This document shows, in pieces, positions 1 to 64,000 of a stretch of DNA of 64,000 bases. Source of the stretch: Sulfurospirillum barnesii SES-3 (GTDB lineage: Bacteria > Campylobacterota > Campylobacteria > Campylobacterales > Sulfurospirillaceae); contig NC_018002.1 of assembly GCF_000265295.1 (NCBI RefSeq), positions 1,612,001 to 1,676,000 on the forward strand, written 5' to 3'. The position numbers were made by a program, and so were the translations under genes. A model generated the notes under the pieces. That model had not been told where the DNA came from. It saw only the letters and a program-made list of their open reading frames with translations, and ran no database searches. How positions within the stretch are numbered: position 1 is the stretch's first letter; every line of letters starts with the position of its first letter.

Positions 1-185
1 ATGCCCACCGCCTAGCAGAAGCAAAGAATCTTCTCGAGCATAATGACATGAGTGTACAAGAAGCAGCTTTACATGTAGGCTACAAAAGCCTCAGTCACTT
101 TAGCAAAGCCTTTAAAGAGTGCTATGGGATTTTCCCGATTCAACTTAAAAAAGAGCGCAAATATTTTTACAATACGTCTTTATAA
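1..185 (+). CDS. AraC-family transcriptional regulator, C-terminal fragment
   Basis: The last 60 residues of an AraC/XylS-type regulator run in frame from base 3 to the TAA at 183-185; the rest lies before the window. The visible part matches the second helix-turn-helix of the family: a segment RLAEAKNLLE, then SVQEAALHVGYKSLSHFSKAFKECYG and a Pro-containing tail. It would bind DNA. The target is unknown; the convergent SapC-family gene is the nearest neighbour. The LHV of the recognition region is encoded by a copy of the TACATGTA palindrome (70-77). Confidence 0.85.
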   Translation, partial: AHRLAEAKNLLEHNDMSVQEAALHVGYKSLSHFSKAFKECYGIFPIQLKKERKYFYNTSL

Positions 186-187
186 AA

Positions 188-213
188 AGCGTCTACATTG
201 ACATGTAAACGCT
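188..213. terminator. Stem-loop between convergent araC-type and sapC-type genes
   Basis: The arms AGCGT-c-TACAT and ATGTA-a-ACGCT pair around a TGAC loop, with one mismatch. On the minus strand the stem is followed by TTTTT, so it suits termination of the SapC-family gene. The right arm carries a variant of the window's palindrome (GACATGTA, 200-207). Confidence 0.55.
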
Positions 214-220
214 AATAAGC

Positions 221-910
221 CTATAATCCAAATCGCCTGATATTGCTCAGTGAAATGAGATGCGCTGTGATAAAAGGCATCGCTCCTTTTTTGCAGATGT
301 CAAGTTTTTTCTTCTCGCTTAGGTGGTTCAGTTTTTCTTCATTGAGCGTGAAAAAGCCGTTAATCGTATGGGATTTACCCTCTTCATCCAAAACAGTAGC
401 ACTCTTTTCCACCAAAAGTCCCCATGTATATAAATCTTTAATGAACGCACTGCATGCGTGCAATTCGCTTTGAACCTGTATCAGAAAATCCAACGTGTTT
501 TTGCTCAACTCACTGGGTGTTTTATCCTCTTTAAACAAAGCTCGTGCCTGATTGGATGCGCTCAATTCTTCCAAAGCCTCCTCTTCAATGCCTAAAGAAA
601 AGCCCTCTTTAGCTTCATTTTTAACCAAACTAAACGGATAACGTCTTAAAAAAGCAGGCAAGTATTTTCCTTTTTTAAAGCGACGATTTTCATCCAAATA
701 GACGTTTTTATCGTTAAATCCCAGTAAAGCGATGGCAAGCCAATCCCCCTCTTGATTTTTGGTAAATAAAATCGGATAGTCCTTGCACGCCTCGTAAAAC
801 TCGCCAATGCCCAAGGGCACGCTAATCATTGTCTCTAAATTGGGGTAACGCATTGCGTCATTGACGGCTTTTTTTTGATCGTGCGGTTGGTTGATAATAT
901 GCAATGCCAT
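221..910 (-). CDS. SapC family protein
   Basis: This 229-residue protein matches the SapC family (named from Campylobacter S-layer loci). Visible hallmarks are the ACKDYPILFTK segment near residues 41-51, a hydrophobic ALLGFNDKNVYLD stretch, and YLPAFLRRYPFSL around residues 83-95. There is no signal peptide or membrane segment. The family's biochemical role is poorly defined, so none is assigned. The ATG at 910 has a GAGGAAC ribosome-binding site about 10 nt upstream. It stands alone between the acs terminator and the convergent AraC-type gene. Confidence 0.8.
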   Translation of the reverse strand: MALHIINQPHDQKKAVNDAMRYPNLETMISVPLGIGEFYEACKDYPILFTKNQEGDWLAIALLGFNDKNVYLDENRRFKKGKYLPAFLRRYPFSLVKNEAKEGFSLGIEEEALEELSASNQARALFKEDKTPSELSKNTLDFLIQVQSELHACSAFIKDLYTWGLLVEKSATVLDEEGKSHTINGFFTLNEEKLNHLSEKKKLDICKKGAMPFITAHLISLSNIRRFGL

Positions 911-988
911 GGGTTATGTTCCTCTAAATAATTGAAGTCTGTGTGATTATCATACCATTTTTGGGAGACGTTTTGACTGGAAAAAGAG

Positions 989-1025
989 AAAAAAAAAGGA
1001 GCAGTCACATTTTACATGTAACCGC
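989..1025 (-). terminator. Intrinsic terminator after acs
   Basis: On the minus strand, GCGGTTACAT and ATGTGACTGC pair over ten positions (two G-U) around a GTAAA loop (1001-1025). A run of nine T (complement of 989-997) follows a few bases later. The palindrome copy at 1013-1020 forms half of the stem. Confidence 0.8.
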
Positions 1026-1034
1026 TTTGAGGCA

Positions 1035-2981
1035 TTAAAATTGAACGAGGTTTTGGATTTTCTCCACAATACTTGGATCTTCTAAGGTTGAAATATCCTG
1101 CGTAATAGGCTCTTTTTTGGCGATAGAGCGCAAAATACGACGCATGATTTTTCCACTTCTGGTTTTTGGAAGTCCTGGAACGAAACGAATCGCATCCAGT
1201 TTTGCGATATTTCCAATTTCTTTTACGATGAGCTTGTTAAGCTCTTGAATCATATAGACCTCTTCGCTAATGCTATCGGTACCCTTAATGACAATGTACG
1301 CAAAAATACCCTCACCTTTAATCGGATCAGGACGTCCAACAACGGCAACCTCAGCGACGTTTTCATGGTGACCCAGTACCGCTTCAATCTCAGCTGTGCC
1401 AATTCTATGCCCTGAGACGTTGATAACATCATCGGTTCGACCTGTAATGACAATGTAGCCATCATCATCATACATCGCACCATCGCCTGAGAAATAGACA
1501 GGTTTGCCATCTTTCTTGCAATCTCCAAAATAGGACTTCACAAAACGCTCAGGATCGCCCCAAATCGTACGAATCATAGAAGGCCAAGGCTTTGTGATAC
1601 ACAAAAATCCTTTTTCACCCCTAGGCGTTGGGTTACCATATTCATCAATAATTTCTGCTTTAATTCCAGGAAGTGGAAATGTCGCAGAACCAGGTTTAAT
1701 CGGAGTAGCCCCTGGAAGTGGCGTAATCATATGCCCACCCGTCTCCGTTTGCCACCATGTATCCACAATCGGGCATTTTCCTCCACCAATTTGCTCATAG
1801 TACCACATCCACGCATCAGGATTAATTGGCTCTCCCACCGTTCCTAACACTTTCAGTGAGCTTAAATCATACTTGCTTGGCGCATCCGCTCCTTCTTTAT
1901 GCAGCAAGCGAATCGCTGTTGGTGCGGTGTAAAACTGATTGACACGGTGCTCTTCGATCATACTCCACCATCTGCCTACATCAGGAAAGGTTGGAACGCC
2001 CTCATACATAATGGTCGTTGCACCCATCGCCAAAGGTCCATAAACAATGTACGTATGCCCTGTGATCCAACCCACATCTGCCGTACACCAGAACGTATCG
2101 TTTTCTTTTACATCAAAAACGTGTTCCATTGTGTATTGCGCCCAAAGAATGTAGCCCGCACTGGAGTGTTGAACCCCTTTTGGCTTGCCCGTACTTCCTG
2201 AGGTGTAAAGTAAAAAAAGTGGGTCTTCAGCGTCCATCCACTCAGGTTCACAGTACTGAGACTCTTGCATAATAATTTCGTTGTAAACATAGTCTCGACC
2301 ACGAACGTACTCAATGTCTTCAAAGTTACGCTGAACAATTAACACTTTTTCACAACACTCACACCCCTCTTTTAAAGCCTCATCGACCATTGGTTTTAAC
2401 ATATAAGGTTTGCCACGACGAAAGGCTCCATCGGCAGTAATAACCAATTTTGCTTGTGCATCTTGAACACGATCACGCAATGCCTCTGCAGAAAATCCAC
2501 CAAAAACCACTGAGTGAATCGCACCAATTTTGGCACACGCCAACATCGCAAACGCCGCTTCAGGAATCATTGGCATATAAAGCACAACACGATCCCCTTT
2601 TTGAATACCAAATTTATTGCGCATCAAGTTTGCCAAACGATTGACACGGTAAAAAAGTTGCAAGTAGGTAATAATACGGCGTTGCCCATCTTCACCCTCC
2701 CAAATAATGGCAGCTTTGTTTTTACGTGAATTGAGATGTCGCCCCAAACATTGATGGGTCACATTGATTTTTCCACCCTCGAACCACTTGTAAAACGGAG
2801 CATTGTCATCATTTAAAACCCTATCATACGGTTTAAACCACTCTAGTTTTTCACGTGCAAGTTTGTCCCAGTAGCCCTCAAAATCTTCATCTGCTTGAAT
2901 ACAAAGCTCTTTATATTCACACATATTTTTAATTCTAGCTTCCCTACTGAGGGCTCTGTTTGGTTCGAAAAGTTGTGACAT
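1035..2981 (-). CDS. acs: Acetyl-CoA synthetase (AMP-forming)
   Basis: Acs activates acetate with ATP and CoA to acetyl-CoA through an acetyl-AMP intermediate. The 648-residue length is typical of the family. The AMP-binding loop [12 protein letters not shown] lies at about residues 259-270, a WWQTETGG motif lies mid-protein, and the C-terminal [11 protein letters not shown] holds the lysine that is acetylated in characterised Acs enzymes. It is the last gene of a minus-strand acetate locus (sensor kinase, regulator, DUF485, actP, acs). It is separated from actP by a stem-loop and a second inverted repeat, so it may also have its own control. It contains no copy of the window's palindrome. 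Confidence 0.97.
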
Positions 2982-3015
2982 TTTTTCTATCCTTTTAATA
3001 AAATTAGACTTTTAA

Positions 3016-3045
3016 CCCAACACGACTACTATCAATTGTGTTGGG
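3016..3045. promoter_or_regulatory. Inverted repeat in the acs upstream region
   Basis: CCCAACAC and GTGTTGGG are perfect 8-bp arms separated by 14 bases, lying 35-64 bp upstream of the acs start. The spacing and symmetry would suit an operator for a dimeric regulator or an mRNA leader hairpin. No T-tract follows immediately, so it is not a convincing terminator. The binding partner is unknown. Confidence 0.4.
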
Positions 3046-3053
3046 ACAAAAGT

Positions 3054-3078
3054 TTCACAGGCTAAAAAAGCCTGTGAA
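3054..3078 (-). terminator. Stem-loop after actP
   Basis: The perfect 10-bp arms TTCACAGGCT and AGCCTGTGAA enclose five bases of loop, 14 nt past the actP stop. On the minus strand a short T-rich stretch (ACTTTTG) follows. It probably lowers read-through from actP into acs. Confidence 0.6.
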
Positions 3079-3091
3079 CATTCCTTAAAAC

Positions 3092-4732
3092 TTAGTGGCC
3101 AGAGGCTCCCTCTGCACCAATACCTGTTTGTGAGCGAATAAACTGATGCTCATACGCTGCATGTTCTCTTTTAGCATCCTCACTCTTATCCATTAAAGAA
3201 AACAACCAGATACCTAAAAACGCTATTGTGACAGAGAAAATCGCTGGGTTTCCGTAAGGATAGATAGCTGTTTTATAGCCTAAAATATCCACCCAAACCG
3301 CTTTACTTAAAATAACCAAAACCACGGCGGTCAAAAGTCCTAAACCTCCACCCCATACAGCACCTTTGGTTGTCAATTTACCCCAGAACATTGAGAGAAA
3401 AAGAATAGGAAAGTTTGCACTTGCTGCAATGGCAAACGCCAAACCAACCATGAACGCAATGTTCTGCTTTTCAAACGCAATGCCTAAAATAATCGCCAAA
3501 ATCCCTAAGGCAATGGTCGAGTATTTAGAGACTTTCATCTCTGTCATCTCATCCGCACGCCCTCTTGCAAAAACATTGGCGTACAAATCATGGCTAACCG
3601 CACTTGCCCCTGCCAATGTAAGTCCAGAGACAACCGCTAATATCGTTGCAAAAGCCACGGCTGAGATAAATCCTAAGAAAATGTTACCGCCAATAGCATG
3701 GGCTGTATGAATCGCCGCCATGTTACCACCACCGATGATGCCGCCTTTTATCGTATCAAGGTACTCTGGATTGCCCGTTAAAAGGATAACCGCACCAAAA
3801 CCAATGATAAAGGTCAAGATATAAAAATACCCAATAAACCCTGTCGCAAAGAAGACAGATTTCCGTGCTTCTTTGGCATCACTGACCGTAAAGAAACGCA
3901 TCAAGATATGCGGAAGCCCTGCGGTTCCAAACATCAACGCAATACCCAAACTAATGGCAGAGATAGGATCACTTACCAAGCCCCCTGGCGCCATGATAGC
4001 ATTTGTTTTTTTAAGCTCAACCGCTTTAGCAAACAAACTCTCAAAGCTAAAACCCACTTTGTACATAATCATGATTGCCATAAACGTAGCCCCTGAGAGC
4101 AATAATACAGCCTTAATAATTTGTACCCATGTGGTTGCAAGCATGCCACCAAATGTTACATAAAGTATCATCAAAATGCCCACCATAATAACCGCATACT
4201 CATAATCCATACCAAACAAGATTTGAATTAACTGTCCAGCACCCACCATCTGTGCAATCAAGTACAGTGCAACCGTAGCCAATGACCCCGATGCCGCAAG
4301 CGTACGAATCGGCGTTTGCTTTAATCGATACGATGCAACGTCTGAAAAAGTATATTTTCCTAAGTTTCTAAGCTGTTCAGCGACTAGGAAAAGGATGATA
4401 GGCCAACCGACCAAAAAGCCAATCGAATAAATCAAGCCATCAAAACCTTTCATATAAACAAGCCCTGAAATTCCCAAAAATGATGCCGCTGACATATAAT
4501 CACCCGCAATGGCTAAGCCGTTTTGAAAGCCTGTAATGCCACCACCTGCAGTATAAAAATCTTTAGCCGTTTTGGTTCTTCGTGCTGCCCAGTAGGTAAT
4601 GCCCAGTGTGGCAAGAACAAAAATTAAAAACATGGCAATGGCTGCAATATTCAAATCACGTCTACCGCTAAATTGAGCGTCTGCTGCAAAAAGAGCACTT
4701 GAAAGTGCCAAAAAAACGAAACCCCATTTCAT
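3092..4732 (-). CDS. actP: Cation/acetate symporter ActP (sodium:solute symporter family)
   Basis: This 546-residue inner-membrane transporter imports acetate with a cation. An N-terminal hydrophobic segment ending FAADAQ resembles the cleavable leader of ActP proteins. About thirteen further hydrophobic helices follow, with SSF-family signatures ([24 protein letters not shown] near residues 65-88, [12 protein letters not shown] mid-protein). Its ATG overlaps the stop of the upstream DUF485 gene by 4 nt, which indicates translational coupling. With acs downstream it forms an uptake-plus-activation pair. Confidence 0.94.
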
Positions 4733-5043
4733 TGTGCACTCCTTAAATCTTCCTTGATTTGAGCCGTCAAATCATCAAATTCGCCATTGGCTCTTTGCGT
4801 ATAAATACCCGTTAAAATAAACGCAATTAGAATCACCCCAATACCCACAGGAATACCAAGGGTTGTAACACCTTCTCCAATACGTATCGCAAAGAGATTG
4901 GGAGAAAAAGCAATTACAAGAATGAATGCATAGTAAACCACTAGCATCACAATGGCAAGTTTCCAAGCAAAACGACTTCGCTTTTGCACCAGTTCTGCAT
5001 ATTTTGGGTTAGTCTTGACTTTGTCGTAGATATTTTGACTCAT
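4729..5043 (-). CDS. DUF485 membrane protein (YjcH-like)
   Basis: This protein of about 104 residues has two hydrophobic helices (around residues 28-48 and 64-83) flanked by charged ends, as in DUF485/YjcH proteins, which nearly always sit directly upstream of actP. The ATG at 5043 is preferred over an in-frame ATG at 5076 because GAAGGAGC lies just upstream of it. It probably assists or modulates ActP in the inner membrane; that role is inferred from gene order. A hairpin with near-perfect arms CGACCTTAC/GTGAGGTCG (5068-5090) sits in its leader. Confidence 0.85.
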
Positions 5044-5203
5044 AAATGCTCCTTCATAAATTTGAACCGACCTCACAAAATGTAAGGTCGATCTTTAATG
5101 TCACAAGGGCATTCTAAAAGAGCAACGTAGCATTATCGTAGCATTTAAAAGAAGTGTGTAATTTTGTAAAAAATTATCTCTACAATGAGTATATTTGTAA
5201 CAA

Positions 5204-5881
5204 TTATCCTTTTTTCTCTGGATAATAGCGGTCAATTTTATAACCAACGCCTTTGAGGTTAATAATAAAATCTTCTTTTAAAAATTTACGAAAACGGCTA
5301 ATTTCTGCCCTAATGGTGGCGTTATCCACAGGTTCTTCGTTCCAAACGTAACTTCTAAACTTTTCAAAGTCTACTACGATACCAATATTCTCACACAACA
5401 ATGTTACGATTTGTAGCTGTTTTTTTGTCAGAACCTGCACGTTATTATTGTAAAAAAGCATCTGCTCTTCTTTGGAAAAAACATATTTTGGGCTTAAAAT
5501 GACATGGTGTAAATGCTTTATTTCATACGCTTTTTTAATCCTATCAATGCGAAGTCCCAACTCTTTGAGATGAAAAGGTTTTTTAAGATAATCAGAAGCC
5601 CCCAATTCAAAGGCATGGCTTATATCATCAATATCCACATTGGCGCTAATAAAAATTGTAGGATACGCTTGTTCAATGCTATTAAGCTCTTTTAACAGCG
5701 CTAATCCACTCATTTTAGGAATATTAATATCTAACACCAACAAATCAAAAACATCCTTACAAATAGCACTATACGCCTCTTCCCCATTTCCAAAAGCAAT
5801 CACCTTGTGCCCCAATGCTTCTAAATACTCTTCAATGGAGCTTCGAAGCATTGACTCATCTTCAAGCAGTAAAATCTTCAT
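5204..5881 (-). CDS. OmpR/PhoB-type response regulator
   Basis: The protein is about 225 residues. The receiver domain has acidic residues in LLLEDE, phospho-acceptor Asp at about residue 51 (LLVLDINIPKMSG) and the conserved Lys in YLKKPF. A winged-helix output domain occupies about residues 135-220 (LTKKQLQIVTLL, then VDNATIRAEISRFRKFL and GVGYKI). The ATG at 5881 is chosen because AGGAGAGGG precedes it and the receiver fold starts there; a longer in-frame reading from 5959 adds 26 unlikely residues. It overlaps the kinase gene by 20 nt and lies directly upstream of the DUF485-actP-acs genes, its probable targets. Confidence 0.92.
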   Translation of the reverse strand: MKILLLEDESMLRSSIEEYLEALGHKVIAFGNGEEAYSAICKDVFDLLVLDINIPKMSGLALLKELNSIEQAYPTIFISANVDIDDISHAFELGASDYLKKPFHLKELGLRIDRIKKAYEIKHLHHVILSPKYVFSKEEQMLFYNNNVQVLTKKQLQIVTLLCENIGIVVDFEKFRSYVWNEEPVDNATIRAEISRFRKFLKEDFIINLKGVGYKIDRYYPEKKG

Positions 5882-7355
5882 CCCTCTCCTTTTTAAAACG
5901 GTAGGTAAAACATGTTTTTTCTTCATGCGACACCACATCAATATCCACACCGTTTGCATCGCATATCTCTTTTACGATATTCAACCCTAGCCCAAAACCG
6001 CCTCGTGCTACATCTTCTCTGTAGTAGCGATTGAAAAGTTTCTCAGGTGCACGAATGGTTTCACCAGAGTTTTCAACTGTAAAAACAATGGCTTGCTTCT
6101 CTTCATAAAGCCTTACATGTAACGCATGATTTTCATAACTGTACTTAATCGCATTGGAGATATTGTTGTCGCAAATGCGTTGCAACTCAATCTCATTAAA
6201 AACAAGAAACACATCAGGCGCTATATGGGTCTTCATTTCCAATTTATTGCCCTCTGCCACATCTTCAAAATAGGCAACCCTTTGCAGCAAAAATGTTGAA
6301 AAATCGACCATTTTTTTCTCATAAATCACCCTGTCTTTTTTAACAATATACTCCAAATCGCCATAAATATTATCCAACACTTTCACGGCAGCTTCAATTT
6401 TAAGCAAATAGCGATTTTTTTCATATTTGAGATTGTACAAATCAATATTCATCAAAATAATCGATAAAGGTGTGTTAATTTCATGAATGGCATTTTTAAT
6501 AAAACGGTCTTGTTTTTCTAAGAGTTCTTTGGTGTACTCAACCGATTGTTTGAGTTCGTGTGTTTTTTGCACCACAATCTCTTCAAGCGAACTATTAAGC
6601 CCAAGCAAAGCACTGTTTTTACTCTTAATCTGCTCAATCATGGCATTGGCCTGACTCACAATTTCTTGAAACTCTTGAAATTTAATTTTCTCTGTATCAA
6701 TAAACTCATAATTTTGCGAAGCTTTTTTAAACGAAGCAATGATAAAGCGAATTTCTCGTCCCATCAATTCACTCACATAGCGGTATTCAATGGTGCTAAC
6801 CAAATACAAAAAGAGTGTGAGCATATAAATTTTAAGGACAAAATCAATGACTTTATCCTCGTAGGCTTTTTGATTGTGTGCTAAAACTTCCTCCACACCT
6901 TGCATCTTTACACCGCTACCCAAACGCCATTGCAAGGGTTCAAACACCATACTTTCGACACTATCATCCAAAAATGTTGCATTGGCATACGCAGGCGTGA
7001 CATACACAAAGGCTTGATTCGTTTTTTGGATAAACACATAGTGATGCGCACTTTCTTGACGCATCAGTGCACGTATGTCTTCGCCTATTTTTTGCTCAAT
7101 AACGCTCTCGTCTTCCTCTTTACTCTGCTCAAAACGGTAGCGTACGATGTCACTTAGAAAGTGTAAATTCTTTAAAGCACTCTTTTTTTGTTCCTCTTTA
7201 TAGCGCTCCCTTAGGGTTTCATTTTCCGCTTTAAAAGAAAGATACTCATTTAAGATAATCACGCCTGTTGCCACGAAAGCAAAGAGCAGTGCAAACACCA
7301 GCGCCATGAGATTTATCTGTTTAATGCTTTTATTGTTTTTATCTCGTAGTAACAC
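5862..7355 (-). CDS. Membrane sensor histidine kinase
   Basis: The protein has an N-terminal membrane helix (about residues 15-38), a predicted periplasmic sensor region of about 130 residues and a second helix near residues 172-190. A coiled-coil linker is followed by the dimerisation/phospho-acceptor helix with NAIHEINTPLSIIL (His is the phosphorylation site). The ATPase domain has NNISNAIKYS (N box) and GGFGLGLNIV (G box). The GTG at 7355 is the likely start because AAAGGA lies at the right distance; the ATG at 7361 abuts that site. The ligand is unknown; its position ahead of acetate genes suggests a carboxylate or energy signal. One palindrome copy is inside the gene (6114-6121) and one is just upstream (7366-7373). 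Confidence 0.9.
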   Translation of the reverse strand: MLLRDKNNKSIKQINLMALVFALLFAFVATGVIILNEYLSFKAENETLRERYKEEQKKSALKNLHFLSDIVRYRFEQSKEEDESVIEQKIGEDIRALMRQESAHHYVFIQKTNQAFVYVTPAYANATFLDDSVESMVFEPLQWRLGSGVKMQGVEEVLAHNQKAYEDKVIDFVLKIYMLTLFLYLVSTIEYRYVSELMGREIRFIIASFKKASQNYEFIDTEKIKFQEFQEIVSQANAMIEQIKSKNSALLGLNSSLEEIVVQKTHELKQSVEYTKELLEKQDRFIKNAIHEINTPLSIILMNIDLYNLKYEKNRYLLKIEAAVKVLDNIYGDLEYIVKKDRVIYEKKMVDFSTFLLQRVAYFEDVAEGNKLEMKTHIAPDVFLVFNEIELQRICDNNISNAIKYSYENHALHVRLYEEKQAIVFTVENSGETIRAPEKLFNRYYREDVARGGFGLGLNIVKEICDANGVDIDVVSHEEKTCFTYRFKKERDEDFTA

Positions 7356-7431
7356 TCGCATCCTTTACATGTAACGCCTTTATGAAAACTATTTTACCTT
7401 TTTTCACTCAAAAAACGATGCCACATTTTGG

Positions 7432-7437
7432 TATAAT
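7432..7437 (+). promoter_or_regulatory. -10 element for agmatine deiminase gene
   Basis: TATAAT preceded by GG lies 31 bp before the start codon, the normal form of a Campylobacterota sigma-70 promoter, in which the -35 box is weak. AAAGGAAG (7456-7463) is the ribosome-binding site for the ATG at 7468. Confidence 0.65.
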
Positions 7438-7467
7438 TGAAACCTTATCTCACACAAAGGAAGTCCA

Positions 7468-8460
7468 ATGAAACGAAGAATACCTGCTGAATGGGAAGAA
7501 CAAGAGGCGCTTATTGTTGTGTTTCCTCCAAAACAGAGCGATTGGTCACACTCCCTTGAAGAGATTCACCACTCTTATAGAGAATTTATTAGCAAAATTG
7601 CACGCTTCCAAAAATGCCTTGTGATTTGTGAGGATAAAACCGCTTTGGCAAATCTCCTTCCAAATCTGCAAAACATTGAGCTCATTCAGATGCAAACCAA
7701 CGATACATGGATTCGTGATTTTGGGGGCATTAATATCTACAAAAACCACAAACGCAAAACCTACGATTTTATCTTTAACGCATGGGGCAATAAATTTGAA
7801 GCCAACCTAGACAATTCAATTACCCAACAACTCTTTAAAGAGGGACACTTAAAAGGCAAACTCAAAAGCTTAGACTTTGTCTTAGAGGGAGGCAGCATTG
7901 ATAGCAACGGTCATGGCGTGATGCTCTCAACGGCGTATTGTCTTTTTGAAGAAAACCGTAACCCTGAGCTTTCAAAAAAGAAAATCAAAAAAACCCTCAT
8001 GCGACTCTTTGGCTTAAAAAAGCTTATTGTTTTAAAACATGGCGCACTGATGGGCGATGATACGGACTCGCACATCGACACGCTAGCACGTTTTATCAAC
8101 AAAAAGACCATTGCCTACGTGAAGTGCTACGACAAAGAGGACGAACACTACGAAGAGCTAAAAAAAATGGAAAAAGAGCTTCAAAAAACAGGCTACGATT
8201 TGCTGCCACTTCCCCTGCCCTCCGCCAAATATTTTAACAACCATCGCATTCCTGCAACCTACATGAACTTTGTGCTCATCAACAATGCCGTTCTTGTACC
8301 CATCTATTCTGATCCGTACGATGAAGAGGTGCTTGAAATCTTTAGAGCCTCTTTTCCTGAGCGTGAAATTGTTGGTATTGAATCTTCTGTGTTTATTCGA
8401 GAACACGGCAGTTTGCATTGTGCGTCTATGAACATCTACACACCCCGAGATGATGCCTAA
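7468..8460 (+). CDS. aguA: Agmatine deiminase
   Basis: The 330-residue protein belongs to the agmatine deiminase/peptidyl-arginine deiminase family, which converts agmatine to N-carbamoylputrescine and ammonia. Family marks are NDTWIRDFGG near residue 80, a LEGGSIDSNGHG segment, a GDDTDSHIDTLARF His/Asp segment, and the presumed nucleophile Cys at about residue 318 in GSLHCASMN. The next enzyme of the route, N-carbamoylputrescine amidase, is encoded at 11791, about 3.3 kb away on the same strand. The CDF gene starts on the base after its stop. Confidence 0.93.
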   Translation: MKRRIPAEWEEQEALIVVFPPKQSDWSHSLEEIHHSYREFISKIARFQKCLVICEDKTALANLLPNLQNIELIQMQTNDTWIRDFGGINIYKNHKRKTYDFIFNAWGNKFEANLDNSITQQLFKEGHLKGKLKSLDFVLEGGSIDSNGHGVMLSTAYCLFEENRNPELSKKKIKKTLMRLFGLKKLIVLKHGALMGDDTDSHIDTLARFINKKTIAYVKCYDKEDEHYEELKKMEKELQKTGYDLLPLPLPSAKYFNNHRIPATYMNFVLINNAVLVPIYSDPYDEEVLEIFRASFPEREIVGIESSVFIREHGSLHCASMNIYTPRDDA

Positions 8461-9360
8461 ATGACCTTACAAAAAAAAGCGACCCTGATTTCCAGTGCAA
8501 CAGCAACCCTTCTGATTATTATTAAGCTTTTTGTAGGACTTTTAAGCGGTTCTGTGGCGGTTTTAGCCTCCGCCATTGACTCTGTTTTAGATTTAATTGT
8601 CTCTGCGTTTAACTATTTTGCGATTGCAAAAGCGGAACAACCTGCCAATCAAACTTTTAATTACGGTAAAGGCAAAATCGAAGCCTTAGCTGCGGTGATT
8701 GAGGGAACGATTATTTGTATGTCGGGTCTGTTTATCTTGTATACCGCTACGAAAAAGCTACTCTACCCTGAACCACTTTTACATGTAAGCAGTTCTATTA
8801 TTGTGATGCTCATCTCCTTTGTGCTCACCCTCGCGCTGGTGGCGTTTTTAAATTACGTGGCGCACAAAACACGCAGCATGGTCGTCAAATCCGATGCGCT
8901 TCATTACAAAACCGATGTGCTCAGCAATGGGGCTATTTTACTCTCATTACTGGCAATTCATGCCACGGGATTTGAGATGATTGATGCCATTATGGGAATA
9001 ATTATTTCGCTTTATATTATGCATTCAGCTTACGAACTGATGAAAGATGGGGTCTATATTTTGCTTGATGCCTCATTGGAAAAAGAGCTTGTGCAGAAGA
9101 TTCAAACCATTATTTTAGATGAAAAAGAGATTAGCGATTTTCATGACTTAAAAACACGCACATCCGCTAATACCCATTTTGTGGATGTGCATTTAGTCTT
9201 TAGTCCTGGTATTTCTCTGCTTCGTGCCCACTACGCTGGGGATAAAATCGAAGAAAACATCAAAGCACTGGTTCCTGAAGCAGAGTGGGTTATCAACGCA
9301 CACCTCGACCCATACGATGATTCGGAGATGAACTCCCTTTTACATGTAAAAAAAGAGTAA
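8461..9360 (+). CDS. Cation diffusion facilitator family metal exporter
   Basis: This 299-residue protein has about six membrane helices followed by a cytoplasmic C-terminal domain of about 90 residues, as in FieF-like CDF transporters that export Zn or Fe by proton exchange. The transport-site residues are recognisable as DSVLD (helix 2) and HYKTD (helix 5). The motif that is usually FGHGK reads NYGKGK here, so the usual His is a Lys. It begins directly after aguA and converges on feoB. Two palindrome copies lie in it (8780-8787 and 9341-9348); the second encodes the LHVK of its last residues. The metal cannot be assigned from sequence. Confidence 0.88.
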   Translation: MTLQKKATLISSATATLLIIIKLFVGLLSGSVAVLASAIDSVLDLIVSAFNYFAIAKAEQPANQTFNYGKGKIEALAAVIEGTIICMSGLFILYTATKKLLYPEPLLHVSSSIIVMLISFVLTLALVAFLNYVAHKTRSMVVKSDALHYKTDVLSNGAILLSLLAIHATGFEMIDAIMGIIISLYIMHSAYELMKDGVYILLDASLEKELVQKIQTIILDEKEISDFHDLKTRTSANTHFVDVHLVFSPGISLLRAHYAGDKIEENIKALVPEAEWVINAHLDPYDDSEMNSLLHVKKE

Positions 9361-9378
9361 ATTCTTTTTACATGTAAA
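9339..9378. terminator. Palindrome-pair stem-loop between the CDF gene and feoB
   Basis: Two copies of TTTACATGTAAA face each other across 12 bases and give a perfect 14-bp stem (9339-9352 with 9365-9378). It spans the last codons of both convergent genes, so it could end transcription from either side. The stem contains A/T runs rather than a separate T-tract. Confidence 0.55.
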
Positions 9379-11464
9379 GCGCTATACGATACCCAATAAA
9401 CGAAACAATCCATGCAACCAATGTGGTAAAAACGAACAAATATCCTAGATATTTATAGCTTCCACTCTCTTTTGCAAAGACAATACTGGCTGCCAAACAG
9501 GGCAGATAAAACATCACAAAAAGAATAAATGAAACCGCCGAAGCAAAAGGTATTTCACGCTGAATCACCTCAAGTAATCCCTCATTGCCCTCATCCACAT
9601 CAGAGCCTAGCGCATACAAAACACCCAGTGTCGAAACCACCACCTCTTTTGCCGCCAAACCAGACTCCAACGCTACGGTCATTCTCCAATCAAAACCAAT
9701 CGGCTCAAACAACCAATCGGTTGACTTTCCAATAAGCGCTAAATAACTCTTCTCCAAAAGCACTTGCGCTTTTTCATTTTCTAAGCGTTGCGTTTCATCA
9801 CTCCCTTGCGCTAACTCAATTTTTTGCGCATACGAAGCTTCAATCTCAGGGTACTTAGGATAATTACTCGCAAACCAAATAAGCATGGAAGCAGCTAAAA
9901 TAAATGTTCCCGCCTTTTTAAGATACAAAATTGCCTTAATTGCCACCGTATGCCAAATGAGTTTTAAAGAAGGCAAGCGGTATTTTGGCATTTCCATCAC
10001 AAAAGGCTCATCCGCCCCTTTAAAAACAAACCGTTTCAAAAACTTAGCCGCAATAAGCCCAATCAGCGCCCCTGCAATGTAAATGAGAAAAAGCACATTG
10101 CCCGCTTGCTCTTTTGGAAAAAATGCCCCCACAAATAAAACATACACAGGAAGCTTCGCCCCACAACTCATAAATCCGATGATAAAAAGTGTAATAAGTC
10201 TGTCTTTATCGTTTTTAAGTGTTCGGGCACTCATATACGCAGGAACCGAACAGCCAAAGCCTGTTACAAGCGGAATAAAACTCTTACCATGCAAGCCAAA
10301 ACGGTGAAAAAAGCCATCGAGCAAAAATGCAACCCGTGCCATATAGCCTGTGGTTTCCAAAAGCGCAATACCTAAAAATAAAATGACAATGTTCGGCAAA
10401 AACATCACCACCGCTCCCACACCAGAAAGTGCGCCATCTGCCAACAATGAGCCTAAGGTACCCTCCCCAAAAATGGTTTTCACATACGCACCCAATGCCA
10501 CAAAAAAAGTATCAATCCACGCCATAGGAACAGAACCCAACTCAAAGGTAAGCTGAAAAAGCCCCCACATTAAACCAATAAAAATAGGAATGCCAAAAAT
10601 TTTATGAATTAACAATGCATCAATTTTTTCCGTTGCACTGGCTTTGAGACAGCGCTTACATGTAAGCGTCTCAAGCACCGCACCTTTCGCAAATGCCGCA
10701 CGCTCTTGTGCAAAGATGTCACTTACGTCTGTGCTCTCATGGTGCAAATACAAATGCTCCCACGCCTCTTTCACCAAAGGACTCAATTCCACCCACACAG
10801 GCGCATCACGCAGTTGCTGATAGATTTTGGGTTCTTGTTCTAAAAGTTTTAAAGCAACATCACGGTACGGTAAAACACTTTTATAATGCTTCTGCTCCAA
10901 AAAAGAGACAATGTGCTCAAGCTCTTCTTCGACCGCATCGCTGTAAATCAGTTTTGATTTTTCATGAGGGAAATTAAAAACATCTATGGCACGATTTAAA
11001 AGCTTACCAATGCCCTGTTTGCTGAGTGCAGAAACCTTAACACACGGAACTCCCAAAATGGCACTCAATTGCTCATGATCAATGCACATACCCTCTTTTT
11101 GCGCTTCATCCATCATATTAAGTGCTACAATCATCTTTTTATCAAGCTCTAAAAGTTGTGTGGTTAAAAACAAATTGCGCTCCAAATTGGTCGCATCTAC
11201 CACATTGATAATGACATCATAGTGCTCATTTTCCAAAAATTCTTTGCTAACACGCTCATCTTGCGTGTAGTCATTGAGCGAATACGTCCCAGGCAAATCC
11301 ACGATTTTAATGCTGTACCCATGTGCCACAAATGAGACCTCAGCCTTTTCAACCGTCACCCCTGAAAAATTACCAACCTTAAGCCTTGCATCGGCAATGG
11401 CGTTAATGAGCATACTCTTACCCACATTGGGTTGCCCCACTAAAGCAATCACAAATTCTTTCAT
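9368..11464 (-). CDS. feoB: Ferrous iron transport protein B
   Basis: FeoB imports Fe(II) across the inner membrane. The N-terminal G domain shows GQPNVGKS (G1), DLPGTYSL (G3) and NMMDE (G4). A helical spacer follows, then the membrane part with two Gate-like regions, including the SCGAKLPVY segment. The reading from the ATG at 11464 gives 698 residues and overlaps the feoA stop as ATGA, indicating coupling. One palindrome copy (10657-10664) encodes Thr-Cys in the soluble domain; another (9369-9376) encodes the last two residues and the stop (TAC ATG TAA). Expression is probably Fur-controlled through the site upstream of feoA. Confidence 0.95.
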   Translation of the reverse strand: MKEFVIALVGQPNVGKSMLINAIADARLKVGNFSGVTVEKAEVSFVAHGYSIKIVDLPGTYSLNDYTQDERVSKEFLENEHYDVIINVVDATNLERNLFLTTQLLELDKKMIVALNMMDEAQKEGMCIDHEQLSAILGVPCVKVSALSKQGIGKLLNRAIDVFNFPHEKSKLIYSDAVEEELEHIVSFLEQKHYKSVLPYRDVALKLLEQEPKIYQQLRDAPVWVELSPLVKEAWEHLYLHHESTDVSDIFAQERAAFAKGAVLETLTCKRCLKASATEKIDALLIHKIFGIPIFIGLMWGLFQLTFELGSVPMAWIDTFFVALGAYVKTIFGEGTLGSLLADGALSGVGAVVMFLPNIVILFLGIALLETTGYMARVAFLLDGFFHRFGLHGKSFIPLVTGFGCSVPAYMSARTLKNDKDRLITLFIIGFMSCGAKLPVYVLFVGAFFPKEQAGNVLFLIYIAGALIGLIAAKFLKRFVFKGADEPFVMEMPKYRLPSLKLIWHTVAIKAILYLKKAGTFILAASMLIWFASNYPKYPEIEASYAQKIELAQGSDETQRLENEKAQVLLEKSYLALIGKSTDWLFEPIGFDWRMTVALESGLAAKEVVVSTLGVLYALGSDVDEGNEGLLEVIQREIPFASAVSFILFVMFYLPCLAASIVFAKESGSYKYLGYLFVFTTLVAWIVSFIGYRIALYM

Positions 11465-11688
11465 GAACACACCACATGAATCATATTTGCCTCTTCCTCA
11501 CGCAGGGCTAAAAGGGTACTGCCTACTTCAATTTCAAGCGTACTTTTTCCCATACTGCTGGCTTTCATTTTAACAGCACTCCCTTTGCGAAGCCCCAAAG
11601 AAAAAAGACGTTGTTTGAGTTCGCCTTGTGCGTCTATTTTACTTACAATGCCTTGTTCACCTGTATTCATCTGTGAAAGCGTTATCAT
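11461..11688 (-). CDS. feoA: Ferrous iron transport protein A
   Basis: This 75-residue SH3-like protein has the FeoA pattern: a GEQGIVSKID loop, LKQRLFSLGLRKGSAVKM, and a C-terminal GSTLLALREEEANMI strand. It is thought to act with FeoB at the inner membrane. AAGGTG precedes its ATG, its stop overlaps the feoB start by 4 nt, and a Fur-box-like site lies 15-29 bp upstream. Confidence 0.92.
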   Translation of the reverse strand: MITLSQMNTGEQGIVSKIDAQGELKQRLFSLGLRKGSAVKMKASSMGKSTLEIEVGSTLLALREEEANMIHVVCS

Positions 11689-11702
11689 AAAGACACCTTA
11701 AT

Positions 11703-11717
11703 TGATAATTATCATCA
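11703..11717. promoter_or_regulatory. Fur-box-like operator between feoA and aguB
   Basis: TGATAAT-T-ATCATCA differs by one base from the 7-1-7 inverted Fur repeat (TGATAAT-N-ATTATCA), and a further GATAAT follows. The position just upstream of feoA fits iron repression of feoAB. The divergent amidase gene could be affected too, but its -10-like TAGAAT (11755-11760) is about 40 bp away. Confidence 0.7.
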
Positions 11718-11790
11718 AGATAATAGATTAATTTGTGTTAAAAGCATATTAATGTAGAATAAAACCACTTTTTACACAAGGTCAATCCCA

Positions 11791-12663
11791 ATGAAAACAG
11801 CCCTTATTCAACACGCTATTCAAGGCTCTGCCAAAGAAACCATCGCCAAAACCGTTTCACTCATCAAAGAAGCCGCCACCAAAGGTGCGCAACTTGTGGT
11901 ACTGCAAGAACTCCACCAAGACCGCTACTTTTGCATCAACGAAGATGTGGCGTGTTTTGACCTCGCAAACAACTGGGAGAGGGACATCGCTTTTTGGTCA
12001 GGCATCGCCAAAGAAAACACCGTCGTCTTAGTCACCTCCCTCTTTGAAAAACGCTCCGCAGGTCTGTACCACAACACCGCCGTTGTCTTTGAAAAAGATG
12101 GCTCAGTCGCTGGCAAATACCGCAAAATGCACATCCCCGATGACCCAGGATTTTACGAGAAATTCTACTTCACCCCAGGCGACATGGGCTACAATCCCAT
12201 CCAAACCAGTGTCGGAAAATTAGGCGTTTTAGTCTGTTGGGATCAGTGGTACCCAGAAGCCGCACGTTTAATGGCGTTAAAAGGGGCTGAAATGCTCATC
12301 TACCCCACCGCCATCGGTTGGTTCGACGAAGACACCGAAGATGAACAACGCAGACAATGTGACGCATGGGAGACGATCCAAAGAGGTCACGCCATCGCAA
12401 ATGGCTTGCCTGTCATTAGCGTCAACCGCATCGGCAAAGAAGAAGACAATCACAACGTACTAGATGGCATCCGCTTTTGGGGCAACTCCTTTGTAGCAGG
12501 ACCACAAGGCGAGATCATCGTTAGAGCCAGCCACGACCAAGAAGAAGTCATCATCGTCGACGTAGACCTACAAAGAGGCGAACACGTAAGGCGCATCTGG
12601 CCATTTTTACGTGATAGACGCATCGAAACGTATGGGGATTTGACGAAACGATTTATCGACTGA
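11791..12663 (+). CDS. aguB: N-carbamoylputrescine amidase
   Basis: This 290-residue nitrilase-superfamily enzyme hydrolyses N-carbamoylputrescine to putrescine, CO2 and ammonia, completing the agmatine route begun by AguA. The Glu-Lys-Cys triad is visible: E40 in LQELHQDRYF, K112 in YRKMHIPDD, C149 in VLVCWDQWYPEAARL. The ATG has AAGG upstream and a TAGAAT -10-like box at 11755-11760. Its codons are unusually C-ending (ATC, GAC, TAC, GCC) compared with neighbours, which contrasts sharply with the AT-rich gene that follows. Confidence 0.93.
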   Translation: MKTALIQHAIQGSAKETIAKTVSLIKEAATKGAQLVVLQELHQDRYFCINEDVACFDLANNWERDIAFWSGIAKENTVVLVTSLFEKRSAGLYHNTAVVFEKDGSVAGKYRKMHIPDDPGFYEKFYFTPGDMGYNPIQTSVGKLGVLVCWDQWYPEAARLMALKGAEMLIYPTAIGWFDEDTEDEQRRQCDAWETIQRGHAIANGLPVISVNRIGKEEDNHNVLDGIRFWGNSFVAGPQGEIIVRASHDQEEVIIVDVDLQRGEHVRRIWPFLRDRRIETYGDLTKRFID

Positions 12664-12668
12664 AATCT

Positions 12669-12704
12669 TTTTACATGTAAAGGCTCAAAGCTTTACATGT
12701 AAAA
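12669..12704. terminator. Palindrome-pair stem-loop after aguB
   Basis: Two palindrome copies form a perfect 14-bp stem (12669-12682 with 12691-12704) around an 8-base loop, starting 6 bp after the aguB stop. It separates aguB from the AAA ATPase gene, whose ribosome-binding site follows immediately, and marks the left edge of the accessory patch. Confidence 0.65.
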
Positions 12705-13901
12705 CCTTTGGAGTGAACATGGAACTGGTTTATTTGTGGGTTGAGAAGTATAAAAATATTGAAAATCAAGGGTTTAATTTTTCTCCTAGGTTTACATGTA
12801 AATATGATAAAGATAAAAATGAACTCACGATTGAAGAAAAAAAAGACTACGTTTCCATCTTTCCTGACAATATCAATGTTACTGCGATTGTTGGGGAAAA
12901 TGGGAGTGGAAAGAGTAGTGTTTTAGAAGCTTTGTATTTAATGCCTAATACGAGTAATAAAATATTTTATGTATATCCTCTAGATAGTAAATCTTTTTAT
13001 TACAATACTAATTTTGATTTTTCCATAAAATCAAAAAATACTACATTAATAAAAAATGATATAAAAACCTCTTATTTAGGACTTTCTTTTATTCCCCATT
13101 TACAAAGTACAATACTAAGTAGAAAGAAAAAAGAAGATAGAGTTAGTTATACAGAAAACTATAAAATGGAATTTTTATACAAGTTTATCGATGTATTTAA
13201 GAAAGACAATCAAGTTTTAAAAAAAGTAGATGATAAATTTGTTTTTGATAAATTAAAAATAATAATATATAGAAATAATTTAGTTTCTAAGAATGAATTG
13301 AATATTCAAAGAGGTTTAGGGTCGTTAAATAGTAATTTACCTCATGAAGAATATGAAAAATTTCTAAAAAGTATATATTCAAATATTGTAAAATTAATTC
13401 AAGATAATATAAAAACCTCAAAAGAAAATGGATTAATCGGAAAACTAGAATTAGCACAGATGAAAAATTCTAGTGGTGATTTAATCAAAGATATAAAAAT
13501 TAGTTTTTTGATTGAGTATATGAATAATTTATCATCTTTATTTTCAAATATAGAAAATATAAATTATGCTAAATTTAATTTAATAAAGAATATTTTTGAT
13601 GACTTGTCATTTGAAAATATGTTTGAAAAAATAAAAGCATTTGAAGAAAAAATCAATGCACATAAGATACATTTAGAAGATGCTCAAAATGGTATAAAGC
13701 TAGTTGAAGAGTGGATTCAATTTTGTGAAGAAAACAAGAATTTATTTACTAAACAAAATAACAACTTTTGTTTAACATTAAACTTAGATGCTGTTTTAGT
13801 CAAAAAAGCTTTTGATTTTAAAAATTTATTTACTATTAATAGTGAATTTAACACTTTTACTCTATTAGAGATTGAATTATTAAGTTATGAAAATCAAATA
13901 G

Positions 13902-13909
13902 ATTTTTTT
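13902..13909. repeat. Target-site duplication, left copy
   Basis: ATTTTTTT directly precedes the left IS end, and the same eight bases follow the right end at 15221-15228. Eight to nine bp is the known duplication length for IS256-family elements. Confidence 0.9.
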
Positions 13910-13933
13910 GGGAGTGTTCAAAAATCTGTGTCA
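13910..13933 (+). repeat. IS left terminal inverted repeat
   Basis: The outer end reads GGGAGTGTT and the inner end TCTGTGTCA. Compared with the complement of the right end it differs at four positions (6, 10, 11 and 15). Confidence 0.85.
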
Positions 13934-13958
13934 GCACCAAGTAGTTCCTAAAATTGTA

Positions 13959-15161
13959 TCATAAATTTAAAGCCTTGTTGAGTCTACCCTCGAAATAAAT
14001 TGAGAGTTGTGAGAGGGTTAGACTCCAATTTCGTATAGGCATTGTCCATTTTTTTTCTGCATTTTTAATACCCATAAAAAGAAGTTTGAGTAAGCTATCA
14101 TCATTTGGAAAAGCCCCTTTAGTCTTTGTCAATGTTCTAAACTGGCGATGAACGGATTCAATAATATTGGTGGTATAAATAACACGTCTAATATCTTCAG
14201 GGTACTGAAAATACAGTGAGAGGTTATCCCATTTGTTGCGCCATGATTGAAAAACAATAGGGTATTTTTTACCCCATTTTTCTTCCAGTTTATCCAGTTC
14301 ATTTTCAGCTTCTTCTTTGGAAAATGCTTGATAGACTGCTTTAAGTTCACTAGCAAATTGCTTTTGATTGATTGAGCCTATAAACCTGAGGGAATTGCGT
14401 ATTTGATGGACGATACACAGCTGAACTTCTGTATTGGGAAATACTGAGTTAATCGCTTCAGGAAATCCTTTAAGTCCATCGACTGAGGCAATCAATATAT
14501 CTTTCACTCCACGGTTTTGCAGATCTGTGAGCACTTGTAACCAGAACTTTGCTCCTTCACTTTCACCTAAATAAAGACCTAATATCTCTTTTTTACCATC
14601 GGTTTTAACACCAAGCACGGTATAAAATGCTTTGGAAATATATTTGCCTTCATCTTTCACTTTATAGTGAATGGCATCTAAGAATATAAAGGGATACAGC
14701 TCTTCCAAGGGGCGAACGCGCCACTCTTGTAACATGGGTAGGATTTTATCGGTTACGGCGCTTATGGTGGCTTTAGAGAAGCCTACACCGTATATTTCTT
14801 CAATAAGGTCAACTATTTGGCTATAACTGTTGCCAAGGGCATAGAGTGAGAGTATCTTTTGCTCTATTTGATCCGACATATGGGTTTGATTTTTCTTCAC
14901 GATTTGAGGCTCGAATCTACCAGTTCGATCTCTTGGAACATCGAGTTCGAAGTTACCTACTTCACTCTTCATTGTTTTAGAGCTAAATCCATTTTTACGA
15001 TTCTTTTGCAAATCTTGGGTAAGGTGCGATTCTATCTCTGCTTGAAGTGCTGCTTCTGTTAGTTGTTTAATAAGAGGAGCCAGTGCTCCATCTTTCCCTC
15101 CAAGGGCTTTGCCCTCACGTATGTGCTGTAATATTGCCTCTGTGTCTATCTGAAATTCCAT
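13959..15161 (-). CDS. IS256-family (Mutator-type) transposase
   Basis: The 400-residue transposase is full length for the family. The DDE residues are recognisable: Asp in FLDAIHYKVK, Asp in IASVDGLKGFPEA, and Glu in TTNIIESVHRQFR, with the conserved CIVHQIRNS between the second and third. The ATG at 15161 has AAGGA upstream inside the element. It catalyses transposition of the surrounding element and interrupts the ATPase gene in the antisense direction. Confidence 0.95.
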   Translation of the reverse strand: MEFQIDTEAILQHIREGKALGGKDGALAPLIKQLTEAALQAEIESHLTQDLQKNRKNGFSSKTMKSEVGNFELDVPRDRTGRFEPQIVKKNQTHMSDQIEQKILSLYALGNSYSQIVDLIEEIYGVGFSKATISAVTDKILPMLQEWRVRPLEELYPFIFLDAIHYKVKDEGKYISKAFYTVLGVKTDGKKEILGLYLGESEGAKFWLQVLTDLQNRGVKDILIASVDGLKGFPEAINSVFPNTEVQLCIVHQIRNSLRFIGSINQKQFASELKAVYQAFSKEEAENELDKLEEKWGKKYPIVFQSWRNKWDNLSLYFQYPEDIRRVIYTTNIIESVHRQFRTLTKTKGAFPNDDSLLKLLFMGIKNAEKKWTMPIRNWSLTLSQLSIYFEGRLNKALNL

Positions 15162-15196
15162 CGTTCAATCCTTGTGTATTTGAAATACTACCTGAT

Positions 15197-15220
15197 TGAC
15201 ACAGAATTTCTAACGCTCCC
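15197..15220 (-). repeat. IS right terminal inverted repeat
   Basis: Read on the minus strand it begins GGGAGCGTT and ends TCTGTGTCA, matching the left end at 20 of 24 positions. Its outer base abuts the second target duplication. Confidence 0.85.
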
Positions 15221-15228
15221 ATTTTTTT
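15221..15228. repeat. Target-site duplication, right copy
   Basis: ATTTTTTT is identical to bases 13902-13909. The coding frame of the interrupted ATPase resumes at base 15229 (GGT TTG TCT AGT). Confidence 0.9.
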
Positions 15229-15831
15229 GGTTTGTCTAGTGGTGAACAAAAAAGATTAGCTTTGTACATCGAAATTATTGATTCATATTTTTTTAGTGAA
15301 AGTAAAATTTTGTTATTAGACGAACCAGATACTTTTCTTCATCCTCAATGGAATAAAATTTTTATTAATGATTTATTGAAATCTTTACCTGTAAGTAGTG
15401 TAAATAAACATTTAGTTATAACTTCTCATTCTCCATTTATCCTTTCAGATTTACCAAAAGGAAATGTTGTTTTTTTACAAAAAGATAATAATGGAAATTG
15501 TAAAAATGTAACTGAAGAAACAAACATCGAAACCTTTGGAGCCAATATCCATACACTACTCTCGCATGGCTTTTTTATGAAAGATGGGCTTATGGGCGAG
15601 TTTGCGAAAGAGAAAATCAATAAAGCCATCAAATATCTCAATCAAAAAGAACTTACAAAAGAAGAGATAGATTACTGTGAAAACATCATCTCGATTATCG
15701 GTGAACCAATCTTAAAACGACAACTTCAAAAGATACTAGACAGTAAACGCTTGGCAAAAATCGACAAAATTGATTCTATACAAAAGCAAATCAAGGTACT
15801 TGAAGAAGAATTAAAAAAAGTGAAAAAATGA
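15229..15831 (+). pseudogene. ptuA: Septu-like AAA ATPase (PtuA type), 3' part
   Basis: These 200 codons carry the remaining ATPase motifs: the ABC-type signature LSSGEQKRLAL at the very start, Walker B ILLLDEPDTFLHPQW about 20 residues on, and the switch His in ITSHSPFIL. A charged helical tail ends the protein. In the present sequence it has lost its start; a TTG at 15232 exists but no ribosome-binding site is visible. Its stop overlaps the HNH gene start as ATGA, so the nuclease normally depends on translation of this segment. From about 15480 the base composition returns to host-like. Confidence 0.78.
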
Positions 15832-16694
15832 CAAAAATCGACATTACCTATACAATAAAAAATGAATATATTAAGGCACTCAAAGAAACTTTATTAACAC
15901 CGAAGAAGAAAATTTTTTCAGCTAATGCAAAAAGGTTTTTCAGTTTTTTGAAAACTAATTTGCAATTAACAAACCACCAAATTAAAGAACTGCTTACAAA
16001 TGAGAATATTGACTTACTCATTAGACAATATGGCGTAAAACAAACAAATGAAGATGACTATAAAATCTATGATGATTTTAGAAAAGTTTGGGCTAAAAAA
16101 TTGGTTGCACTTTCTAATGTAAAAGTCTGCCCTTATTGCAATAGAAATTTCATAGTCAATTTTTCTCAAAATGGGACAACTGTAGAGTTAGACCATTTTT
16201 TTCCAAAAGACGATTATCCCTATTTGGCAATTAGCTTATATAATTTAATACCCTCATGCCATACATGTAATCATATGAAACGCAAGAAAAAACTCAAAAT
16301 ATACCCATACAAAGAATCCATCAATGAGTATTTTCAATTTTCTCATAAACTTTTAAAACTACCCTATAATGAAGAAAATTTGGAATTGTTACTTGTAAAA
16401 AAACAAAATAATAGAAAAATGAGAAAAAAACTCAATAATTATAATAATATTTTACAGATTAAGTCTTTATATGAAAACCACAAAGACATCGTCATAGAAC
16501 TTATCCAAAAATCCGTGATGTACAACGAAAGTTACATCGAAGAGTTGATGAAAAACTACGAGGGAACGCTCTTTAAAAACAAAGAAGATTTACTGCGTTT
16601 GATTTTTGGTGGCTACATCAGCGATGAAGATTTGAGCAAACGTCCACTTTCTAAACTCACCAAAGATATTTTAGAGCAGTTGGAGATTATCTAA
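15828..16694 (+). CDS. ptuB: HNH endonuclease, PtuB-like (Septu defence partner)
   Basis: This 288-residue protein has an HNH nuclease core: CPYC at residues 101-104, ELDHFFPK with the catalytic His at 123, and a NLIPSCHTCNHMK segment with the second Cys pair at 144 and 147. The fold and pairing with an AAA ATPase match PtuB of Septu or the retron-associated HNH effector. No reverse transcriptase or retron RNA is seen. It overlaps the ATPase stop by 4 nt and has little ribosome-binding sequence of its own, so the upstream IS probably lowers its translation. The TACATGTA copy at 16262-16269 encodes Thr-Cys including zinc-site Cys147. Confidence 0.78.
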   Translation: MTKIDITYTIKNEYIKALKETLLTPKKKIFSANAKRFFSFLKTNLQLTNHQIKELLTNENIDLLIRQYGVKQTNEDDYKIYDDFRKVWAKKLVALSNVKVCPYCNRNFIVNFSQNGTTVELDHFFPKDDYPYLAISLYNLIPSCHTCNHMKRKKKLKIYPYKESINEYFQFSHKLLKLPYNEENLELLLVKKQNNRKMRKKLNNYNNILQIKSLYENHKDIVIELIQKSVMYNESYIEELMKNYEGTLFKNKEDLLRLIFGGYISDEDLSKRPLSKLTKDILEQLEII

Positions 16695-16700
16695 ACCCTT

Positions 16701-16708
16701 TACATGTA
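16701..16708. repeat. Palindrome copy between ptuB-like gene and NUDIX gene
   Basis: CTTTACATGTAAAG is a perfect 14-bp palindrome that fills most of the 17-bp gap between two convergent genes. It marks the right edge of the accessory patch, mirroring the palindrome pair on its left edge. Confidence 0.8.
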
Positions 16709-16711
16709 AAG

Positions 16712-17281
16712 CTATTTCTCATACGTCCTAAAGTACCACATAAGCGCAAACATCAAGCCTGAAGTTGTGGCGATGCGCTCATCAAACATAAATTCTAGCG
16801 TTTCTTCACGTTTGAGGTAAATAACTTCGATGTTTTCATCTTCTATGCCACCACCATCACTTACTTTCATGCTATCATCGAGTACGGCGTAGTAAAGCGT
16901 TTGTCTGCCACCAGCGAAGCCAACAGCGGTGTAAAAGGAAGAGATTTTCTCTAACTTTTCAAGCGGAACATCGTAGCCCGTCTCTTCTAAAACCTCTTCT
17001 TTGGCGATTTCGATGAGACTTTTGTCTTTATCGACGATGCCAGCGCACAACTCGTAAGTGAAACCATCTTGATTTTTAATATAAATTGAGGGGCGAAACT
17101 GTTTCACAAACACAAAGCTATCGAGCGTTTTATGGTAGAGTAAAATGGCAACGCTGTTGTGCGTATCGACGATGTCCCAGCGCTTTTCAATACTGTTGTG
17201 CAAATAATACATACTTTTAGGTTTGATATATTCAGAACTGATGCACTCTTCTACTTTAAGTACCTCAATGGTATGTTTCAT
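16712..17281 (-). CDS. NUDIX hydrolase, NUDT14-like (nucleoside diphosphate sugar type)
   Basis: The 189-residue NUDIX protein carries a Nudix box (GIVDKDKSLIEIAKEEVLEE, then TGYD). The preceding YELCAG resembles NUDT14/UDP-sugar diphosphatases more than MutT. A sugar-nucleotide or ADP-ribose substrate is likely but not proven. It starts 3 bp after the stop of the upstream corA gene, so the two are probably co-transcribed. Confidence 0.8.
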   Translation of the reverse strand: MKHTIEVLKVEECISSEYIKPKSMYYLHNSIEKRWDIVDTHNSVAILLYHKTLDSFVFVKQFRPSIYIKNQDGFTYELCAGIVDKDKSLIEIAKEEVLEETGYDVPLEKLEKISSFYTAVGFAGGRQTLYYAVLDDSMKVSDGGGIEDENIEVIYLKREETLEFMFDERIATTSGLMFALMWYFRTYEK

Positions 17282-17284
17282 GCC

Positions 17285-18247
17285 TCAAATCCACCCTTTT
17301 TTCTTGAAAATCGCTATCGGGGTTATCGCTGAGATGACCATGAGTGCGAGTGAAAAGGCATAGCCATAACTCCAATCGAGCTCAGGCATAATTTTGAAGT
17401 TCATCCCGTAAATACTCGCGATGAGGGTTGGAGGAAGGAAGATAACATTCACGATGGTAAAGATTTTGATGACTTTATTTTGTTCAATGCTCAAAACACC
17501 GATAAAGATATTTTGCAAATAATCAAGCCGCTCAAAGTTAAACTCCGTGTAATCAATCAAAGACTTAATATCCTTAAGCATGATGACAATATCGCCCCTT
17601 AAAGAGCTGTCATCGTATTTGGTTGATTTTAAAAACGAGGTTAGAATGCGCTGTTTATCGGTCAAGTTTTCTCTGATATTCATGTTCAAATCTTCCAAAG
17701 CGGAGATTTTTTCCAAGATTTCTTCATCGTCGTTGGCGTAGTCTGTAAAAACGTGTTTTCGCAAGCGTGTGATGTCTTTAGAGAGCTTTTCGATGATGTC
17801 CGCATCCGCATCAATACGAATGTCTAAGAGTTGTGAAAAGATATAGTAGCCATTTTTAAACTCTCGTGGAGCGTAAAAAAAACGTTTGCTAAACTCTTCA
17901 AAGGCACGAAGCTCTTTATAACGAATGGAGATGAGCAAATTGCCCTGCAAGATAAACGAAACCGTTTCGTTGTGCGCACCCTCTTCATTGCTGATCAAAA
18001 AGAAACTGTTGATTTCGATTTTTTTGTCTTCTTCCCAATACCTCGAACTCGTCTCAATCTCTTCACTCTCTTGTTTGGTAGGAAAATCTATGCCAAAGGT
18101 CTCTTCCACAAAACTAATCTCTGCATGGGTTGGCAAAAGCATATCCAACCAAACCACTTTATCTTTTTTATCTTCATCCTCATAAAAATCATTAAAATCG
18201 GTAATAACCTCTAGTTTATTGCTGTTTCTAAAAAAACATCGTATCAT
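17285..18247 (-). CDS. corA: CorA-type divalent cation transporter
   Basis: This 320-residue protein has a large cytoplasmic N-terminal domain and two C-terminal membrane helices. The first ends in the ion-selectivity motif YGMNF (about residue 284), and the loop and last helix finish in basic KKKGWI. It mediates Mg2+ (or Co/Ni) influx as a pentamer. It is upstream of, and almost contiguous with, the NUDIX gene. Confidence 0.93.
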   Translation of the reverse strand: MIRCFFRNSNKLEVITDFNDFYEDEDKKDKVVWLDMLLPTHAEISFVEETFGIDFPTKQESEEIETSSRYWEEDKKIEINSFFLISNEEGAHNETVSFILQGNLLISIRYKELRAFEEFSKRFFYAPREFKNGYYIFSQLLDIRIDADADIIEKLSKDITRLRKHVFTDYANDDEEILEKISALEDLNMNIRENLTDKQRILTSFLKSTKYDDSSLRGDIVIMLKDIKSLIDYTEFNFERLDYLQNIFIGVLSIEQNKVIKIFTIVNVIFLPPTLIASIYGMNFKIMPELDWSYGYAFSLALMVISAITPIAIFKKKGWI

Positions 18248-18285
18248 GAAAGACTCTTTGTGTTAGTTTTTAACATAACATATAT

Positions 18286-19458
18286 TTAACTTTGGATTTT
18301 TTCTAACGGATAAAAGGCATCAAAATTTTCCTCTTTCAAAGGAAGTTCATTGTTTTGCAACGCTACTTGAACTTGCTGTTTCAAATCTTCGCTATAACGC
18401 ATAAACTCTTTCAATTCTTTGCCACCTAGGGCACTTTTAGCCATTTTTACAACACTTGCAGGGTTAATGGCAACATTGCTTCGGTATAAACCAAAATGCA
18501 AATGCGGTCCAGTACTCATTCCTGTATTTCCCACATAACCAATCACTTGCCCTTGCTTAATACCCTGTCCCCCTCGCACACCTTTAGCAAAACCATTTAG
18601 ATGGGCATAGAGCGTTTTGTAACTGCTATCGTGAGCAACTTCGATGGTTTTTCCATAACCACCTTTAGTACCTACAAAAATAACTTTTCCATTGCCTGCC
18701 GAACGCACAGGTGTGCCTGTAGGTGCCGCATAATCAATCCCTAAATGCGCACGGTATTTTTTCAAAACAGGATGCCAGCGCTTTTGGGTAAAGACCGAAG
18801 AGATGCGGGTATAGTTTACGGGTTTGGTGAGTAAAAAGCTATCCAGCTCTTCACCTTTTTGGTTGTAATAATTCTCTTTGTAATAAAAAATATAGTGCTG
18901 CTTTTTAGCGGTTTCGAGCATAGAAACATCAATCTTCGTGGAACCAAAAGGTTTTCCCAAACGACGCTTTTGCTGAAATAAAAGAACCAGCTTATCCCCT
19001 TTTTGTAAATTACGAAGGTTAACACCCCCTTTAAACGATTGGGCAAACTCATTGGCTAAACCATAATTATTGGTAGCACTTATAATGTCAAGGTAAGGGG
19101 AATTTTGAATTTCAATAGCAAGAGAGCGCTTCTCTTCTTGAACAACAATAGGCGTTATTTCCATCACAAATTCATTATTCACTTTTTTAAGATGCATTTG
19201 CAACTCTTCACCAATAGGAATAAGCACCTGTTCTAACTGATGATCTTCACTCTTTAAAACCTGATATTTAACCCCTGCAATAATTTCTGCGGCAAGTTCT
19301 TGCTCTTCCTTATCTAAGGTATAGTAAATCTTAAGTGGTAATTGATTTTTCTCTAAAAAGGTTAAAAATGTTTCACCTTTTGGCCATTTTAACTCTTCAA
19401 GGTAAGATGCGCACGAAAACGAAAGAAAAACCAACCATAAATAGACCCATTTAATCAT
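18286..19458 (-). CDS. M23 peptidase, Csd3/HdpA-like cell-shape enzyme
   Basis: The 390-residue exported protein has an N-terminal hydrophobic signal segment (VYLWLVFLSFSCA). Its C-terminal LytM/M23 domain has zinc and catalytic motifs HLGIDYAAPTGTPV, YAHLNGF and TGPHLHFGLY. Length and domain order match Helicobacter Csd3/HdpA, a periplasmic DD-carboxypeptidase/endopeptidase that shapes peptidoglycan. The divergent pgbA-like gene and glcD match the HP0506-HP0509 order. Cleavage of D-Ala cross-links is inferred from the family. Confidence 0.82.
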   Translation of the reverse strand: MIKWVYLWLVFLSFSCASYLEELKWPKGETFLTFLEKNQLPLKIYYTLDKEEQELAAEIIAGVKYQVLKSEDHQLEQVLIPIGEELQMHLKKVNNEFVMEITPIVVQEEKRSLAIEIQNSPYLDIISATNNYGLANEFAQSFKGGVNLRNLQKGDKLVLLFQQKRRLGKPFGSTKIDVSMLETAKKQHYIFYYKENYYNQKGEELDSFLLTKPVNYTRISSVFTQKRWHPVLKKYRAHLGIDYAAPTGTPVRSAGNGKVIFVGTKGGYGKTIEVAHDSSYKTLYAHLNGFAKGVRGGQGIKQGQVIGYVGNTGMSTGPHLHFGLYRSNVAINPASVVKMAKSALGGKELKEFMRYSEDLKQQVQVALQNNELPLKEENFDAFYPLEKIQS

Positions 19459-19562
19459 CCCTACACCCCCTCATTAGTGCCTGATTCTATCTCAAAAAAT
19501 CTTACAAAATGCCTAAAAAGAAGAGTTGTGCTAAAAATAAGTTTTTTTAAAACAGTTATAGA

Positions 19563-19568
19563 TATAAT
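19563..19568 (+). promoter_or_regulatory. -10 element upstream of the pgbA-like gene
   Basis: TATAAT lies in GATATAATCC, about 50 bp before the TTG start at 19619, in the divergent region shared with the M23 gene. Confidence 0.55.
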
Positions 19569-19618
19569 CCTTGTATTATAAAATCATAAAGGGTTTCAAC
19601 CCCCTCAAGGAGTCTTCG

Positions 19619-20338
19619 TTGAAGAAATTATGCTTACTTTTTTGTCTGTGTGTATTTAGCGCTTTTGCTCAAGCGCAAACACCCTTTGTGGCATACAAAA
19701 CACCTGTTTTAGAGTCCAATGATAAACACCTTGTCATTGCGGATTCACCTCTGTTTGTTTTAGGAGCCAGTGGTATTGTCAGACACGCTTTTGATGAGAA
19801 AACCTCTAGCATCATTGCACGTGTGGATGTTATTGCTAAAGATGGTGTCAACGCAACCTTGCGTGTAGAAAAGTTTGAAATGCTTTCACAAATGGCATTT
19901 CCAGAAGCAGGCATAAAACCCATGAAAGGCGATGAAGTCACCCTAAACTATCTTTACGATAGAGCCTTAATCGTTACTCCAAATCAAGAAACCTACAGAG
20001 ATGTTACAAAGCGCTACTCCATGATTACATGGGTGCATCCTGATTTAATCGCAACCCATTTAGCAAAATTGTACCGCCCAAATCCCGATAAAAAACTGTT
20101 TCAAGAGATGTGCTATCAAAATACCGCTTCACTGATCTTTTTTGCGATTCAATCAAAAGGTTACTTTGTAGATTGCCATAATTTCAACACCATTTACACC
20201 ACCGACATTCAAGAAAACGCAAACACGATGCTCCCTTTTTACTCTCGTATTGGCAAGGTTGAAAGCTCATGGTTTAGTTGGGGAAGTTCTGAAATTAAAG
20301 ATTACACCAGTTATTACAGCTCACTTATTGGAAAATAG
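19619..20338 (+). CDS. Exported PgbA-type protein (plasminogen-binding N-terminal domain)
   Basis: This is about 239 residues from a TTG start at 19619, chosen because CAAGGAG lies just upstream and the signal peptide KKLCLLFCLCVFSAFAQA starts there. The mature part matches the N-terminal domain of Helicobacter PgbA: EVTLNYLYDRALIVTPN, then TWVHPDLIATHLAKL and a FFAIQSKGYFVDC segment. The family name comes from plasminogen binding in Helicobacter; in a free-living relative the role is probably different and unknown. glcD follows after 3 bp. Confidence 0.78.
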   Translation: MKKLCLLFCLCVFSAFAQAQTPFVAYKTPVLESNDKHLVIADSPLFVLGASGIVRHAFDEKTSSIIARVDVIAKDGVNATLRVEKFEMLSQMAFPEAGIKPMKGDEVTLNYLYDRALIVTPNQETYRDVTKRYSMITWVHPDLIATHLAKLYRPNPDKKLFQEMCYQNTASLIFFAIQSKGYFVDCHNFNTIYTTDIQENANTMLPFYSRIGKVESSWFSWGSSEIKDYTSYYSSLIGK

Positions 20339-20341
20339 TTG

Positions 20342-21721
20342 ATGGAAGCAAAGCATATTGATTATTTTAAACGCATTTTAGGCGCAGAAAATGTTTACGA
20401 CGATAAAGCCCATCTCATTGCCTACTGTTACGATGCAACCCGTACACGCTATGAGCCAGATGCCGTGCTTTTTCCTCGTGATGAAAACGATGTCAGTGCC
20501 ATTTTAAAATACTGCAATGAACATCGCATTATTATCACACCACGAGGGGCTGGAAGTGGTTTTACAGGAGGCTCACTGCCTGCTAATGGTGGCATTATTT
20601 TAGCGTTTGAAAAACATATGAACAAAATCCTTGAAATTGATATGGAAAATATGGTCGCTGTGGTTCAACCAGGTGTCATTAATATGGCATTGCAAAAAGC
20701 CGTTGAAGCACAAGGACTTTTTTATCCGCCCGATCCTGCCAGTGAAGAGTACTCAACCATTGGAGGCAATGTCAGTGAAAACGCAGGCGGTATGCGTGCA
20801 GCAAAATACGGCATTACGAAAGATTATGTTATGGCACTTCGTGCGGTACTGCCAAATGGTGAGATTATTCGAGCGGGAAAACGCACCATTAAAGATGTTG
20901 CAGGTTATAACATTGCAGGAATTCTGATTGCCAGTGAGGGAACCTTAGCGGTTATTACGGAAATCACCCTCAAACTCATTGCAAAGCCTAAGATGTCACA
21001 AACAGCCATGGGCATTTTTCCCAGTGTTGAAGATGCGATGAATGCGGTGTATAAAACGATGGCAGCAGGTGTAACGCCTGTAGCCATGGAGTTTTTAGAC
21101 AACCTCTCCATTAAGGCCGTTGAGCAAAAGTACAACAAGGGTTTACCTAAAGATGCAGGGGCTATTTTGATTACCGATGTGGATGGTAACTCCCAAGAAG
21201 AGTTAAGCACACAATTGGATGTTATTGAAAAAGCTTTTGAGCAAAATGGAGGGACGGGCTTTAAACGAGCGCAAAACGCTGAAGAGTCTAAAAATCTTTG
21301 GTTTGCAAGACGTAATGCAAGCCAATGCATTAATATCTATGGCAGTAAAAAACTGAACGAAGATATTACCGTACCTCGTAGTAAACTCCCTGCTCTTTTA
21401 AAAGCCATTGGCGAAATTTCTCAAAAATACAATGTAACGGTTCCTTGTTTTGGTCACACGGGTGATGGCAATGTACACACCAATGTTATGGTGGACGGAA
21501 GCGATGCTAAACAACTTGAAATTGGACACCATGCCATTGAAGAGATTTTTAAAGCAACCGTAGAACTAGGCGGAACCCTAAGCGGTGAACACGGTATAGG
21601 ACTAAGTAAAGCCCCTTTTATGCATTTAGCCTTTAGCGATGCTGAAATGGAGCTCTTTCGCTCTATTAAAAAAGCCTTTGACCCCAACAATATTTTAAAT
21701 CCCTCAAAAATGGGGCTTTAG
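20342..21721 (+). CDS. glcD: FAD-linked oxidase GlcD (glycolate or D-lactate dehydrogenase)
   Basis: This 459-residue flavoprotein has the FAD-binding type 4 fold (PRGAGSGFTGGSLPANGGI near residues 73-92) and a C-terminal cap with the metal and substrate site GHTGDGNVHTNVM and SGEHGIG. It oxidises a 2-hydroxy acid such as glycolate or D-lactate. GlcE/GlcF partners are not in the window. The ATG at 20342 directly follows the upstream stop. YihY follows immediately. Confidence 0.9.
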   Translation: MEAKHIDYFKRILGAENVYDDKAHLIAYCYDATRTRYEPDAVLFPRDENDVSAILKYCNEHRIIITPRGAGSGFTGGSLPANGGIILAFEKHMNKILEIDMENMVAVVQPGVINMALQKAVEAQGLFYPPDPASEEYSTIGGNVSENAGGMRAAKYGITKDYVMALRAVLPNGEIIRAGKRTIKDVAGYNIAGILIASEGTLAVITEITLKLIAKPKMSQTAMGIFPSVEDAMNAVYKTMAAGVTPVAMEFLDNLSIKAVEQKYNKGLPKDAGAILITDVDGNSQEELSTQLDVIEKAFEQNGGTGFKRAQNAEESKNLWFARRNASQCINIYGSKKLNEDITVPRSKLPALLKAIGEISQKYNVTVPCFGHTGDGNVHTNVMVDGSDAKQLEIGHHAIEEIFKATVELGGTLSGEHGIGLSKAPFMHLAFSDAEMELFRSIKKAFDPNNILNPSKMGL

Positions 21722-22543
21722 GTGTTAAGCGCTAAAGAGTGTGTGGAATTTTTAAAAAAATTACGAGACGTAGAGCTTGCGCATTACGCCTCTTCTTTGA
21801 GTTTTCACACCATCTTAGCGCTCATTCCTATTTTATTGATTACCTTTAGCCTTTTTACCAAATTGCCTATTTTTGAAGTCTATTATGAAAAGTTGCAAGG
21901 CTTTATTTTTAGCTCACTTATTCCTACCCAACAAGACGTGATGATTCACTATCTGCACAATTTTATAGACAATACGGGAAATATGGGTGTGGTTGGACTT
22001 ATTTTTGTGCTTTACATTTCTGTAATGTTCTTTTTAGATTATGAAAAAATTGTGAGTAAAATTTTTGAAACCAAAGCACGCAGTTTTTGGGAAGCACTCA
22101 CAACCTATTGGACATTGGTTACACTTATGCCTTTAGGGCTTATTATCTTTTTTTACGCATCCACTGTTGTACAAACTTTTCTCACCCAAAATGAAGTTAC
22201 AAACTCCATAAATCTTGTGAGATTTTCACCCTATTTTATTATTTGGCTTCTTTATTTTGTGATGTACAGTGTCTCCGTAAAAATAAAAATTCATCTCAAC
22301 AGTGTCCTTCTTTCTTCGTTTATTGCTTCGTTGTGTTGGTACATTTCTAAAACCTTATTTGTCTTTTATGTCAGCTACAATCAAACCTATCTTAGTATTT
22401 ATGGCTCTTTTAGCATTTTACTCTTCTTTTTTATATGGATTTATTTTTCATGGTTTATCTATTTGTACGGCTTAAAACTCTGCTTCTTATTCAATGAAAA
22501 AGAGAGCGAAAAACGAAAAAGCCAAACACCCATAGAGGGCTAA
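21722..22543 (+). CDS. YihY/BrkB family inner-membrane protein
   Basis: This 273-residue protein has about six hydrophobic helices and the family opening (AHYASSLSFHTILALIPILLI near residues 20-40). The family was once called RNase BN, but that activity belongs to another protein, so no enzyme role is assigned. Translation starts at GTG 21722 straight after the glcD stop. Its last 57 bp overlap the end of the convergent comEC. Confidence 0.85.
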   Translation: MLSAKECVEFLKKLRDVELAHYASSLSFHTILALIPILLITFSLFTKLPIFEVYYEKLQGFIFSSLIPTQQDVMIHYLHNFIDNTGNMGVVGLIFVLYISVMFFLDYEKIVSKIFETKARSFWEALTTYWTLVTLMPLGLIIFFYASTVVQTFLTQNEVTNSINLVRFSPYFIIWLLYFVMYSVSVKIKIHLNSVLLSSFIASLCWYISKTLFVFYVSYNQTYLSIYGSFSILLFFFIWIYFSWFIYLYGLKLCFLFNEKESEKRKSQTPIEG

Positions 22544-23752
22544 TTTATAACGTATCGCTAAGAGAGAAACACCCACATAACCTATGAGTATCCACCACGG
22601 AATATGAAGCATATAACTGTGTGTCTTTACATGTAAAAAGGCAAGTACCCACGTATCTAAACTATCACCGATCTGCAAGGCGTGTAACAAAAGTCCCAAA
22701 GGATAAAAGCCAACAAACACCAAACTAGAAAGAGGAGAAGTGAGTTGTAAAAAGGTAAAAACAGGAAAAAACGTATGCACGATAGGCACCATCAGCAAAA
22801 ATACACCCAAATCAATGATCCCCAACAAAACCCAACGATTCATCCCCTCAAAATGGTGTAAAAATAAAAAAAGATAAAAAACCCCTGCAATAGAGAGCCA
22901 AAAAGAGAGGGAAAAAAGAAGTGAAGGGAAAAGCGCTAAAAGCGTTATTGTAATAAGACCAAGCATCTCAAAACTGAGCACTTTTATCCCTCTGGAATAA
23001 AAGAAAAACCCTACTAAACTCATCACAAATGCCCTCAAGAATGGTGCAATAAAATCTATGATGACCATATAAACAAACAAAACGACAAACACCACACAAC
23101 TCAAATCTGCATCTATATTGCGATAAGGAAAATAGCGATTTTGAAAAAAACGGTACAGAGGTTTAAGAAAAAAGAAGAGTAAAAATGAGATAACCCCTAC
23201 ATTGTATCCACTAATCGCAACCAAATGCGAAATACCCCACTTTTGCACCTCATCACGAAGCTCTTTTGAAATGGGCGTGGCAAAAAAAAGGGTTTTATAC
23301 ACTTCTGCCATTTTTTCATTTTCATGTTGCTCATCCACCCACTGATATAAGGGGCGTACATCCCAAGGTGGGTCGTCTTCATAGATTTCATACAGTGCTA
23401 AAGAGGGAGCAAAAAAACCTTTAAGGTAGTCATAAAAGCTCACCTTATCGACCTTTAGTTTTACCTTAACACGGCTTTTAAGAGGAATAGATGAGATACG
23501 AAACGATGTTGTATACACCTCTGCTCCACTGCCATCAAGCCTAAGCTTAAAAACATCGTACGTGCGCCCTTTTGCATTGGTTTTGGTGTAATGATTAAGT
23601 ACTGTTGCCATGCTTACATGTAAAGGGCTTTTTCGAAATTCTAAAAAATGGTAATACTGAAAACTAAGGGAGAAAAGTGCCACGCATCCCACCGCTAAAA
23701 GCAAAACAAAAAGCTCTTTTTTGTTTGCTAAAAGTGGTGGAGAGGAAAGCAT
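22487..23752 (-). CDS. comEC: ComEC/Rec2 family competence protein
   Basis: This 421-residue inner-membrane protein has an N-terminal soluble region and a polytopic competence domain with HLVAISGYNVGVISF (residues about 165-180), the usual ComEC signature. ComEC forms the channel for single-stranded DNA during natural transformation. It is short compared with Bacillus ComEC and lacks the C-terminal metallo-beta-lactamase domain, as is usual in this phylum. It starts 1 bp after dnaB at the end of a pilin-priA-ispG-dnaB run. Two palindrome copies lie in it (22628-22635, 23615-23622), both encoding LHV. Confidence 0.9.
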   Translation of the reverse strand: MLSSPPLLANKKELFVLLLAVGCVALFSLSFQYYHFLEFRKSPLHVSMATVLNHYTKTNAKGRTYDVFKLRLDGSGAEVYTTSFRISSIPLKSRVKVKLKVDKVSFYDYLKGFFAPSLALYEIYEDDPPWDVRPLYQWVDEQHENEKMAEVYKTLFFATPISKELRDEVQKWGISHLVAISGYNVGVISFLLFFFLKPLYRFFQNRYFPYRNIDADLSCVVFVVLFVYMVIIDFIAPFLRAFVMSLVGFFFYSRGIKVLSFEMLGLITITLLALFPSLLFSLSFWLSIAGVFYLFLFLHHFEGMNRWVLLGIIDLGVFLLMVPIVHTFFPVFTFLQLTSPLSSLVFVGFYPLGLLLHALQIGDSLDTWVLAFLHVKTHSYMLHIPWWILIGYVGVSLLAIRYKLALYGCLAFSFFALFFIE

Positions 23753-23753
23753 G

Positions 23754-25184
23754 TTACAATGGAGGCAAACTTATTTTTGCTTCAGGCGCTATGGAAGCGT
23801 TATACTGCACCACTTCAATAGGAATCGCATTTTTTGCACCATCCACAAAGCGTGTGCATGCTTTTTGAAAAATGAGATTGGCAACACCCACAGGACCATT
23901 TCTGTTTTTTCCCACAATCACCTCAGCAAGTTCTTCTGGTTTTTCAAAGAAATCACTCTTGTACTCTTTGCCCTCTGAGCGTGCTTTTTGCTCTTTTTCT
24001 TTCTCTTCACGCACTTTATAAACATCATCACGGTAGACAAATAAAATCATGTCCGCATCTTGCTCAATAGCGCCTGATTCTCTAAGGTCGCTTAGCATCG
24101 GGCGTTTATCGCTACGACTCTCCAACCCACGATTCAGCTGTGAGAGCGCAATGATAGGAACATTGAGCTCTCTGGCTAAGAGTTTTAAACCACGGCTAAT
24201 TTCACTGACTTCCAAATGCCTGTCTTTATTGCTAGCAGAGTTCATCAACTGCAAATAATCAATGATGGCTAAAGAGATTTCAGGATGCTGGGATTTGAGT
24301 TTACGAAGCTTTGCACGTACTTTGTGAATATCCACAGAGCCATTATCGTCCACAAAAAACTTACGCTTACTCATTTCATCCGCCGCACTGCTAAGCCGTG
24401 CCCACTGCTCATCTCCCATATCTCCCACTTTGAGCTTTTGCAATGGAATGGACGTTTTAGCACTGAGCATCCTTAACATTAACTGCTCCGCTGGCATCTC
24501 TAAAGAGAAAATCGCTACCCCACGCCCTCTATCAAGTGCATTTTGCGCTAAATTAAGACAAAAAGCCGTTTTACCCATCGCTGGACGTGCCGCTACAATA
24601 ATCAAATCGCCCTCACCAAATCCTGAGGTGAGTCTGTTTATCTCTGTAAATCCCGTATCAACACCCACAACCCCTGCATTGCCACGTTTTTTCATCTCAT
24701 GAATGTGCTCGATGGTTGCATGGGTCATTTCAGGCGATTCACGAAACTCTTTACTGCCACTTTCTTGCGTAATCTGATAGAGCTTTTGTTGCACCAAATC
24801 CACCACTTCGGCTGAGGGCAAATCTTTATCGACGGCAATCTCTTTAATATCGGAGGTCAGCTGAACCAACTCCCGCTTAATCGCCTTTTCACGAATCTCC
24901 TCCGCATACGCTTTGGTCGCTGGTAGTGGATTGGTGGAGAGAATCTCAAGCATCGCATCTTCATCAAAGCGCCCTTGTTGATTCAGCTTTTTCTTAATAA
25001 ACTCCTCATCAATGGGCAAATCTTCTCTCTCACACGCTTCCATCGCTTCAAAAATGTAACGATGACTGGGCAAGTAAAAATCTTTTGCGCCAATCAAGGC
25101 GGCGACATCCTCAAAACTCATTGGATTAAACAAAATGGAGCTTAAAACGGAGCGTTCTATGTTAATGTTATGCAAATTGCTCAT
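23754..25184 (-). CDS. dnaB: Replicative DNA helicase DnaB
   Basis: The 476-residue hexameric 5'-3' helicase has an N-terminal DnaG-interaction domain and a RecA-like motor with Walker [11 protein letters not shown], Walker B IIDYLQLM and the DnaB segment [10 protein letters not shown] followed by [13 protein letters not shown]. It unwinds DNA at replication forks. Its start overlaps the ispG stop by 4 nt, and comEC follows after 1 bp. No palindrome copy is present. Confidence 0.97.
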
Positions 25185-26245
25185 GCTTTGTATTCCTTTG
25201 CGGCAAGCTCCACCGCTTCTAAAAATTTATCAACCAAATCTTCTTCTTTCAATTTTGCAATCACTTCACCTTTGACCATCACAAGCCCTTGCCCTTTCCC
25301 AAAAGCAATAGCAACATCGGCATGTTTGGCTTCACCAATGGCATTGACCACACATCCCATCACTGAGATATTTAGAGGTGCTTTAATGTGTTTGGTGCGC
25401 TTTTCTACTTCGGCTACGGCTTTGACAAGGTTGGCTTCAAGCCTTCCGCATGTGGGGCACGAGATGATGTTTAAGCCCTCAGCCTCCACCCCACTGTCTT
25501 TTAAAATGGCTCGCCCCACCCTGATTTCCTCTTCAAGCTCACCTGTGATGGAAACCCGAAGCGTATCGCCAATGCCATCTAATAAAAGAGAACCTAAGGC
25601 AATAGAAGATTTGATGGTTGAGTGAAACAAGGTTCCAGCTTCCGTGACGCCTAAATGAAAGGGATACTCCACCAAAGGGCGTAGTGTGCGATACGCTTCA
25701 ACGGTGCGTTCTACATCGCTGGCTTTGAGGGAGATTTTCATATTGGTAAAACCCAAATCTTCTAGGTATTTGATGTTATAAAGGGCTGATTCGACCATCG
25801 CTTTGGTGGTGGCTCCATACTTCTCATCAAACTGTTTTTCCAAACTGCCACTGTTCACGCCAATGCGAATAGGAATGCCCCTCTCATTGCACGCTTTTAC
25901 CACCTCTTTAACACGCTCTTTATTGCCAATATTGCCAGGATTAATGCGAATACAATCCACCACCTCAGCAGCCATCAAAGCAAAACGGTAGTTAAAGTGA
26001 ATATCCGCCACAATAGGCAAAGAAGACTCCGCTTTAATGGCTTTGAGCGCTTGCGCATCTTCATAATCAGGTACTGCCAAGCGGACAATATCGCACCCTG
26101 CAAAATGCAACCGCCTGATCTGCTCTAAGGTGGCTTGCACATCGTGCGTTTTTGAAAACGTCATAGATTGGACGGGGATTTTGGCATCGCCTCCCACAGG
26201 GACATTGCCTACAAAAATTTGTTTGGTTGGGTAGCGTTTTATCAT
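25181..26245 (-). CDS. ispG: 4-hydroxy-3-methylbut-2-enyl diphosphate synthase (IspG/GcpE)
   Basis: This 354-residue [4Fe-4S] enzyme of the non-mevalonate isoprenoid route converts methylerythritol cyclodiphosphate to HMBPP. The TIM-barrel opening [12 protein letters not shown] and the cluster cysteines in SCPTCGR and [11 protein letters not shown] are visible. IspE of the same pathway is at 60392. It is co-transcribed with dnaB (4-nt overlap) and sits 59 bp after priA. Confidence 0.96.
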
Positions 26246-26304
26246 GGTGTATCCAAAATTAAATTGATTTGCTCTATAAGGAGTTGATTATACCTTTTTT
26301 GGTT

Positions 26305-28140
26305 TTAAGAAAAAGAGAGTGGATCCATATCAATTTCTACATGTAAGGGTTTTAAAGTGTGCGCAAACTCCAAAAGCGCCTTACTCGAATCACTACGCAC
26401 TAAGAGTTCATAACGGTATTTGTTGGCGATTTTAGCAATGTTTGCCTTGCCGTATCCTACAATTTCAATTTGTGAAAAATGCTTTCCTAAAGAAGCCACT
26501 TTTTCAATGCTCTCTTTAGCCTTTTCCTCTTTAACGTGTGCGCTCATGACCCTAAGCATCTTTTTAAACGGCGGATAAAGCCCTTTTCGAAAACCTAACT
26601 CATCGTTTAAAAATTGCTCGAAATCACTCAAATAGTGCTTAAAAAAATCACCATTCTTGCTTTGAATCAACACTTCACCGTACCCTTTTCGCCCCACTCT
26701 GCCCGCAATTTGTTGCACCAATGCTAAGGTTTTCTCTCGTGCTCTAAAGTCACTCATCCCCAAAAGCGCATCAATCCCCAAAATAACAGCAAGTCCTACC
26801 CCATGATAATCATGCCCTTTTGAGAGCATCTGTGTCCCCACCATAATATCAATTTTATGCTCATTAAACTGAGCCAAAATATCAGAAAGCTTTTTTTCGG
26901 TTTTGACTTCGTCCCTGTCAAACTGTTGCACAACGTGCTCACAAAAGTGCTCAGAGAGTTTTAAAGAGACTTCTGCTGTTCCCATGCGTGTTGCGACAAT
27001 TTCATCGTGTCCGCATTTGGGACACACATGAGGAATCGCCTCGGTGTAATTACAATAGTGACATTTAAGCGCATGCATATGCTGATGCAAGCTCATCCCA
27101 ACACTGCAAAACGGACACTCAATATGCGCTCCACACGCTTTACATGTAATGTATTTAAAATTGGCACGTGTGGGTAAAAAGACAATCACTTGTTTTTTTG
27201 CTTTTAACGCTTTTTCAATGGCTTGTACCACTTTATGCGAAAGACCATGCTCACCATCGTCGTACATGATATGCGTTGATGCTTCAAAAAATGTTCCCTT
27301 TAGCCTAAACGTAGGCAGTTTATGAAAACTACTTAAGGTCGGTGTGGCAGAGCCTAAAAGCACTTTTGCCTTTAACTTTTGCCCAAAAAGAAGGGCCAAA
27401 TCTTTGGCATTGTAACGGGGTCTATTGCCCGATTTGTAACTCTCATCGTGCTCTTCATCGACGACGATGAGTCCAATGTTCTCAAGCGGTAAAAAGAGTG
27501 CCGAGCGTGTGCCCGCTACAATGCAAATCTTTCCTTCGTGTATCTCTTGTAAAATCGCCTCTTTTTTCTTTGCGCTAATTTTAGAGTGCCAAATGGCAAC
27601 GTGTGTTCCAAAATGGTGTTTAAGCCTGTTTTTCATCTGAGGGGTTAGCCCAATTTCGGGGAGCAAAAAGACAACCTGTTTTCCCGCATTGAGCGTTGCT
27701 TCAAACAGTTTCATGTAAATCTCAGTCTTACCGCTTCCTGTATCGCCAAATAAAAGCGCATTGGGATGGGATTCAATAAAGCTAAAGGCATTCTCTTGCT
27801 CTGCTGAGAGCGCAATGTGCGTGTTCACCTTTTGGTTTACATGTAAAGTTTTCTGTGAAAAAGGAGTAAAAAGAGCCAAAGCTTCACCCAAAGAACAGAC
27901 ATAATACTCCGCAATAAAACGAGCCAATTCCACTGTTTTTGGAGTATAAAATGTTTTATATGTCAGCAAAACCTCTTCGCAGGCAAAAGAAGGTTTTTCA
28001 ACCCTCTCAAGCACCACACCCTGAACAATTCGTTTTGAAAGGGGAATTTCGACCACAAAACCTGCTTCTAAAATAGCATCAGAGCAGTAGGTTAAAGGAC
28101 TTAAAGGAGATTTTAAAAGAGAAACGAGGTAGTAATGCAC
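26305..28140 (-). CDS. priA: Primosomal protein N' (replication restart helicase PriA)
   Basis: PriA reloads the replisome at stalled forks. Visible are Walker A GDTGSGKTEIY, the DEEH box VVDEEHDESYKS, and zinc-binding cysteines in CKACG, ECPFC, CHYC and CPKCG (residues about 335-380). The GTG at 28140 gives 611 residues and starts 5 bp after the pilin stop; an in-frame TTG at 28167 overlapping the pilin gene is the alternative. Three palindrome copies are inside (26338, 27141, 27838). The middle one encodes Thr-Cys, that Cys being the first zinc ligand. Confidence 0.94.
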   Translation of the reverse strand: MHYYLVSLLKSPLSPLTYCSDAILEAGFVVEIPLSKRIVQGVVLERVEKPSFACEEVLLTYKTFYTPKTVELARFIAEYYVCSLGEALALFTPFSQKTLHVNQKVNTHIALSAEQENAFSFIESHPNALLFGDTGSGKTEIYMKLFEATLNAGKQVVFLLPEIGLTPQMKNRLKHHFGTHVAIWHSKISAKKKEAILQEIHEGKICIVAGTRSALFLPLENIGLIVVDEEHDESYKSGNRPRYNAKDLALLFGQKLKAKVLLGSATPTLSSFHKLPTFRLKGTFFEASTHIMYDDGEHGLSHKVVQAIEKALKAKKQVIVFLPTRANFKYITCKACGAHIECPFCSVGMSLHQHMHALKCHYCNYTEAIPHVCPKCGHDEIVATRMGTAEVSLKLSEHFCEHVVQQFDRDEVKTEKKLSDILAQFNEHKIDIMVGTQMLSKGHDYHGVGLAVILGIDALLGMSDFRAREKTLALVQQIAGRVGRKGYGEVLIQSKNGDFFKHYLSDFEQFLNDELGFRKGLYPPFKKMLRVMSAHVKEEKAKESIEKVASLGKHFSQIEIVGYGKANIAKIANKYRYELLVRSDSSKALLEFAHTLKPLHVEIDMDPLSFS

Positions 28141-28145
28141 ATTGA

Positions 28146-28577
28146 TTATTGGGTTAATGCGGTACAATCATCACCAGTACAGTTAAACTGCCATGCGGTT
28201 GTATTGTACTCAAAGGTATTGGTTTTGCCTAAAAGCTTAAACGTATAGCTTGTCGTGCCTGTTTTCATCCAATTGCCATCGCCATTTTTTGAGACAATAG
28301 GATACTCTAAGACATCTTTAAAAAGGGATTGTCCTTCAGCGTTAGCAGTAGCATCATCAAGCTTTGTTATCGCTGTTGTATTGCCTTCTAAAAGCATTTT
28401 TGATTTTAAAAGAGAAATCCCACTGCGAATGGAAGCTATTTGTGATTTGCCTTTCACCAACATCGCATCATCACGTGTTGCACCCATTCTAGGAATAGCA
28501 ACCGCTGCTAATATACCCAAAATAACAATCACAAAGACAAGCTCTATCATAGTAAATGCCGAAGAATGTTGTTTCAC
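28146..28577 (-). CDS. Type IV pilin-like protein (prepilin, Ala at cleavage site)
   Basis: This 143-residue protein has a short leader and the class III prepilin motif FTMIELVFVIVILGILAAVA, with Glu at position 5 of the mature form. The residue before the cleavage point is Ala rather than the usual Gly. The C-terminal part has a Cys pair near the end (FNCTGDDC). It could be a minor pilin or pseudopilin of a type IV pilus, type II secretion or DNA-uptake machine. It starts at GTG with AAGGTG upstream, and priA follows at once. Confidence 0.85.
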   Translation of the reverse strand: MKQHSSAFTMIELVFVIVILGILAAVAIPRMGATRDDAMLVKGKSQIASIRSGISLLKSKMLLEGNTTAITKLDDATANAEGQSLFKDVLEYPIVSKNGDGNWMKTGTTSYTFKLLGKTNTFEYNTTAWQFNCTGDDCTALTQ

Positions 28578-28594
28578 ACTATCACCTTTATAAA

Positions 28595-28610
28595 GGAGGA
28601 AAAATCCTCC
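28595..28610. terminator. Small stem-loop between the two pilin-like genes
   Basis: GGAGGA and TCCTCC pair perfectly around AAAA. On the minus strand TTTAT follows. It could reduce read-through from the first pilin gene to the second and thereby set unequal levels. Confidence 0.4.
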
Positions 28611-28616
28611 CTTAAA

Positions 28617-29084
28617 TTATCGAGCAACTTTACGTCCACCAAAACTTTGATTATTATCTAATAAAGCTTTGATATTACTAAGACCTATAACTTCTTTACA
28701 TACTGTGCCAGCTGGATTATTCCTACTTGAGGATGCAACTGTAACATTTCCATCGGTTGTTAAAGTCATAATAAAACAAGAAGTCTTATTTGCATCTGTT
28801 CTAAAGTCAATTTCAGCAGCAGTTGAGGTAGGATAAATGCCTTGAACATTTGTCATATTTTTAAGATTTGTTTGCGTCAATGCAGCACTAAGATTGCCAT
28901 CAAAACTTCCCTGTGCTGTATAATACGTACCCAAATCTTTATAAAGCGTTGCAATATCGGATGCGGCGGCTGTAACGGCTGCATCATCTCTCGTTGCTGC
29001 TAGTCTAGGTATAGCCACGGCTGCTAGAATACCTAAAATAACAATGACGAAGATAAGCTCAATCATCGTAAAACCTTTTCTCAT
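28617..29084 (-). CDS. Type IV pilin-like protein (prepilin)
   Basis: The 155-residue protein has the leader MRKG and cleavage before FTMIELIFVIVILGILAAVA, the canonical Gly/Phe site with Glu5. Its first 50 residues are nearly identical to those of the next gene, in both protein and DNA, so the two are probably a tandem duplication that has diverged at the C-terminus. The C-terminal Cys pair (CFIM and VCKEV) could form the usual disulfide loop. It could be a structural or minor pilin; the assembly ATPase and secretin are not in the window. Confidence 0.88.
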   Translation of the reverse strand: MRKGFTMIELIFVIVILGILAAVAIPRLAATRDDAAVTAAASDIATLYKDLGTYYTAQGSFDGNLSAALTQTNLKNMTNVQGIYPTSTAAEIDFRTDANKTSCFIMTLTTDGNVTVASSSRNNPAGTVCKEVIGLSNIKALLDNNQSFGGRKVAR

Positions 29085-29166
29085 GGTGACTCCTTAAATG
29101 AATGTTTTAGCCTATACACTTATAGACTATTATGAGGATTGTAGTGAAAACTCTTTAAATCACGAC

Positions 29167-29385
29167 TTAAATGCCTTCAACTTTTTGTAATAGCTTTGTA
29201 ATCTCTTGTTCTAGCATAAAAGTATCGTAGCATTTGCCTACATACGCATACAAAAGCTCTTTGGGGTCAATGGTGCTTTTTTCGTGAAACTGCGCTTTAA
29301 AATCAGCCTCAAATTTCAATGCAAAATCACCCTCTAACTTAATGTCAAAGTCTTTTCCACCAAGACTTATGGTTATTTTATTCAT
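29167..29385 (-). CDS. Small conserved-looking protein, function unknown
   Basis: This 72-residue protein starts with a short beta-like segment KITISLGGKDFDIKL and ends in a helical region. Its ATG overlaps the stop of the upstream coiled-coil gene by 4 nt, so the two are a translationally coupled pair. A ZapA/ZapB-like cell-division pair is conceivable from size and shape, but no diagnostic motif is present. Confidence 0.65.
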   Translation of the reverse strand: MNKITISLGGKDFDIKLEGDFALKFEADFKAQFHEKSTIDPKELLYAYVGKCYDTFMLEQEITKLLQKVEGI

Positions 29386-29615
29386 CGACCAAGCACAGCT
29401 TCAATTTTACTGAGCAAATCATCGGCATTGACATCTTTGTGAATGAGGTCTTGCTCTAACTTTGCAATTTGCACGCTTTTTGCCTCAGCGACGGCTTTTG
29501 CGGTGACAAGTTCATGACGCAGAGTCTCATTTTGAGCCTCAAGGGCCTTGTATTTTTCTAAAAGCTCATCAATCTTTTGGCTTAAAAGGCTTACATTTTT
29601 CACTTCTTCAAACAT
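29382..29615 (-). CDS. Small coiled-coil protein, function unknown
   Basis: These 77 residues are almost wholly heptad-like (LLSQKIDELLEKYKALEAQ, then a second run of similar helix), as in ZapB-type or other short coiled-coil scaffolds. It is divergent from uvrB with a shared 62-bp region and coupled to the 72-residue gene downstream. Function is not assigned. Confidence 0.65.
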   Translation of the reverse strand: MFEEVKNVSLLSQKIDELLEKYKALEAQNETLRHELVTAKAVAEAKSVQIAKLEQDLIHKDVNADDLLSKIEAVLGR

Positions 29616-29642
29616 TTAGAAACTCCATTGTGGTCTGTTTGC

Positions 29643-29648
29643 TATAAT
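29643..29648 (+). promoter_or_regulatory. -10 element for uvrB
   Basis: TATAAT preceded by GC lies 30 bp upstream of the uvrB ATG, in the divergent gap. No LexA-type box is seen. Confidence 0.6.
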
Positions 29649-29677
29649 TGTAACAAAATAATCAAAAAAGTATCAAT

Positions 29678-31654
29678 ATGAGCGAATTTTTCCTAGAAAG
29701 TCCCTATCAACCCTCAGGCGACCAGCCTCGTGCCATTGAAACACTAAGTGCTTCCATCAAAAAAGGAAACCGCTACCAAACCCTCATAGGAGTGACTGGC
29801 AGTGGTAAGACCTACACCATGGCGCAAATTATTCAAAAACTAAAAATGCCCACATTAATTATGACGCACAACAAAACCCTTGCCGCACAGCTTTACAGCG
29901 AATTTAAGGGCTTTTTCCCTAAAAATCATGTGGAGTATTTTATCAGCTATTATGATTATTATCAGCCTGAAGCGTACATTCCTAGGAGTGATTTGTTTAT
30001 CGAAAAAGACAGTTCTATTAACGAAGAGCTGGAGCGTTTGCGTTTGAGTGCCACCGCTTCACTCTTAAGTTACGATGATGTTATTTGCGTAGCGTCGGTT
30101 TCGGCAAACTATGGCTTGGGAAATCCCCACGAATACAAACAAATGGTGCAAATCATCGAAAAAGGTGAGAGCATTAACCAGAAAAAGCTTCTTTTACGTT
30201 TGGTGGATATGGGCTACAAACGCAATGACACCTTTTTTGATAGAGGATGCTTTCGTGTGAATGGGGACGTGGTGGATATTTTCCCTGCGTACAACGAAGA
30301 AGAAGCGATTCGGGTTGAGTTTTTTGGCGATGAAGTGGAGAGTATTCACTATTTTGACGTTTTTCTCAACAAAAAACTCCAAAGCCTACCTAAAGTAGTT
30401 ATTTATGCCGCCAATCAGTTTATTGTAGGGCATGAGCGGCTTCAAAAGGCTATGAAATTGATTGAGCAGGAGTTGGATGAGCGCTTAGCCTATCTTAAAA
30501 AAGAGGACAAACTGGTCGAACACCAACGCCTCAAACAAAGGGTTGAGTTTGATTTAGAGATGATGGGGGCAACGGGAATGTGCAAAGGCATCGAAAACTA
30601 CGCTCGCTACCTTACAGGGATTGAACCAGGGGGCACGCCTTATTCACTGTTTGATTACTTTGAAGCGATGAATAAAGAGTACCTCGTTATCGTCGATGAA
30701 TCACACGTCAGCCTTCCTCAATTTCGTGGCATGTTCGCAGGAGATAGAAGTCGCAAAGAAGTACTGGTAGAGTATGGCTTTAGGCTTCCTAGTGCCTTAG
30801 ATAACCGTCCTTTGATGTTTGATGAGTTTATTAACAAAGCGCCTCGTTATTTATTTGTCAGTGCAACACCTAAAGAGTTGGAACTAACGCTTAGTGGTGA
30901 AAATGTCGCAGAGCAGATTATTCGTCCTACAGGATTGCTTGACCCTGAAGTAGAAATTTTGAGCAGTAAAAATCAAGTCGAAACGCTGTTTGATCGCATC
31001 AAAGAGGTTACATGTAAAGATGAAAAAGTGCTTGTCACCGTGCTTACCAAAAAAATGGCAGAAGAGCTCACACGCTATTACGCCGATTTAGGCATTAAAA
31101 TAAAATACATGCACTCGGATATTGACGCCATTGAGCGCAATCAGATTATTCGCTCTTTGCGTGTGGGAGAATTTGACGTGTTGGTGGGTATTAACCTCCT
31201 TCGTGAAGGGCTTGATTTGCCTGAGGTTTCTTTAGTGGCTATTTTAGATGCGGATAAAGAGGGATTTTTACGCTCAGAGACAAGCCTCATTCAAACCATG
31301 GGGCGAGCCGCACGTAATTTAAACGGCAGGGTTATTATGTTTGCAGAAAAGATTACCGATTCCATGCAAAAGGCGATTGAGACAACGCTAAGAAGACGTG
31401 CTATTCAAGAAGAACACAATCAAAAACATGGTATCACCCCCACTAGCACCACACGTAAGATGGATGAAAATCTCAAACTTGAAGAGCATGCTGATATTTA
31501 CAATACCTTTGATAAGAAAGATAAAATCCCGCCTAGTGAAAAGAAGAAAATTATCGCTGAACTTACCAAAGCGATGCATGAAGCCGCAAAGATTTTGGAG
31601 TTTGAAAAAGCAGCCAAACTGCGGGATCAAATTGAAAAACTCAAAAAGGCATAA
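29678..31654 (+). CDS. uvrB: Excinuclease ABC subunit B
   Basis: This 658-residue nucleotide-excision-repair damage-verification helicase has Walker [12 protein letters not shown], the beta-hairpin region [16 protein letters not shown] box [14 protein letters not shown], helicase motif VI region QTMGRAARN and a C-terminal UVR motif for UvrC contact ([15 protein letters not shown]). A palindrome copy at 31009-31016 encodes VTCK in a surface-variable part. The gene ends at a palindrome-pair terminator. Confidence 0.97.
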
Positions 31655-31692
31655 CACGTTACATGTAAAAGGCTTACATGTAAACAATGTTA
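31652..31692 (+). terminator. Palindrome-pair terminator after uvrB
   Basis: Two palindrome copies pair over a perfect 10 bp (31659-31668 with 31674-31683) around a 5-base loop. After a small internal loop, TAACA (31652-31656) pairs with TGTTA (31688-31692). T-rich sequence (CTTTTTATAACTTTTTTC) follows. It separates uvrB from ppk. Confidence 0.7.
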
Positions 31693-31748
31693 TCTTTTTA
31701 TAACTTTTTTCTGATAGAATATTTGTCACTTTTTGTAAAGGATAAAAT

Positions 31749-33866
31749 GTGCCTGATTTAACTGATTCTACACTTTACCTAAACCGAGAACTTTCATGGC
31801 TGAAATTTAACACCAGAGTCCTCGCACAGTCACTCAAAAAAGAACTGCCTCTTTTTGAGAGACTCAAATTTTTAGCGATTTATGCCACCAACCTTGATGA
31901 ATTTTACATGATTCGTGTAGCAGGCCTCAAACAACTGTTTAGTGCGGGTGTGATTGAAACAGGAGCGGATCAAAAAACGCCACTCGATCAGCTACGAGAA
32001 ATTCGAAGTTACCTTGCCAGCGAAAAAGAGGTGATTCAGAGCAGTTACGAAGAAATTGTTAAAGATTTGGAAAAAGAGAATCTTTTTATTACGGCATATG
32101 ATGATTTAAGTCCTGCCCTCGCAAAACTCTCTGATGAATACTTTTTCTCAAATATTTTACCCGTCATTGTCCCTATTGCCGTCAATGCCACCCATCCTTT
32201 TCCGCACCTCAACAACCTAAGTTTTTCTTTGGCGGTAAAATTACAAGACAAAGAGAGTGCAGAAGAAGAGGAAAACTATAAATACGGTATGATTCGCATT
32301 CCTCGTGTTTTACCACGCTTTTTTCAAGCAGGAGACAATACGTATGTACCCATTGAAACCATTGTAAGACAACATGTCGAAGAGATTTTCTTAGGCTATA
32401 AACTCGTCGCATCCGCTGCGTTTAGAGTGACCAGAAATGCGGATATGGTGATTGAAGAAGAAGAAGCGGATGATTTTATGATGATGATGGAACAAGGCTT
32501 GAAGCTCCGCCGAAAAGGTGCATTTGTTCGCCTTAACATCGAAGATGGAGTCGACCCTGACATTTTGAATTTTTTAAATTCACACATGCAAATCTTTTTT
32601 AAAGATATTTATACCTACAAAATCCCTCTTAATTTGGGTGCTTTATGGCAAATTGTAGGCAATAAAGATTTTTCACACCTTGCCTTACCTCCGTATAATT
32701 CAAAAATTTTGCCACCCTTTGATACCGCAGAATCGGTCTTTAAAATAATTAATAAAAGCGATGTTTTACTCTTTCATCCCTATGAGAGTTTTGACCCTGT
32801 GCTAAGACTGATTCGTGAGGCATCAAAAGACCCAAAAGTCATCTCGATTCGCATGACCTTGTACCGTGTGGAAAAAAACTCACAAATCGTTCAAGCACTC
32901 ATAGACGCAGCCAATGAAGGCAAACAAGTCACAGCGGTTGTGGAGCTAAAAGCACGTTTTGATGAAGAGAATAACTTGCATTGGGCAAAAGCGTTAGAGC
33001 AAGCAGGTGCTCACGTGGTTTATGGCATTACAGGCTTTAAAGTTCATGCGAAAATTGCGCAAGTGATTCGTCAAGAAGAGGATGGAAAGCTAAAATTTTA
33101 CATGCACTTTAGCACGGGCAATTACAACGGTGCCACCGCAAAGGTTTACACCGACACCAGCTTCTTTACATGTAAAGAAGAATTTGCCAAAGACAGCACC
33201 ATGTTTTTCCACATTTTATCGGGCTTTTCAAAGCATAAAAAACTCGATACCCTCTTGATGTCTCCTACGCAAATTAAGCCAAAAGTGATTAGCCTCATTA
33301 ACAATGAAGCCCAATACGGTGGAGAGGGACGCATTATTGTGAAGATGAACTCATTGGTTGACCCTGATGTCATTCAAGCCCTCTACAATGCTTCGAAAAA
33401 AGGGGTTCAAATTGATATTATTGCCAGAGGTATTTGTTGTTTACGCCCAGGGGTTGAGGGCATTAGCGAGACCATTCGTGTCCGCTCTATTGTAGGAAAG
33501 TACCTAGAACATGCCCGTATTTTCTACTTTAAAAATGCGGAGCCTACCACTACGTTTATCTCCAGTGCAGACTGGATGCCTCGAAATTTAGAGCGACGTT
33601 TGGAATTGATGACTCCCATCTTTGATAAGGCTTTACAGCAAAAGCTCTTTGAGATTTTGCAACTTCAGCTCAATGACAATGTGCTTGCATGGACACTAGG
33701 AAGCGATGGTGAGTACACTCCTTCTTTTCCAAATACCGATGAAAAAGCCATTAATAACCATACAATTTTAGAAGATTATATGAATAAAATTTATAAAGCC
33801 CAAAAGAAAGATAACACCTCGCACAAGGCTGAAAAACTCGCACGTCGTTTATTTAAAGAGAGCTAA
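31749..33866 (+). CDS. ppk: Polyphosphate kinase 1
   Basis: The 705-residue Ppk1 makes long-chain polyphosphate from ATP. The N-terminal [10 protein letters not shown], the catalytic His in FKVHAKI, and HFSTGNYNG are visible, as is the second HxK-type region near [16 protein letters not shown]. The GTG at 31749 is the start: AAAGGA lies 7 bp upstream. A TAGAAT -10-like box is at 31715-31720. The palindrome at 33167-33174 lies in a 20-bp perfect palindrome encoding FFTCKEEF. Confidence 0.96.
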
Positions 33867-33867
33867 A

Positions 33868-34395
33868 ATGATTATGGAGCTTCAAGGACTTAAACCAGAC
33901 ATTGCAACAACTGTTTTTGTAGCTCCTAGTGCAGATATTATCGGGGATGTCCACATTGGTGAAGAGAGTTCTATCTGGTTTGGTGTGGTCATTCGAGGGG
34001 ACGTTAATACTATTTGTATTGGTAAGCGCACCTCTATTCAAGATTTAAGTATGATTCATGTGACTCACTACACCAAAGAAGACAAGAGCGATGGATTTGC
34101 AACCACTATCGGTGATGATTGCACCATTGCTCATCGAGTGATGTTGCATGGATGTATCATTGAAGATGCTTGCTTGATTGGGATGAGTGCAACCATTCTT
34201 GATGGTGCCATCATTGGGAAAGAATCCATCGTGGGTGCTCATTCCTTAGTCACGAAAAACAAAATTTTTCCACCCCGTTCTCTTATTATGGGCAATCCAG
34301 CAAAAGTTATAAGAGAACTGAGCGAAGAAGAAGTAACATCGCTTTACCACTCTGCTAAGAATTATGTACGATTTAAAGCGATGTATCAGGCTTAG
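33868..34395 (+). CDS. Gamma-class carbonic anhydrase-like protein
   Basis: This 175-residue left-handed beta-helix protein has hexapeptide repeats and the three presumed metal His (DLSMIHVTHY, CTIAHRVMLHGC). It belongs to the YrdA/gamma-CA family; enzyme activity is not certain for the family. It follows ppk by 1 bp and its 3' end overlaps the convergent exonuclease gene by 23 bp. Confidence 0.85.
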   Translation: MIMELQGLKPDIATTVFVAPSADIIGDVHIGEESSIWFGVVIRGDVNTICIGKRTSIQDLSMIHVTHYTKEDKSDGFATTIGDDCTIAHRVMLHGCIIEDACLIGMSATILDGAIIGKESIVGAHSLVTKNKIFPPRSLIMGNPAKVIRELSEEEVTSLYHSAKNYVRFKAMYQA

Positions 34396-35173
34396 TTTGT
34401 TTTTCTTTTTTCTTTTTTCGTTGTTGTTGGGGTCTACTAAAAGCAATGAGTTGCTCCACCGTGAGCACCTCTTCTGGTAAATGATGGAGTGTGTGTAAAA
34501 AAACTTCCGTGGTGGCTTTAGCGTCAAACAAGGCACGGTGATGATTTTCAAAGCTAATTCCCAAATGCTCTGCCAACGCACTTAGCCCGTATTTTGGAGC
34601 TTCTATGCATTTTCGTGCCAAATCAATCGTATCAAGCCTTCGGTTCAATAAAGGACCAAAGCCTGCTTGTTCAAGCGCATAAGAGATGAAATAATAGTCA
34701 AAATTCACGTTATGTGCCACAAAAACCGCATCTCTAATAAAAAGCCTAAACCCTTCTAGCACTGAGTTTAGCGAAGGTGCGAAGGCAAGTTCGTCGAGTG
34801 TAATGCCTGTCAGTTGAGTAATACTTTCAGGTAAACTATCCGTTTTAGCTAAGGAAGAAAACTCCCCAATAATTTTCCCTTTTTCAACCATAACCGCACC
34901 AATCTCAATAATCGCATCCACGGTTGGTTTTGAACCATTGGCTTCAATATCAACAATGCAAAACTTTCCCTCGCAAATAGGTGTTGTAAGCGTTTCTAAG
35001 GTCAGTGCATAATTGTTGTACTTACAAATGGGAAGCCCTAAAAGCTTAAGCATCTCCAAATCTTCAACATCCACAGGCTCCAACTCTTTAAAAGTATGCA
35101 TTTTTGCAAAAAACTCTTTATAAAAAATGGGTTTTTGCGTTAGTTTAGTAATAAAATTATCCAGAGGTCTCAC
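34373..35173 (-). CDS. DnaQ-like 3'-5' exonuclease (Pol III epsilon type)
   Basis: The 266-residue protein has a DEDDh exonuclease domain from about residue 70: FCIVDIEANGSKP (motif I Asp-Glu), FVAHNVNFDYYF (motif II Asp), and HHRALFDAKATTEVF (His and Asp of motif III). About 65 N-terminal residues precede it and a basic tail ends it. It may proofread for the replicase or process DNA ends. Its start overlaps the trpF stop by 4 nt. Confidence 0.88.
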   Translation of the reverse strand: MRPLDNFITKLTQKPIFYKEFFAKMHTFKELEPVDVEDLEMLKLLGLPICKYNNYALTLETLTTPICEGKFCIVDIEANGSKPTVDAIIEIGAVMVEKGKIIGEFSSLAKTDSLPESITQLTGITLDELAFAPSLNSVLEGFRLFIRDAVFVAHNVNFDYYFISYALEQAGFGPLLNRRLDTIDLARKCIEAPKYGLSALAEHLGISFENHHRALFDAKATTEVFLHTLHHLPEEVLTVEQLIAFSRPQQQRKKKKEKQTKPDTSL

Positions 35174-35757
35174 GCTTTAGCTCGTTGAATAAATTCTCGC
35201 ACTTTTTCATGCTCTTTAATGCCTTTTTCTCTCTCCACACCACTGCTCACATCAACCCCATAAAAACCAAAGGGCTTAATCTGTTCAAGATTCTCTGGCG
35301 TGAGTCCTCCTGCAAGAATAATATTTTCACAATCTTGATGCTCAAACCATGAAAGATCCAAACGCTGCCCTGCTCCACCAAAACTTGGAACATATGCATC
35401 GACCAATCGAATCAGTCCTTTAAAGCTCTCAATATCTTCAGATTTTTGTGCTCTTACCACACGTAAATAAGGTACTTTCAATGCACTCCAAAAGGCATCA
35501 TCGACTTCAAAATGAATCTGTGCCATATCCATTTTGGCTTCTTTACATGTAAAGGTAATTTCTTCTGCTGTGGCGTCTACAAAAAGTCCCATTTTCTTTA
35601 CATGTAAAGGGAGTTTTTCTGCAATTTTGCGTGCATTTTCTGGGCTAATGTAACGAGGCGATTTAGGATAAAATACAAAGCCTAAAGCATCGGCTCCTGC
35701 TTCAATAGCACACAAAGCATCCTCAAGGTTGGTAATTCCGCAAATTTTAACCCACAT
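35170..35757 (-). CDS. trpF: Phosphoribosylanthranilate isomerase
   Basis: The 195-residue TIM-barrel enzyme of tryptophan synthesis has the opening VKICGITNLEDA (catalytic Cys), GADALGFVFYPKSPR and the C-terminal GVDVSSGVE phosphate loop (Asp acid). It lies 2 bp after rpe and overlaps the exonuclease gene by 4 nt. Two palindrome copies only 55 bp apart encode FTCK and LHVK (35544-35551 and 35599-35606), the closest coding pair in the window. Confidence 0.95.
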   Translation of the reverse strand: MWVKICGITNLEDALCAIEAGADALGFVFYPKSPRYISPENARKIAEKLPLHVKKMGLFVDATAEEITFTCKEAKMDMAQIHFEVDDAFWSALKVPYLRVVRAQKSEDIESFKGLIRLVDAYVPSFGGAGQRLDLSWFEHQDCENIILAGGLTPENLEQIKPFGFYGVDVSSGVEREKGIKEHEKVREFIQRAKA

Positions 35758-35759
35758 GC

Positions 35760-36401
35760 TTAAACTCTTAACGAATCAATGGCACTTTTATAATCCGATG
35801 CCCCAAAAACATAATTGCCTGCCACTACGATGTCAACGCCTGCATTAGCAAGAGCATGAATATTTTGATTATTCACACCACCATCGACTTCAATCAGCGT
35901 TTTAGCATTGCGTTTTTCAATCATTTCTTTAAGACGTGGCGCTTTTTCTAAGACATTTGGAATAAATTTTTGCCCTCCAAAACCTGGATTGACGCTCATT
36001 AAAAGTACCATATCTAGCTCTTCAAGAAGGTATTCAATGCTTGAGGGTGGCGTGTGAGGGTTGAGTACAATGGCTGGAGAAATACCCAAATCACGAATTT
36101 TTTGAATCAAACGATGAGGATGCTTCTCCTCTTCAATATGAAAGGAGAGGTATTGGGGTTTAAAAGGTGCAAAAAGTTCAACGAAAAAGGTATTGTTTTG
36201 TACCATCAAATGAATATCTAAAGGCTTTGTCGCTGCCTTTGCAACCGCACTCACCACCACAGGTCCGATGGTCAAATTGGGAACAAAATGCCCATCCATG
36301 ACATCGACATGAACCAAATCACATCCTGCTGTACAAATTGCTTCTATCTCTTCTCTTAACTTTCCAAAATCAGCAGAAAGAATACTCGGAGCCACTAACA
36401 T
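35760..36401 (-). CDS. rpe: Ribulose-phosphate 3-epimerase
   Basis: The 213-residue TIM-barrel epimerase interconverts ribulose 5-phosphate and xylulose 5-phosphate. Visible are APSILSADFGKL, the metal site HVDVMDGHFVPN and DIHLMV, and the second Asp in EVDGGVN. It starts the rpe-trpF-exonuclease run. Confidence 0.96.
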   Translation of the reverse strand: MLVAPSILSADFGKLREEIEAICTAGCDLVHVDVMDGHFVPNLTIGPVVVSAVAKAATKPLDIHLMVQNNTFFVELFAPFKPQYLSFHIEEEKHPHRLIQKIRDLGISPAIVLNPHTPPSSIEYLLEELDMVLLMSVNPGFGGQKFIPNVLEKAPRLKEMIEKRNAKTLIEVDGGVNNQNIHALANAGVDIVVAGNYVFGASDYKSAIDSLRV

Positions 36402-36457
36402 TACGAGCCTTTTTAAAATTTTTAAGCAAATTGTAGCAAAATTTATATTCTTTTCGC

Positions 36458-36463
36458 TATAAT
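36458..36463 (+). promoter_or_regulatory. -10 element for rpmB
   Basis: TATAAT in TCGCTATAATCAC implies a leader of about 70 nt before the rpmB ATG at 36539. AAGGA lies at 36527-36531. Confidence 0.6.
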
Positions 36464-36538
36464 CACAGGCTCCATTGAATTAAGCGTTTCTTTTGCTTCT
36501 TTCATGTACAATTCACGAAAAATTTTAAGGATATCGAT

Positions 36539-36727
36539 ATGGCAAGAAAATGTGCTCTTACTGGAAAAGGCCCTATGGTTGGCAACAACGTAAGCCATGC
36601 GAACAACAAAACTAAAAGAAGATTCCTTCCAAATTTAAGAACTGTCCGTGTGACACTTGAAGATGGAACGACTAAGAAAATTAGAATTGCTGCTTCGACA
36701 CTTCGTACCATGAAGAAAAACGGCTAA
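36539..36727 (+). CDS. rpmB: 50S ribosomal protein L28
   Basis: The 62-residue protein has the L28 pattern: start [20 protein letters not shown], then [11 protein letters not shown] and a C-terminal [12 protein letters not shown]. It is a monocistronic ribosomal gene framed by a clear promoter and a strong terminator whose stem includes its stop codon. Confidence 0.97.
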
Positions 36728-36752
36728 AATTTCTCCTTTTGGAGAAATTTTA
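36725..36752 (+). terminator. Terminator of rpmB
   Basis: TAAAATTTCTCC and GGAGAAATTTTA pair perfectly over 12 bp around TTTT. The descending arm contains the T run. The stop codon of rpmB forms the base of the stem. Confidence 0.85.
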
Positions 36753-36811
36753 CGCCTATTTACCCTTGTTTCACCGCTTAACTTTCACACTAAAATCCTA
36801 AAGGATTTACC

Positions 36812-38002
36812 ATGTTTACACTTCTTCCACTTAAGAATGGTCTTGATAATGTTGCAGGTTTTTTCTGCCAAGGTGTCTGTGCTGGCTTTAAACCCAATGG
36901 AAATAATGATGTTGCCTTTATCCGCTCTAATGAACCCTGTGATGTCTCCGCCGTTTTTACAAGCAATGTCTTTCAGGCAGCGCCCATTAAACACTTTTTA
37001 CGTTATCCAAAAGGCTTTCAAACCAATTTTATTTTAATGAACGCCAAAAATGCCAATGCGATGACAGGTGAAAAAGGGATTGAAGATATTGATACCCTTT
37101 TTGGCAAACTCAAAGAAAAATTTCCAACACTTCACAATCCTATTATGAGCTCAACAGGTGTCATTGGTTACCGTCTCAATGTTGAAAAACTCTCATCTGC
37201 ATTTGATCTTTTTGATTTTAACGCTAAAGATTCACATGCCACAGCCTCAGCGATTATGACAACGGATAGTTTCAAAAAAGAGCTTTGTTTTAAAGTAATT
37301 CTTGAAGATGGAAGCTTTTTTCATATCGCAGCCATCTGTAAAGGTGCAGGAATGATTAATCCTGCGATGGCAACCATGCTCTGTTTTATTCTTACCGATG
37401 CCGCCATTTCCAAAGCTGATATGGACGCACTTTTACTTCCTGCCATTCAAGCCTCTTTTAATGCAGTAAGCGTCGATGGAGATACCTCAACCAATGATAC
37501 CGTGCTTCTTTTAAGCTCAAAAGAGAGTGGTGTTTATGACAAAGAAGCCTTTAATGAGGCGCTTCGTCTTCTCACCAAAGAGTTAAGCCTTATGCTTGTG
37601 CGTGATGGTGAGGGCGCAACCAAAGTGGTCGCCTTTGAAGTCAGTGGGGCTAAAAGCGTTGAAGAGGCTGAACGTGCAGCGAAAGCACTGAGCAATTCTC
37701 TTTTGGTTAAAACAGCCCTTTTTGGAGAAGATCCAAACTGGGGACGTATCGCTTCAACCATCGGTGCAAGTGGCATTACATGTAATGAAGAGAGTCTGGT
37801 CATTCATTACGATGATGTTCTCATTTACTCGTGCGAACAGCGCTCACTCGACGCTGAAACTGAAAAAAAAGCAGCCGCAGTCATGAAAAAAGAGTCGTTT
37901 CGCATTCATTGTGCATTGGGTGTAGGTGAACACGCGTTCACCGCTTATGGCTGTGATTTAGGGCACAGATACGTTGAAATCAATGCGGATTATCGTACGT
38001 AG
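36812..38002 (+). CDS. argJ: Bifunctional ornithine acetyltransferase/N-acetylglutamate synthase
   Basis: The 396-residue ArgJ transfers acetyl between N-acetylornithine and glutamate in arginine synthesis. The oxyanion and cleavage region CKGAGMINPAMATML shows the Ala-Thr autocleavage bond that makes alpha and beta chains, and SVDGDTSTNDT and EDPNWGRI are also present. A palindrome copy (37777-37784) encodes ITCN just after the last motif. Confidence 0.95.
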   Translation: MFTLLPLKNGLDNVAGFFCQGVCAGFKPNGNNDVAFIRSNEPCDVSAVFTSNVFQAAPIKHFLRYPKGFQTNFILMNAKNANAMTGEKGIEDIDTLFGKLKEKFPTLHNPIMSSTGVIGYRLNVEKLSSAFDLFDFNAKDSHATASAIMTTDSFKKELCFKVILEDGSFFHIAAICKGAGMINPAMATMLCFILTDAAISKADMDALLLPAIQASFNAVSVDGDTSTNDTVLLLSSKESGVYDKEAFNEALRLLTKELSLMLVRDGEGATKVVAFEVSGAKSVEEAERAAKALSNSLLVKTALFGEDPNWGRIASTIGASGITCNEESLVIHYDDVLIYSCEQRSLDAETEKKAAAVMKKESFRIHCALGVGEHAFTAYGCDLGHRYVEINADYRT

Positions 38003-38025
38003 TGTTAAAATTAAGCACATTTTGA

Positions 38026-38031
38026 TACAAT
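38026..38031 (+). promoter_or_regulatory. -10-like element for the YdcH-like gene
   Basis: TACAAT preceded by GA sits 27 bp before the ATG at 38058. AAGGAG (38047-38052) is the ribosome-binding site. Confidence 0.5.
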
Positions 38032-38057
38032 AAAAACCAAATCTATAAGGAGTTATC

Positions 38058-38285
38058 ATGTTACACGAATACAGAGACATTATCTCAAAACTTAAAGTTG
38101 AAAACGCTCACTTTGCAAAAATCTTCGAAAAACACAATGAACTTGACCAAAAAATTACAGATGTTGACGAAGGTAGAGAACATATGAGTGATTTAGATCT
38201 TGATGCGTTAAAAAAAGAAAAACTTAAACTTAAAGACGAAGCGTACGCAATGATTGTTGCATACAAAAAAGAGAATAACCTCTAA
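38058..38285 (+). CDS. YdcH-like (DUF465) small helical protein
   Basis: The 75-residue protein has the DUF465 form: a helical hairpin rich in charged residues with FAKIFEKHNELDQKITD and LKKEKLKLKDEAYAMI. The function of the family is unknown. Its own promoter and a strong ribosome-binding site suggest steady expression. Confidence 0.8.
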   Translation: MLHEYRDIISKLKVENAHFAKIFEKHNELDQKITDVDEGREHMSDLDLDALKKEKLKLKDEAYAMIVAYKKENNL

Positions 38286-38292
38286 AAATGAC

Positions 38293-38314
38293 GTTTGAGC
38301 TTAAAGGCTCAAAC
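38293..38314. terminator. Stem-loop between the YdcH-like gene and magIII
   Basis: GTTTGAGC and GCTCAAAC pair perfectly over 8 bp around a 6-base loop. On the minus strand GTCATTTTTAG follows, suiting termination of magIII; the stem overlaps the magIII stop codon. Confidence 0.6.
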
Positions 38315-38963
38315 TCCCTATATCCACAACCTTTCCTTTGCTGTTTTGCTTACAAAATTCTACGATTTTTCCATGAAAACGTGCATACACTTCAGCCACA
38401 CTCATTTCACGTGAATAGAGTTTTTGTATTTTTTCAAAATGATGTAAAACACCCTCTTGCATCCACGCTTGCAACTCTTGATAGCTTTCAAATTCATACC
38501 CAAATCCTTTGACAAGGCGTGCAGTATAGGCATCAACCACTAAAACTTCACGCTGACACGCATAACACAAAATAGCATCTGCACTCTCTTCGCCAATTCC
38601 TTTTTGATCCAACAACCATTCACGACTGACATGCTCACAAAAAAAGTCAAAAGAGCCAAATTTATCTAATATTTGTGTAGCCAATTGATGAAGATTTTTA
38701 GCCTTTGTATGATAAAAACCTGAGGGTTGAATGGCTATAACCAATGTTTCCATTCTTAAGGTTGCTAATTTTTCCAAACTATCAACACCTAAAGATTCTA
38801 AATTTTCAATACTTTTCTCTACGTTTTCCCATTTTGATTGCTGGGTTAAAATAGCACCCACTACCACCCAAAATGTTCTCGAACGTGGCCACCAAAGCGC
38901 ATCTCGTGTCGTTTTAATATACCCTTGATGTTTCAACGCCACTAAAAGCTCAAAGCTATTCAT
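38301..38963 (-). CDS. magIII: 3-methyladenine DNA glycosylase, MagIII type
   Basis: The 220-residue HhH-GPD-fold protein resembles Helicobacter MagIII: WWPRSRTFWVVVGAILTQQSKW near residues 23-42, the helix-hairpin-helix LLDQKGIGEESADAIL, and catalytic Asp in LVVDAYTARLVKGFG. It removes alkylated adenine in base excision repair. The Cys ligands of the endonuclease III cluster are absent, which separates it from Nth. It overlaps the YmdB-like gene by 8 bp. Confidence 0.83.
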   Translation of the reverse strand: MNSFELLVALKHQGYIKTTRDALWWPRSRTFWVVVGAILTQQSKWENVEKSIENLESLGVDSLEKLATLRMETLVIAIQPSGFYHTKAKNLHQLATQILDKFGSFDFFCEHVSREWLLDQKGIGEESADAILCYACQREVLVVDAYTARLVKGFGYEFESYQELQAWMQEGVLHHFEKIQKLYSREMSVAEVYARFHGKIVEFCKQNSKGKVVDIGSLSL

Positions 38964-39762
38964 GCAGTGCCTTTGCTATTAAGCGTTCTTTATCATCAAA
39001 GATACGTACTTTAAAGGCATCCACACATCTTCCCTCTTCTATTTCCATGATGACTACTTGTAAAATCTTTTTACATTTTTTAGGTATATCCAAAGAAGCA
39101 GGTAATCCCGTAAGAAAGCGTTTGAGTGGGGCATCTTTATCCATGCCAATAATGCCATCACGAGCACCAGAAAGCCCAACATCACTCACAAAACATGTGC
39201 CATCAACCACGTGTAAATCATCGGTTCCTACATGCGTGTGTGTTCCTAAAATAGCACTCACTTTACCTTTAAGTAGATGCATCATCGCATATTTTTCAGA
39301 AGTCACTTCTGCATGAAAATCCATGATAATTGTCTTCACACCTTCATTTTCAAGCGCTTCTACTGCTTTTTGCGCACTCAAAAACGGATTTTCAACCATC
39401 GGCATTCCATAATGCCCCATAATATTAAGTACAGCAATCGTTTCATTCTTTACATGTAAAACACTCACACCCCGTCCAGGAACCCCCAAAGGGTAGTTAA
39501 GTGGCCTTAAAATAGGCAGCACCTCTAAAAGAGGAATAATCTCTTTTTTATCCCACGAATGATTTCCCCCAGTAAGAATATCCACCCCATAAGAAAAAAG
39601 TTCTTTGGCATGCTGTGAACCTAAGCCAAATCCATGACTCGCATTTTCACCATTTGCGATCACAAAATCTAATGCAAACTCTTGGCGCAATTTTCTAAGG
39701 TGTAATTCAAGCATGGAACGCCCTGGTTTTCCCACAATATCACCAATAAAACCTACCCTCAT
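38956..39762 (-). CDS. YmdB-like metallophosphoesterase (TIGR00282 family)
   Basis: This 268-residue protein has the metal-binding pattern of YmdB phosphodiesterases: FIGDIVGKPGR, IANGENASHG, TGGNHSWDKKE, DFHAEVTSEK, and GTHTHVGTDD. Such proteins hydrolyse 2',3'-cyclic nucleotides in Bacillus. The substrate here is not known. Overlap with mfd upstream (4 nt) and magIII downstream (8 nt) places it in one transcription unit with repair genes. Confidence 0.88.
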   Translation of the reverse strand: MRVGFIGDIVGKPGRSMLELHLRKLRQEFALDFVIANGENASHGFGLGSQHAKELFSYGVDILTGGNHSWDKKEIIPLLEVLPILRPLNYPLGVPGRGVSVLHVKNETIAVLNIMGHYGMPMVENPFLSAQKAVEALENEGVKTIIMDFHAEVTSEKYAMMHLLKGKVSAILGTHTHVGTDDLHVVDGTCFVSDVGLSGARDGIIGMDKDAPLKRFLTGLPASLDIPKKCKKILQVVIMEIEEGRCVDAFKVRIFDDKERLIAKALHE

Positions 39763-42728
39763 GCATGACTCCTTAAGTAGGTAAGAACCGTCGCAATAAT
39801 ATCATCATCATCTCTGCTACGTGATTGCAACGTCACTTTTTTCTCATCTTCATACTTAATACTAATAGTTTGCCCATAGTTAGAAATCAAAACAATTGCA
39901 TGTTGTGTGGCTAAAATTTTAATTTCAATCAATTGTAAAAACTGTTTGGTCGGAACATCTAATTTCCCAAAACGATCCACCATCTCTTCTTCAATTTCCA
40001 ACACATCATGAATGCTTCCACAACGACTCAAACGTCTGTAAAGCTCTAACCTCACTCTGTCTTCAGCAATGTACATATCACTGATAAAAGCACTAATAGA
40101 GAGTTTAATATCCACTTCACGAGACGCAATAGGCGTTTTACCCATTAAAGCATTAATCGCATCTTCGAGCATTTTAAGATACAAGGAATAACCAATATTT
40201 TTAAGATGCCCACTTTGCGCTTCACCCACTAAATTACCGCCACCTCTGATCTCAAGATCATGGTACGCAAGGATGGAGCCACTGCCCAGATACGAATTAG
40301 ATTCAAGGGCAATGAGGCGTTTTTTAGCTGATTCTGAGAGCTCTTCTTTCTCTTTAACTAAGAAGTAGCAAAAACCTTGACGTTTACTTCGACCTACACG
40401 CCCTCGAAGTTGATGAAGATCCGCCATACCAAAGTGATCGGCTGAGTCGATAATGATCGTATTCACGTTAGGGATATGAATGCCTGATTCGATGATAGAG
40501 GTGCTTAGAAGCACATCGTACGCCTTCTCTTCAAAATGCAACATCTCTTTTTCGGTCACACTGGCACTAATTTCAGAGTGAAGCGTTAAGATGCGCAAAC
40601 TAGGCATCATAGAGAGAAGCTCTTTACGTTTAGCTTCAATGGTAGCAATACGATTGTGTACAAAAAAGATTTGTCCTCCTCGTCTCATTTCACGCATGAT
40701 TGCCTCTTTGATGACCTTCTCATCATACTCTTTAACAAAAGTGCGTACATCTTCTCGTTCACTAGGAGGGGTAAGAAGCTGCGAATACTGTTTAATGGAA
40801 CTAAGCGCCATATTAAGACTTCGTGGAATGGGCGTTGCACTCATGGAGAGAATATGCACATTTTCTCTAAAATTTTTCAGCTTCTCTTTTTGCTTCACAC
40901 CAAATTTATGCTCTTCATCCACCACCACAAGAGCAGGATTGAACAGTTCCACATCAAAAAGGGAGTGCGTTCCCACACACACCTGTAAAGCACCGCTTTT
41001 AAGCTCTTTTAAAATCACCTGTTTTTGTGCTGCTGTCGTAAAACGGTCTAATTGCGTTACCTTAATATTATATTTAGAAAAACGCTGAGAAAGGCTTTTA
41101 AAATGTTGAGAACATAAAAGCGTTGTAGGGGCAATCAGTAATGCTTGAAACCCACTGCGTACGGTTGCAAAAATAGCATTCATGGCTACTTCAGTCTTGC
41201 CAAATCCCACATCTCCACTTAAGAGCCTGTCCATCATTTTGCCGCTCTTAAAATCACTTAAAATTTCACCAATCACTCGCTTTTGATCGTCTGTGTAAAC
41301 AAAACCAGCATCGGCTTCAAAATGTGCCATTTCCGTTTCATCCACATTTAGGCACAACCCATCAATCATTTCACGTTTCGCAGCAATTGCGACAATTTCA
41401 CTGGCAATTTCTAAAAGTCGCTCTTTGGTTTTGGCTTTCAGTTTTTGAAAACTTCCTTTGCCCAAACGATCCACACTTACCAAAGCGCCACTCTCACCAA
41501 TGTAGCGGTCTATTACATGTAAATTCTCAACAGGCAAAAGGAGTTTATCATCACCTAAATACTCAATAAGAACAAAATCTTTTGTTGCGCCTAAAACAGT
41601 GGCTTGCGTTAAGCCTTTAAATATACCAATGCCATAATTTTCATGCACCACATAATCGCCATTTTTTAACTCATCTAAGACAATGCGTGCACTTTTTCGT
41701 TTGATTTTAGTTGTCGGTTTGTTTAAAGAGAGAATCACCTCATCCGCACTCATGATATTCACAATGCGTTCACTCTGAATCCATTTTACATGTAAAGCAT
41801 CCACATCCACCATACGCAGTAAAACTTCATTCTTCGCTAAAAGCGTTATCTTCTTTTTTTGATGCAGTTCTATAAAGGTTTTAATATTACTTGGAGCAAT
41901 TTCACGGTACTGTTTTGACTCAGGAATCTGAACAAGAGTTCGAAGCTTTTGTGCGCTTTCCTCATCAAAAAGCGCTATCTCCTCACATTCTGCCACAGCA
42001 TCCATACTCAAATATGTTTTAAATACCTCTGTATAAACCGCCCCACTTTCCCCCAAGACCCATAAACCAAGAGAGTGAATATCTTTGGTAAAGCTATCAC
42101 TTTTTAAGGTATCAATTCGTCTTTGCATCTGGGTATGACGCTCTTCATCAAGAGCAAACAGTGCAGGGAAGAGTGCAAAAGACTCCACTTCATCTTTCGC
42201 ACTTTTTTGACTTTCACAGTCAAAAAAACGGATACTCTCTACTTCATCATCAAAAAGACTTATTCTTAAAGCTTTATCACTATCAGGTGGAAAAATATCG
42301 ATAATATCCCCACGAATAGAAATTTCACCTTTTCCTTGTACCACATCTACGGCTAAATAACCCCAATAAAACATCTCTTCACGAAAACGCTCTACATGTA
42401 AACGCATACCAAATTCGAGTGTAAACGTATGAAACAATTCAGCTTTGGGTAAAGGTGTTAACAAGGTTCGAAGAGGTGCGATAAGAATTTTTTTAGAAGA
42501 AGCATCCTGATAAAAAGCATGAAGTACACGTAAAAGCTCCACCATTTCTTCATGAAAAGAGAGTAAATCATCGCCTTCATTGGCTCTTAAATCAGGTAAA
42601 ACATAACTTTTTTTTCCACAATAAAGGGCAACCTCGGAGGCGAGAAATGCCTCCTTATCCCCTTTGACACCTAAAAGCTGAAAATCATTTTTTGTTTGTA
42701 AAAATTCATAAAAGGCAGCTTGTAACAA
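39759..42728 (-). CDS. mfd: Transcription-repair coupling factor Mfd
   Basis: The 989-residue DNA translocase displaces stalled RNA polymerase and recruits UvrA. The order is a UvrB-homology region, an RNA-polymerase-interaction domain (GDYVVHENYGIGIFKGL), helicase motor with GDVGFGKTEVAMNAIFA, DEEH box VVDEEHKFGVKQ, and the TRCF C-terminal domain. It starts at a TTG directly after the bactofilin stop. Three palindrome copies (41514, 41787, 42393) encode LHV. Confidence 0.96.
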   Translation of the reverse strand: MLQAAFYEFLQTKNDFQLLGVKGDKEAFLASEVALYCGKKSYVLPDLRANEGDDLLSFHEEMVELLRVLHAFYQDASSKKILIAPLRTLLTPLPKAELFHTFTLEFGMRLHVERFREEMFYWGYLAVDVVQGKGEISIRGDIIDIFPPDSDKALRISLFDDEVESIRFFDCESQKSAKDEVESFALFPALFALDEERHTQMQRRIDTLKSDSFTKDIHSLGLWVLGESGAVYTEVFKTYLSMDAVAECEEIALFDEESAQKLRTLVQIPESKQYREIAPSNIKTFIELHQKKKITLLAKNEVLLRMVDVDALHVKWIQSERIVNIMSADEVILSLNKPTTKIKRKSARIVLDELKNGDYVVHENYGIGIFKGLTQATVLGATKDFVLIEYLGDDKLLLPVENLHVIDRYIGESGALVSVDRLGKGSFQKLKAKTKERLLEIASEIVAIAAKREMIDGLCLNVDETEMAHFEADAGFVYTDDQKRVIGEILSDFKSGKMMDRLLSGDVGFGKTEVAMNAIFATVRSGFQALLIAPTTLLCSQHFKSLSQRFSKYNIKVTQLDRFTTAAQKQVILKELKSGALQVCVGTHSLFDVELFNPALVVVDEEHKFGVKQKEKLKNFRENVHILSMSATPIPRSLNMALSSIKQYSQLLTPPSEREDVRTFVKEYDEKVIKEAIMREMRRGGQIFFVHNRIATIEAKRKELLSMMPSLRILTLHSEISASVTEKEMLHFEEKAYDVLLSTSIIESGIHIPNVNTIIIDSADHFGMADLHQLRGRVGRSKRQGFCYFLVKEKEELSESAKKRLIALESNSYLGSGSILAYHDLEIRGGGNLVGEAQSGHLKNIGYSLYLKMLEDAINALMGKTPIASREVDIKLSISAFISDMYIAEDRVRLELYRRLSRCGSIHDVLEIEEEMVDRFGKLDVPTKQFLQLIEIKILATQHAIVLISNYGQTISIKYEDEKKVTLQSRSRDDDDIIATVLTYLRSHA

Positions 42729-43121
42729 TTAATCCCTTTGCTCTTCATAGGTTAATGTTTGCATGCTCTCAGTTTTAATTTTACTCTCACCCTCAAAAAT
42801 TGCTTTGGCTTCAATCACCAGCTCTTTTGAGAACACTTTACCCAAAAACTTACCCCCCTCAAGCACTTCCACATTTTCACAATCGGCATTGCCTTCAAAT
42901 AGACCATTCACAATCAAACGACTGGCATGAATCTCCCCTGAGATACATCCTTGCTTTCCAATCGTTACAATACTATCAGAGAGTACTTTTCCAATAATCT
43001 CACCGTCTACATGTAAACGTGTCTGGCACTTAAAAACACCCTCAACCTTAGCACCACTGGCTATGATAGTGGTTTCAGAAGCGGGGATTGTGCATTGATC
43101 AGCTTTATTAAAGATTCCCAT
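42729..43121 (-). CDS. Bactofilin (CcmA-like cell-shape scaffold)
   Basis: The 130-residue protein has the bactofilin beta-helix (repeats around GKVLSDSIVTIGKQGCISGEI and LIVNGLFEGNADCENVEVL) with short unstructured ends. In Helicobacter, CcmA polymerises and guides Csd1/Csd2 peptidases to make helical cells. The ATG at 43121 has AAGGAG about 12 nt upstream, inside the M23 gene, giving an unusual 61-bp overlap. A palindrome copy (43008-43015) encodes LHV. Confidence 0.92.
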   Translation of the reverse strand: MGIFNKADQCTIPASETTIIASGAKVEGVFKCQTRLHVDGEIIGKVLSDSIVTIGKQGCISGEIHASRLIVNGLFEGNADCENVEVLEGGKFLGKVFSKELVIEAKAIFEGESKIKTESMQTLTYEEQRD

Positions 43122-43960
43122 GTGACTCTTTTCTCCTTTGTAAAGATTTCCATAAAATTAGCGCCATTCCACTTAACAAATGGCTCAGGGTCTAACGTTC
43201 TACCAATAAACCTTATTTCATAATGTAAATGAGGACCTGTAGACATTCCAGTATTTCCAGAATAGGCAATCACATCCCCTTTTCGAACAAATTGCCCCTC
43301 TTTGACAATGGCTTTATTTTGCAAATGCGCATAATAGCTTTCAAAACCATAATTGTGACTCAATGAAACGACATTTCCATACCCACTGTTTTGTTGGTAT
43401 TTTATAAATTTAACAACACCATCCGCAGGTGCTAATATCGGGGTACCATTGGGAGCTCTAAAATCAAGCCCTGTGTGAAACTCTTTACGCTTTAGAATTG
43501 GATTTTCTCTCCATCCAAACTTAGAAGAGACTCCATTATGTGCCAGCACTTCACCACTAGGGATATTATCAAAAAACGTCTTTTGTTGCAAAATATTAAG
43601 GTCTAACTCTTCTAAGCGTATATCCACGCTCTCCTCGTCATTGGTACGTAAACCAATGAGTTCTTCCATTGTTCCAATTTTATCACGTATCTCTTCATAT
43701 TCTTGTGCTTTTTCAGAAATTTTTGCTTGAAGCTCCTCATTTTGTGCCACCAAAACATTGCGCTCTTTGACCGCACTTTCTCTTTTTTCTTCCAAATTTG
43801 ACAGCTCTTTGGTTAAAAAAAGAATCACAAAACTGCCCACCAAAATAACAAGTGCCACAAAAAGCGTAAAATAGAGTAAAAACTTTTTAATCAACTGGTG
43901 CAATAAAAAATGGCGAGAACCGTGTACATCTGAAATAGTAATGGTAAATTTATCTTTCAC
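43061..43960 (-). CDS. M23 peptidase, Csd1-like
   Basis: The 299-residue protein has an N-terminal cytoplasmic/membrane start (helix around residues 30-51), a coiled coil, and a C-terminal LytM domain with HTGLDFRAPNGTPI, YAHLQNK and TGPHLHYEIRF. It cuts peptidoglycan cross-links in the periplasm. The order mfd-bactofilin-M23-folC equals the Helicobacter mfd-ccmA-csd1-(csd2)-folC block, but only one M23 gene is present here. It overlaps folC by 4 nt. Confidence 0.9.
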   Translation of the reverse strand: MKDKFTITISDVHGSRHFLLHQLIKKFLLYFTLFVALVILVGSFVILFLTKELSNLEEKRESAVKERNVLVAQNEELQAKISEKAQEYEEIRDKIGTMEELIGLRTNDEESVDIRLEELDLNILQQKTFFDNIPSGEVLAHNGVSSKFGWRENPILKRKEFHTGLDFRAPNGTPILAPADGVVKFIKYQQNSGYGNVVSLSHNYGFESYYAHLQNKAIVKEGQFVRKGDVIAYSGNTGMSTGPHLHYEIRFIGRTLDPEPFVKWNGANFMEIFTKEKRVTWESLIKLINAQSPLLKPLS

Positions 43961-45105
43961 TTCATTCCTCTCAAAAAGGCTTCAACAACCGAAAAAGAGC
44001 CAAAAACCAAATACTCTTTTCCTTCTTCTATCCCATAAAAAGGAGCACAATCAATCCCTAACGTATGTGCAACTACTTCAATATCTTGTTTCAATGCCGC
44101 TCTAGGGCTTTGAATATCAATAAGAAATAGTACGTCTATAATGGGTTTTAGCAGTGTTAAAATAGCCACAAAATCCTTATCTTTATAACTGTTATAGACC
44201 AAACAAATCTTTTTCCCTGCAAAGCGTTGTACTAAAGCTTCTGCTGCCATACTATTATGCCCCACATCAATGGTCACATTGGGAAGAATTTTTTGGCATC
44301 GCCCTTTTAAAACCGTTTCAACCTTTAGAGTTGAGATACTATCATAGCCTAGTACTCTTAATGCACAATAAGCAGTTTTAAAATTTTCTTTTAAAAACAC
44401 TGGCAAAGCACCAAAAGTCACATCATTTTCTCTATCTAAGAGACTCTTTTCATCAAAAAATTTTTCAACCTCATACACTGAATACCCACACAGTTTGCTT
44501 CTTTTATGCGCAATCAAAGCAACTTCTGGTGCATATTGTTTGGCCAAAACCATTTCATTGCACACACTGTTAATTTTTGTTTGTGCAATCGCTTCAATAT
44601 CCTCTCCCAAAAAAGCTTGATGGTCTAGCCCAATAGGCGTTACAATAGAGAGCACTTTTGGAAAAACATTTGTAGCATCGTATTCTCCTCCAAGCCCTGC
44701 TTCTAGAACAACATAGTCACACTGCTTTGAAAAAATGACCATTGCTAAAAAGGTGGTGTACTCAAAATAAGAAAGTGCTGCCGCCACATCAGGGGCGAGG
44801 TATGATAAAAGGGTTTGGTGTGCTGCCTCAAGAACATGATCTTTAACATCATGCCCATCAAGCCAAATACGTTCATTAAATTTCAAAATATGAGGAGAAG
44901 TATAATGCCCTACATGTAATCCATTTTCGTGCAACATTGTTGCTAAAAAACGCCCTGTTGTTCCCTTACCATTTGTTCCAACAATGTGAATAATTTTAGG
45001 AAGATTTAAAAAAGAACGTATGCTCTCATACGCTTTTGGCATGCGCTCATAATCAATCACGTCATAATAAAGAGGTTTTGTGTCTAAAAAAGCTTCTACT
45101 AACAT
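43957..45105 (-). CDS. folC: Folylpolyglutamate/dihydrofolate synthase
   Basis: The 382-residue Mur-ligase-fold enzyme adds glutamate to folates, and possibly makes dihydrofolate. The P-loop is VGTNGKGTTGRF, with the ATP and Mg region YVVLEAGLGGEYDATN. The ATG at 45105 overlaps the GGDEF gene stop by 1 nt. A palindrome copy (44911-44918) encodes LHVGHY just after the P-loop. Confidence 0.93.
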   Translation of the reverse strand: MLVEAFLDTKPLYYDVIDYERMPKAYESIRSFLNLPKIIHIVGTNGKGTTGRFLATMLHENGLHVGHYTSPHILKFNERIWLDGHDVKDHVLEAAHQTLLSYLAPDVAAALSYFEYTTFLAMVIFSKQCDYVVLEAGLGGEYDATNVFPKVLSIVTPIGLDHQAFLGEDIEAIAQTKINSVCNEMVLAKQYAPEVALIAHKRSKLCGYSVYEVEKFFDEKSLLDRENDVTFGALPVFLKENFKTAYCALRVLGYDSISTLKVETVLKGRCQKILPNVTIDVGHNSMAAEALVQRFAGKKICLVYNSYKDKDFVAILTLLKPIIDVLFLIDIQSPRAALKQDIEVVAHTLGIDCAPFYGIEEGKEYLVFGSFSVVEAFLRGMK

Positions 45106-46649
45106 CAAAGTATAGGCATCACTCTATTTCTACCCGCCTCTTTTGCTTTATACAAAAAGGCATCAGCCGCACTTAAGGTCTCTTCTTTGGTTGCATGCAT
45201 AGAGCGTTGAGACACCCCACAACTCACCGTAACATTAATACGCTCATTTTTATAAAGAAACTTAAACTGTTCTACAATGGTACGAATTTTATCGGCGAAA
45301 TGAATACCATGCCCTAAATCGGTGCTTGGCAAAATCACTAAAAACTCTTCGCCTCCAAAACGTCCCACAAAATCAACCTGACGAATATACTTGCGTAAAA
45401 TTTTGCCAACCGTAGAGAGAATCACATCACCCGCTTCATGCCCATACGTGTCATTGACCATTTTAAAATGGTCTATATCAATAAAACAGAGGGTATAATC
45501 AATTTTGTACCGCATAAAGGCATCATCCACACGTCCAAGCTCCGTACTTAAAGCACGTTTTGTTGCCACATGTGTTAAAAAATCGACTCGAACTTCTTGT
45601 TTTGCAGCCACCAACGCAGATTCGAGTTTATTCACACGATTTTGTAACTTAACAATGGTCTCTTGATTACTCAACATCTTATCGTTTAAGCTTTTTGTCT
45701 CATTTTCCAAAGATAATGCAATATGTAAGAGTTTTGCATGCACTGTTTCAAAACTATCATGCGAAAAATTAATTTTTTGTAAATCCGCTTTAATCACTTT
45801 GCCTTGCTCGTGACTTACCTGACTGCTTTCAATCAATTCAACAATTTTTTTGTTAATTTCATCCAATATTTTGTCTAAAACGGAGACCTTTTGTTGCACC
45901 TCTGCTTTATCAAGTTCAATGCGTTTACCAATCAATCCACGAATCTCTTTTTGAAGCGCAGGTGTTCCTAGTGCATCGGGAGATTGACGAAGTTCAGAGC
46001 TAATACTTGCCAACTCATCATTCATACCAGATGCGATAGAGGGTGCTAGTGAAGCAATAATTAAGGGAACCAACCCTTTGTAAAGCTCCCCACTGGTGTC
46101 TTTATCTAAAATTTTTAAAATATCTTTAACCATGTTTTCAAGATCATCTTTACTCACATGCCCGTACATATCTAACTTTTTAAGATACGCATCATTATAA
46201 TGGGAGATAAAATCGAACCATTTCTCTTTCACTAACTCAATAGACTGAAGGTTTTGATGAAAATCAATACGCTCTAGCGAAGCATTTGCCAAGCTGGTAG
46301 CTTTAGCATCGTGTAAAAGAGTGATGGCTTGTAAAAGACGTTTTGCAAGAAGATTGAGGGCATTGATCATTTTCGTGGCATCTCCCTCATTCACACGATT
46401 CACCCGTGCTACCAAAAAGGAAAGTAAATCATCTAACGAAGCAATACTAAAGCGTTTCATATCCGCAAGTACACTTGCCTCTAATTTTTTTGTGTATTTA
46501 TCAACCTTTTGACAATCCTCAACAATCACCCCTTTTTGCTTTGCAACTTTACAAAAAACAGCTGAATAATTATCCGGAGTTAAATTAAGGTGTTCTGCTT
46601 TAACCCGTTCTAATGCCTCTTTAATAATTTCATTGATGGTTGTTGCCAT
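45105..46649 (-). CDS. Diguanylate cyclase (GGDEF domain)
   Basis: The protein is about 514 residues from the ATG at 46649 (AGGAC upstream; the longer reading from 46688 lies within lptE). A long helical N-terminal region without membrane segments is followed by a coiled coil and a complete GGDEF domain: DIDHFKMVNDTYGHEAGDVIL and FGGEEFLVI at the active site, so c-di-GMP synthesis is expected. The N-terminal region is not recognised as a known sensor. It overlaps lptE by 20 bp. Confidence 0.9.
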   Translation of the reverse strand: MATTINEIIKEALERVKAEHLNLTPDNYSAVFCKVAKQKGVIVEDCQKVDKYTKKLEASVLADMKRFSIASLDDLLSFLVARVNRVNEGDATKMINALNLLAKRLLQAITLLHDAKATSLANASLERIDFHQNLQSIELVKEKWFDFISHYNDAYLKKLDMYGHVSKDDLENMVKDILKILDKDTSGELYKGLVPLIIASLAPSIASGMNDELASISSELRQSPDALGTPALQKEIRGLIGKRIELDKAEVQQKVSVLDKILDEINKKIVELIESSQVSHEQGKVIKADLQKINFSHDSFETVHAKLLHIALSLENETKSLNDKMLSNQETIVKLQNRVNKLESALVAAKQEVRVDFLTHVATKRALSTELGRVDDAFMRYKIDYTLCFIDIDHFKMVNDTYGHEAGDVILSTVGKILRKYIRQVDFVGRFGGEEFLVILPSTDLGHGIHFADKIRTIVEQFKFLYKNERINVTVSCGVSQRSMHATKEETLSAADAFLYKAKEAGRNRVMPIL

Positions 46650-47148
46650 TACGGAGTCCTTTAATAGCAATTTTAGAGACGAATTCATCTAAAGAATCTG
46701 CAGCAGCTGAGCGAATCGCTTCAAAGCGGTTCGAATCAGAAATAACACTGTTGGATTCAATAGAGAAGTCATACTCCCCAGAAACATTTAGTTTTTCAAC
46801 TTTTTTATTCGCATCTTCATACTCAATGGCTAAGACAACCGTTGTTTTATAAGCAATAACATACCCATAAATATCATACACAATCGGTGAAAAGGAGATG
46901 GAACCTATCTTTACATGTAAAATACTATCCGCTTCTTCTTTACTTACCAATTTTGCACTAAAACGACTCACCACGGCTTCATTAACAGCATCTTTAATCA
47001 ACACACTGTTTCTTGGATCTTTCCTAGAGATACTCACATCTGCGTAAATTTTATCTCCTAATGCCCTTTTTGCGTAATACGATGAGGGTTTATACCCACA
47101 TCCACTGATAAAAAGAGCTATCAAGAATCCAAGAAATAGTTGTTTCAT
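46630..47148 (-). CDS. lptE: LPS-assembly lipoprotein LptE-like
   Basis: This 172-residue outer-membrane lipoprotein has the signal peptide LFLGFLIALFISGC with lipobox FISGC at residue 17 and a GYKPSSYYAK start. Position before leuS matches the LptE/RlpB-like protein of the phylum. It would plug LptD in LPS export. Sequence similarity to enterobacterial LptE is weak, so the name rests mainly on context. A palindrome copy (46914-46921) encodes LHVK. Confidence 0.72.
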   Translation of the reverse strand: MKQLFLGFLIALFISGCGYKPSSYYAKRALGDKIYADVSISRKDPRNSVLIKDAVNEAVVSRFSAKLVSKEEADSILHVKIGSISFSPIVYDIYGYVIAYKTTVVLAIEYEDANKKVEKLNVSGEYDFSIESNSVISDSNRFEAIRSAAADSLDEFVSKIAIKGLRNGNNHQ

Positions 47149-47149
47149 T

Positions 47150-49597
47150 TTACTTTACCACCAAATTAATCAATTTATTAGGGACATAAATTTCTTTAAT
47201 AAGTTCACTTCCCTCTAACCACTTTGCAACACTCTCTTTACCCAGCCTCAGTGCTTCTTCTTTTGAAATAGACGTTTCTACCTCAATTTCTGTGCGTTTC
47301 TTACCATTCACCGTTACAGCGAGTATCATACTCTCTTCTACAAAAACTTCTTCTTTGATTGCAATGGGTGAAAAATTCGCACACCCAAACAGTGTTTCAC
47401 TCATTTCCCAACATACATGAGGAACAATAGGTTCTAAAATATTCAGAAGCACAAAATAGCCTTCACTCCACACAGTCGCATCATTTTGATCGCTTAGAGC
47501 ATTTAGGGCTTCCATACACGCCGCAATCAGTGTATTAAAAGTATATCCACCCTCAAAAATTTCATTCGATTTTTTCAACGCTTCATAGACTTTTTTACGA
47601 GCATATTTTGACTCTTTAGAAAGTGTTGCATGGTTAATGTTAGGAATTTCTTTACATGTAAAGGCATTTTCAGCTTTTTGTGCAAAGCGTTTTAAGAAAC
47701 GAAATGCTCCTTCAACCGCACTGTCATTCCACTCCAACTCTTTTTGCGGAGGTGCTGCAAATAAAATAAACAGACGTGCCGTATCCGCTCCATAGGTTTT
47801 AATAATCGCATCAGGATCAACGGTGTTGCCTTTACTTTTACTCATTTTAGAGCCATCTTTTAAGACCATACCTTGTGTTAAAAGATTGGCAAACGGCTCA
47901 TCGGTATTAACATAGCCTAAATCACGAAGCACTTTGGTGAAAAAGCGTGCGTACAAAAGGTGTAAAATCGCATGTTCAATGCCACCAATGTATTGATCCA
48001 CGTTCATCCAATAATTAGCACTCGCTTTATCAAACGGCACGTCATGCCATAACGATGGATCTGTGGTATACCGTAAAAAATACCAACTGGATTGAAAGAA
48101 CGTGTCCATCGTATCGGTTTCACGAATGGCATTGTCTCCACAACACGGACACGTGGTATATTTCCATGTAAGATGTTTATCTAAAGGATTTCCTTCCCCC
48201 TTAATTTCAACATCTTCAGGCAATGCCACAGGAAGATTTTCAAACTTCTCAGGTACTAATCCACATTTAGGACAATGTATCATAGGAATAGGTGCACCCC
48301 AATAACGCTGACGACTAATTCCCCAATCTCGTAATTTATAGTTAATGACTTTTGTACCCATTTTCTGTGCTTCAAAATGAGCAATAATTGCTTTTTGTGC
48401 CTCTTTAGATGCAAGACCACTAAAGTAAGCAGAGTTAACAAGTTTACCGTATTCAGTCGTTGCGCACGTACCATCAAAAGGCGTGCTACTCTCAATGCTT
48501 TGAATAATGGGTAAATTATATTTGTTTGCAAATTCAAAATCTCTCTCATCGTGTGCAGGAACCGCCATAACAGCACCCCCACCGTATTCGATTAAGACAA
48601 AGTTTGCCACCCACACAGGCACATTCTTACCTGTCAGTGGGTGAATCACATTGATTTCCAAGCTCACACCCTCTTTAGGGGCTTGTGCGCGCTCCCTTGC
48701 TCCCACACTTTGCATCTTTTTAATCTGCGCAATCTTTTCTTCACTTAAAAGCTTATGCTCAATTAAATACTTAACAATCGCATGTTCAGGCGCTAAAGCA
48801 GAATAACTCACGCCATAAATGGTATCAGGACGTGTGGTAAAAACCTTATAACTCTCAAATTGATGAGCAAGTTTTGCTTTGGATTCTGCACTTAAGCTAA
48901 ATGAAAACTCTAAGCCTTCACTGCGTCCAATCCAATTCTCCTGCATGGTAAGCACTTGATTTGGCCAACCCGCTTTGAGCTTTTCACAATCATCCAGTAA
49001 TTCTTGTGCATACTGCGTAATTTTGAGGTAGTAACCAGGTAAAAGGCGTTGTTCAACAGGATTATCACACCTCCAACAACACCCCTCTTCGACTTGTTCA
49101 TTGGCAAGAACGGTTTGACACGTATTACACCAGTTAAGGGTTGCACTTTTTTGATACACTAATCCCTTGTTAAACATCTCAATAAAAATACGTTGTTCAT
49201 GTTTGGTATAGAGCACATCGCTAGCAGCAAACTCTCTTTTTTTAGAAAAAGAGAGCCCCAAAGAGGCAAGTTCTTTGCGCATATAGTCAATGTTTTCATA
49301 CGTCCATTTTTTAGGATGTACCCCATGCTTAATCGCTGCATTTTCAGCAGGCATACCAAAACTATCCCACCCAATGGGATGAAGCACATTAAAACCATGT
49401 TTGCGATGATGTCTAGCAATGGCATCCCCAATGGTGTAGTTACGCACGTGCCCCATATGAATTCGCCCACTAGGATACGGGAACATACTTAAAATATATT
49501 TTTTAGCTTGTATAAAATCACTTGAGGGCTCAAATGCCTGCGTTTCATCCCACTGTTTTTGCCATTTGCTTTCAATTTCTAAAGGATTGTATTGCAT
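47150..49597 (-). CDS. leuS: Leucyl-tRNA synthetase
   Basis: This 815-residue class I synthetase has the HIGH-type motif [15 protein letters not shown], the editing domain ([12 protein letters not shown]), the KMSKS motif [15 protein letters not shown], and zinc-type cysteines CNTC and CWRC. It attaches leucine to tRNA-Leu. lptE follows 1 bp after its stop. A palindrome copy (47653-47660) encodes FTCK in the anticodon-binding region. Confidence 0.97.
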
Positions 49598-49612
49598 CGT
49601 CTCTCCATCTAA

Positions 49613-50584
49613 TTAAACCGTGCCTTTTTCATACATCGCACGCATTTTCTCTTTTTCAATTCTGTTTTTCTCTTTTAAAGCTTCTTTATTTTTATACTCC
49701 GCAATATCAAAACCTAACCATCTTAACAGGGGTGCTGCTATAAAAACAGAGCTGTACGTTCCAACAAAAACACCAAACAAAAGGGTAAAACTAAAGCCAT
49801 GAATAATCTCTCCACCAAACAAGAAGAGCGTTAAAACAACAAATAAAACCGTCAATGAGGTCAATGTCGTTCGTGAAAGGGTTTGAGAAACTGCATGATT
49901 AATAGTTTCAAAAAGGTTCAATTGTTTTGAACTTCGAATGTCTTCTCGAATACGATCAAAAACAATAATGGTATCGTTAATGGAATACCCTATCAGCGTA
50001 AGCATTGCAGCCAAAACATCTAAGCTTATCTCAATTTTAAAAAGAATAATAGCTCCCAATGTAATACTGACATCGTGAACTAACGCAAGAATAGATGCAA
50101 TGGCAAAACGCCATTCAAAACGAAAAGCGATGTAAATCAAAATGGCTAAAATACACATAAGCGTTGCCATGAGACCTTTTTCACGAAGCTCGCTTCCCAC
50201 TTTTGGCCCTACCATGTCCACTTTTCGAATATCAAAGTTCCCTGTTCCTTGAAGCAATTCACGTACTTTATCACCCACATCATGACTCACACTCTCCGCA
50301 GTACTGGCAAAACGAATAACAATTTCCTCGGGTGAGCCAAATTCCGTAATCAAAGCATTCGCAAACATTTTATCGCTTGAGATTTGCTCCCTGATTTTAT
50401 CAAGAGGTGCTTTTTGATCATACTTGACTTGCACTAAAGTTCCACCTGCAAAGTCAATACCATAACTTAAGCCTTTTGTCGCCAAAAGTCCATATGAGGC
50501 AACAATAAAACACAATGAGACAATGATAAAAAACTTACTCTTCGCCATTAAATTATAAACTCTATTCTTTGAGAAAAACTCCAT
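49613..50584 (-). CDS. secF: Protein translocase subunit SecF
   Basis: About 323 residues from the ATG at 50584, which has AAAAGGAGT upstream and overlaps the secD stop. Features are the first helix, the GIDFAGGTLVQVKYD periplasmic start, five further helices with ALVHDVSITLGA, the SecF motif GYSINDTIIVFDRIRE, and a basic tail. It works with SecD using the proton gradient to help export. Confidence 0.95.
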   Translation of the reverse strand: MEFFSKNRVYNLMAKSKFFIIVSLCFIVASYGLLATKGLSYGIDFAGGTLVQVKYDQKAPLDKIREQISSDKMFANALITEFGSPEEIVIRFASTAESVSHDVGDKVRELLQGTGNFDIRKVDMVGPKVGSELREKGLMATLMCILAILIYIAFRFEWRFAIASILALVHDVSITLGAIILFKIEISLDVLAAMLTLIGYSINDTIIVFDRIREDIRSSKQLNLFETINHAVSQTLSRTTLTSLTVLFVVLTLFLFGGEIIHGFSFTLLFGVFVGTYSSVFIAAPLLRWLGFDIAEYKNKEALKEKNRIEKEKMRAMYEKGTV

Positions 50585-52164
50585 TAATGACTCCTTTTCA
50601 TGCCAAACCAAAACATCAAATTTTTACTTTTTTCAATGTAAGGCATAATGTATTGGTAAATTCCATGTGTTCCTAAAATCGCAGTCAGCATCGAAACCAA
50701 AATACCAATACTTAAACTCACCGCAAATCCCTTCACAGGACCTGTTCCATACATATACAAAATAATAGCCGTAATCAGCGAGGTTAAGTTACTATCCACG
50801 ATGGCACTCATGGCGTTATCATAGCCTTTTTCAATGGCTTGTTTAACCCCAACACCTGAACGCAACAATTCACGAATACGCTCACAAATAATAACATTGG
50901 CATCCACAGCAATACCAATAATCAAAACAATACCTGCCATACCAGGTAAGGTGAGTGTCGCACCAAAAAGTGCCATGATGGCAATCAATAAAAAGAGATT
51001 AACCACAAGCGCAATATTCGCAATAATTCCTGCCATACGGTAGTAAAACACCATAAAGCCAACAACCAGACTAAAACCAGAAATCAGAGCAATTAAACTG
51101 GCTTGAATACTATCTGCCCCTAACGAGGGTCCAATACTTCGTTTTTCAAGCAAGGTAACAGGGGCTAATAATGCGCCACTTCGAAGTGCAATTGCAACAT
51201 CGTGCGCTTCTTTTACGCTAAAAGCACCACTGATTTGCCCACTTCCTCCTCCAATACGCTCACGAATATTAGGCGCTGAATAGACTTTATTATCCAAAAC
51301 AATGGCAAGACGATTGCCAATATTATTGGCTGTAAAATCACCAAAAATTTTTGCACCCTCAGAATTAAGGGTAAAGTTAATGACAGGCTGATGGGTTTCA
51401 CTAAAAGCTACTTTTGCATCGCTTAACATACTTCCATCAAGCACAGGAATCTCTTTTAATACATAGCGAATGGTGTCACTTTTAGCATCGCTTAAAATCA
51501 CATCCCCGTATTGTGCTGCTTCACTTGGGCTCATTGTATTCGCACGGTCTTGTTTTTTTTCATCCACTGCCATGAGTTGTAAATGCGCTGCTTTTGCAAT
51601 TAATTCGCGCGCTCTTTGCTCATCTTCAGCCGTTTTAATACCAGGAAGCTCTACTAAGATTTTATCTTCACCTTGTTTAGCAACATTGGGTTCTGCTAAC
51701 CCAAACTGATCCAAACGATTACGGATGGTTTCTACCGCTTGTGAAATGGCGTACTCTTTAATTAAAACTTTCTCATTTTCATCTAACGTAAGCGTATAGA
51801 AAAGCGCTTCTTTGTTTACATGTAAACCGCTAATTTCTTTGAGCATGGCATCGAGTTTTTTCTCTTCATCTTTGTCCAAAAGGGTGAGGGTGATTTTCTC
51901 TTCTGCAATACGAAGATCATCAATGATAATATCACCTCTTTGGGCAAAAAATTTAATACTAGAGGCAATAGATTTGATTTTCGACTGAATGGCTTCTTCG
52001 GTTTTAACACCTAAGAGCATATGAAGACCGCCTTGAAGATCAAGACCGAGTGATACTTTAGCGCCTTTTTGCGTTTGCAAGAGAGTAGGCATTGACATAC
52101 CCACTCCAAAAATAATCGCAATAAAAAAGATCACTAAACGGTAATTAAATCGACCACTATTCAT
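50584..52164 (-). CDS. secD: Protein translocase subunit SecD
   Basis: About 526 residues from the ATG at 52164, which overlaps the yajC end by 8 nt. It has helix 1, GLDLQGGLHMLLGV (D1 motif), a large periplasmic domain, then a membrane part with GIAVDANVIICERIRE (D4-D5 motif). The yajC-secD-secF order is classic. A palindrome copy (51817-51824) encodes LHVNK in the periplasmic domain. Confidence 0.95.
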   Translation of the reverse strand: MNSGRFNYRLVIFFIAIIFGVGMSMPTLLQTQKGAKVSLGLDLQGGLHMLLGVKTEEAIQSKIKSIASSIKFFAQRGDIIIDDLRIAEEKITLTLLDKDEEKKLDAMLKEISGLHVNKEALFYTLTLDENEKVLIKEYAISQAVETIRNRLDQFGLAEPNVAKQGEDKILVELPGIKTAEDEQRARELIAKAAHLQLMAVDEKKQDRANTMSPSEAAQYGDVILSDAKSDTIRYVLKEIPVLDGSMLSDAKVAFSETHQPVINFTLNSEGAKIFGDFTANNIGNRLAIVLDNKVYSAPNIRERIGGGSGQISGAFSVKEAHDVAIALRSGALLAPVTLLEKRSIGPSLGADSIQASLIALISGFSLVVGFMVFYYRMAGIIANIALVVNLFLLIAIMALFGATLTLPGMAGIVLIIGIAVDANVIICERIRELLRSGVGVKQAIEKGYDNAMSAIVDSNLTSLITAIILYMYGTGPVKGFAVSLSIGILVSMLTAILGTHGIYQYIMPYIEKSKNLMFWFGMKRSH

Positions 52165-52432
52165 CAATTTTCTTTGAAATATAATCGCGTGAAACTTTAA
52201 CAATAACCCCATCATCATTAAGCTTAACTTTGATAGAATCCTCCTCAGGTTTTACAACTTCGCAGATTAATCCACCATTGGTAATGACTTTATCACCTTT
52301 TTTAAGGGCATCAATCATCTCTTTGTGTTTTTTAACCTGTTTTTGTTGCGGCCTAATCACAAGAAAATAAAAAATTGCGAAAAGAACAACGAGTGGAAGT
52401 AAAGACGAAATTAAACTTGCAGAACCTTGCAT
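52157..52432 (-). CDS. yajC: Preprotein translocase accessory protein YajC
   Basis: This 91-residue protein has one N-terminal membrane helix (LISSLLPLVVLFAIFYFLVI) followed by the YajC signature RPQQKQVKKHKEMIDALKKGDKV (shown here in part as RPQQKQVKKH) and a GGLICEV segment. It associates with SecDF. It is divergent from lnt with overlapping 5' ends. Confidence 0.93.
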   Translation of the reverse strand: MQGSASLISSLLPLVVLFAIFYFLVIRPQQKQVKKHKEMIDALKKGDKVITNGGLICEVVKPEEDSIKVKLNDDGVIVKVSRDYISKKIDE

Positions 52433-53679
52433 GGAAATCCTTTGTAAAAAAAATTTTTGATATTTATTTTACCCGTATTTATATAATAAAAGCCTTTGTT
52501 ATCGCCCTCTTCCTTTGTGCCTTTATCTACCTCTCTTATTTTGAAATACACTCTTTAGCCCTAAATACACTCTTTGCACTTCTTGGCTTTTATTTCCTTT
52601 TAGGGGAAAATCGTGTGGTGTGGTTTTGGTGTGGTTTTTTTACAGGACTTTTATGGTTTTACTGGATTAGTTTTAGTTTTGTCTATTATGATTTAGCCTT
52701 TTTGATTCCCCTTATTATCTTAGGCATTGCCCTCGTTTACGGAGTTCTTTTTTGGCTTATTGCAAAAATGAGTGCTTCTCTTTACATTCAAACACCCTTA
52801 CTTTTTGGTCTAAGTTTTATAGACCCTTTTGGCTTTAATTGGCTTAAACTGCCTCTTATTTTACTTGATACCTATTTTTCAACCACCCCTCTTGCGTTTG
52901 CATCATTCTTAATCGCACTTAGTCTCTTCAAAGCATTTCCAAAAGCCTATAAAGCCATCGCACTTGCTCCATTATGCCTTGCTATAGCGTGGCAAACCCC
53001 TGCTCCAATCACACCACCACTGCTTGATGTTGCACTCCCTAGCATCCACATTCCTCAATCTCAGCGTTGGGACAGTGCCTATCAACAAGAGGCAATTGAT
53101 GTGAATTTTGCTTTGATTAAAGAAGCCATTGCACACAATAAAGAGCTAATTATTTTGCCTGAAACTGCCTTTCCACTCTACCTCAATCGTGCTCCAAAAC
53201 TGATTGAAGCACTCAAATCTTATTCTCACTCTATTGCTATTGTCACAGGCGCTTTAACCTATGAAGAGAATCAAGGCTTTTTTAATTCATCCTATTTTTT
53301 TGATAAAGGGGAAATGCATATTGCCCATAAAATTGTTCTTGTTCCCTTTGGCGAAGAGGTACCTTTTCCTGCATTCATTGTCAAACTGGTAAATCAACTC
53401 TTTTTTGATGGGGCTCAAGATTATCAAAAAGCAAAAGTACCTCATGATTTTATGATTAAAGAGATGCCTTTTAGAAGTGCCATTTGTTTTGAAGCAACCA
53501 CAGATACACTTTTTGAGGGAAATCCTAAGCAGATGATAGCCATCAGTAACAATGCATGGTTTAGCCCATCTATTGAACAAACCTTACAACATTTACTGCT
53601 TCGCTACTATGCAAAAAAATATCAAACGGTGATTTATCACAGTGCCAACAGTGGCAAAAGCGGGATTATTTTACCGTAA
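52417..53679 (+). CDS. lnt: Apolipoprotein N-acyltransferase
   Basis: This inner-membrane enzyme adds the third acyl chain to lipoproteins. About seven hydrophobic helices precede a nitrilase-fold periplasmic domain with Glu in LPETAFPL, Lys in AHKIVLVPFGEEVPFP and Cys in SAICFEATTD. The start is uncertain: in-frame codons ATG 52375, GTG 52393 and TTG 52417 all lie in or against the divergent yajC start. TTG is shown because it overlaps least. The length near 420-434 residues fits the phylum. The gene ends in a strong hairpin before metK. Confidence 0.85.
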   Translation: MQNLAWKSFVKKIFDIYFTRIYIIKAFVIALFLCAFIYLSYFEIHSLALNTLFALLGFYFLLGENRVVWFWCGFFTGLLWFYWISFSFVYYDLAFLIPLIILGIALVYGVLFWLIAKMSASLYIQTPLLFGLSFIDPFGFNWLKLPLILLDTYFSTTPLAFASFLIALSLFKAFPKAYKAIALAPLCLAIAWQTPAPITPPLLDVALPSIHIPQSQRWDSAYQQEAIDVNFALIKEAIAHNKELIILPETAFPLYLNRAPKLIEALKSYSHSIAIVTGALTYEENQGFFNSSYFFDKGEMHIAHKIVLVPFGEEVPFPAFIVKLVNQLFFDGAQDYQKAKVPHDFMIKEMPFRSAICFEATTDTLFEGNPKQMIAISNNAWFSPSIEQTLQHLLLRYYAKKYQTVIYHSANSGKSGIILP

Positions 53680-53707
53680 AGATGAGCGCTACTCATCTTT
53701 ACATGTA
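53676..53707. terminator. Bidirectional terminator between lnt and metK
   Basis: GTAAAGATGAG and CTCATCTTTAC form a perfect 11-bp stem around CGCTA (53676-53702). The stop codon of lnt is in the left arm and a palindrome copy (53700-53707) begins in the right arm. The genes are convergent. Confidence 0.8.
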
Positions 53708-53719
53708 AAACAAAAATAT

Positions 53720-54934
53720 CTATTTTTTGAGGGTTTTAAAAAGCTCTACTGCGTCAAGTTTTTCCCACGGATAATCACTCTGTCCTACTTGTCCACGTGC
53801 AGCAACATCGGCATACAAAAAGGTGTCTTCACTGGGTTTATCCAAGCCAAATTTTTCTGTAATCCAGCGAGGTGTTAAACTAAACGTATGAATCACAAAT
53901 TCAGAGAGTTCATCATCACTCACACTGGTATACGTCCCAAAAGTATCGACTGAAATAGAAACAGGTTTTGCCACACCAATGGCATAGGAGAGCTGAACAG
54001 AGCATTTTTTAGCAAGACCTGCAGCAACAATGTTTTTAGCAATCCAACGTCCTGCGTAAAGCCCACTTCTATCCACTTTGGTGTAATCTTTACTTGATTG
54101 TGCTCCACCACCAATAGGTGCATAGCCACCAAAACTATCCACGATAAGTTTACGACCTGTTAATCCTGAATCATGCAAAGAGCTGTGGTTAACATAACGA
54201 CCTGTTGGGTTAATATGAATAATTGTATTGTTAGGATCATACAACTCCGTTGGAAGCCCTGTATCGTCAATTAAACCCTTAATGAGTGTTCGTACCTCTT
54301 CAATGCTCATGGCTTCATTTGAAGGAGCTGAGACAACAATAGTGTGAATCTTTTGAGGTTTACACTCTTCAAAATTTTGCTTCGTTCCATAATCAATGGT
54401 CACTTGAGTTTTAATATCAACACCGAGTTTGTGGTTATGTTTTAGTGCATAATTATAGACTTTATCGCAAAGCATTCTTGCATACGTAATGGCAGCTGGC
54501 ATAAAATCAGCGGTTTCGCAGGAGGCAAATCCAAACATAATGCCCTGATCGCCTGCACCAATTTCACCGCTTACTTGATCCACACCTTGATTAATATCAC
54601 TGCTTTGTTGATTGAGTAAAACCTGTACTTTTACCTCATCAGGATGCAAACATTGCTCTTTAGTAAACGCCGATTTGCCATCGTAACCAATTTTTGCTAA
54701 TGCATCTTTGACAATCTTTTCATAATCTGAAAAAGAGAGAATCTGCTTGGTATTGACTTCGCCACCAATAATAATGTGCTTACCTGCAACAAAAACCTCA
54801 CTGGCAACCCGTGAATTTTTATCTGAAATCAAGAGTGCATCGACAATGCTATCAGCAATAATATCCGCACATTTGTCAGGATGCCCTGGACTTACAACTT
54901 CTGAGGTAAAAAGGTAGTGTGATTGTATTTCCAT
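53720..54934 (-). CDS. metK: S-adenosylmethionine synthase
   Basis: About 404 residues from ATG 54934. MetK makes SAM from ATP and methionine. Visible are FTSEVVSPGHPDKCADIIAD at the N-terminus, the GAGDQGIMFG motif, and the GGGAQSSKDYTKVDRSG P-loop-like region. The ATG at 54934 is preferred because residues before the FTSEV block vary in the family, and the longer reading from 54973 lies in a repeat-rich leader. No palindrome copy lies inside. Confidence 0.95.
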   Translation of the reverse strand: MEIQSHYLFTSEVVSPGHPDKCADIIADSIVDALLISDKNSRVASEVFVAGKHIIIGGEVNTKQILSFSDYEKIVKDALAKIGYDGKSAFTKEQCLHPDEVKVQVLLNQQSSDINQGVDQVSGEIGAGDQGIMFGFASCETADFMPAAITYARMLCDKVYNYALKHNHKLGVDIKTQVTIDYGTKQNFEECKPQKIHTIVVSAPSNEAMSIEEVRTLIKGLIDDTGLPTELYDPNNTIIHINPTGRYVNHSSLHDSGLTGRKLIVDSFGGYAPIGGGAQSSKDYTKVDRSGLYAGRWIAKNIVAAGLAKKCSVQLSYAIGVAKPVSISVDTFGTYTSVSDDELSEFVIHTFSLTPRWITEKFGLDKPSEDTFLYADVAARGQVGQSDYPWEKLDAVELFKTLKK

Positions 54935-55064
54935 GTTTTGTTTTCCATTTCTTTGTTTTCCTGTTCCAAACACGTTTTAAAAAACTCTCGTTTTTTAAAA
55001 GCTTTTATACTTTCGAGGAAAGCATAACGTTTGTAAACTTGTTTTCCATCCTTTTGTTTTCCAT
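54935..55064 (-). promoter_or_regulatory. metK leader with tandem repeats, hairpin and a short upstream frame
   Basis: Read on the minus strand, ATGGAAAACAA occurs three times exactly (ending at 55054, 55039, 54938) and once with its first two bases altered (54953-54963). Between the copies an 11-bp perfect inverted repeat (54975-55000, arms TTTTAAAAAAC/GTTTTTTAAAA, loop 4) could fold. A 19-codon frame (55064 to 55005) starts at the first repeat. Five ANGGA motifs, the core of CsrA sites, are present, the last at the metK start codon. No known SAM riboswitch was recognised. Confidence 0.45.
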
Positions 55065-55164
55065 TTAGGGTTGAAGAAAAAACCGTAAATTAAAAGTTAA
55101 AAGTTTGAACCAGAGTCTTTGGAGACTCACCATATTTTGAGAAATGTTATCGTAGTCTTTTCTT

Positions 55165-56058
55165 TCATAAAATGAGCTTATGCCAAAGCGTTATACTCAA
55201 AAACGAAAATAAAATCCCCAAAGCCAAAGCGTTAATCGCCAAATCCTTATTTAATCCACCACGAATTGCAAGCACCACCGCCATCGTCATAGGAGGCATA
55301 GCCACTTCTAAAAAGGTAATTTGCATGGCATCTGTTTTCAAATCTGCAAAATATACAAAATAAAAGAGCATCAACAAGGGCGTAATAAGCATTTTTATAC
55401 TCAATGCCACAAGATTTTCTTTAAAATACAAAGGCATTGCCCTAAAATCAAGTTTCATCCCCACAATGGTGGTTACCAGAGGAATTAATGTCGCTTGAAA
55501 TTTGTCCAACATCGTCTCAATAAATGAGGGAAAAACAGTACCTTGAAAATAAATAGCAGCAACAATGGCTAACAGTGGCGGTGAAAAAAACATCTGTTTT
55601 GCAACCTCTTTGACACCTCGCTCCTGTCCACCACCCCACGCAATAATCACAACACCAAAGGTTAAGAGTGCAATAAAACTTGCCATTTGATCGTACACCA
55701 ACGCATACACCACATGGTCCAAAGAGTACAACGACTCAACATACGAGAAGCCTACAAATGCCGTATTACCAAAAATGGATACGATCATAACCGTAGCGAG
55801 GTCTCTTTTATTGAGTTTCATAACCCGCCCAGCACCGTATGCCAAAACAGATGCAATGCCCATTGCTATGTATGCAATTAAAATTACATTAAAAATTTCA
55901 TCATTAAATTCAAGCTTTCTAATTTTTGACAAAGCCAATGCAGGAAGTGAAAAATAAATCACAAACTCGGTGAGGGCTTCTGAAATATCATGCTTAATAC
56001 GCTTAAAGGCATACCCTAAAAAAACGAACAAAAACACGGGCGTAATCTGTTCTACCAT
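55165..56058 (-). CDS. AEC family transporter (auxin efflux carrier-like)
   Basis: This 297-residue protein has about ten helices arranged as two halves of five, as in AEC/MdcF-type permeases. The opening is ITPVFLFVFLGYAFKR, and a MPPMTMAVVLAIRGGLN segment lies near the end. Such permeases move organic acids or amino-acid-like anions. The substrate is not predictable. It overlaps the end of aat by 7 nt. A weak stem-loop (55113-55128) lies after it. Confidence 0.85.
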   Translation of the reverse strand: MVEQITPVFLFVFLGYAFKRIKHDISEALTEFVIYFSLPALALSKIRKLEFNDEIFNVILIAYIAMGIASVLAYGAGRVMKLNKRDLATVMIVSIFGNTAFVGFSYVESLYSLDHVVYALVYDQMASFIALLTFGVVIIAWGGGQERGVKEVAKQMFFSPPLLAIVAAIYFQGTVFPSFIETMLDKFQATLIPLVTTIVGMKLDFRAMPLYFKENLVALSIKMLITPLLMLFYFVYFADLKTDAMQITFLEVAMPPMTMAVVLAIRGGLNKDLAINALALGILFSFLSITLWHKLIL

Positions 56059-56727
56059 GTGCCCTCCTTTAAGCCATTTTTGTTTAAGGTCTCTTGAGTC
56101 ATCTTCAAAAAGACCTCACGGGATCTTTCTATTGCCCCTAAGGATTTAAGGTGCTCTGTGGGTAATTGGCAATCAATAAAATCACCCCCCAGAGATTTTA
56201 CTTTGCGACACAGCCCAACCAAAGCACTTTTTGAGGCATCTGTTTTTATGGAAAACATCGACTCACCACAAAACATCCCTCCTAGATAAAGCCCATACAA
56301 ACCACCCACTAAATTTCCTTCAAAAAAAGTCTCCACAGAATGAGCAAATCCTTTTACATGTAAAGCACAAAACGATTCAATCAATGCCTCATTAATCCAA
56401 CTCTTTTGCCCTTTTGCAAGCCTTGTCTGCCAACACGAACGCATCACACGCTCAAAGCATGTGTCGTAGCGTATGTCAAAGTGTTTCATACTTTTTAAAA
56501 GGCTTTTGCTTTGTTTTATAGCATCGGGAAAGAGAATCAAACGGGGGTTAGGAGACCACCAAAGAAGAGGGTCATCTTCATTAAACCATGGGAAAATACC
56601 TTCGCTATAAGCGCGCAATAACCGTTCAGGCGCTAAATCACCGCCCCATGCCAAAAGCCCCTCATCACTCGCATCCAAGGGACTAGGAAACTCATAATCC
56701 TTTGGATGAAGCTGTGGAATAAGAATC

Positions 56728-56738
<11 letters not shown>
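56052..56738 (-). CDS. aat: Leucyl/phenylalanyl-tRNA-protein transferase
   Basis: About 228 residues. Aat adds Leu or Phe to N-terminal Arg/Lys of proteins, making N-degrons for ClpS-ClpAP; clpA and clpS are directly upstream. Family marks: FPWFNEDDPLLWWSPNPR, VGGLYGLYLGGMFCGESMFS, and FIDCQLPTEHLKSLGA. The GTG at 56738, overlapping the clpA stop, is the likely start; an in-frame reading from 56795 adds residues lying within clpA. A palindrome copy (56355-56362) encodes LHVK. Confidence 0.93.
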
Positions 56739-58923
<2,185 letters not shown>

Positions 58924-58933
58924 AGTTCCCTCC

Positions 58934-59245
58934 TTATTCTGATTCCATAATAGCACGCAGAGGGAATCGTTCCTCTTTTGCCATTTTACGAACCGTGGCT
59001 ACTTTCGTTTCTGCAATTTCATAGGTATAAACACCGCAAAGCCCTTTACCTTTTTCATGCACAGCCAGTGTGATTTCTGTCGCTTTTTCTAAACCATGAT
59101 GAAAAACCTGCATTAACACTTTAATAACAAATTCCATACTACTGTAATCATCATTTAATAAAAAAACACTGTAACGCTTTGGCTCTTTTATTTCAATTTC
59201 ATCTAAGAGTTCATTTTCAAACCCATGCATAGGCTGATGCATCAT
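58934..59245 (-). CDS. clpS: ClpS adaptor protein
   Basis: The 103-residue N-end-rule adaptor has YSVFLLNDDYSSMEFVIKVL and TLAVHEKGKGLCGVYTYEIAETK, matching the ClpS core that binds N-degrons. It lies 10 bp upstream of the clpA start, and aat follows, so clpS-clpA-aat form one degradation operon. Confidence 0.95.
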   Translation of the reverse strand: MMHQPMHGFENELLDEIEIKEPKRYSVFLLNDDYSSMEFVIKVLMQVFHHGLEKATEITLAVHEKGKGLCGVYTYEIAETKVATVRKMAKEERFPLRAIMESE

Positions 59246-59251
59246 AATCCT

Positions 59252-59857
59252 CTACTTTTCAATAAGCAAATCAATATCTTTTTGAATCACATCCAAGCCA
59301 ACTTTACCAATGTAAAATTTGTTCTCTGGGTTCTTCTCATAAATATCGCTCACCTTTTGATAAACACCCTCTTTTAAAAGCACTTTAAAAGGAATTTGAA
59401 GCGCCTGTTTATAAGCAATATCTTGCAAAATGGTTTCAACCAATTTTTTATTTTTAGGTGAATTGCTAATAAAATAATAGGCATTGTACTTTGCCGCAAA
59501 ATTCTCAATGACATATTCATCACTCACTTCTTCAAGGAAATTAAGCCCTATGAGCATCACATCATCACTATTTTGAAGTTGAAAATCCATCAACGCAGGC
59601 GCTTCTTCTTGACACGGAGGACAAAATGTACCAAAAATATCAATCAAAATGAGTTTTCCCTCATCTTCTTCAATGACAAAACCATTGTTTTTGCGTAACA
59701 AAGTCACTTTTGCCCCTGTAACGCTTTTAAGCTCAACTTTTTCACCCGCTTTGTAGGTCTCTTTAACCGCCATTGTTGCTTCACTTTTGGGTTCAGAACC
59801 ACACCCAATTAATAAAAGTGGTAGCAAGATAAGCAGACGTGCAAGATAATATTTCAT
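59252..59857 (-). CDS. TlpA-like thioredoxin-fold lipoprotein
   Basis: About 201 residues from the ATG at 59857. The signal peptide YYLARLLILLPLLLIGC has lipobox LLIGC. The thioredoxin-fold domain shows the active site FGTFCPPCQEEAP (CPPC). It probably faces the periplasm and reduces or oxidises disulfides, for example in cytochrome maturation. It is the gene between smpB and clpS. Confidence 0.87.
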   Translation of the reverse strand: MKYYLARLLILLPLLLIGCGSEPKSEATMAVKETYKAGEKVELKSVTGAKVTLLRKNNGFVIEEDEGKLILIDIFGTFCPPCQEEAPALMDFQLQNSDDVMLIGLNFLEEVSDEYVIENFAAKYNAYYFISNSPKNKKLVETILQDIAYKQALQIPFKVLLKEGVYQKVSDIYEKNPENKFYIGKVGLDVIQKDIDLLIEK

Positions 59858-59913
59858 GGTGTGCCCCATATTTTTTGGTTTATTCTACTTTTTTTAGATA
59901 AATAATCTGTAAA

Positions 59914-60378
59914 CTACTCTTTATAAAGATGATTTTTCATGGCTGTTTTAGCCTCACGTTGGGCATCTTTCTCTTTTAAACTCTCTCGTTTATCATGCTC
60001 ATTCTTCCCTCTAGCCAAAGCAATCTCTACTTTAGCAAGATTTTTGGCATTAAAATAGATAGCTAAGGGGACAATGGTTAAGCCATCTTTTGCCACTTTC
60101 ATCTCCCATTTACGTATTTGCTTTACATGTAAAAGGAGTTTTCGAGGCGCTCTTTCATTGGGGGCAAAATTTAAATTTGCGGTTGAGAGATGCGAAATAT
60201 GCGCATTGAGCAAAAACGCCTCCCCTTTAATAATCTTCACAAATGAGTCTTTTAAATTGACCCTGCCTTGACGAATCGCTTTTACTTCACTGCCTTGAAG
60301 CACAATACCTGCTTCTAATTTCTCTAAAATTTCATAATCATGAAATGCTTTTTTATTACGTGCAACGGATTCACCCAT
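59914..60378 (-). CDS. smpB: SsrA-binding protein SmpB
   Basis: The 154-residue tmRNA partner has the pattern [29 protein letters not shown] and a C-terminal basic helix ([14 protein letters not shown]). It rescues stalled ribosomes with tmRNA, which is not in this window. A palindrome copy (60124-60131) encodes LHVK. Confidence 0.96.
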
Positions 60379-60391
60379 ATCTCTTTACCTT

Positions 60392-61165
60392 CTATTTCTC
60401 TTTCATTCTAAAAAAACTGCTACCACTCCCACTAAAAAACCATCCCTCTTTTTCATATGACCTAAGCTCAGGATACGCCTGTAAACAAGCAGGGTACAAA
60501 TCATTCAGTTCTTCTTTGCCAAAACTTTGCAGCAAAGCCTCACTGCTCATATCCACCATAGATGCGGCCAAAGAAGGATTGATGAATTGCAAAAAATATT
60601 CCCTGTACGTACGATACACACGAGCAGTATCACACGCAAGTGGTGGCGTAAAAACATCCAAATCCAATGGCGCTTCATCATAAGCTTCTACCTTTTCACC
60701 AATACCCCTGACATTGGCACTCGTATACCCTGAGGCAAAAAATGCTACATCCGCACCCACCTCAGCACCCAATGCCATCATATCCTCAGCACTCAATTTT
60801 AAATCTGCCCGATCATTGAGCATTTTTAAAAATGTGGCAGCATCACTACTGCCACCTCCAAGCCCTGCACCTGAGGGGATTCTTTTGTTTACATGTAACG
60901 CCTCATGGTGCATGACATTTTGTATCTCTGTATCAAAACCGTGTTTTTGCAAAGTCTGAAAAATCTTATACACAGTGTTCTGCTCTAAAGCACAGTTAAA
61001 ATCCCCCACCAACTCAAAAGGCATACGAGATGATTTCGGTACAAAACTCAACGTATCAAACAGATGAGAAACAAGCATAAAGCGTGAAAACAATTCGTGG
61101 TAATTGCCACGAATTCCTACAATTTTCAAAAAAATATTGACTTTAGCATGTGCTTCATACTGCAT
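60392..61165 (-). CDS. ispE: 4-diphosphocytidyl-2-C-methyl-D-erythritol kinase
   Basis: The 257-residue GHMP kinase phosphorylates CDP-methylerythritol in isoprenoid synthesis. The N-terminal AHAKVNIFLKIVGIRGNYHEL, the ATP loop RIPSGAGLGGGSSDAA and the C-terminal FFSGSGSSFF are visible. Its start abuts the csrA stop. A palindrome copy (60890-60897) encodes LHVNK just before the ATP loop. Confidence 0.95.
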   Translation of the reverse strand: MQYEAHAKVNIFLKIVGIRGNYHELFSRFMLVSHLFDTLSFVPKSSRMPFELVGDFNCALEQNTVYKIFQTLQKHGFDTEIQNVMHHEALHVNKRIPSGAGLGGGSSDAATFLKMLNDRADLKLSAEDMMALGAEVGADVAFFASGYTSANVRGIGEKVEAYDEAPLDLDVFTPPLACDTARVYRTYREYFLQFINPSLAASMVDMSSEALLQSFGKEELNDLYPACLQAYPELRSYEKEGWFFSGSGSSFFRMKEK

Positions 61166-61392
61166 TATTTAAGCTTCTTACTTAAATCTAAAAGTACGTC
61201 AGGGCGAACACTTTTACTGGCTTCTATATTGGTCTCTTTAATGGCTTGAGCAAGTTCTTCACGCAAGATCATCATCTCTTTAGGAGCATCAAATCCAAGT
61301 TTAACAAGCCCTTTGGATATATCAATCACCCTCACCGTAATCGTTTCGTTTAAAACAACACCTTCGCCCACTTTTCGTGTTAATATCAACAT
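61165..61392 (-). CDS. csrA: Carbon storage regulator CsrA
   Basis: The 75-residue RNA-binding protein starts MLILTRKVGEGVVLNETITV and has the RVIDISKGLVKLGFDAP and ILREEL segments that form the RNA-binding dimer. It binds ANGGA motifs in mRNA leaders. In this phylum the flagellar assembly factor FliW is its usual antagonist. Its ATG lies 1 bp after truB. Confidence 0.96.
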   Translation of the reverse strand: MLILTRKVGEGVVLNETITVRVIDISKGLVKLGFDAPKEMMILREELAQAIKETNIEASKSVRPDVLLDLSKKLK

Positions 61393-61393
61393 C

Positions 61394-62221
61394 TTATGCC
61401 TTTAGCGATAATGAATTTAAAAGGTATTCTACTCCATCTGCACTGATTTGCACAATGCTCAAGACATCATCGTTGAGCAAATAATAGACACCTTCTTCTT
61501 GTTTTTCAAAATTTTCAACCTGCAATTTTCGCCCAAGCAACACATCACTTGCATCACCACGATAACAATTGATAGGCAAATCAAGATAGTCTAAGGGATT
61601 GAGCGCTTTTTCATGCACATAAATGAATGCACCCTCATTTAAGCGATGTAAGGCACTTAAAGAACCACTAAATCCCAATTTTTGAGCCATCAAAGCACCC
61701 ATACTTCGCACATACCCACCCTCTGAAATCGTAATATCAAAGGTTAAAAAAGGATGCGCATAATGCACCAAACGACAATCATACACATGACTCGTGATAG
61801 TTTTCATCTCAAAATCTTGTTCACTGCGTGCTAAATCGTACGCCCGTTTACCCTCTATTTTTTTAGCCGAATATTTAGGCGGTAAATAGCTTATATCCCC
61901 TAGCATACTTTGAAGCATAATGGTAATGGAATCAGGATGAAAAGGCATCATCTCTTCAACATGCTCAATTTTCTCACTATCTAACGTAGGACTTGAAGCG
62001 CCAATCCATAACGTAGCACGGTAGGTTTTAGGCGCTTTTTTTAAAAAACGGAACAGTTTGGTAAACTGACCAAATGCCACAATTAAAACGCCCTGAGCAA
62101 AGGGGTCAAGCGTGCCTGAGAACCCTGCTTTTTTTACACCATAACGCCTTTTGATACGACTTAAAAAATGGTTACACACCATGTTCGCTGGCTTATATGC
62201 CACAAAAAGACGGTTTTGCAC
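61394..62221 (-). CDS. truB: tRNA pseudouridine(55) synthase TruB
   Basis: The 275-residue enzyme makes pseudouridine 55 in the T loop of tRNA. The catalytic Asp lies in GFSGTLDPFAQGVLIVAFGQ (residues about 34-53), with YRATLWIGASSPTLDSE and YLPPKYSAKKIEGKRAYDLAR further on. Its start overlaps the helicase stop by 1 nt. Confidence 0.95.
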   Translation of the reverse strand: MQNRLFVAYKPANMVCNHFLSRIKRRYGVKKAGFSGTLDPFAQGVLIVAFGQFTKLFRFLKKAPKTYRATLWIGASSPTLDSEKIEHVEEMMPFHPDSITIMLQSMLGDISYLPPKYSAKKIEGKRAYDLARSEQDFEMKTITSHVYDCRLVHYAHPFLTFDITISEGGYVRSMGALMAQKLGFSGSLSALHRLNEGAFIYVHEKALNPLDYLDLPINCYRGDASDVLLGRKLQVENFEKQEEGVYYLLNDDVLSIVQISADGVEYLLNSLSLKA

Positions 62222-64000
62222 TAAATTTTCTCGACAAAGGAAGCCAAAATATCACGTTTGGTTCCACTAAAATTAATTTGTAATTTAAACTCCCTACCCA
62301 CCTTACTCACTTCAGTGACACGACCAATTCCAAAGATTTTGTGTTTGACCAAATCCCCTTTTTTAAACGATGTGGTTCTCTCTAAAATCAAACTTCCCTC
62401 ACACACCCCTGCTTCTTTTAAAAAACGGCTTTTTGAAAGTTCCGTTCGTCTTCCTTTGTAAAAACGACTTCCTGAAAAACTAAGGGTCAGCTCTTTTTTT
62501 GCTCTAGTAATGGCGACATACCCCAAACGACGCTCTTCTTCTATATCGCTTCCATCGCCAACCAATGGGAAAAATCCCTCTTCCAGACCAATCACAAACA
62601 GGTATTCAAACTCTAAACCTTTACTCGCATGAATACTCATAATGGAGATATTCTCACTATCGATCTGATCTTGATCGCTCTGCAATGCCAATTCATTTAA
62701 AAAATCATCCACGCCCATCTGCGGATTTTGTTTCACATAATCTCGAAAAAGTCCATAAAATTCATCAATGTTGGAGAGACGCTCTAGCGAGTCTGGTTGA
62801 TTGTTATAATACTCTTTAATGGCAAACGCCTCTTCAATTGCATCAATCATATCGTAGGTGGAATGGGCTTGAATGGTTTGCATACGAGCAATATTGTGAA
62901 CAAACTCTTTGAGTGCTAGCGCTGCTTTTTTACTCGCCTCTTTTTCAATCCCTTCCTCATTACATGTAATGTACTCATAAATGGATTGCGTGTTCTCGTA
63001 CGCTGCTTTAAAAATGCGTTCCATCGTCACTTTTCCAAGACCCCGTTTAGGACGATTGATAATGCGCTTGATGGAAAAATCATCATGAGGATTGGCAATG
63101 ACACGGAGATAACTGATGACATCTTTGACCTCAGCACGCTCATAAAACTTTACACCCCCTACCATGTTGTAAGGAATTTTCTCTTTGTTAAGTCCCTCTT
63201 CTAAAGAACGACTCAGCGCATTAATGCGGTACAACACCGCAATATCCCTAGGATTTACACCGCTTTCAATAAGCTTTCGAATTTTTCGAGCAATGCTTAA
63301 CGCTTCTTGATTTTCATCATGTGATTCGAGGACTTCAATGGCTTTGCCCTCCCCTTTTGTACTCTCTAAGACTTTACCGATGCGTCCACGATTGTGGTCG
63401 ATTAAATCATTTGCCGCTTTAAGAATCTGCGTGGTCGAGCGATAATTTTTTTCAAGTTTAACAATTTTTACATTTTCAAAGGATTCATGAAATTCCAAAA
63501 TATTTTTAATATTTGCTCCACGCCAGCCATAAATACTTTGATCATCATCGCCCACCACGCACAAATTGCTGTGTGTATGGCAAAGCTTACGAAGCAGTTT
63601 ATACTGCAGTTCATTTGTATCTTGATACTCATCGACCATAATGTATTGATAGCGTCTACTGGTCTCTTCACATAAAGTCTCATCGCTCTCTAAAATTTTA
63701 TAAGGAAGCACCAAGAGGTCGTCAAAATCAACTAAATTATTGGAAAGCAGATAATCTTCATACTGTTCATATAATTTTGCAATAATTTGATAATTTTGCT
63801 GTTCTGCCTTTTCCCATGCGACTTTGGGGTCCAGCAAAGAAGTTTTATACCGTGAAATTTCACTAGCAATCATTCCTGTTGGAAGTTCACTGGATGTATT
63901 TAAATTTTTTAAAATACGTTTTTTATCATCGGTGTCAATGACCACAAAACTGTTCTTACGCCCTAATTTATCCATGTGAAATTTTAAAAACAAAAGACCA
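62221..64000 (-). CDS. UvrD/Rep-type superfamily 1 DNA helicase, 5' end cut by window
   Basis: At least 592 residues read to the window edge; the first ATP-binding motif is beyond it. Visible are DEYQDTNELQY (motif II), GDDDQSIYGWRGANI (motif III), NYRST (motif IV), SIHASKGLEFEYLFVIG (motif V), VAITRAKKEL (motif VI) and a C-terminal KHKIFGIGRV domain typical of PcrA/UvrD. In the phylum this gene next to truB is called rep or uvrD. A palindrome copy (62961-62968) encodes ITCN. An in-frame ATG at 63993 is not the true start because the family sequence continues upstream. Confidence 0.9.
   Translation of the reverse strand, partial: GLLFLKFHMDKLGRKNSFVVIDTDDKKRILKNLNTSSELPTGMIASEISRYKTSLLDPKVAWEKAEQQNYQIIAKLYEQYEDYLLSNNLVDFDDLLVLPYKILESDETLCEETSRRYQYIMVDEYQDTNELQYKLLRKLCHTHSNLCVVGDDDQSIYGWRGANIKNILEFHESFENVKIVKLEKNYRSTTQILKAANDLIDHNRGRIGKVLESTKGEGKAIEVLESHDENQEALSIARKIRKLIESGVNPRDIAVLYRINALSRSLEEGLNKEKIPYNMVGGVKFYERAEVKDVISYLRVIANPHDDFSIKRIINRPKRGLGKVTMERIFKAAYENTQSIYEYITCNEEGIEKEASKKAALALKEFVHNIARMQTIQAHSTYDMIDAIEEAFAIKEYYNNQPDSLERLSNIDEFYGLFRDYVKQNPQMGVDDFLNELALQSDQDQIDSENISIMSIHASKGLEFEYLFVIGLEEGFFPLVGDGSDIEEERRLGYVAITRAKKELTLSFSGSRFYKGRRTELSKSRFLKEAGVCEGSLILERTTSFKKGDLVKHKIFGIGRVTEVSKVGREFKLQINFSGTKRDILASFVEKI

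Follow-up and report, generated by a model that had tools for sequence, protein, structure and literature searches.

Mirror-spaced box arrays in the metK leaders of two bacterial families probably form an undescribed metK switch

The metK leader of Sulfurospirillum barnesii holds four boxes around a hairpin

In the window (the whole 64,000-nt stretch of Sulfurospirillum barnesii SES-3 DNA analysed here), the gene metK is preceded by a leader with four UGGAAAACAA(A) boxes, two on either side of a hairpin domain, P3 (Table 1). An earlier note on this DNA had singled out the leader as unusual and regulatory-looking. That description is supported, and the observation behind it is real and of greater extent than stated, while the interpretation as a whole is partly supported. 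The note listed three exact copies of ATGGAAAACAA, which lie at 55064-55054, 55049-55039 and 54948-54938 on the minus strand, as well as a partial copy, which reads CAGGAAAACAA and has its box at 54961-54953. Also present are the perfect 11-bp inverted repeat (54975-54985 and 54990-55000), a 19-codon frame, which by direct reading of the sequence runs from 55064 (MENKRMENKFTNVMLSSKV, then a stop), and five ANGGA cores, starting at 55064, 55053, 55049, 54948 and 54934, the last at the metK start codon.

Table 1. Features of the metK leader (positions in the window)
Feature	Position	Strand	Remark
P1, 5´ hairpin GAGUCUCCAAAGACUC	55113..55128	minus	
U-rich strand UUCAAACUUUUAACUUUUAAUUU	55087..55109	minus	
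Box 1, left outer, GGAAAACAA	55054..55062	minus	
Box 2, left inner, GGAAAACAA	55039..55047	minus	15 nt past box 1
P3, self-closed variable hairpin domain	54962..55038	minus	contains the 11-bp inverted repeat, 54975-55000
Box 3, right inner, GGAAAACAA	54953..54961	minus	
Box 4, right outer, GGAAAACAA	54938..54946	minus	15 nt past box 3
Partial fifth box with metK start codon (54934-54932)	54924..54934	minus	14 nt past box 4
metK, S-adenosylmethionine synthetase	53720..54934	minus	start from homology and nearest in-frame ATG

Three of these descriptions needed amending. The repeat copies are there, but conservation applies to the unit UGGAAAACAAA and not to the start codon. Within P3, the inverted repeat forms a sub-hairpin specific to its lineage (of the P3 sequences viewed, L082 also has it, as does L002 with one change), but it is the P3-closing helix that is retained. 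Finally, the piece described as the leader does belong to it but ends too early, as the leader reaches upstream to the P1 hairpin. When the whole window was searched for the repeat at up to one mismatch, five matches were found against a mean of 4.65 in shuffled sequences, which is not above chance; what goes beyond chance is that 130 bases hold three exact copies and that these are conserved. The GGA of box 4 is the only one in the window that closely precedes the metK start, and it may have a Shine-Dalgarno-like role.

Arrays accompany metK in two families

Leaders were collected by a MetK protein search (loci L001-L110) and, in the other part (L111 onward), with an exact box pattern; boxes were recognized with at most one or two mismatches. 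After removal of loci in which under two boxes were exact, and of arrays repeating a core already included, this gave 118 distinct arrays, 71 of them from loci that the MetK protein search had found by itself. The arrays come from the window's own family (f1, assigned to Sulfurospirillum by the identical leaders L087/L004 and L095/L009) and from family f9, assigned to Arcobacter by the identical leaders L112/L034 and L115/L071. Adjacent box pairs were detected in 55/298 Campylobacterales genomes, namely in 27/29 of f1, 28/29 of f9 and 0/240 of the others, and the reversed control pattern gave one match in the same search. The two f1 genomes lacking a box pair are G030, which has a degenerate array (L155), and G035, which gave no metK match. 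In a fuller sample of f9, box pairs were present in 102/104 genomes and missing from G314 (54% complete) and G168. At up to three mismatches, all 16 same-genus genomes had two adjacent box pairs at metK, with three stray matches altogether, and four genomes of other families had one chance-like match each. The repeats and the hairpin, which the earlier note allowed might be unconserved within the genus, are thus kept well beyond it.

The arrays are tied to metK, with at least two exact exceptions among the matches listed: one (L153) begins a small unrelated gene, and the other (L152) lies just past an unrelated reading frame. In two genomes (G018 and G012), the first metK is boxed and a second one, 57-59% identical, has no upstream boxes. 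When presence of the array was mapped on a MetK tree with 89 carriers and 17 non-carriers, four changes were needed compared with 16 for shuffled labels, and supported branches force two. Ten of the 17 non-carriers are Sulfurimonas; the array-less MetK proteins of Sulfurimonas types are ~80% identical to array-bearing MetK.

Several further loci were noted during this survey. The box-less second metK of some Sulfurospirillum-type genomes (L149 and L151, in G018 and G012) lies beside a methyltransferase-like gene, which from its motifs we take to be protein-L-isoaspartate-methyltransferase-like. Another reading frame in the window's genome (L199, G000:C1:2221110-2221610; start MENNTSTPTFESFGLHQDILKAVTEAG), presumably helicase-like, opens with a pair of box-like copies, TGGAAAACAGATGGAAAACAA, at a distance of 11 nt, which are absent from three other genomes compared. 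The leader and metK start appear twice around an N run in L047, and G330:C52 (L186) has four pattern matches; this is probably an assembly artefact.

The 5´ part of the leader is less regular. A hairpin of variable sequence at the position of P1 precedes the U-rich strand in many leaders of f1 and of Aliarcobacter type, and a loose anchor pattern for this 5´ element matched 77/118 arrays, a few of these matches being doubtful. A pattern related to the U-rich strand (up to two mismatches) was found in 26/37 genomes, with many of the same-genus matches at metK. On paper, the U-rich strand could pair with the boxes. In L017, a stretch with a long inverted repeat replaces the 5´ domain upstream of box 1, and the boxes and P3 stay. 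No sigma-70 promoter match was found in 54900-55300, and the window's array is not among the 88/118 arrays with TATAAT-like hexamers 40-170 nt upstream of the first box. Upstream of P1 in L082, L090 and L001, the putative -10 region is palindromic (GAGTATTATACTC-like), and this region is degenerate in the window; the palindrome, seen in several Sulfurospirillum leaders, is possibly an operator.

Constraint extends over the whole box

The GGAAAAC core is exact in 348/360 main boxes of the 90 arrays with a P3, the remaining 12 having an A-to-C change at the fourth letter, and in 104/104 boxes of the 26 arrays without P3. These counts are high partly by construction, because few mismatches were allowed and some loci were fetched by the box pattern. 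With the box right after P3 left out, the base preceding GG is U in 269/270 boxes; in the box directly after P3 this base is variable, and in the arrays without P3 the third box has an A there. The A of the AUG is sometimes lost from outer boxes with the U retained, and the first AUG is replaced by ACG in L097 and by GUG in L011. The first base of the inner spacers is A and the last is U in 180/180 cases (90 arrays). In arrays with 13-13-13 spacing, the second box has often lost the AA at its end, across from the GG of the third box. Constraint spans the whole box rather than GGA alone. In an energy model, boxes have a mean unpaired probability of 0.67 compared with 0.45 elsewhere, and the complete leader of the window folds slightly better than shuffled sequences (z -1.12).

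These features bear on the earlier note's suggestion that the leader is a CsrA target. Several GGA cores are present, one at the start codon, and csrA is encoded in the window as the note had said (G000:C1:1673234-1673392, window 61234-61392), as well as in the 11 f1 genomes listed. CsrA could thus bind in Sulfurospirillum, where the protein is present. However, csrA was found in 0/104 f9 genomes, which have box pairs in 102/104, so CsrA cannot explain why the array is retained, and the constraint covers the entire box. The boxes also lie on either side of a hairpin and come out largely unpaired in the model, rather than presenting GGA in a hairpin loop, whereas C. jejuni CsrA is described in passages of PMC4894983 as preferring AAGGA in a hairpin loop. 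Repression through CsrA is the least likely of the explanations weighed here. The absence of csrA from 104/104 Arcobacter-family genomes, though the gene is common in the order (95/149), is an observation in its own right.

Repeated and mostly unpaired boxes would also suit an antisense small RNA that targets the leader with several UUUUCC stretches. Tandem anti-boxes outside metK, however, were limited to scattered single matches in three genomes, with a fourth having none; the single anti-box common to all four genomes searched lies antisense in a conserved reading frame, and no Hfq was found above cut-off in 120 genomes (one sub-threshold match contains stops). On the four genomes searched we regard such an RNA as highly improbable, though a single short anti-box may act in this way.

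P3 is a maintained hairpin of variable length

P3 ranges from 16 to 157 nt in length. All 89 sequences free of N (L013 has an N in P3 and was left out of folding) fold with a single closing helix that leaves 0-2 nt on either side, and in 86/89 the fold has z < -2 relative to shuffles. Five or six pair types occur at every one of the six outermost pair levels of the closing helix. The array shares with riboswitches as a kind a leader RNA that is conserved, keeps a helix and goes with a metabolic gene. In L014, P3 has grown to 157 nt and contains direct repeats (GGAAGAGATTTGAAATATTTT-like), which indicates that the hairpin domain tolerates large insertions. A DNA operator was rejected by reasoning: on DNA, mirror-spaced direct repeats would lack two-fold symmetry, and pairing within P3 is maintained, so that RNA is preferred.

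The spacing of the boxes is mirrored across P3

Measured outward from P3, the inner steps between boxes are 15|15 in 54 arrays and 14|14 in 34, and are thus equal in 88/90 arrays with P3, the exceptions being L130 (14|15) and L189 (13|14). In the subset found by the MetK protein search alone, they are equal in 51/51. Where outer steps are included, 17 arrays read 13-15|15-13, and one array each reads 14-15|15-14, 12-14|14-12, 12-15|15-12 and 13-14|14-13. Outer steps are equal in 25/33 arrays; the eight mismatches are Aliarcobacter-type 15-14|14-14 and 15-14|14-13, in which parsing of the outer partial boxes is doubtful (GGAAAAA overlaps). The metK start lies one step beyond the right outer box in 86/90 arrays with P3. 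The 26 arrays without P3 consist of four boxes at 13-nt steps with the start codon inside the last box. (L066 and L138 belong to the 118 arrays and fall outside the 116 with two comparable steps.)

The two arms have changed together. By parsimony on a quick MetK tree that includes fragments down to 55 residues, the inner steps require 11 changes on the left, 9 on the right and 11 jointly, meaning that all nine right-arm changes coincide with left-arm changes; the outer steps require 6, 5 and 8, in the same order. Across 1400 simulated pairs of independent traits, the mean number of coincident changes was 1.17 and the maximum 5, and tips with equal steps, observed in 113/115, reached at most 101/115 in the simulations. 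Restriction to well-supported branches leaves four comparisons, of which a mean of 3.7 agree and 0 are opposed, too few for significance. No base covariation was found between the two box arms, and since the box letters hardly vary, length is the only covariation between them.

A second suggestion of the earlier note, control through a translated leader, would have ribosomes use the AUGs in the boxes upstream, as decoys or as the start of a peptide, and so tune metK. Most boxes carry an AUG, one AUG lies closely upstream of the metK start, and the window has its 19-codon frame. Against this, frames from the inner-left AUG vary from 4 to >44 codons and the lengths of P3 are spread over the three frames, and this drift across arrays excludes a leader peptide. 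In addition, the AUG is lost in some boxes with U-GGAAAAC retained, and the mirrored spacing is left without explanation. Upstream initiation of this kind is very unlikely to account for the array.

The main rival to a fold-back of the RNA on itself is a two-fold symmetric RNA-binding protein that grips one box per arm across P3, with no RNA ladder. The protein could be MetK itself, a tetramer, acting in autogenous repression, or another factor. Many identical, mostly unpaired boxes resemble protein sites such as the GAG repeats of TRAP, their number varies between arrays, and the array accompanies one metK and not the second metK of the same genome. Flexible strands bound box by box, however, would need no equal arm spacing, yet the inner steps are equal almost throughout. 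No candidate protein was found either, csrA being missing in f9 and Hfq in the order, and the high identity between array-less and array-bearing MetK speaks against MetK as the binder. We see binding of this type as a possibility to be taken seriously, if a rather doubtful one.

A fold-back RNA may control metK translation

The leader arrays in the two families probably form an undescribed metK switch. Their conservation, their restriction to metK, the P3 hairpin and the mirrored spacing with its coordinated changes are established. Our main reading, to which we assign a probability of about 0.5, is that of a metK-specific cis-regulatory RNA, which would fold back so that boxes face each other by the ribosome-binding site and control metK translation. 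P3 would align the two leader arms in exact register, and the identical purine boxes (UGGAAAACAAA) on the 5´ and 3´ arms would face each other as rungs, two in Sulfurospirillum and three in several relatives. Such a geometry fits the mirror-spaced direct repeats on the two sides of the hairpin: in a folded-back RNA, the antiparallel arms would place identical boxes level with each other. A rigid fold-back also requires matched arms, which would account for both being lengthened or shortened equally. The rungs would probably consist of purine-purine contacts (G-A, A-A) bounded by A-U pairs, and the invariant A and U at the ends of the inner spacers are compatible with this. As the ribosome-binding site and start codon coincide with the outermost 3´ box or follow it directly, closing or opening of the ladder would hide or expose both and thereby set the amount of SAM synthetase. 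The signal is probably SAM or methionine status.

Several observations count against a ladder. By standard energy rules the boxes are predicted to be mostly open, and the predicted folding excess of the leader over shuffled sequences is small. Inner steps differ in L130 and L189, outer steps differ in 8/33 arrays, L017 is without the 5´ domain, the second box of 13-13-13 arrays often lacks AA, and base covariation between the arms is absent. That the arrays represent a new RNA architecture, a hairpin with a modular ladder of purine-purine boxes in which rungs and spacers change in pairs and which provides feedback on SAM synthetase translation, is offered as a tentative proposal and a less probable one than our main reading. 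The matched spacers make the ladder directly testable by one- and two-sided spacer mutants.

SAM synthetase is a central enzyme, and relatives here keep a long, nearly letter-perfect leader in front of its gene, with a geometry that has no counterpart in Rfam. If it arises from pairing, covariation in length without covariation in bases would be a type of structure missed by covariation-based RNA searches.

Comparison with known systems

In the literature searched, with subscription papers mostly outside it, we found no description of metK control in Campylobacterota or of this element. For C. jejuni, passages of PMC4894983 term the metK promoter constitutive, and the part of PMC11187230 consulted gives a metK 5´ UTR of 24 nt. 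Sections of PMC3847290 on C. jejuni 5´ UTRs report that, the TPP riboswitch aside, no metabolite-sensing riboswitch was detected, and contain no mention of metK. The main text of a study of methionine regulation in Proteobacteria, as far as seen, leaves Epsilonproteobacteria and Campylobacter unmentioned (PMC4239095); its coverage includes SAM-Chlorobi, and the metK passages of PMC2864571, on SAM/SAH, concern Rhodobacterales and Chlorobi.

The metK-tied element is real, deeply conserved, of mirror architecture and matched to no known family, and its function would be regulatory. There were no Rfam gathering matches in the window; at E ≤ 10, four matches in the leader (E 2.2-7.9) belong to unrelated families, none of them a riboswitch. 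A known SAM or SAH riboswitch was rejected for want of a covariance-model match, and the earlier note was right that none fits. Comparison with the RNAs of a 2017 survey, reportedly 224 candidates, extends as far as Rfam contains them. SAM-I, SAM-III, SAM/SAH, SAM-Chlorobi and SAM-VI likewise are conserved RNAs directly upstream of metK, and SAM riboswitch classes likewise are lineage-restricted and lie near the ribosome-binding site. SAM riboswitches form a compact aptamer, however, whereas here identical, mirror-spaced boxes surround a free hairpin.

Several motif copies in a SAM synthetase mRNA are also known from animals, where hairpins of the MAT2A mRNA are read by METTL16. Those hairpins sit in the 3´ UTR, in contrast to the 5´ leader position of the metK element. 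A METTL16-like enzyme was rejected as effector, PF05971 being unmatched in the nine f1 genomes listed; across 120 genomes this family had E ≤ 0.001 in 34, scored above cut-off in 11 and was strong only in G102. UGGAA-repeat RNA shares UGGAA with the boxes and may self-pair through G-A contacts, but is a human disease repeat with a different unit and no evolutionary link to them.

Leaders repressed by CsrA/RsmA likewise have multiple GGA motifs with one at the start codon; the metK element differs in being kept without csrA, in conservation of the whole 9-11 nt box and in its mirror geometry. TRAP binds GAG repeats in a leader, and arrays of this type similarly present several identical short single-strand boxes. 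In the metK leaders, by comparison, the box is longer, the steps are 12-15 nt, and the boxes form two arms of matched steps around a hairpin.
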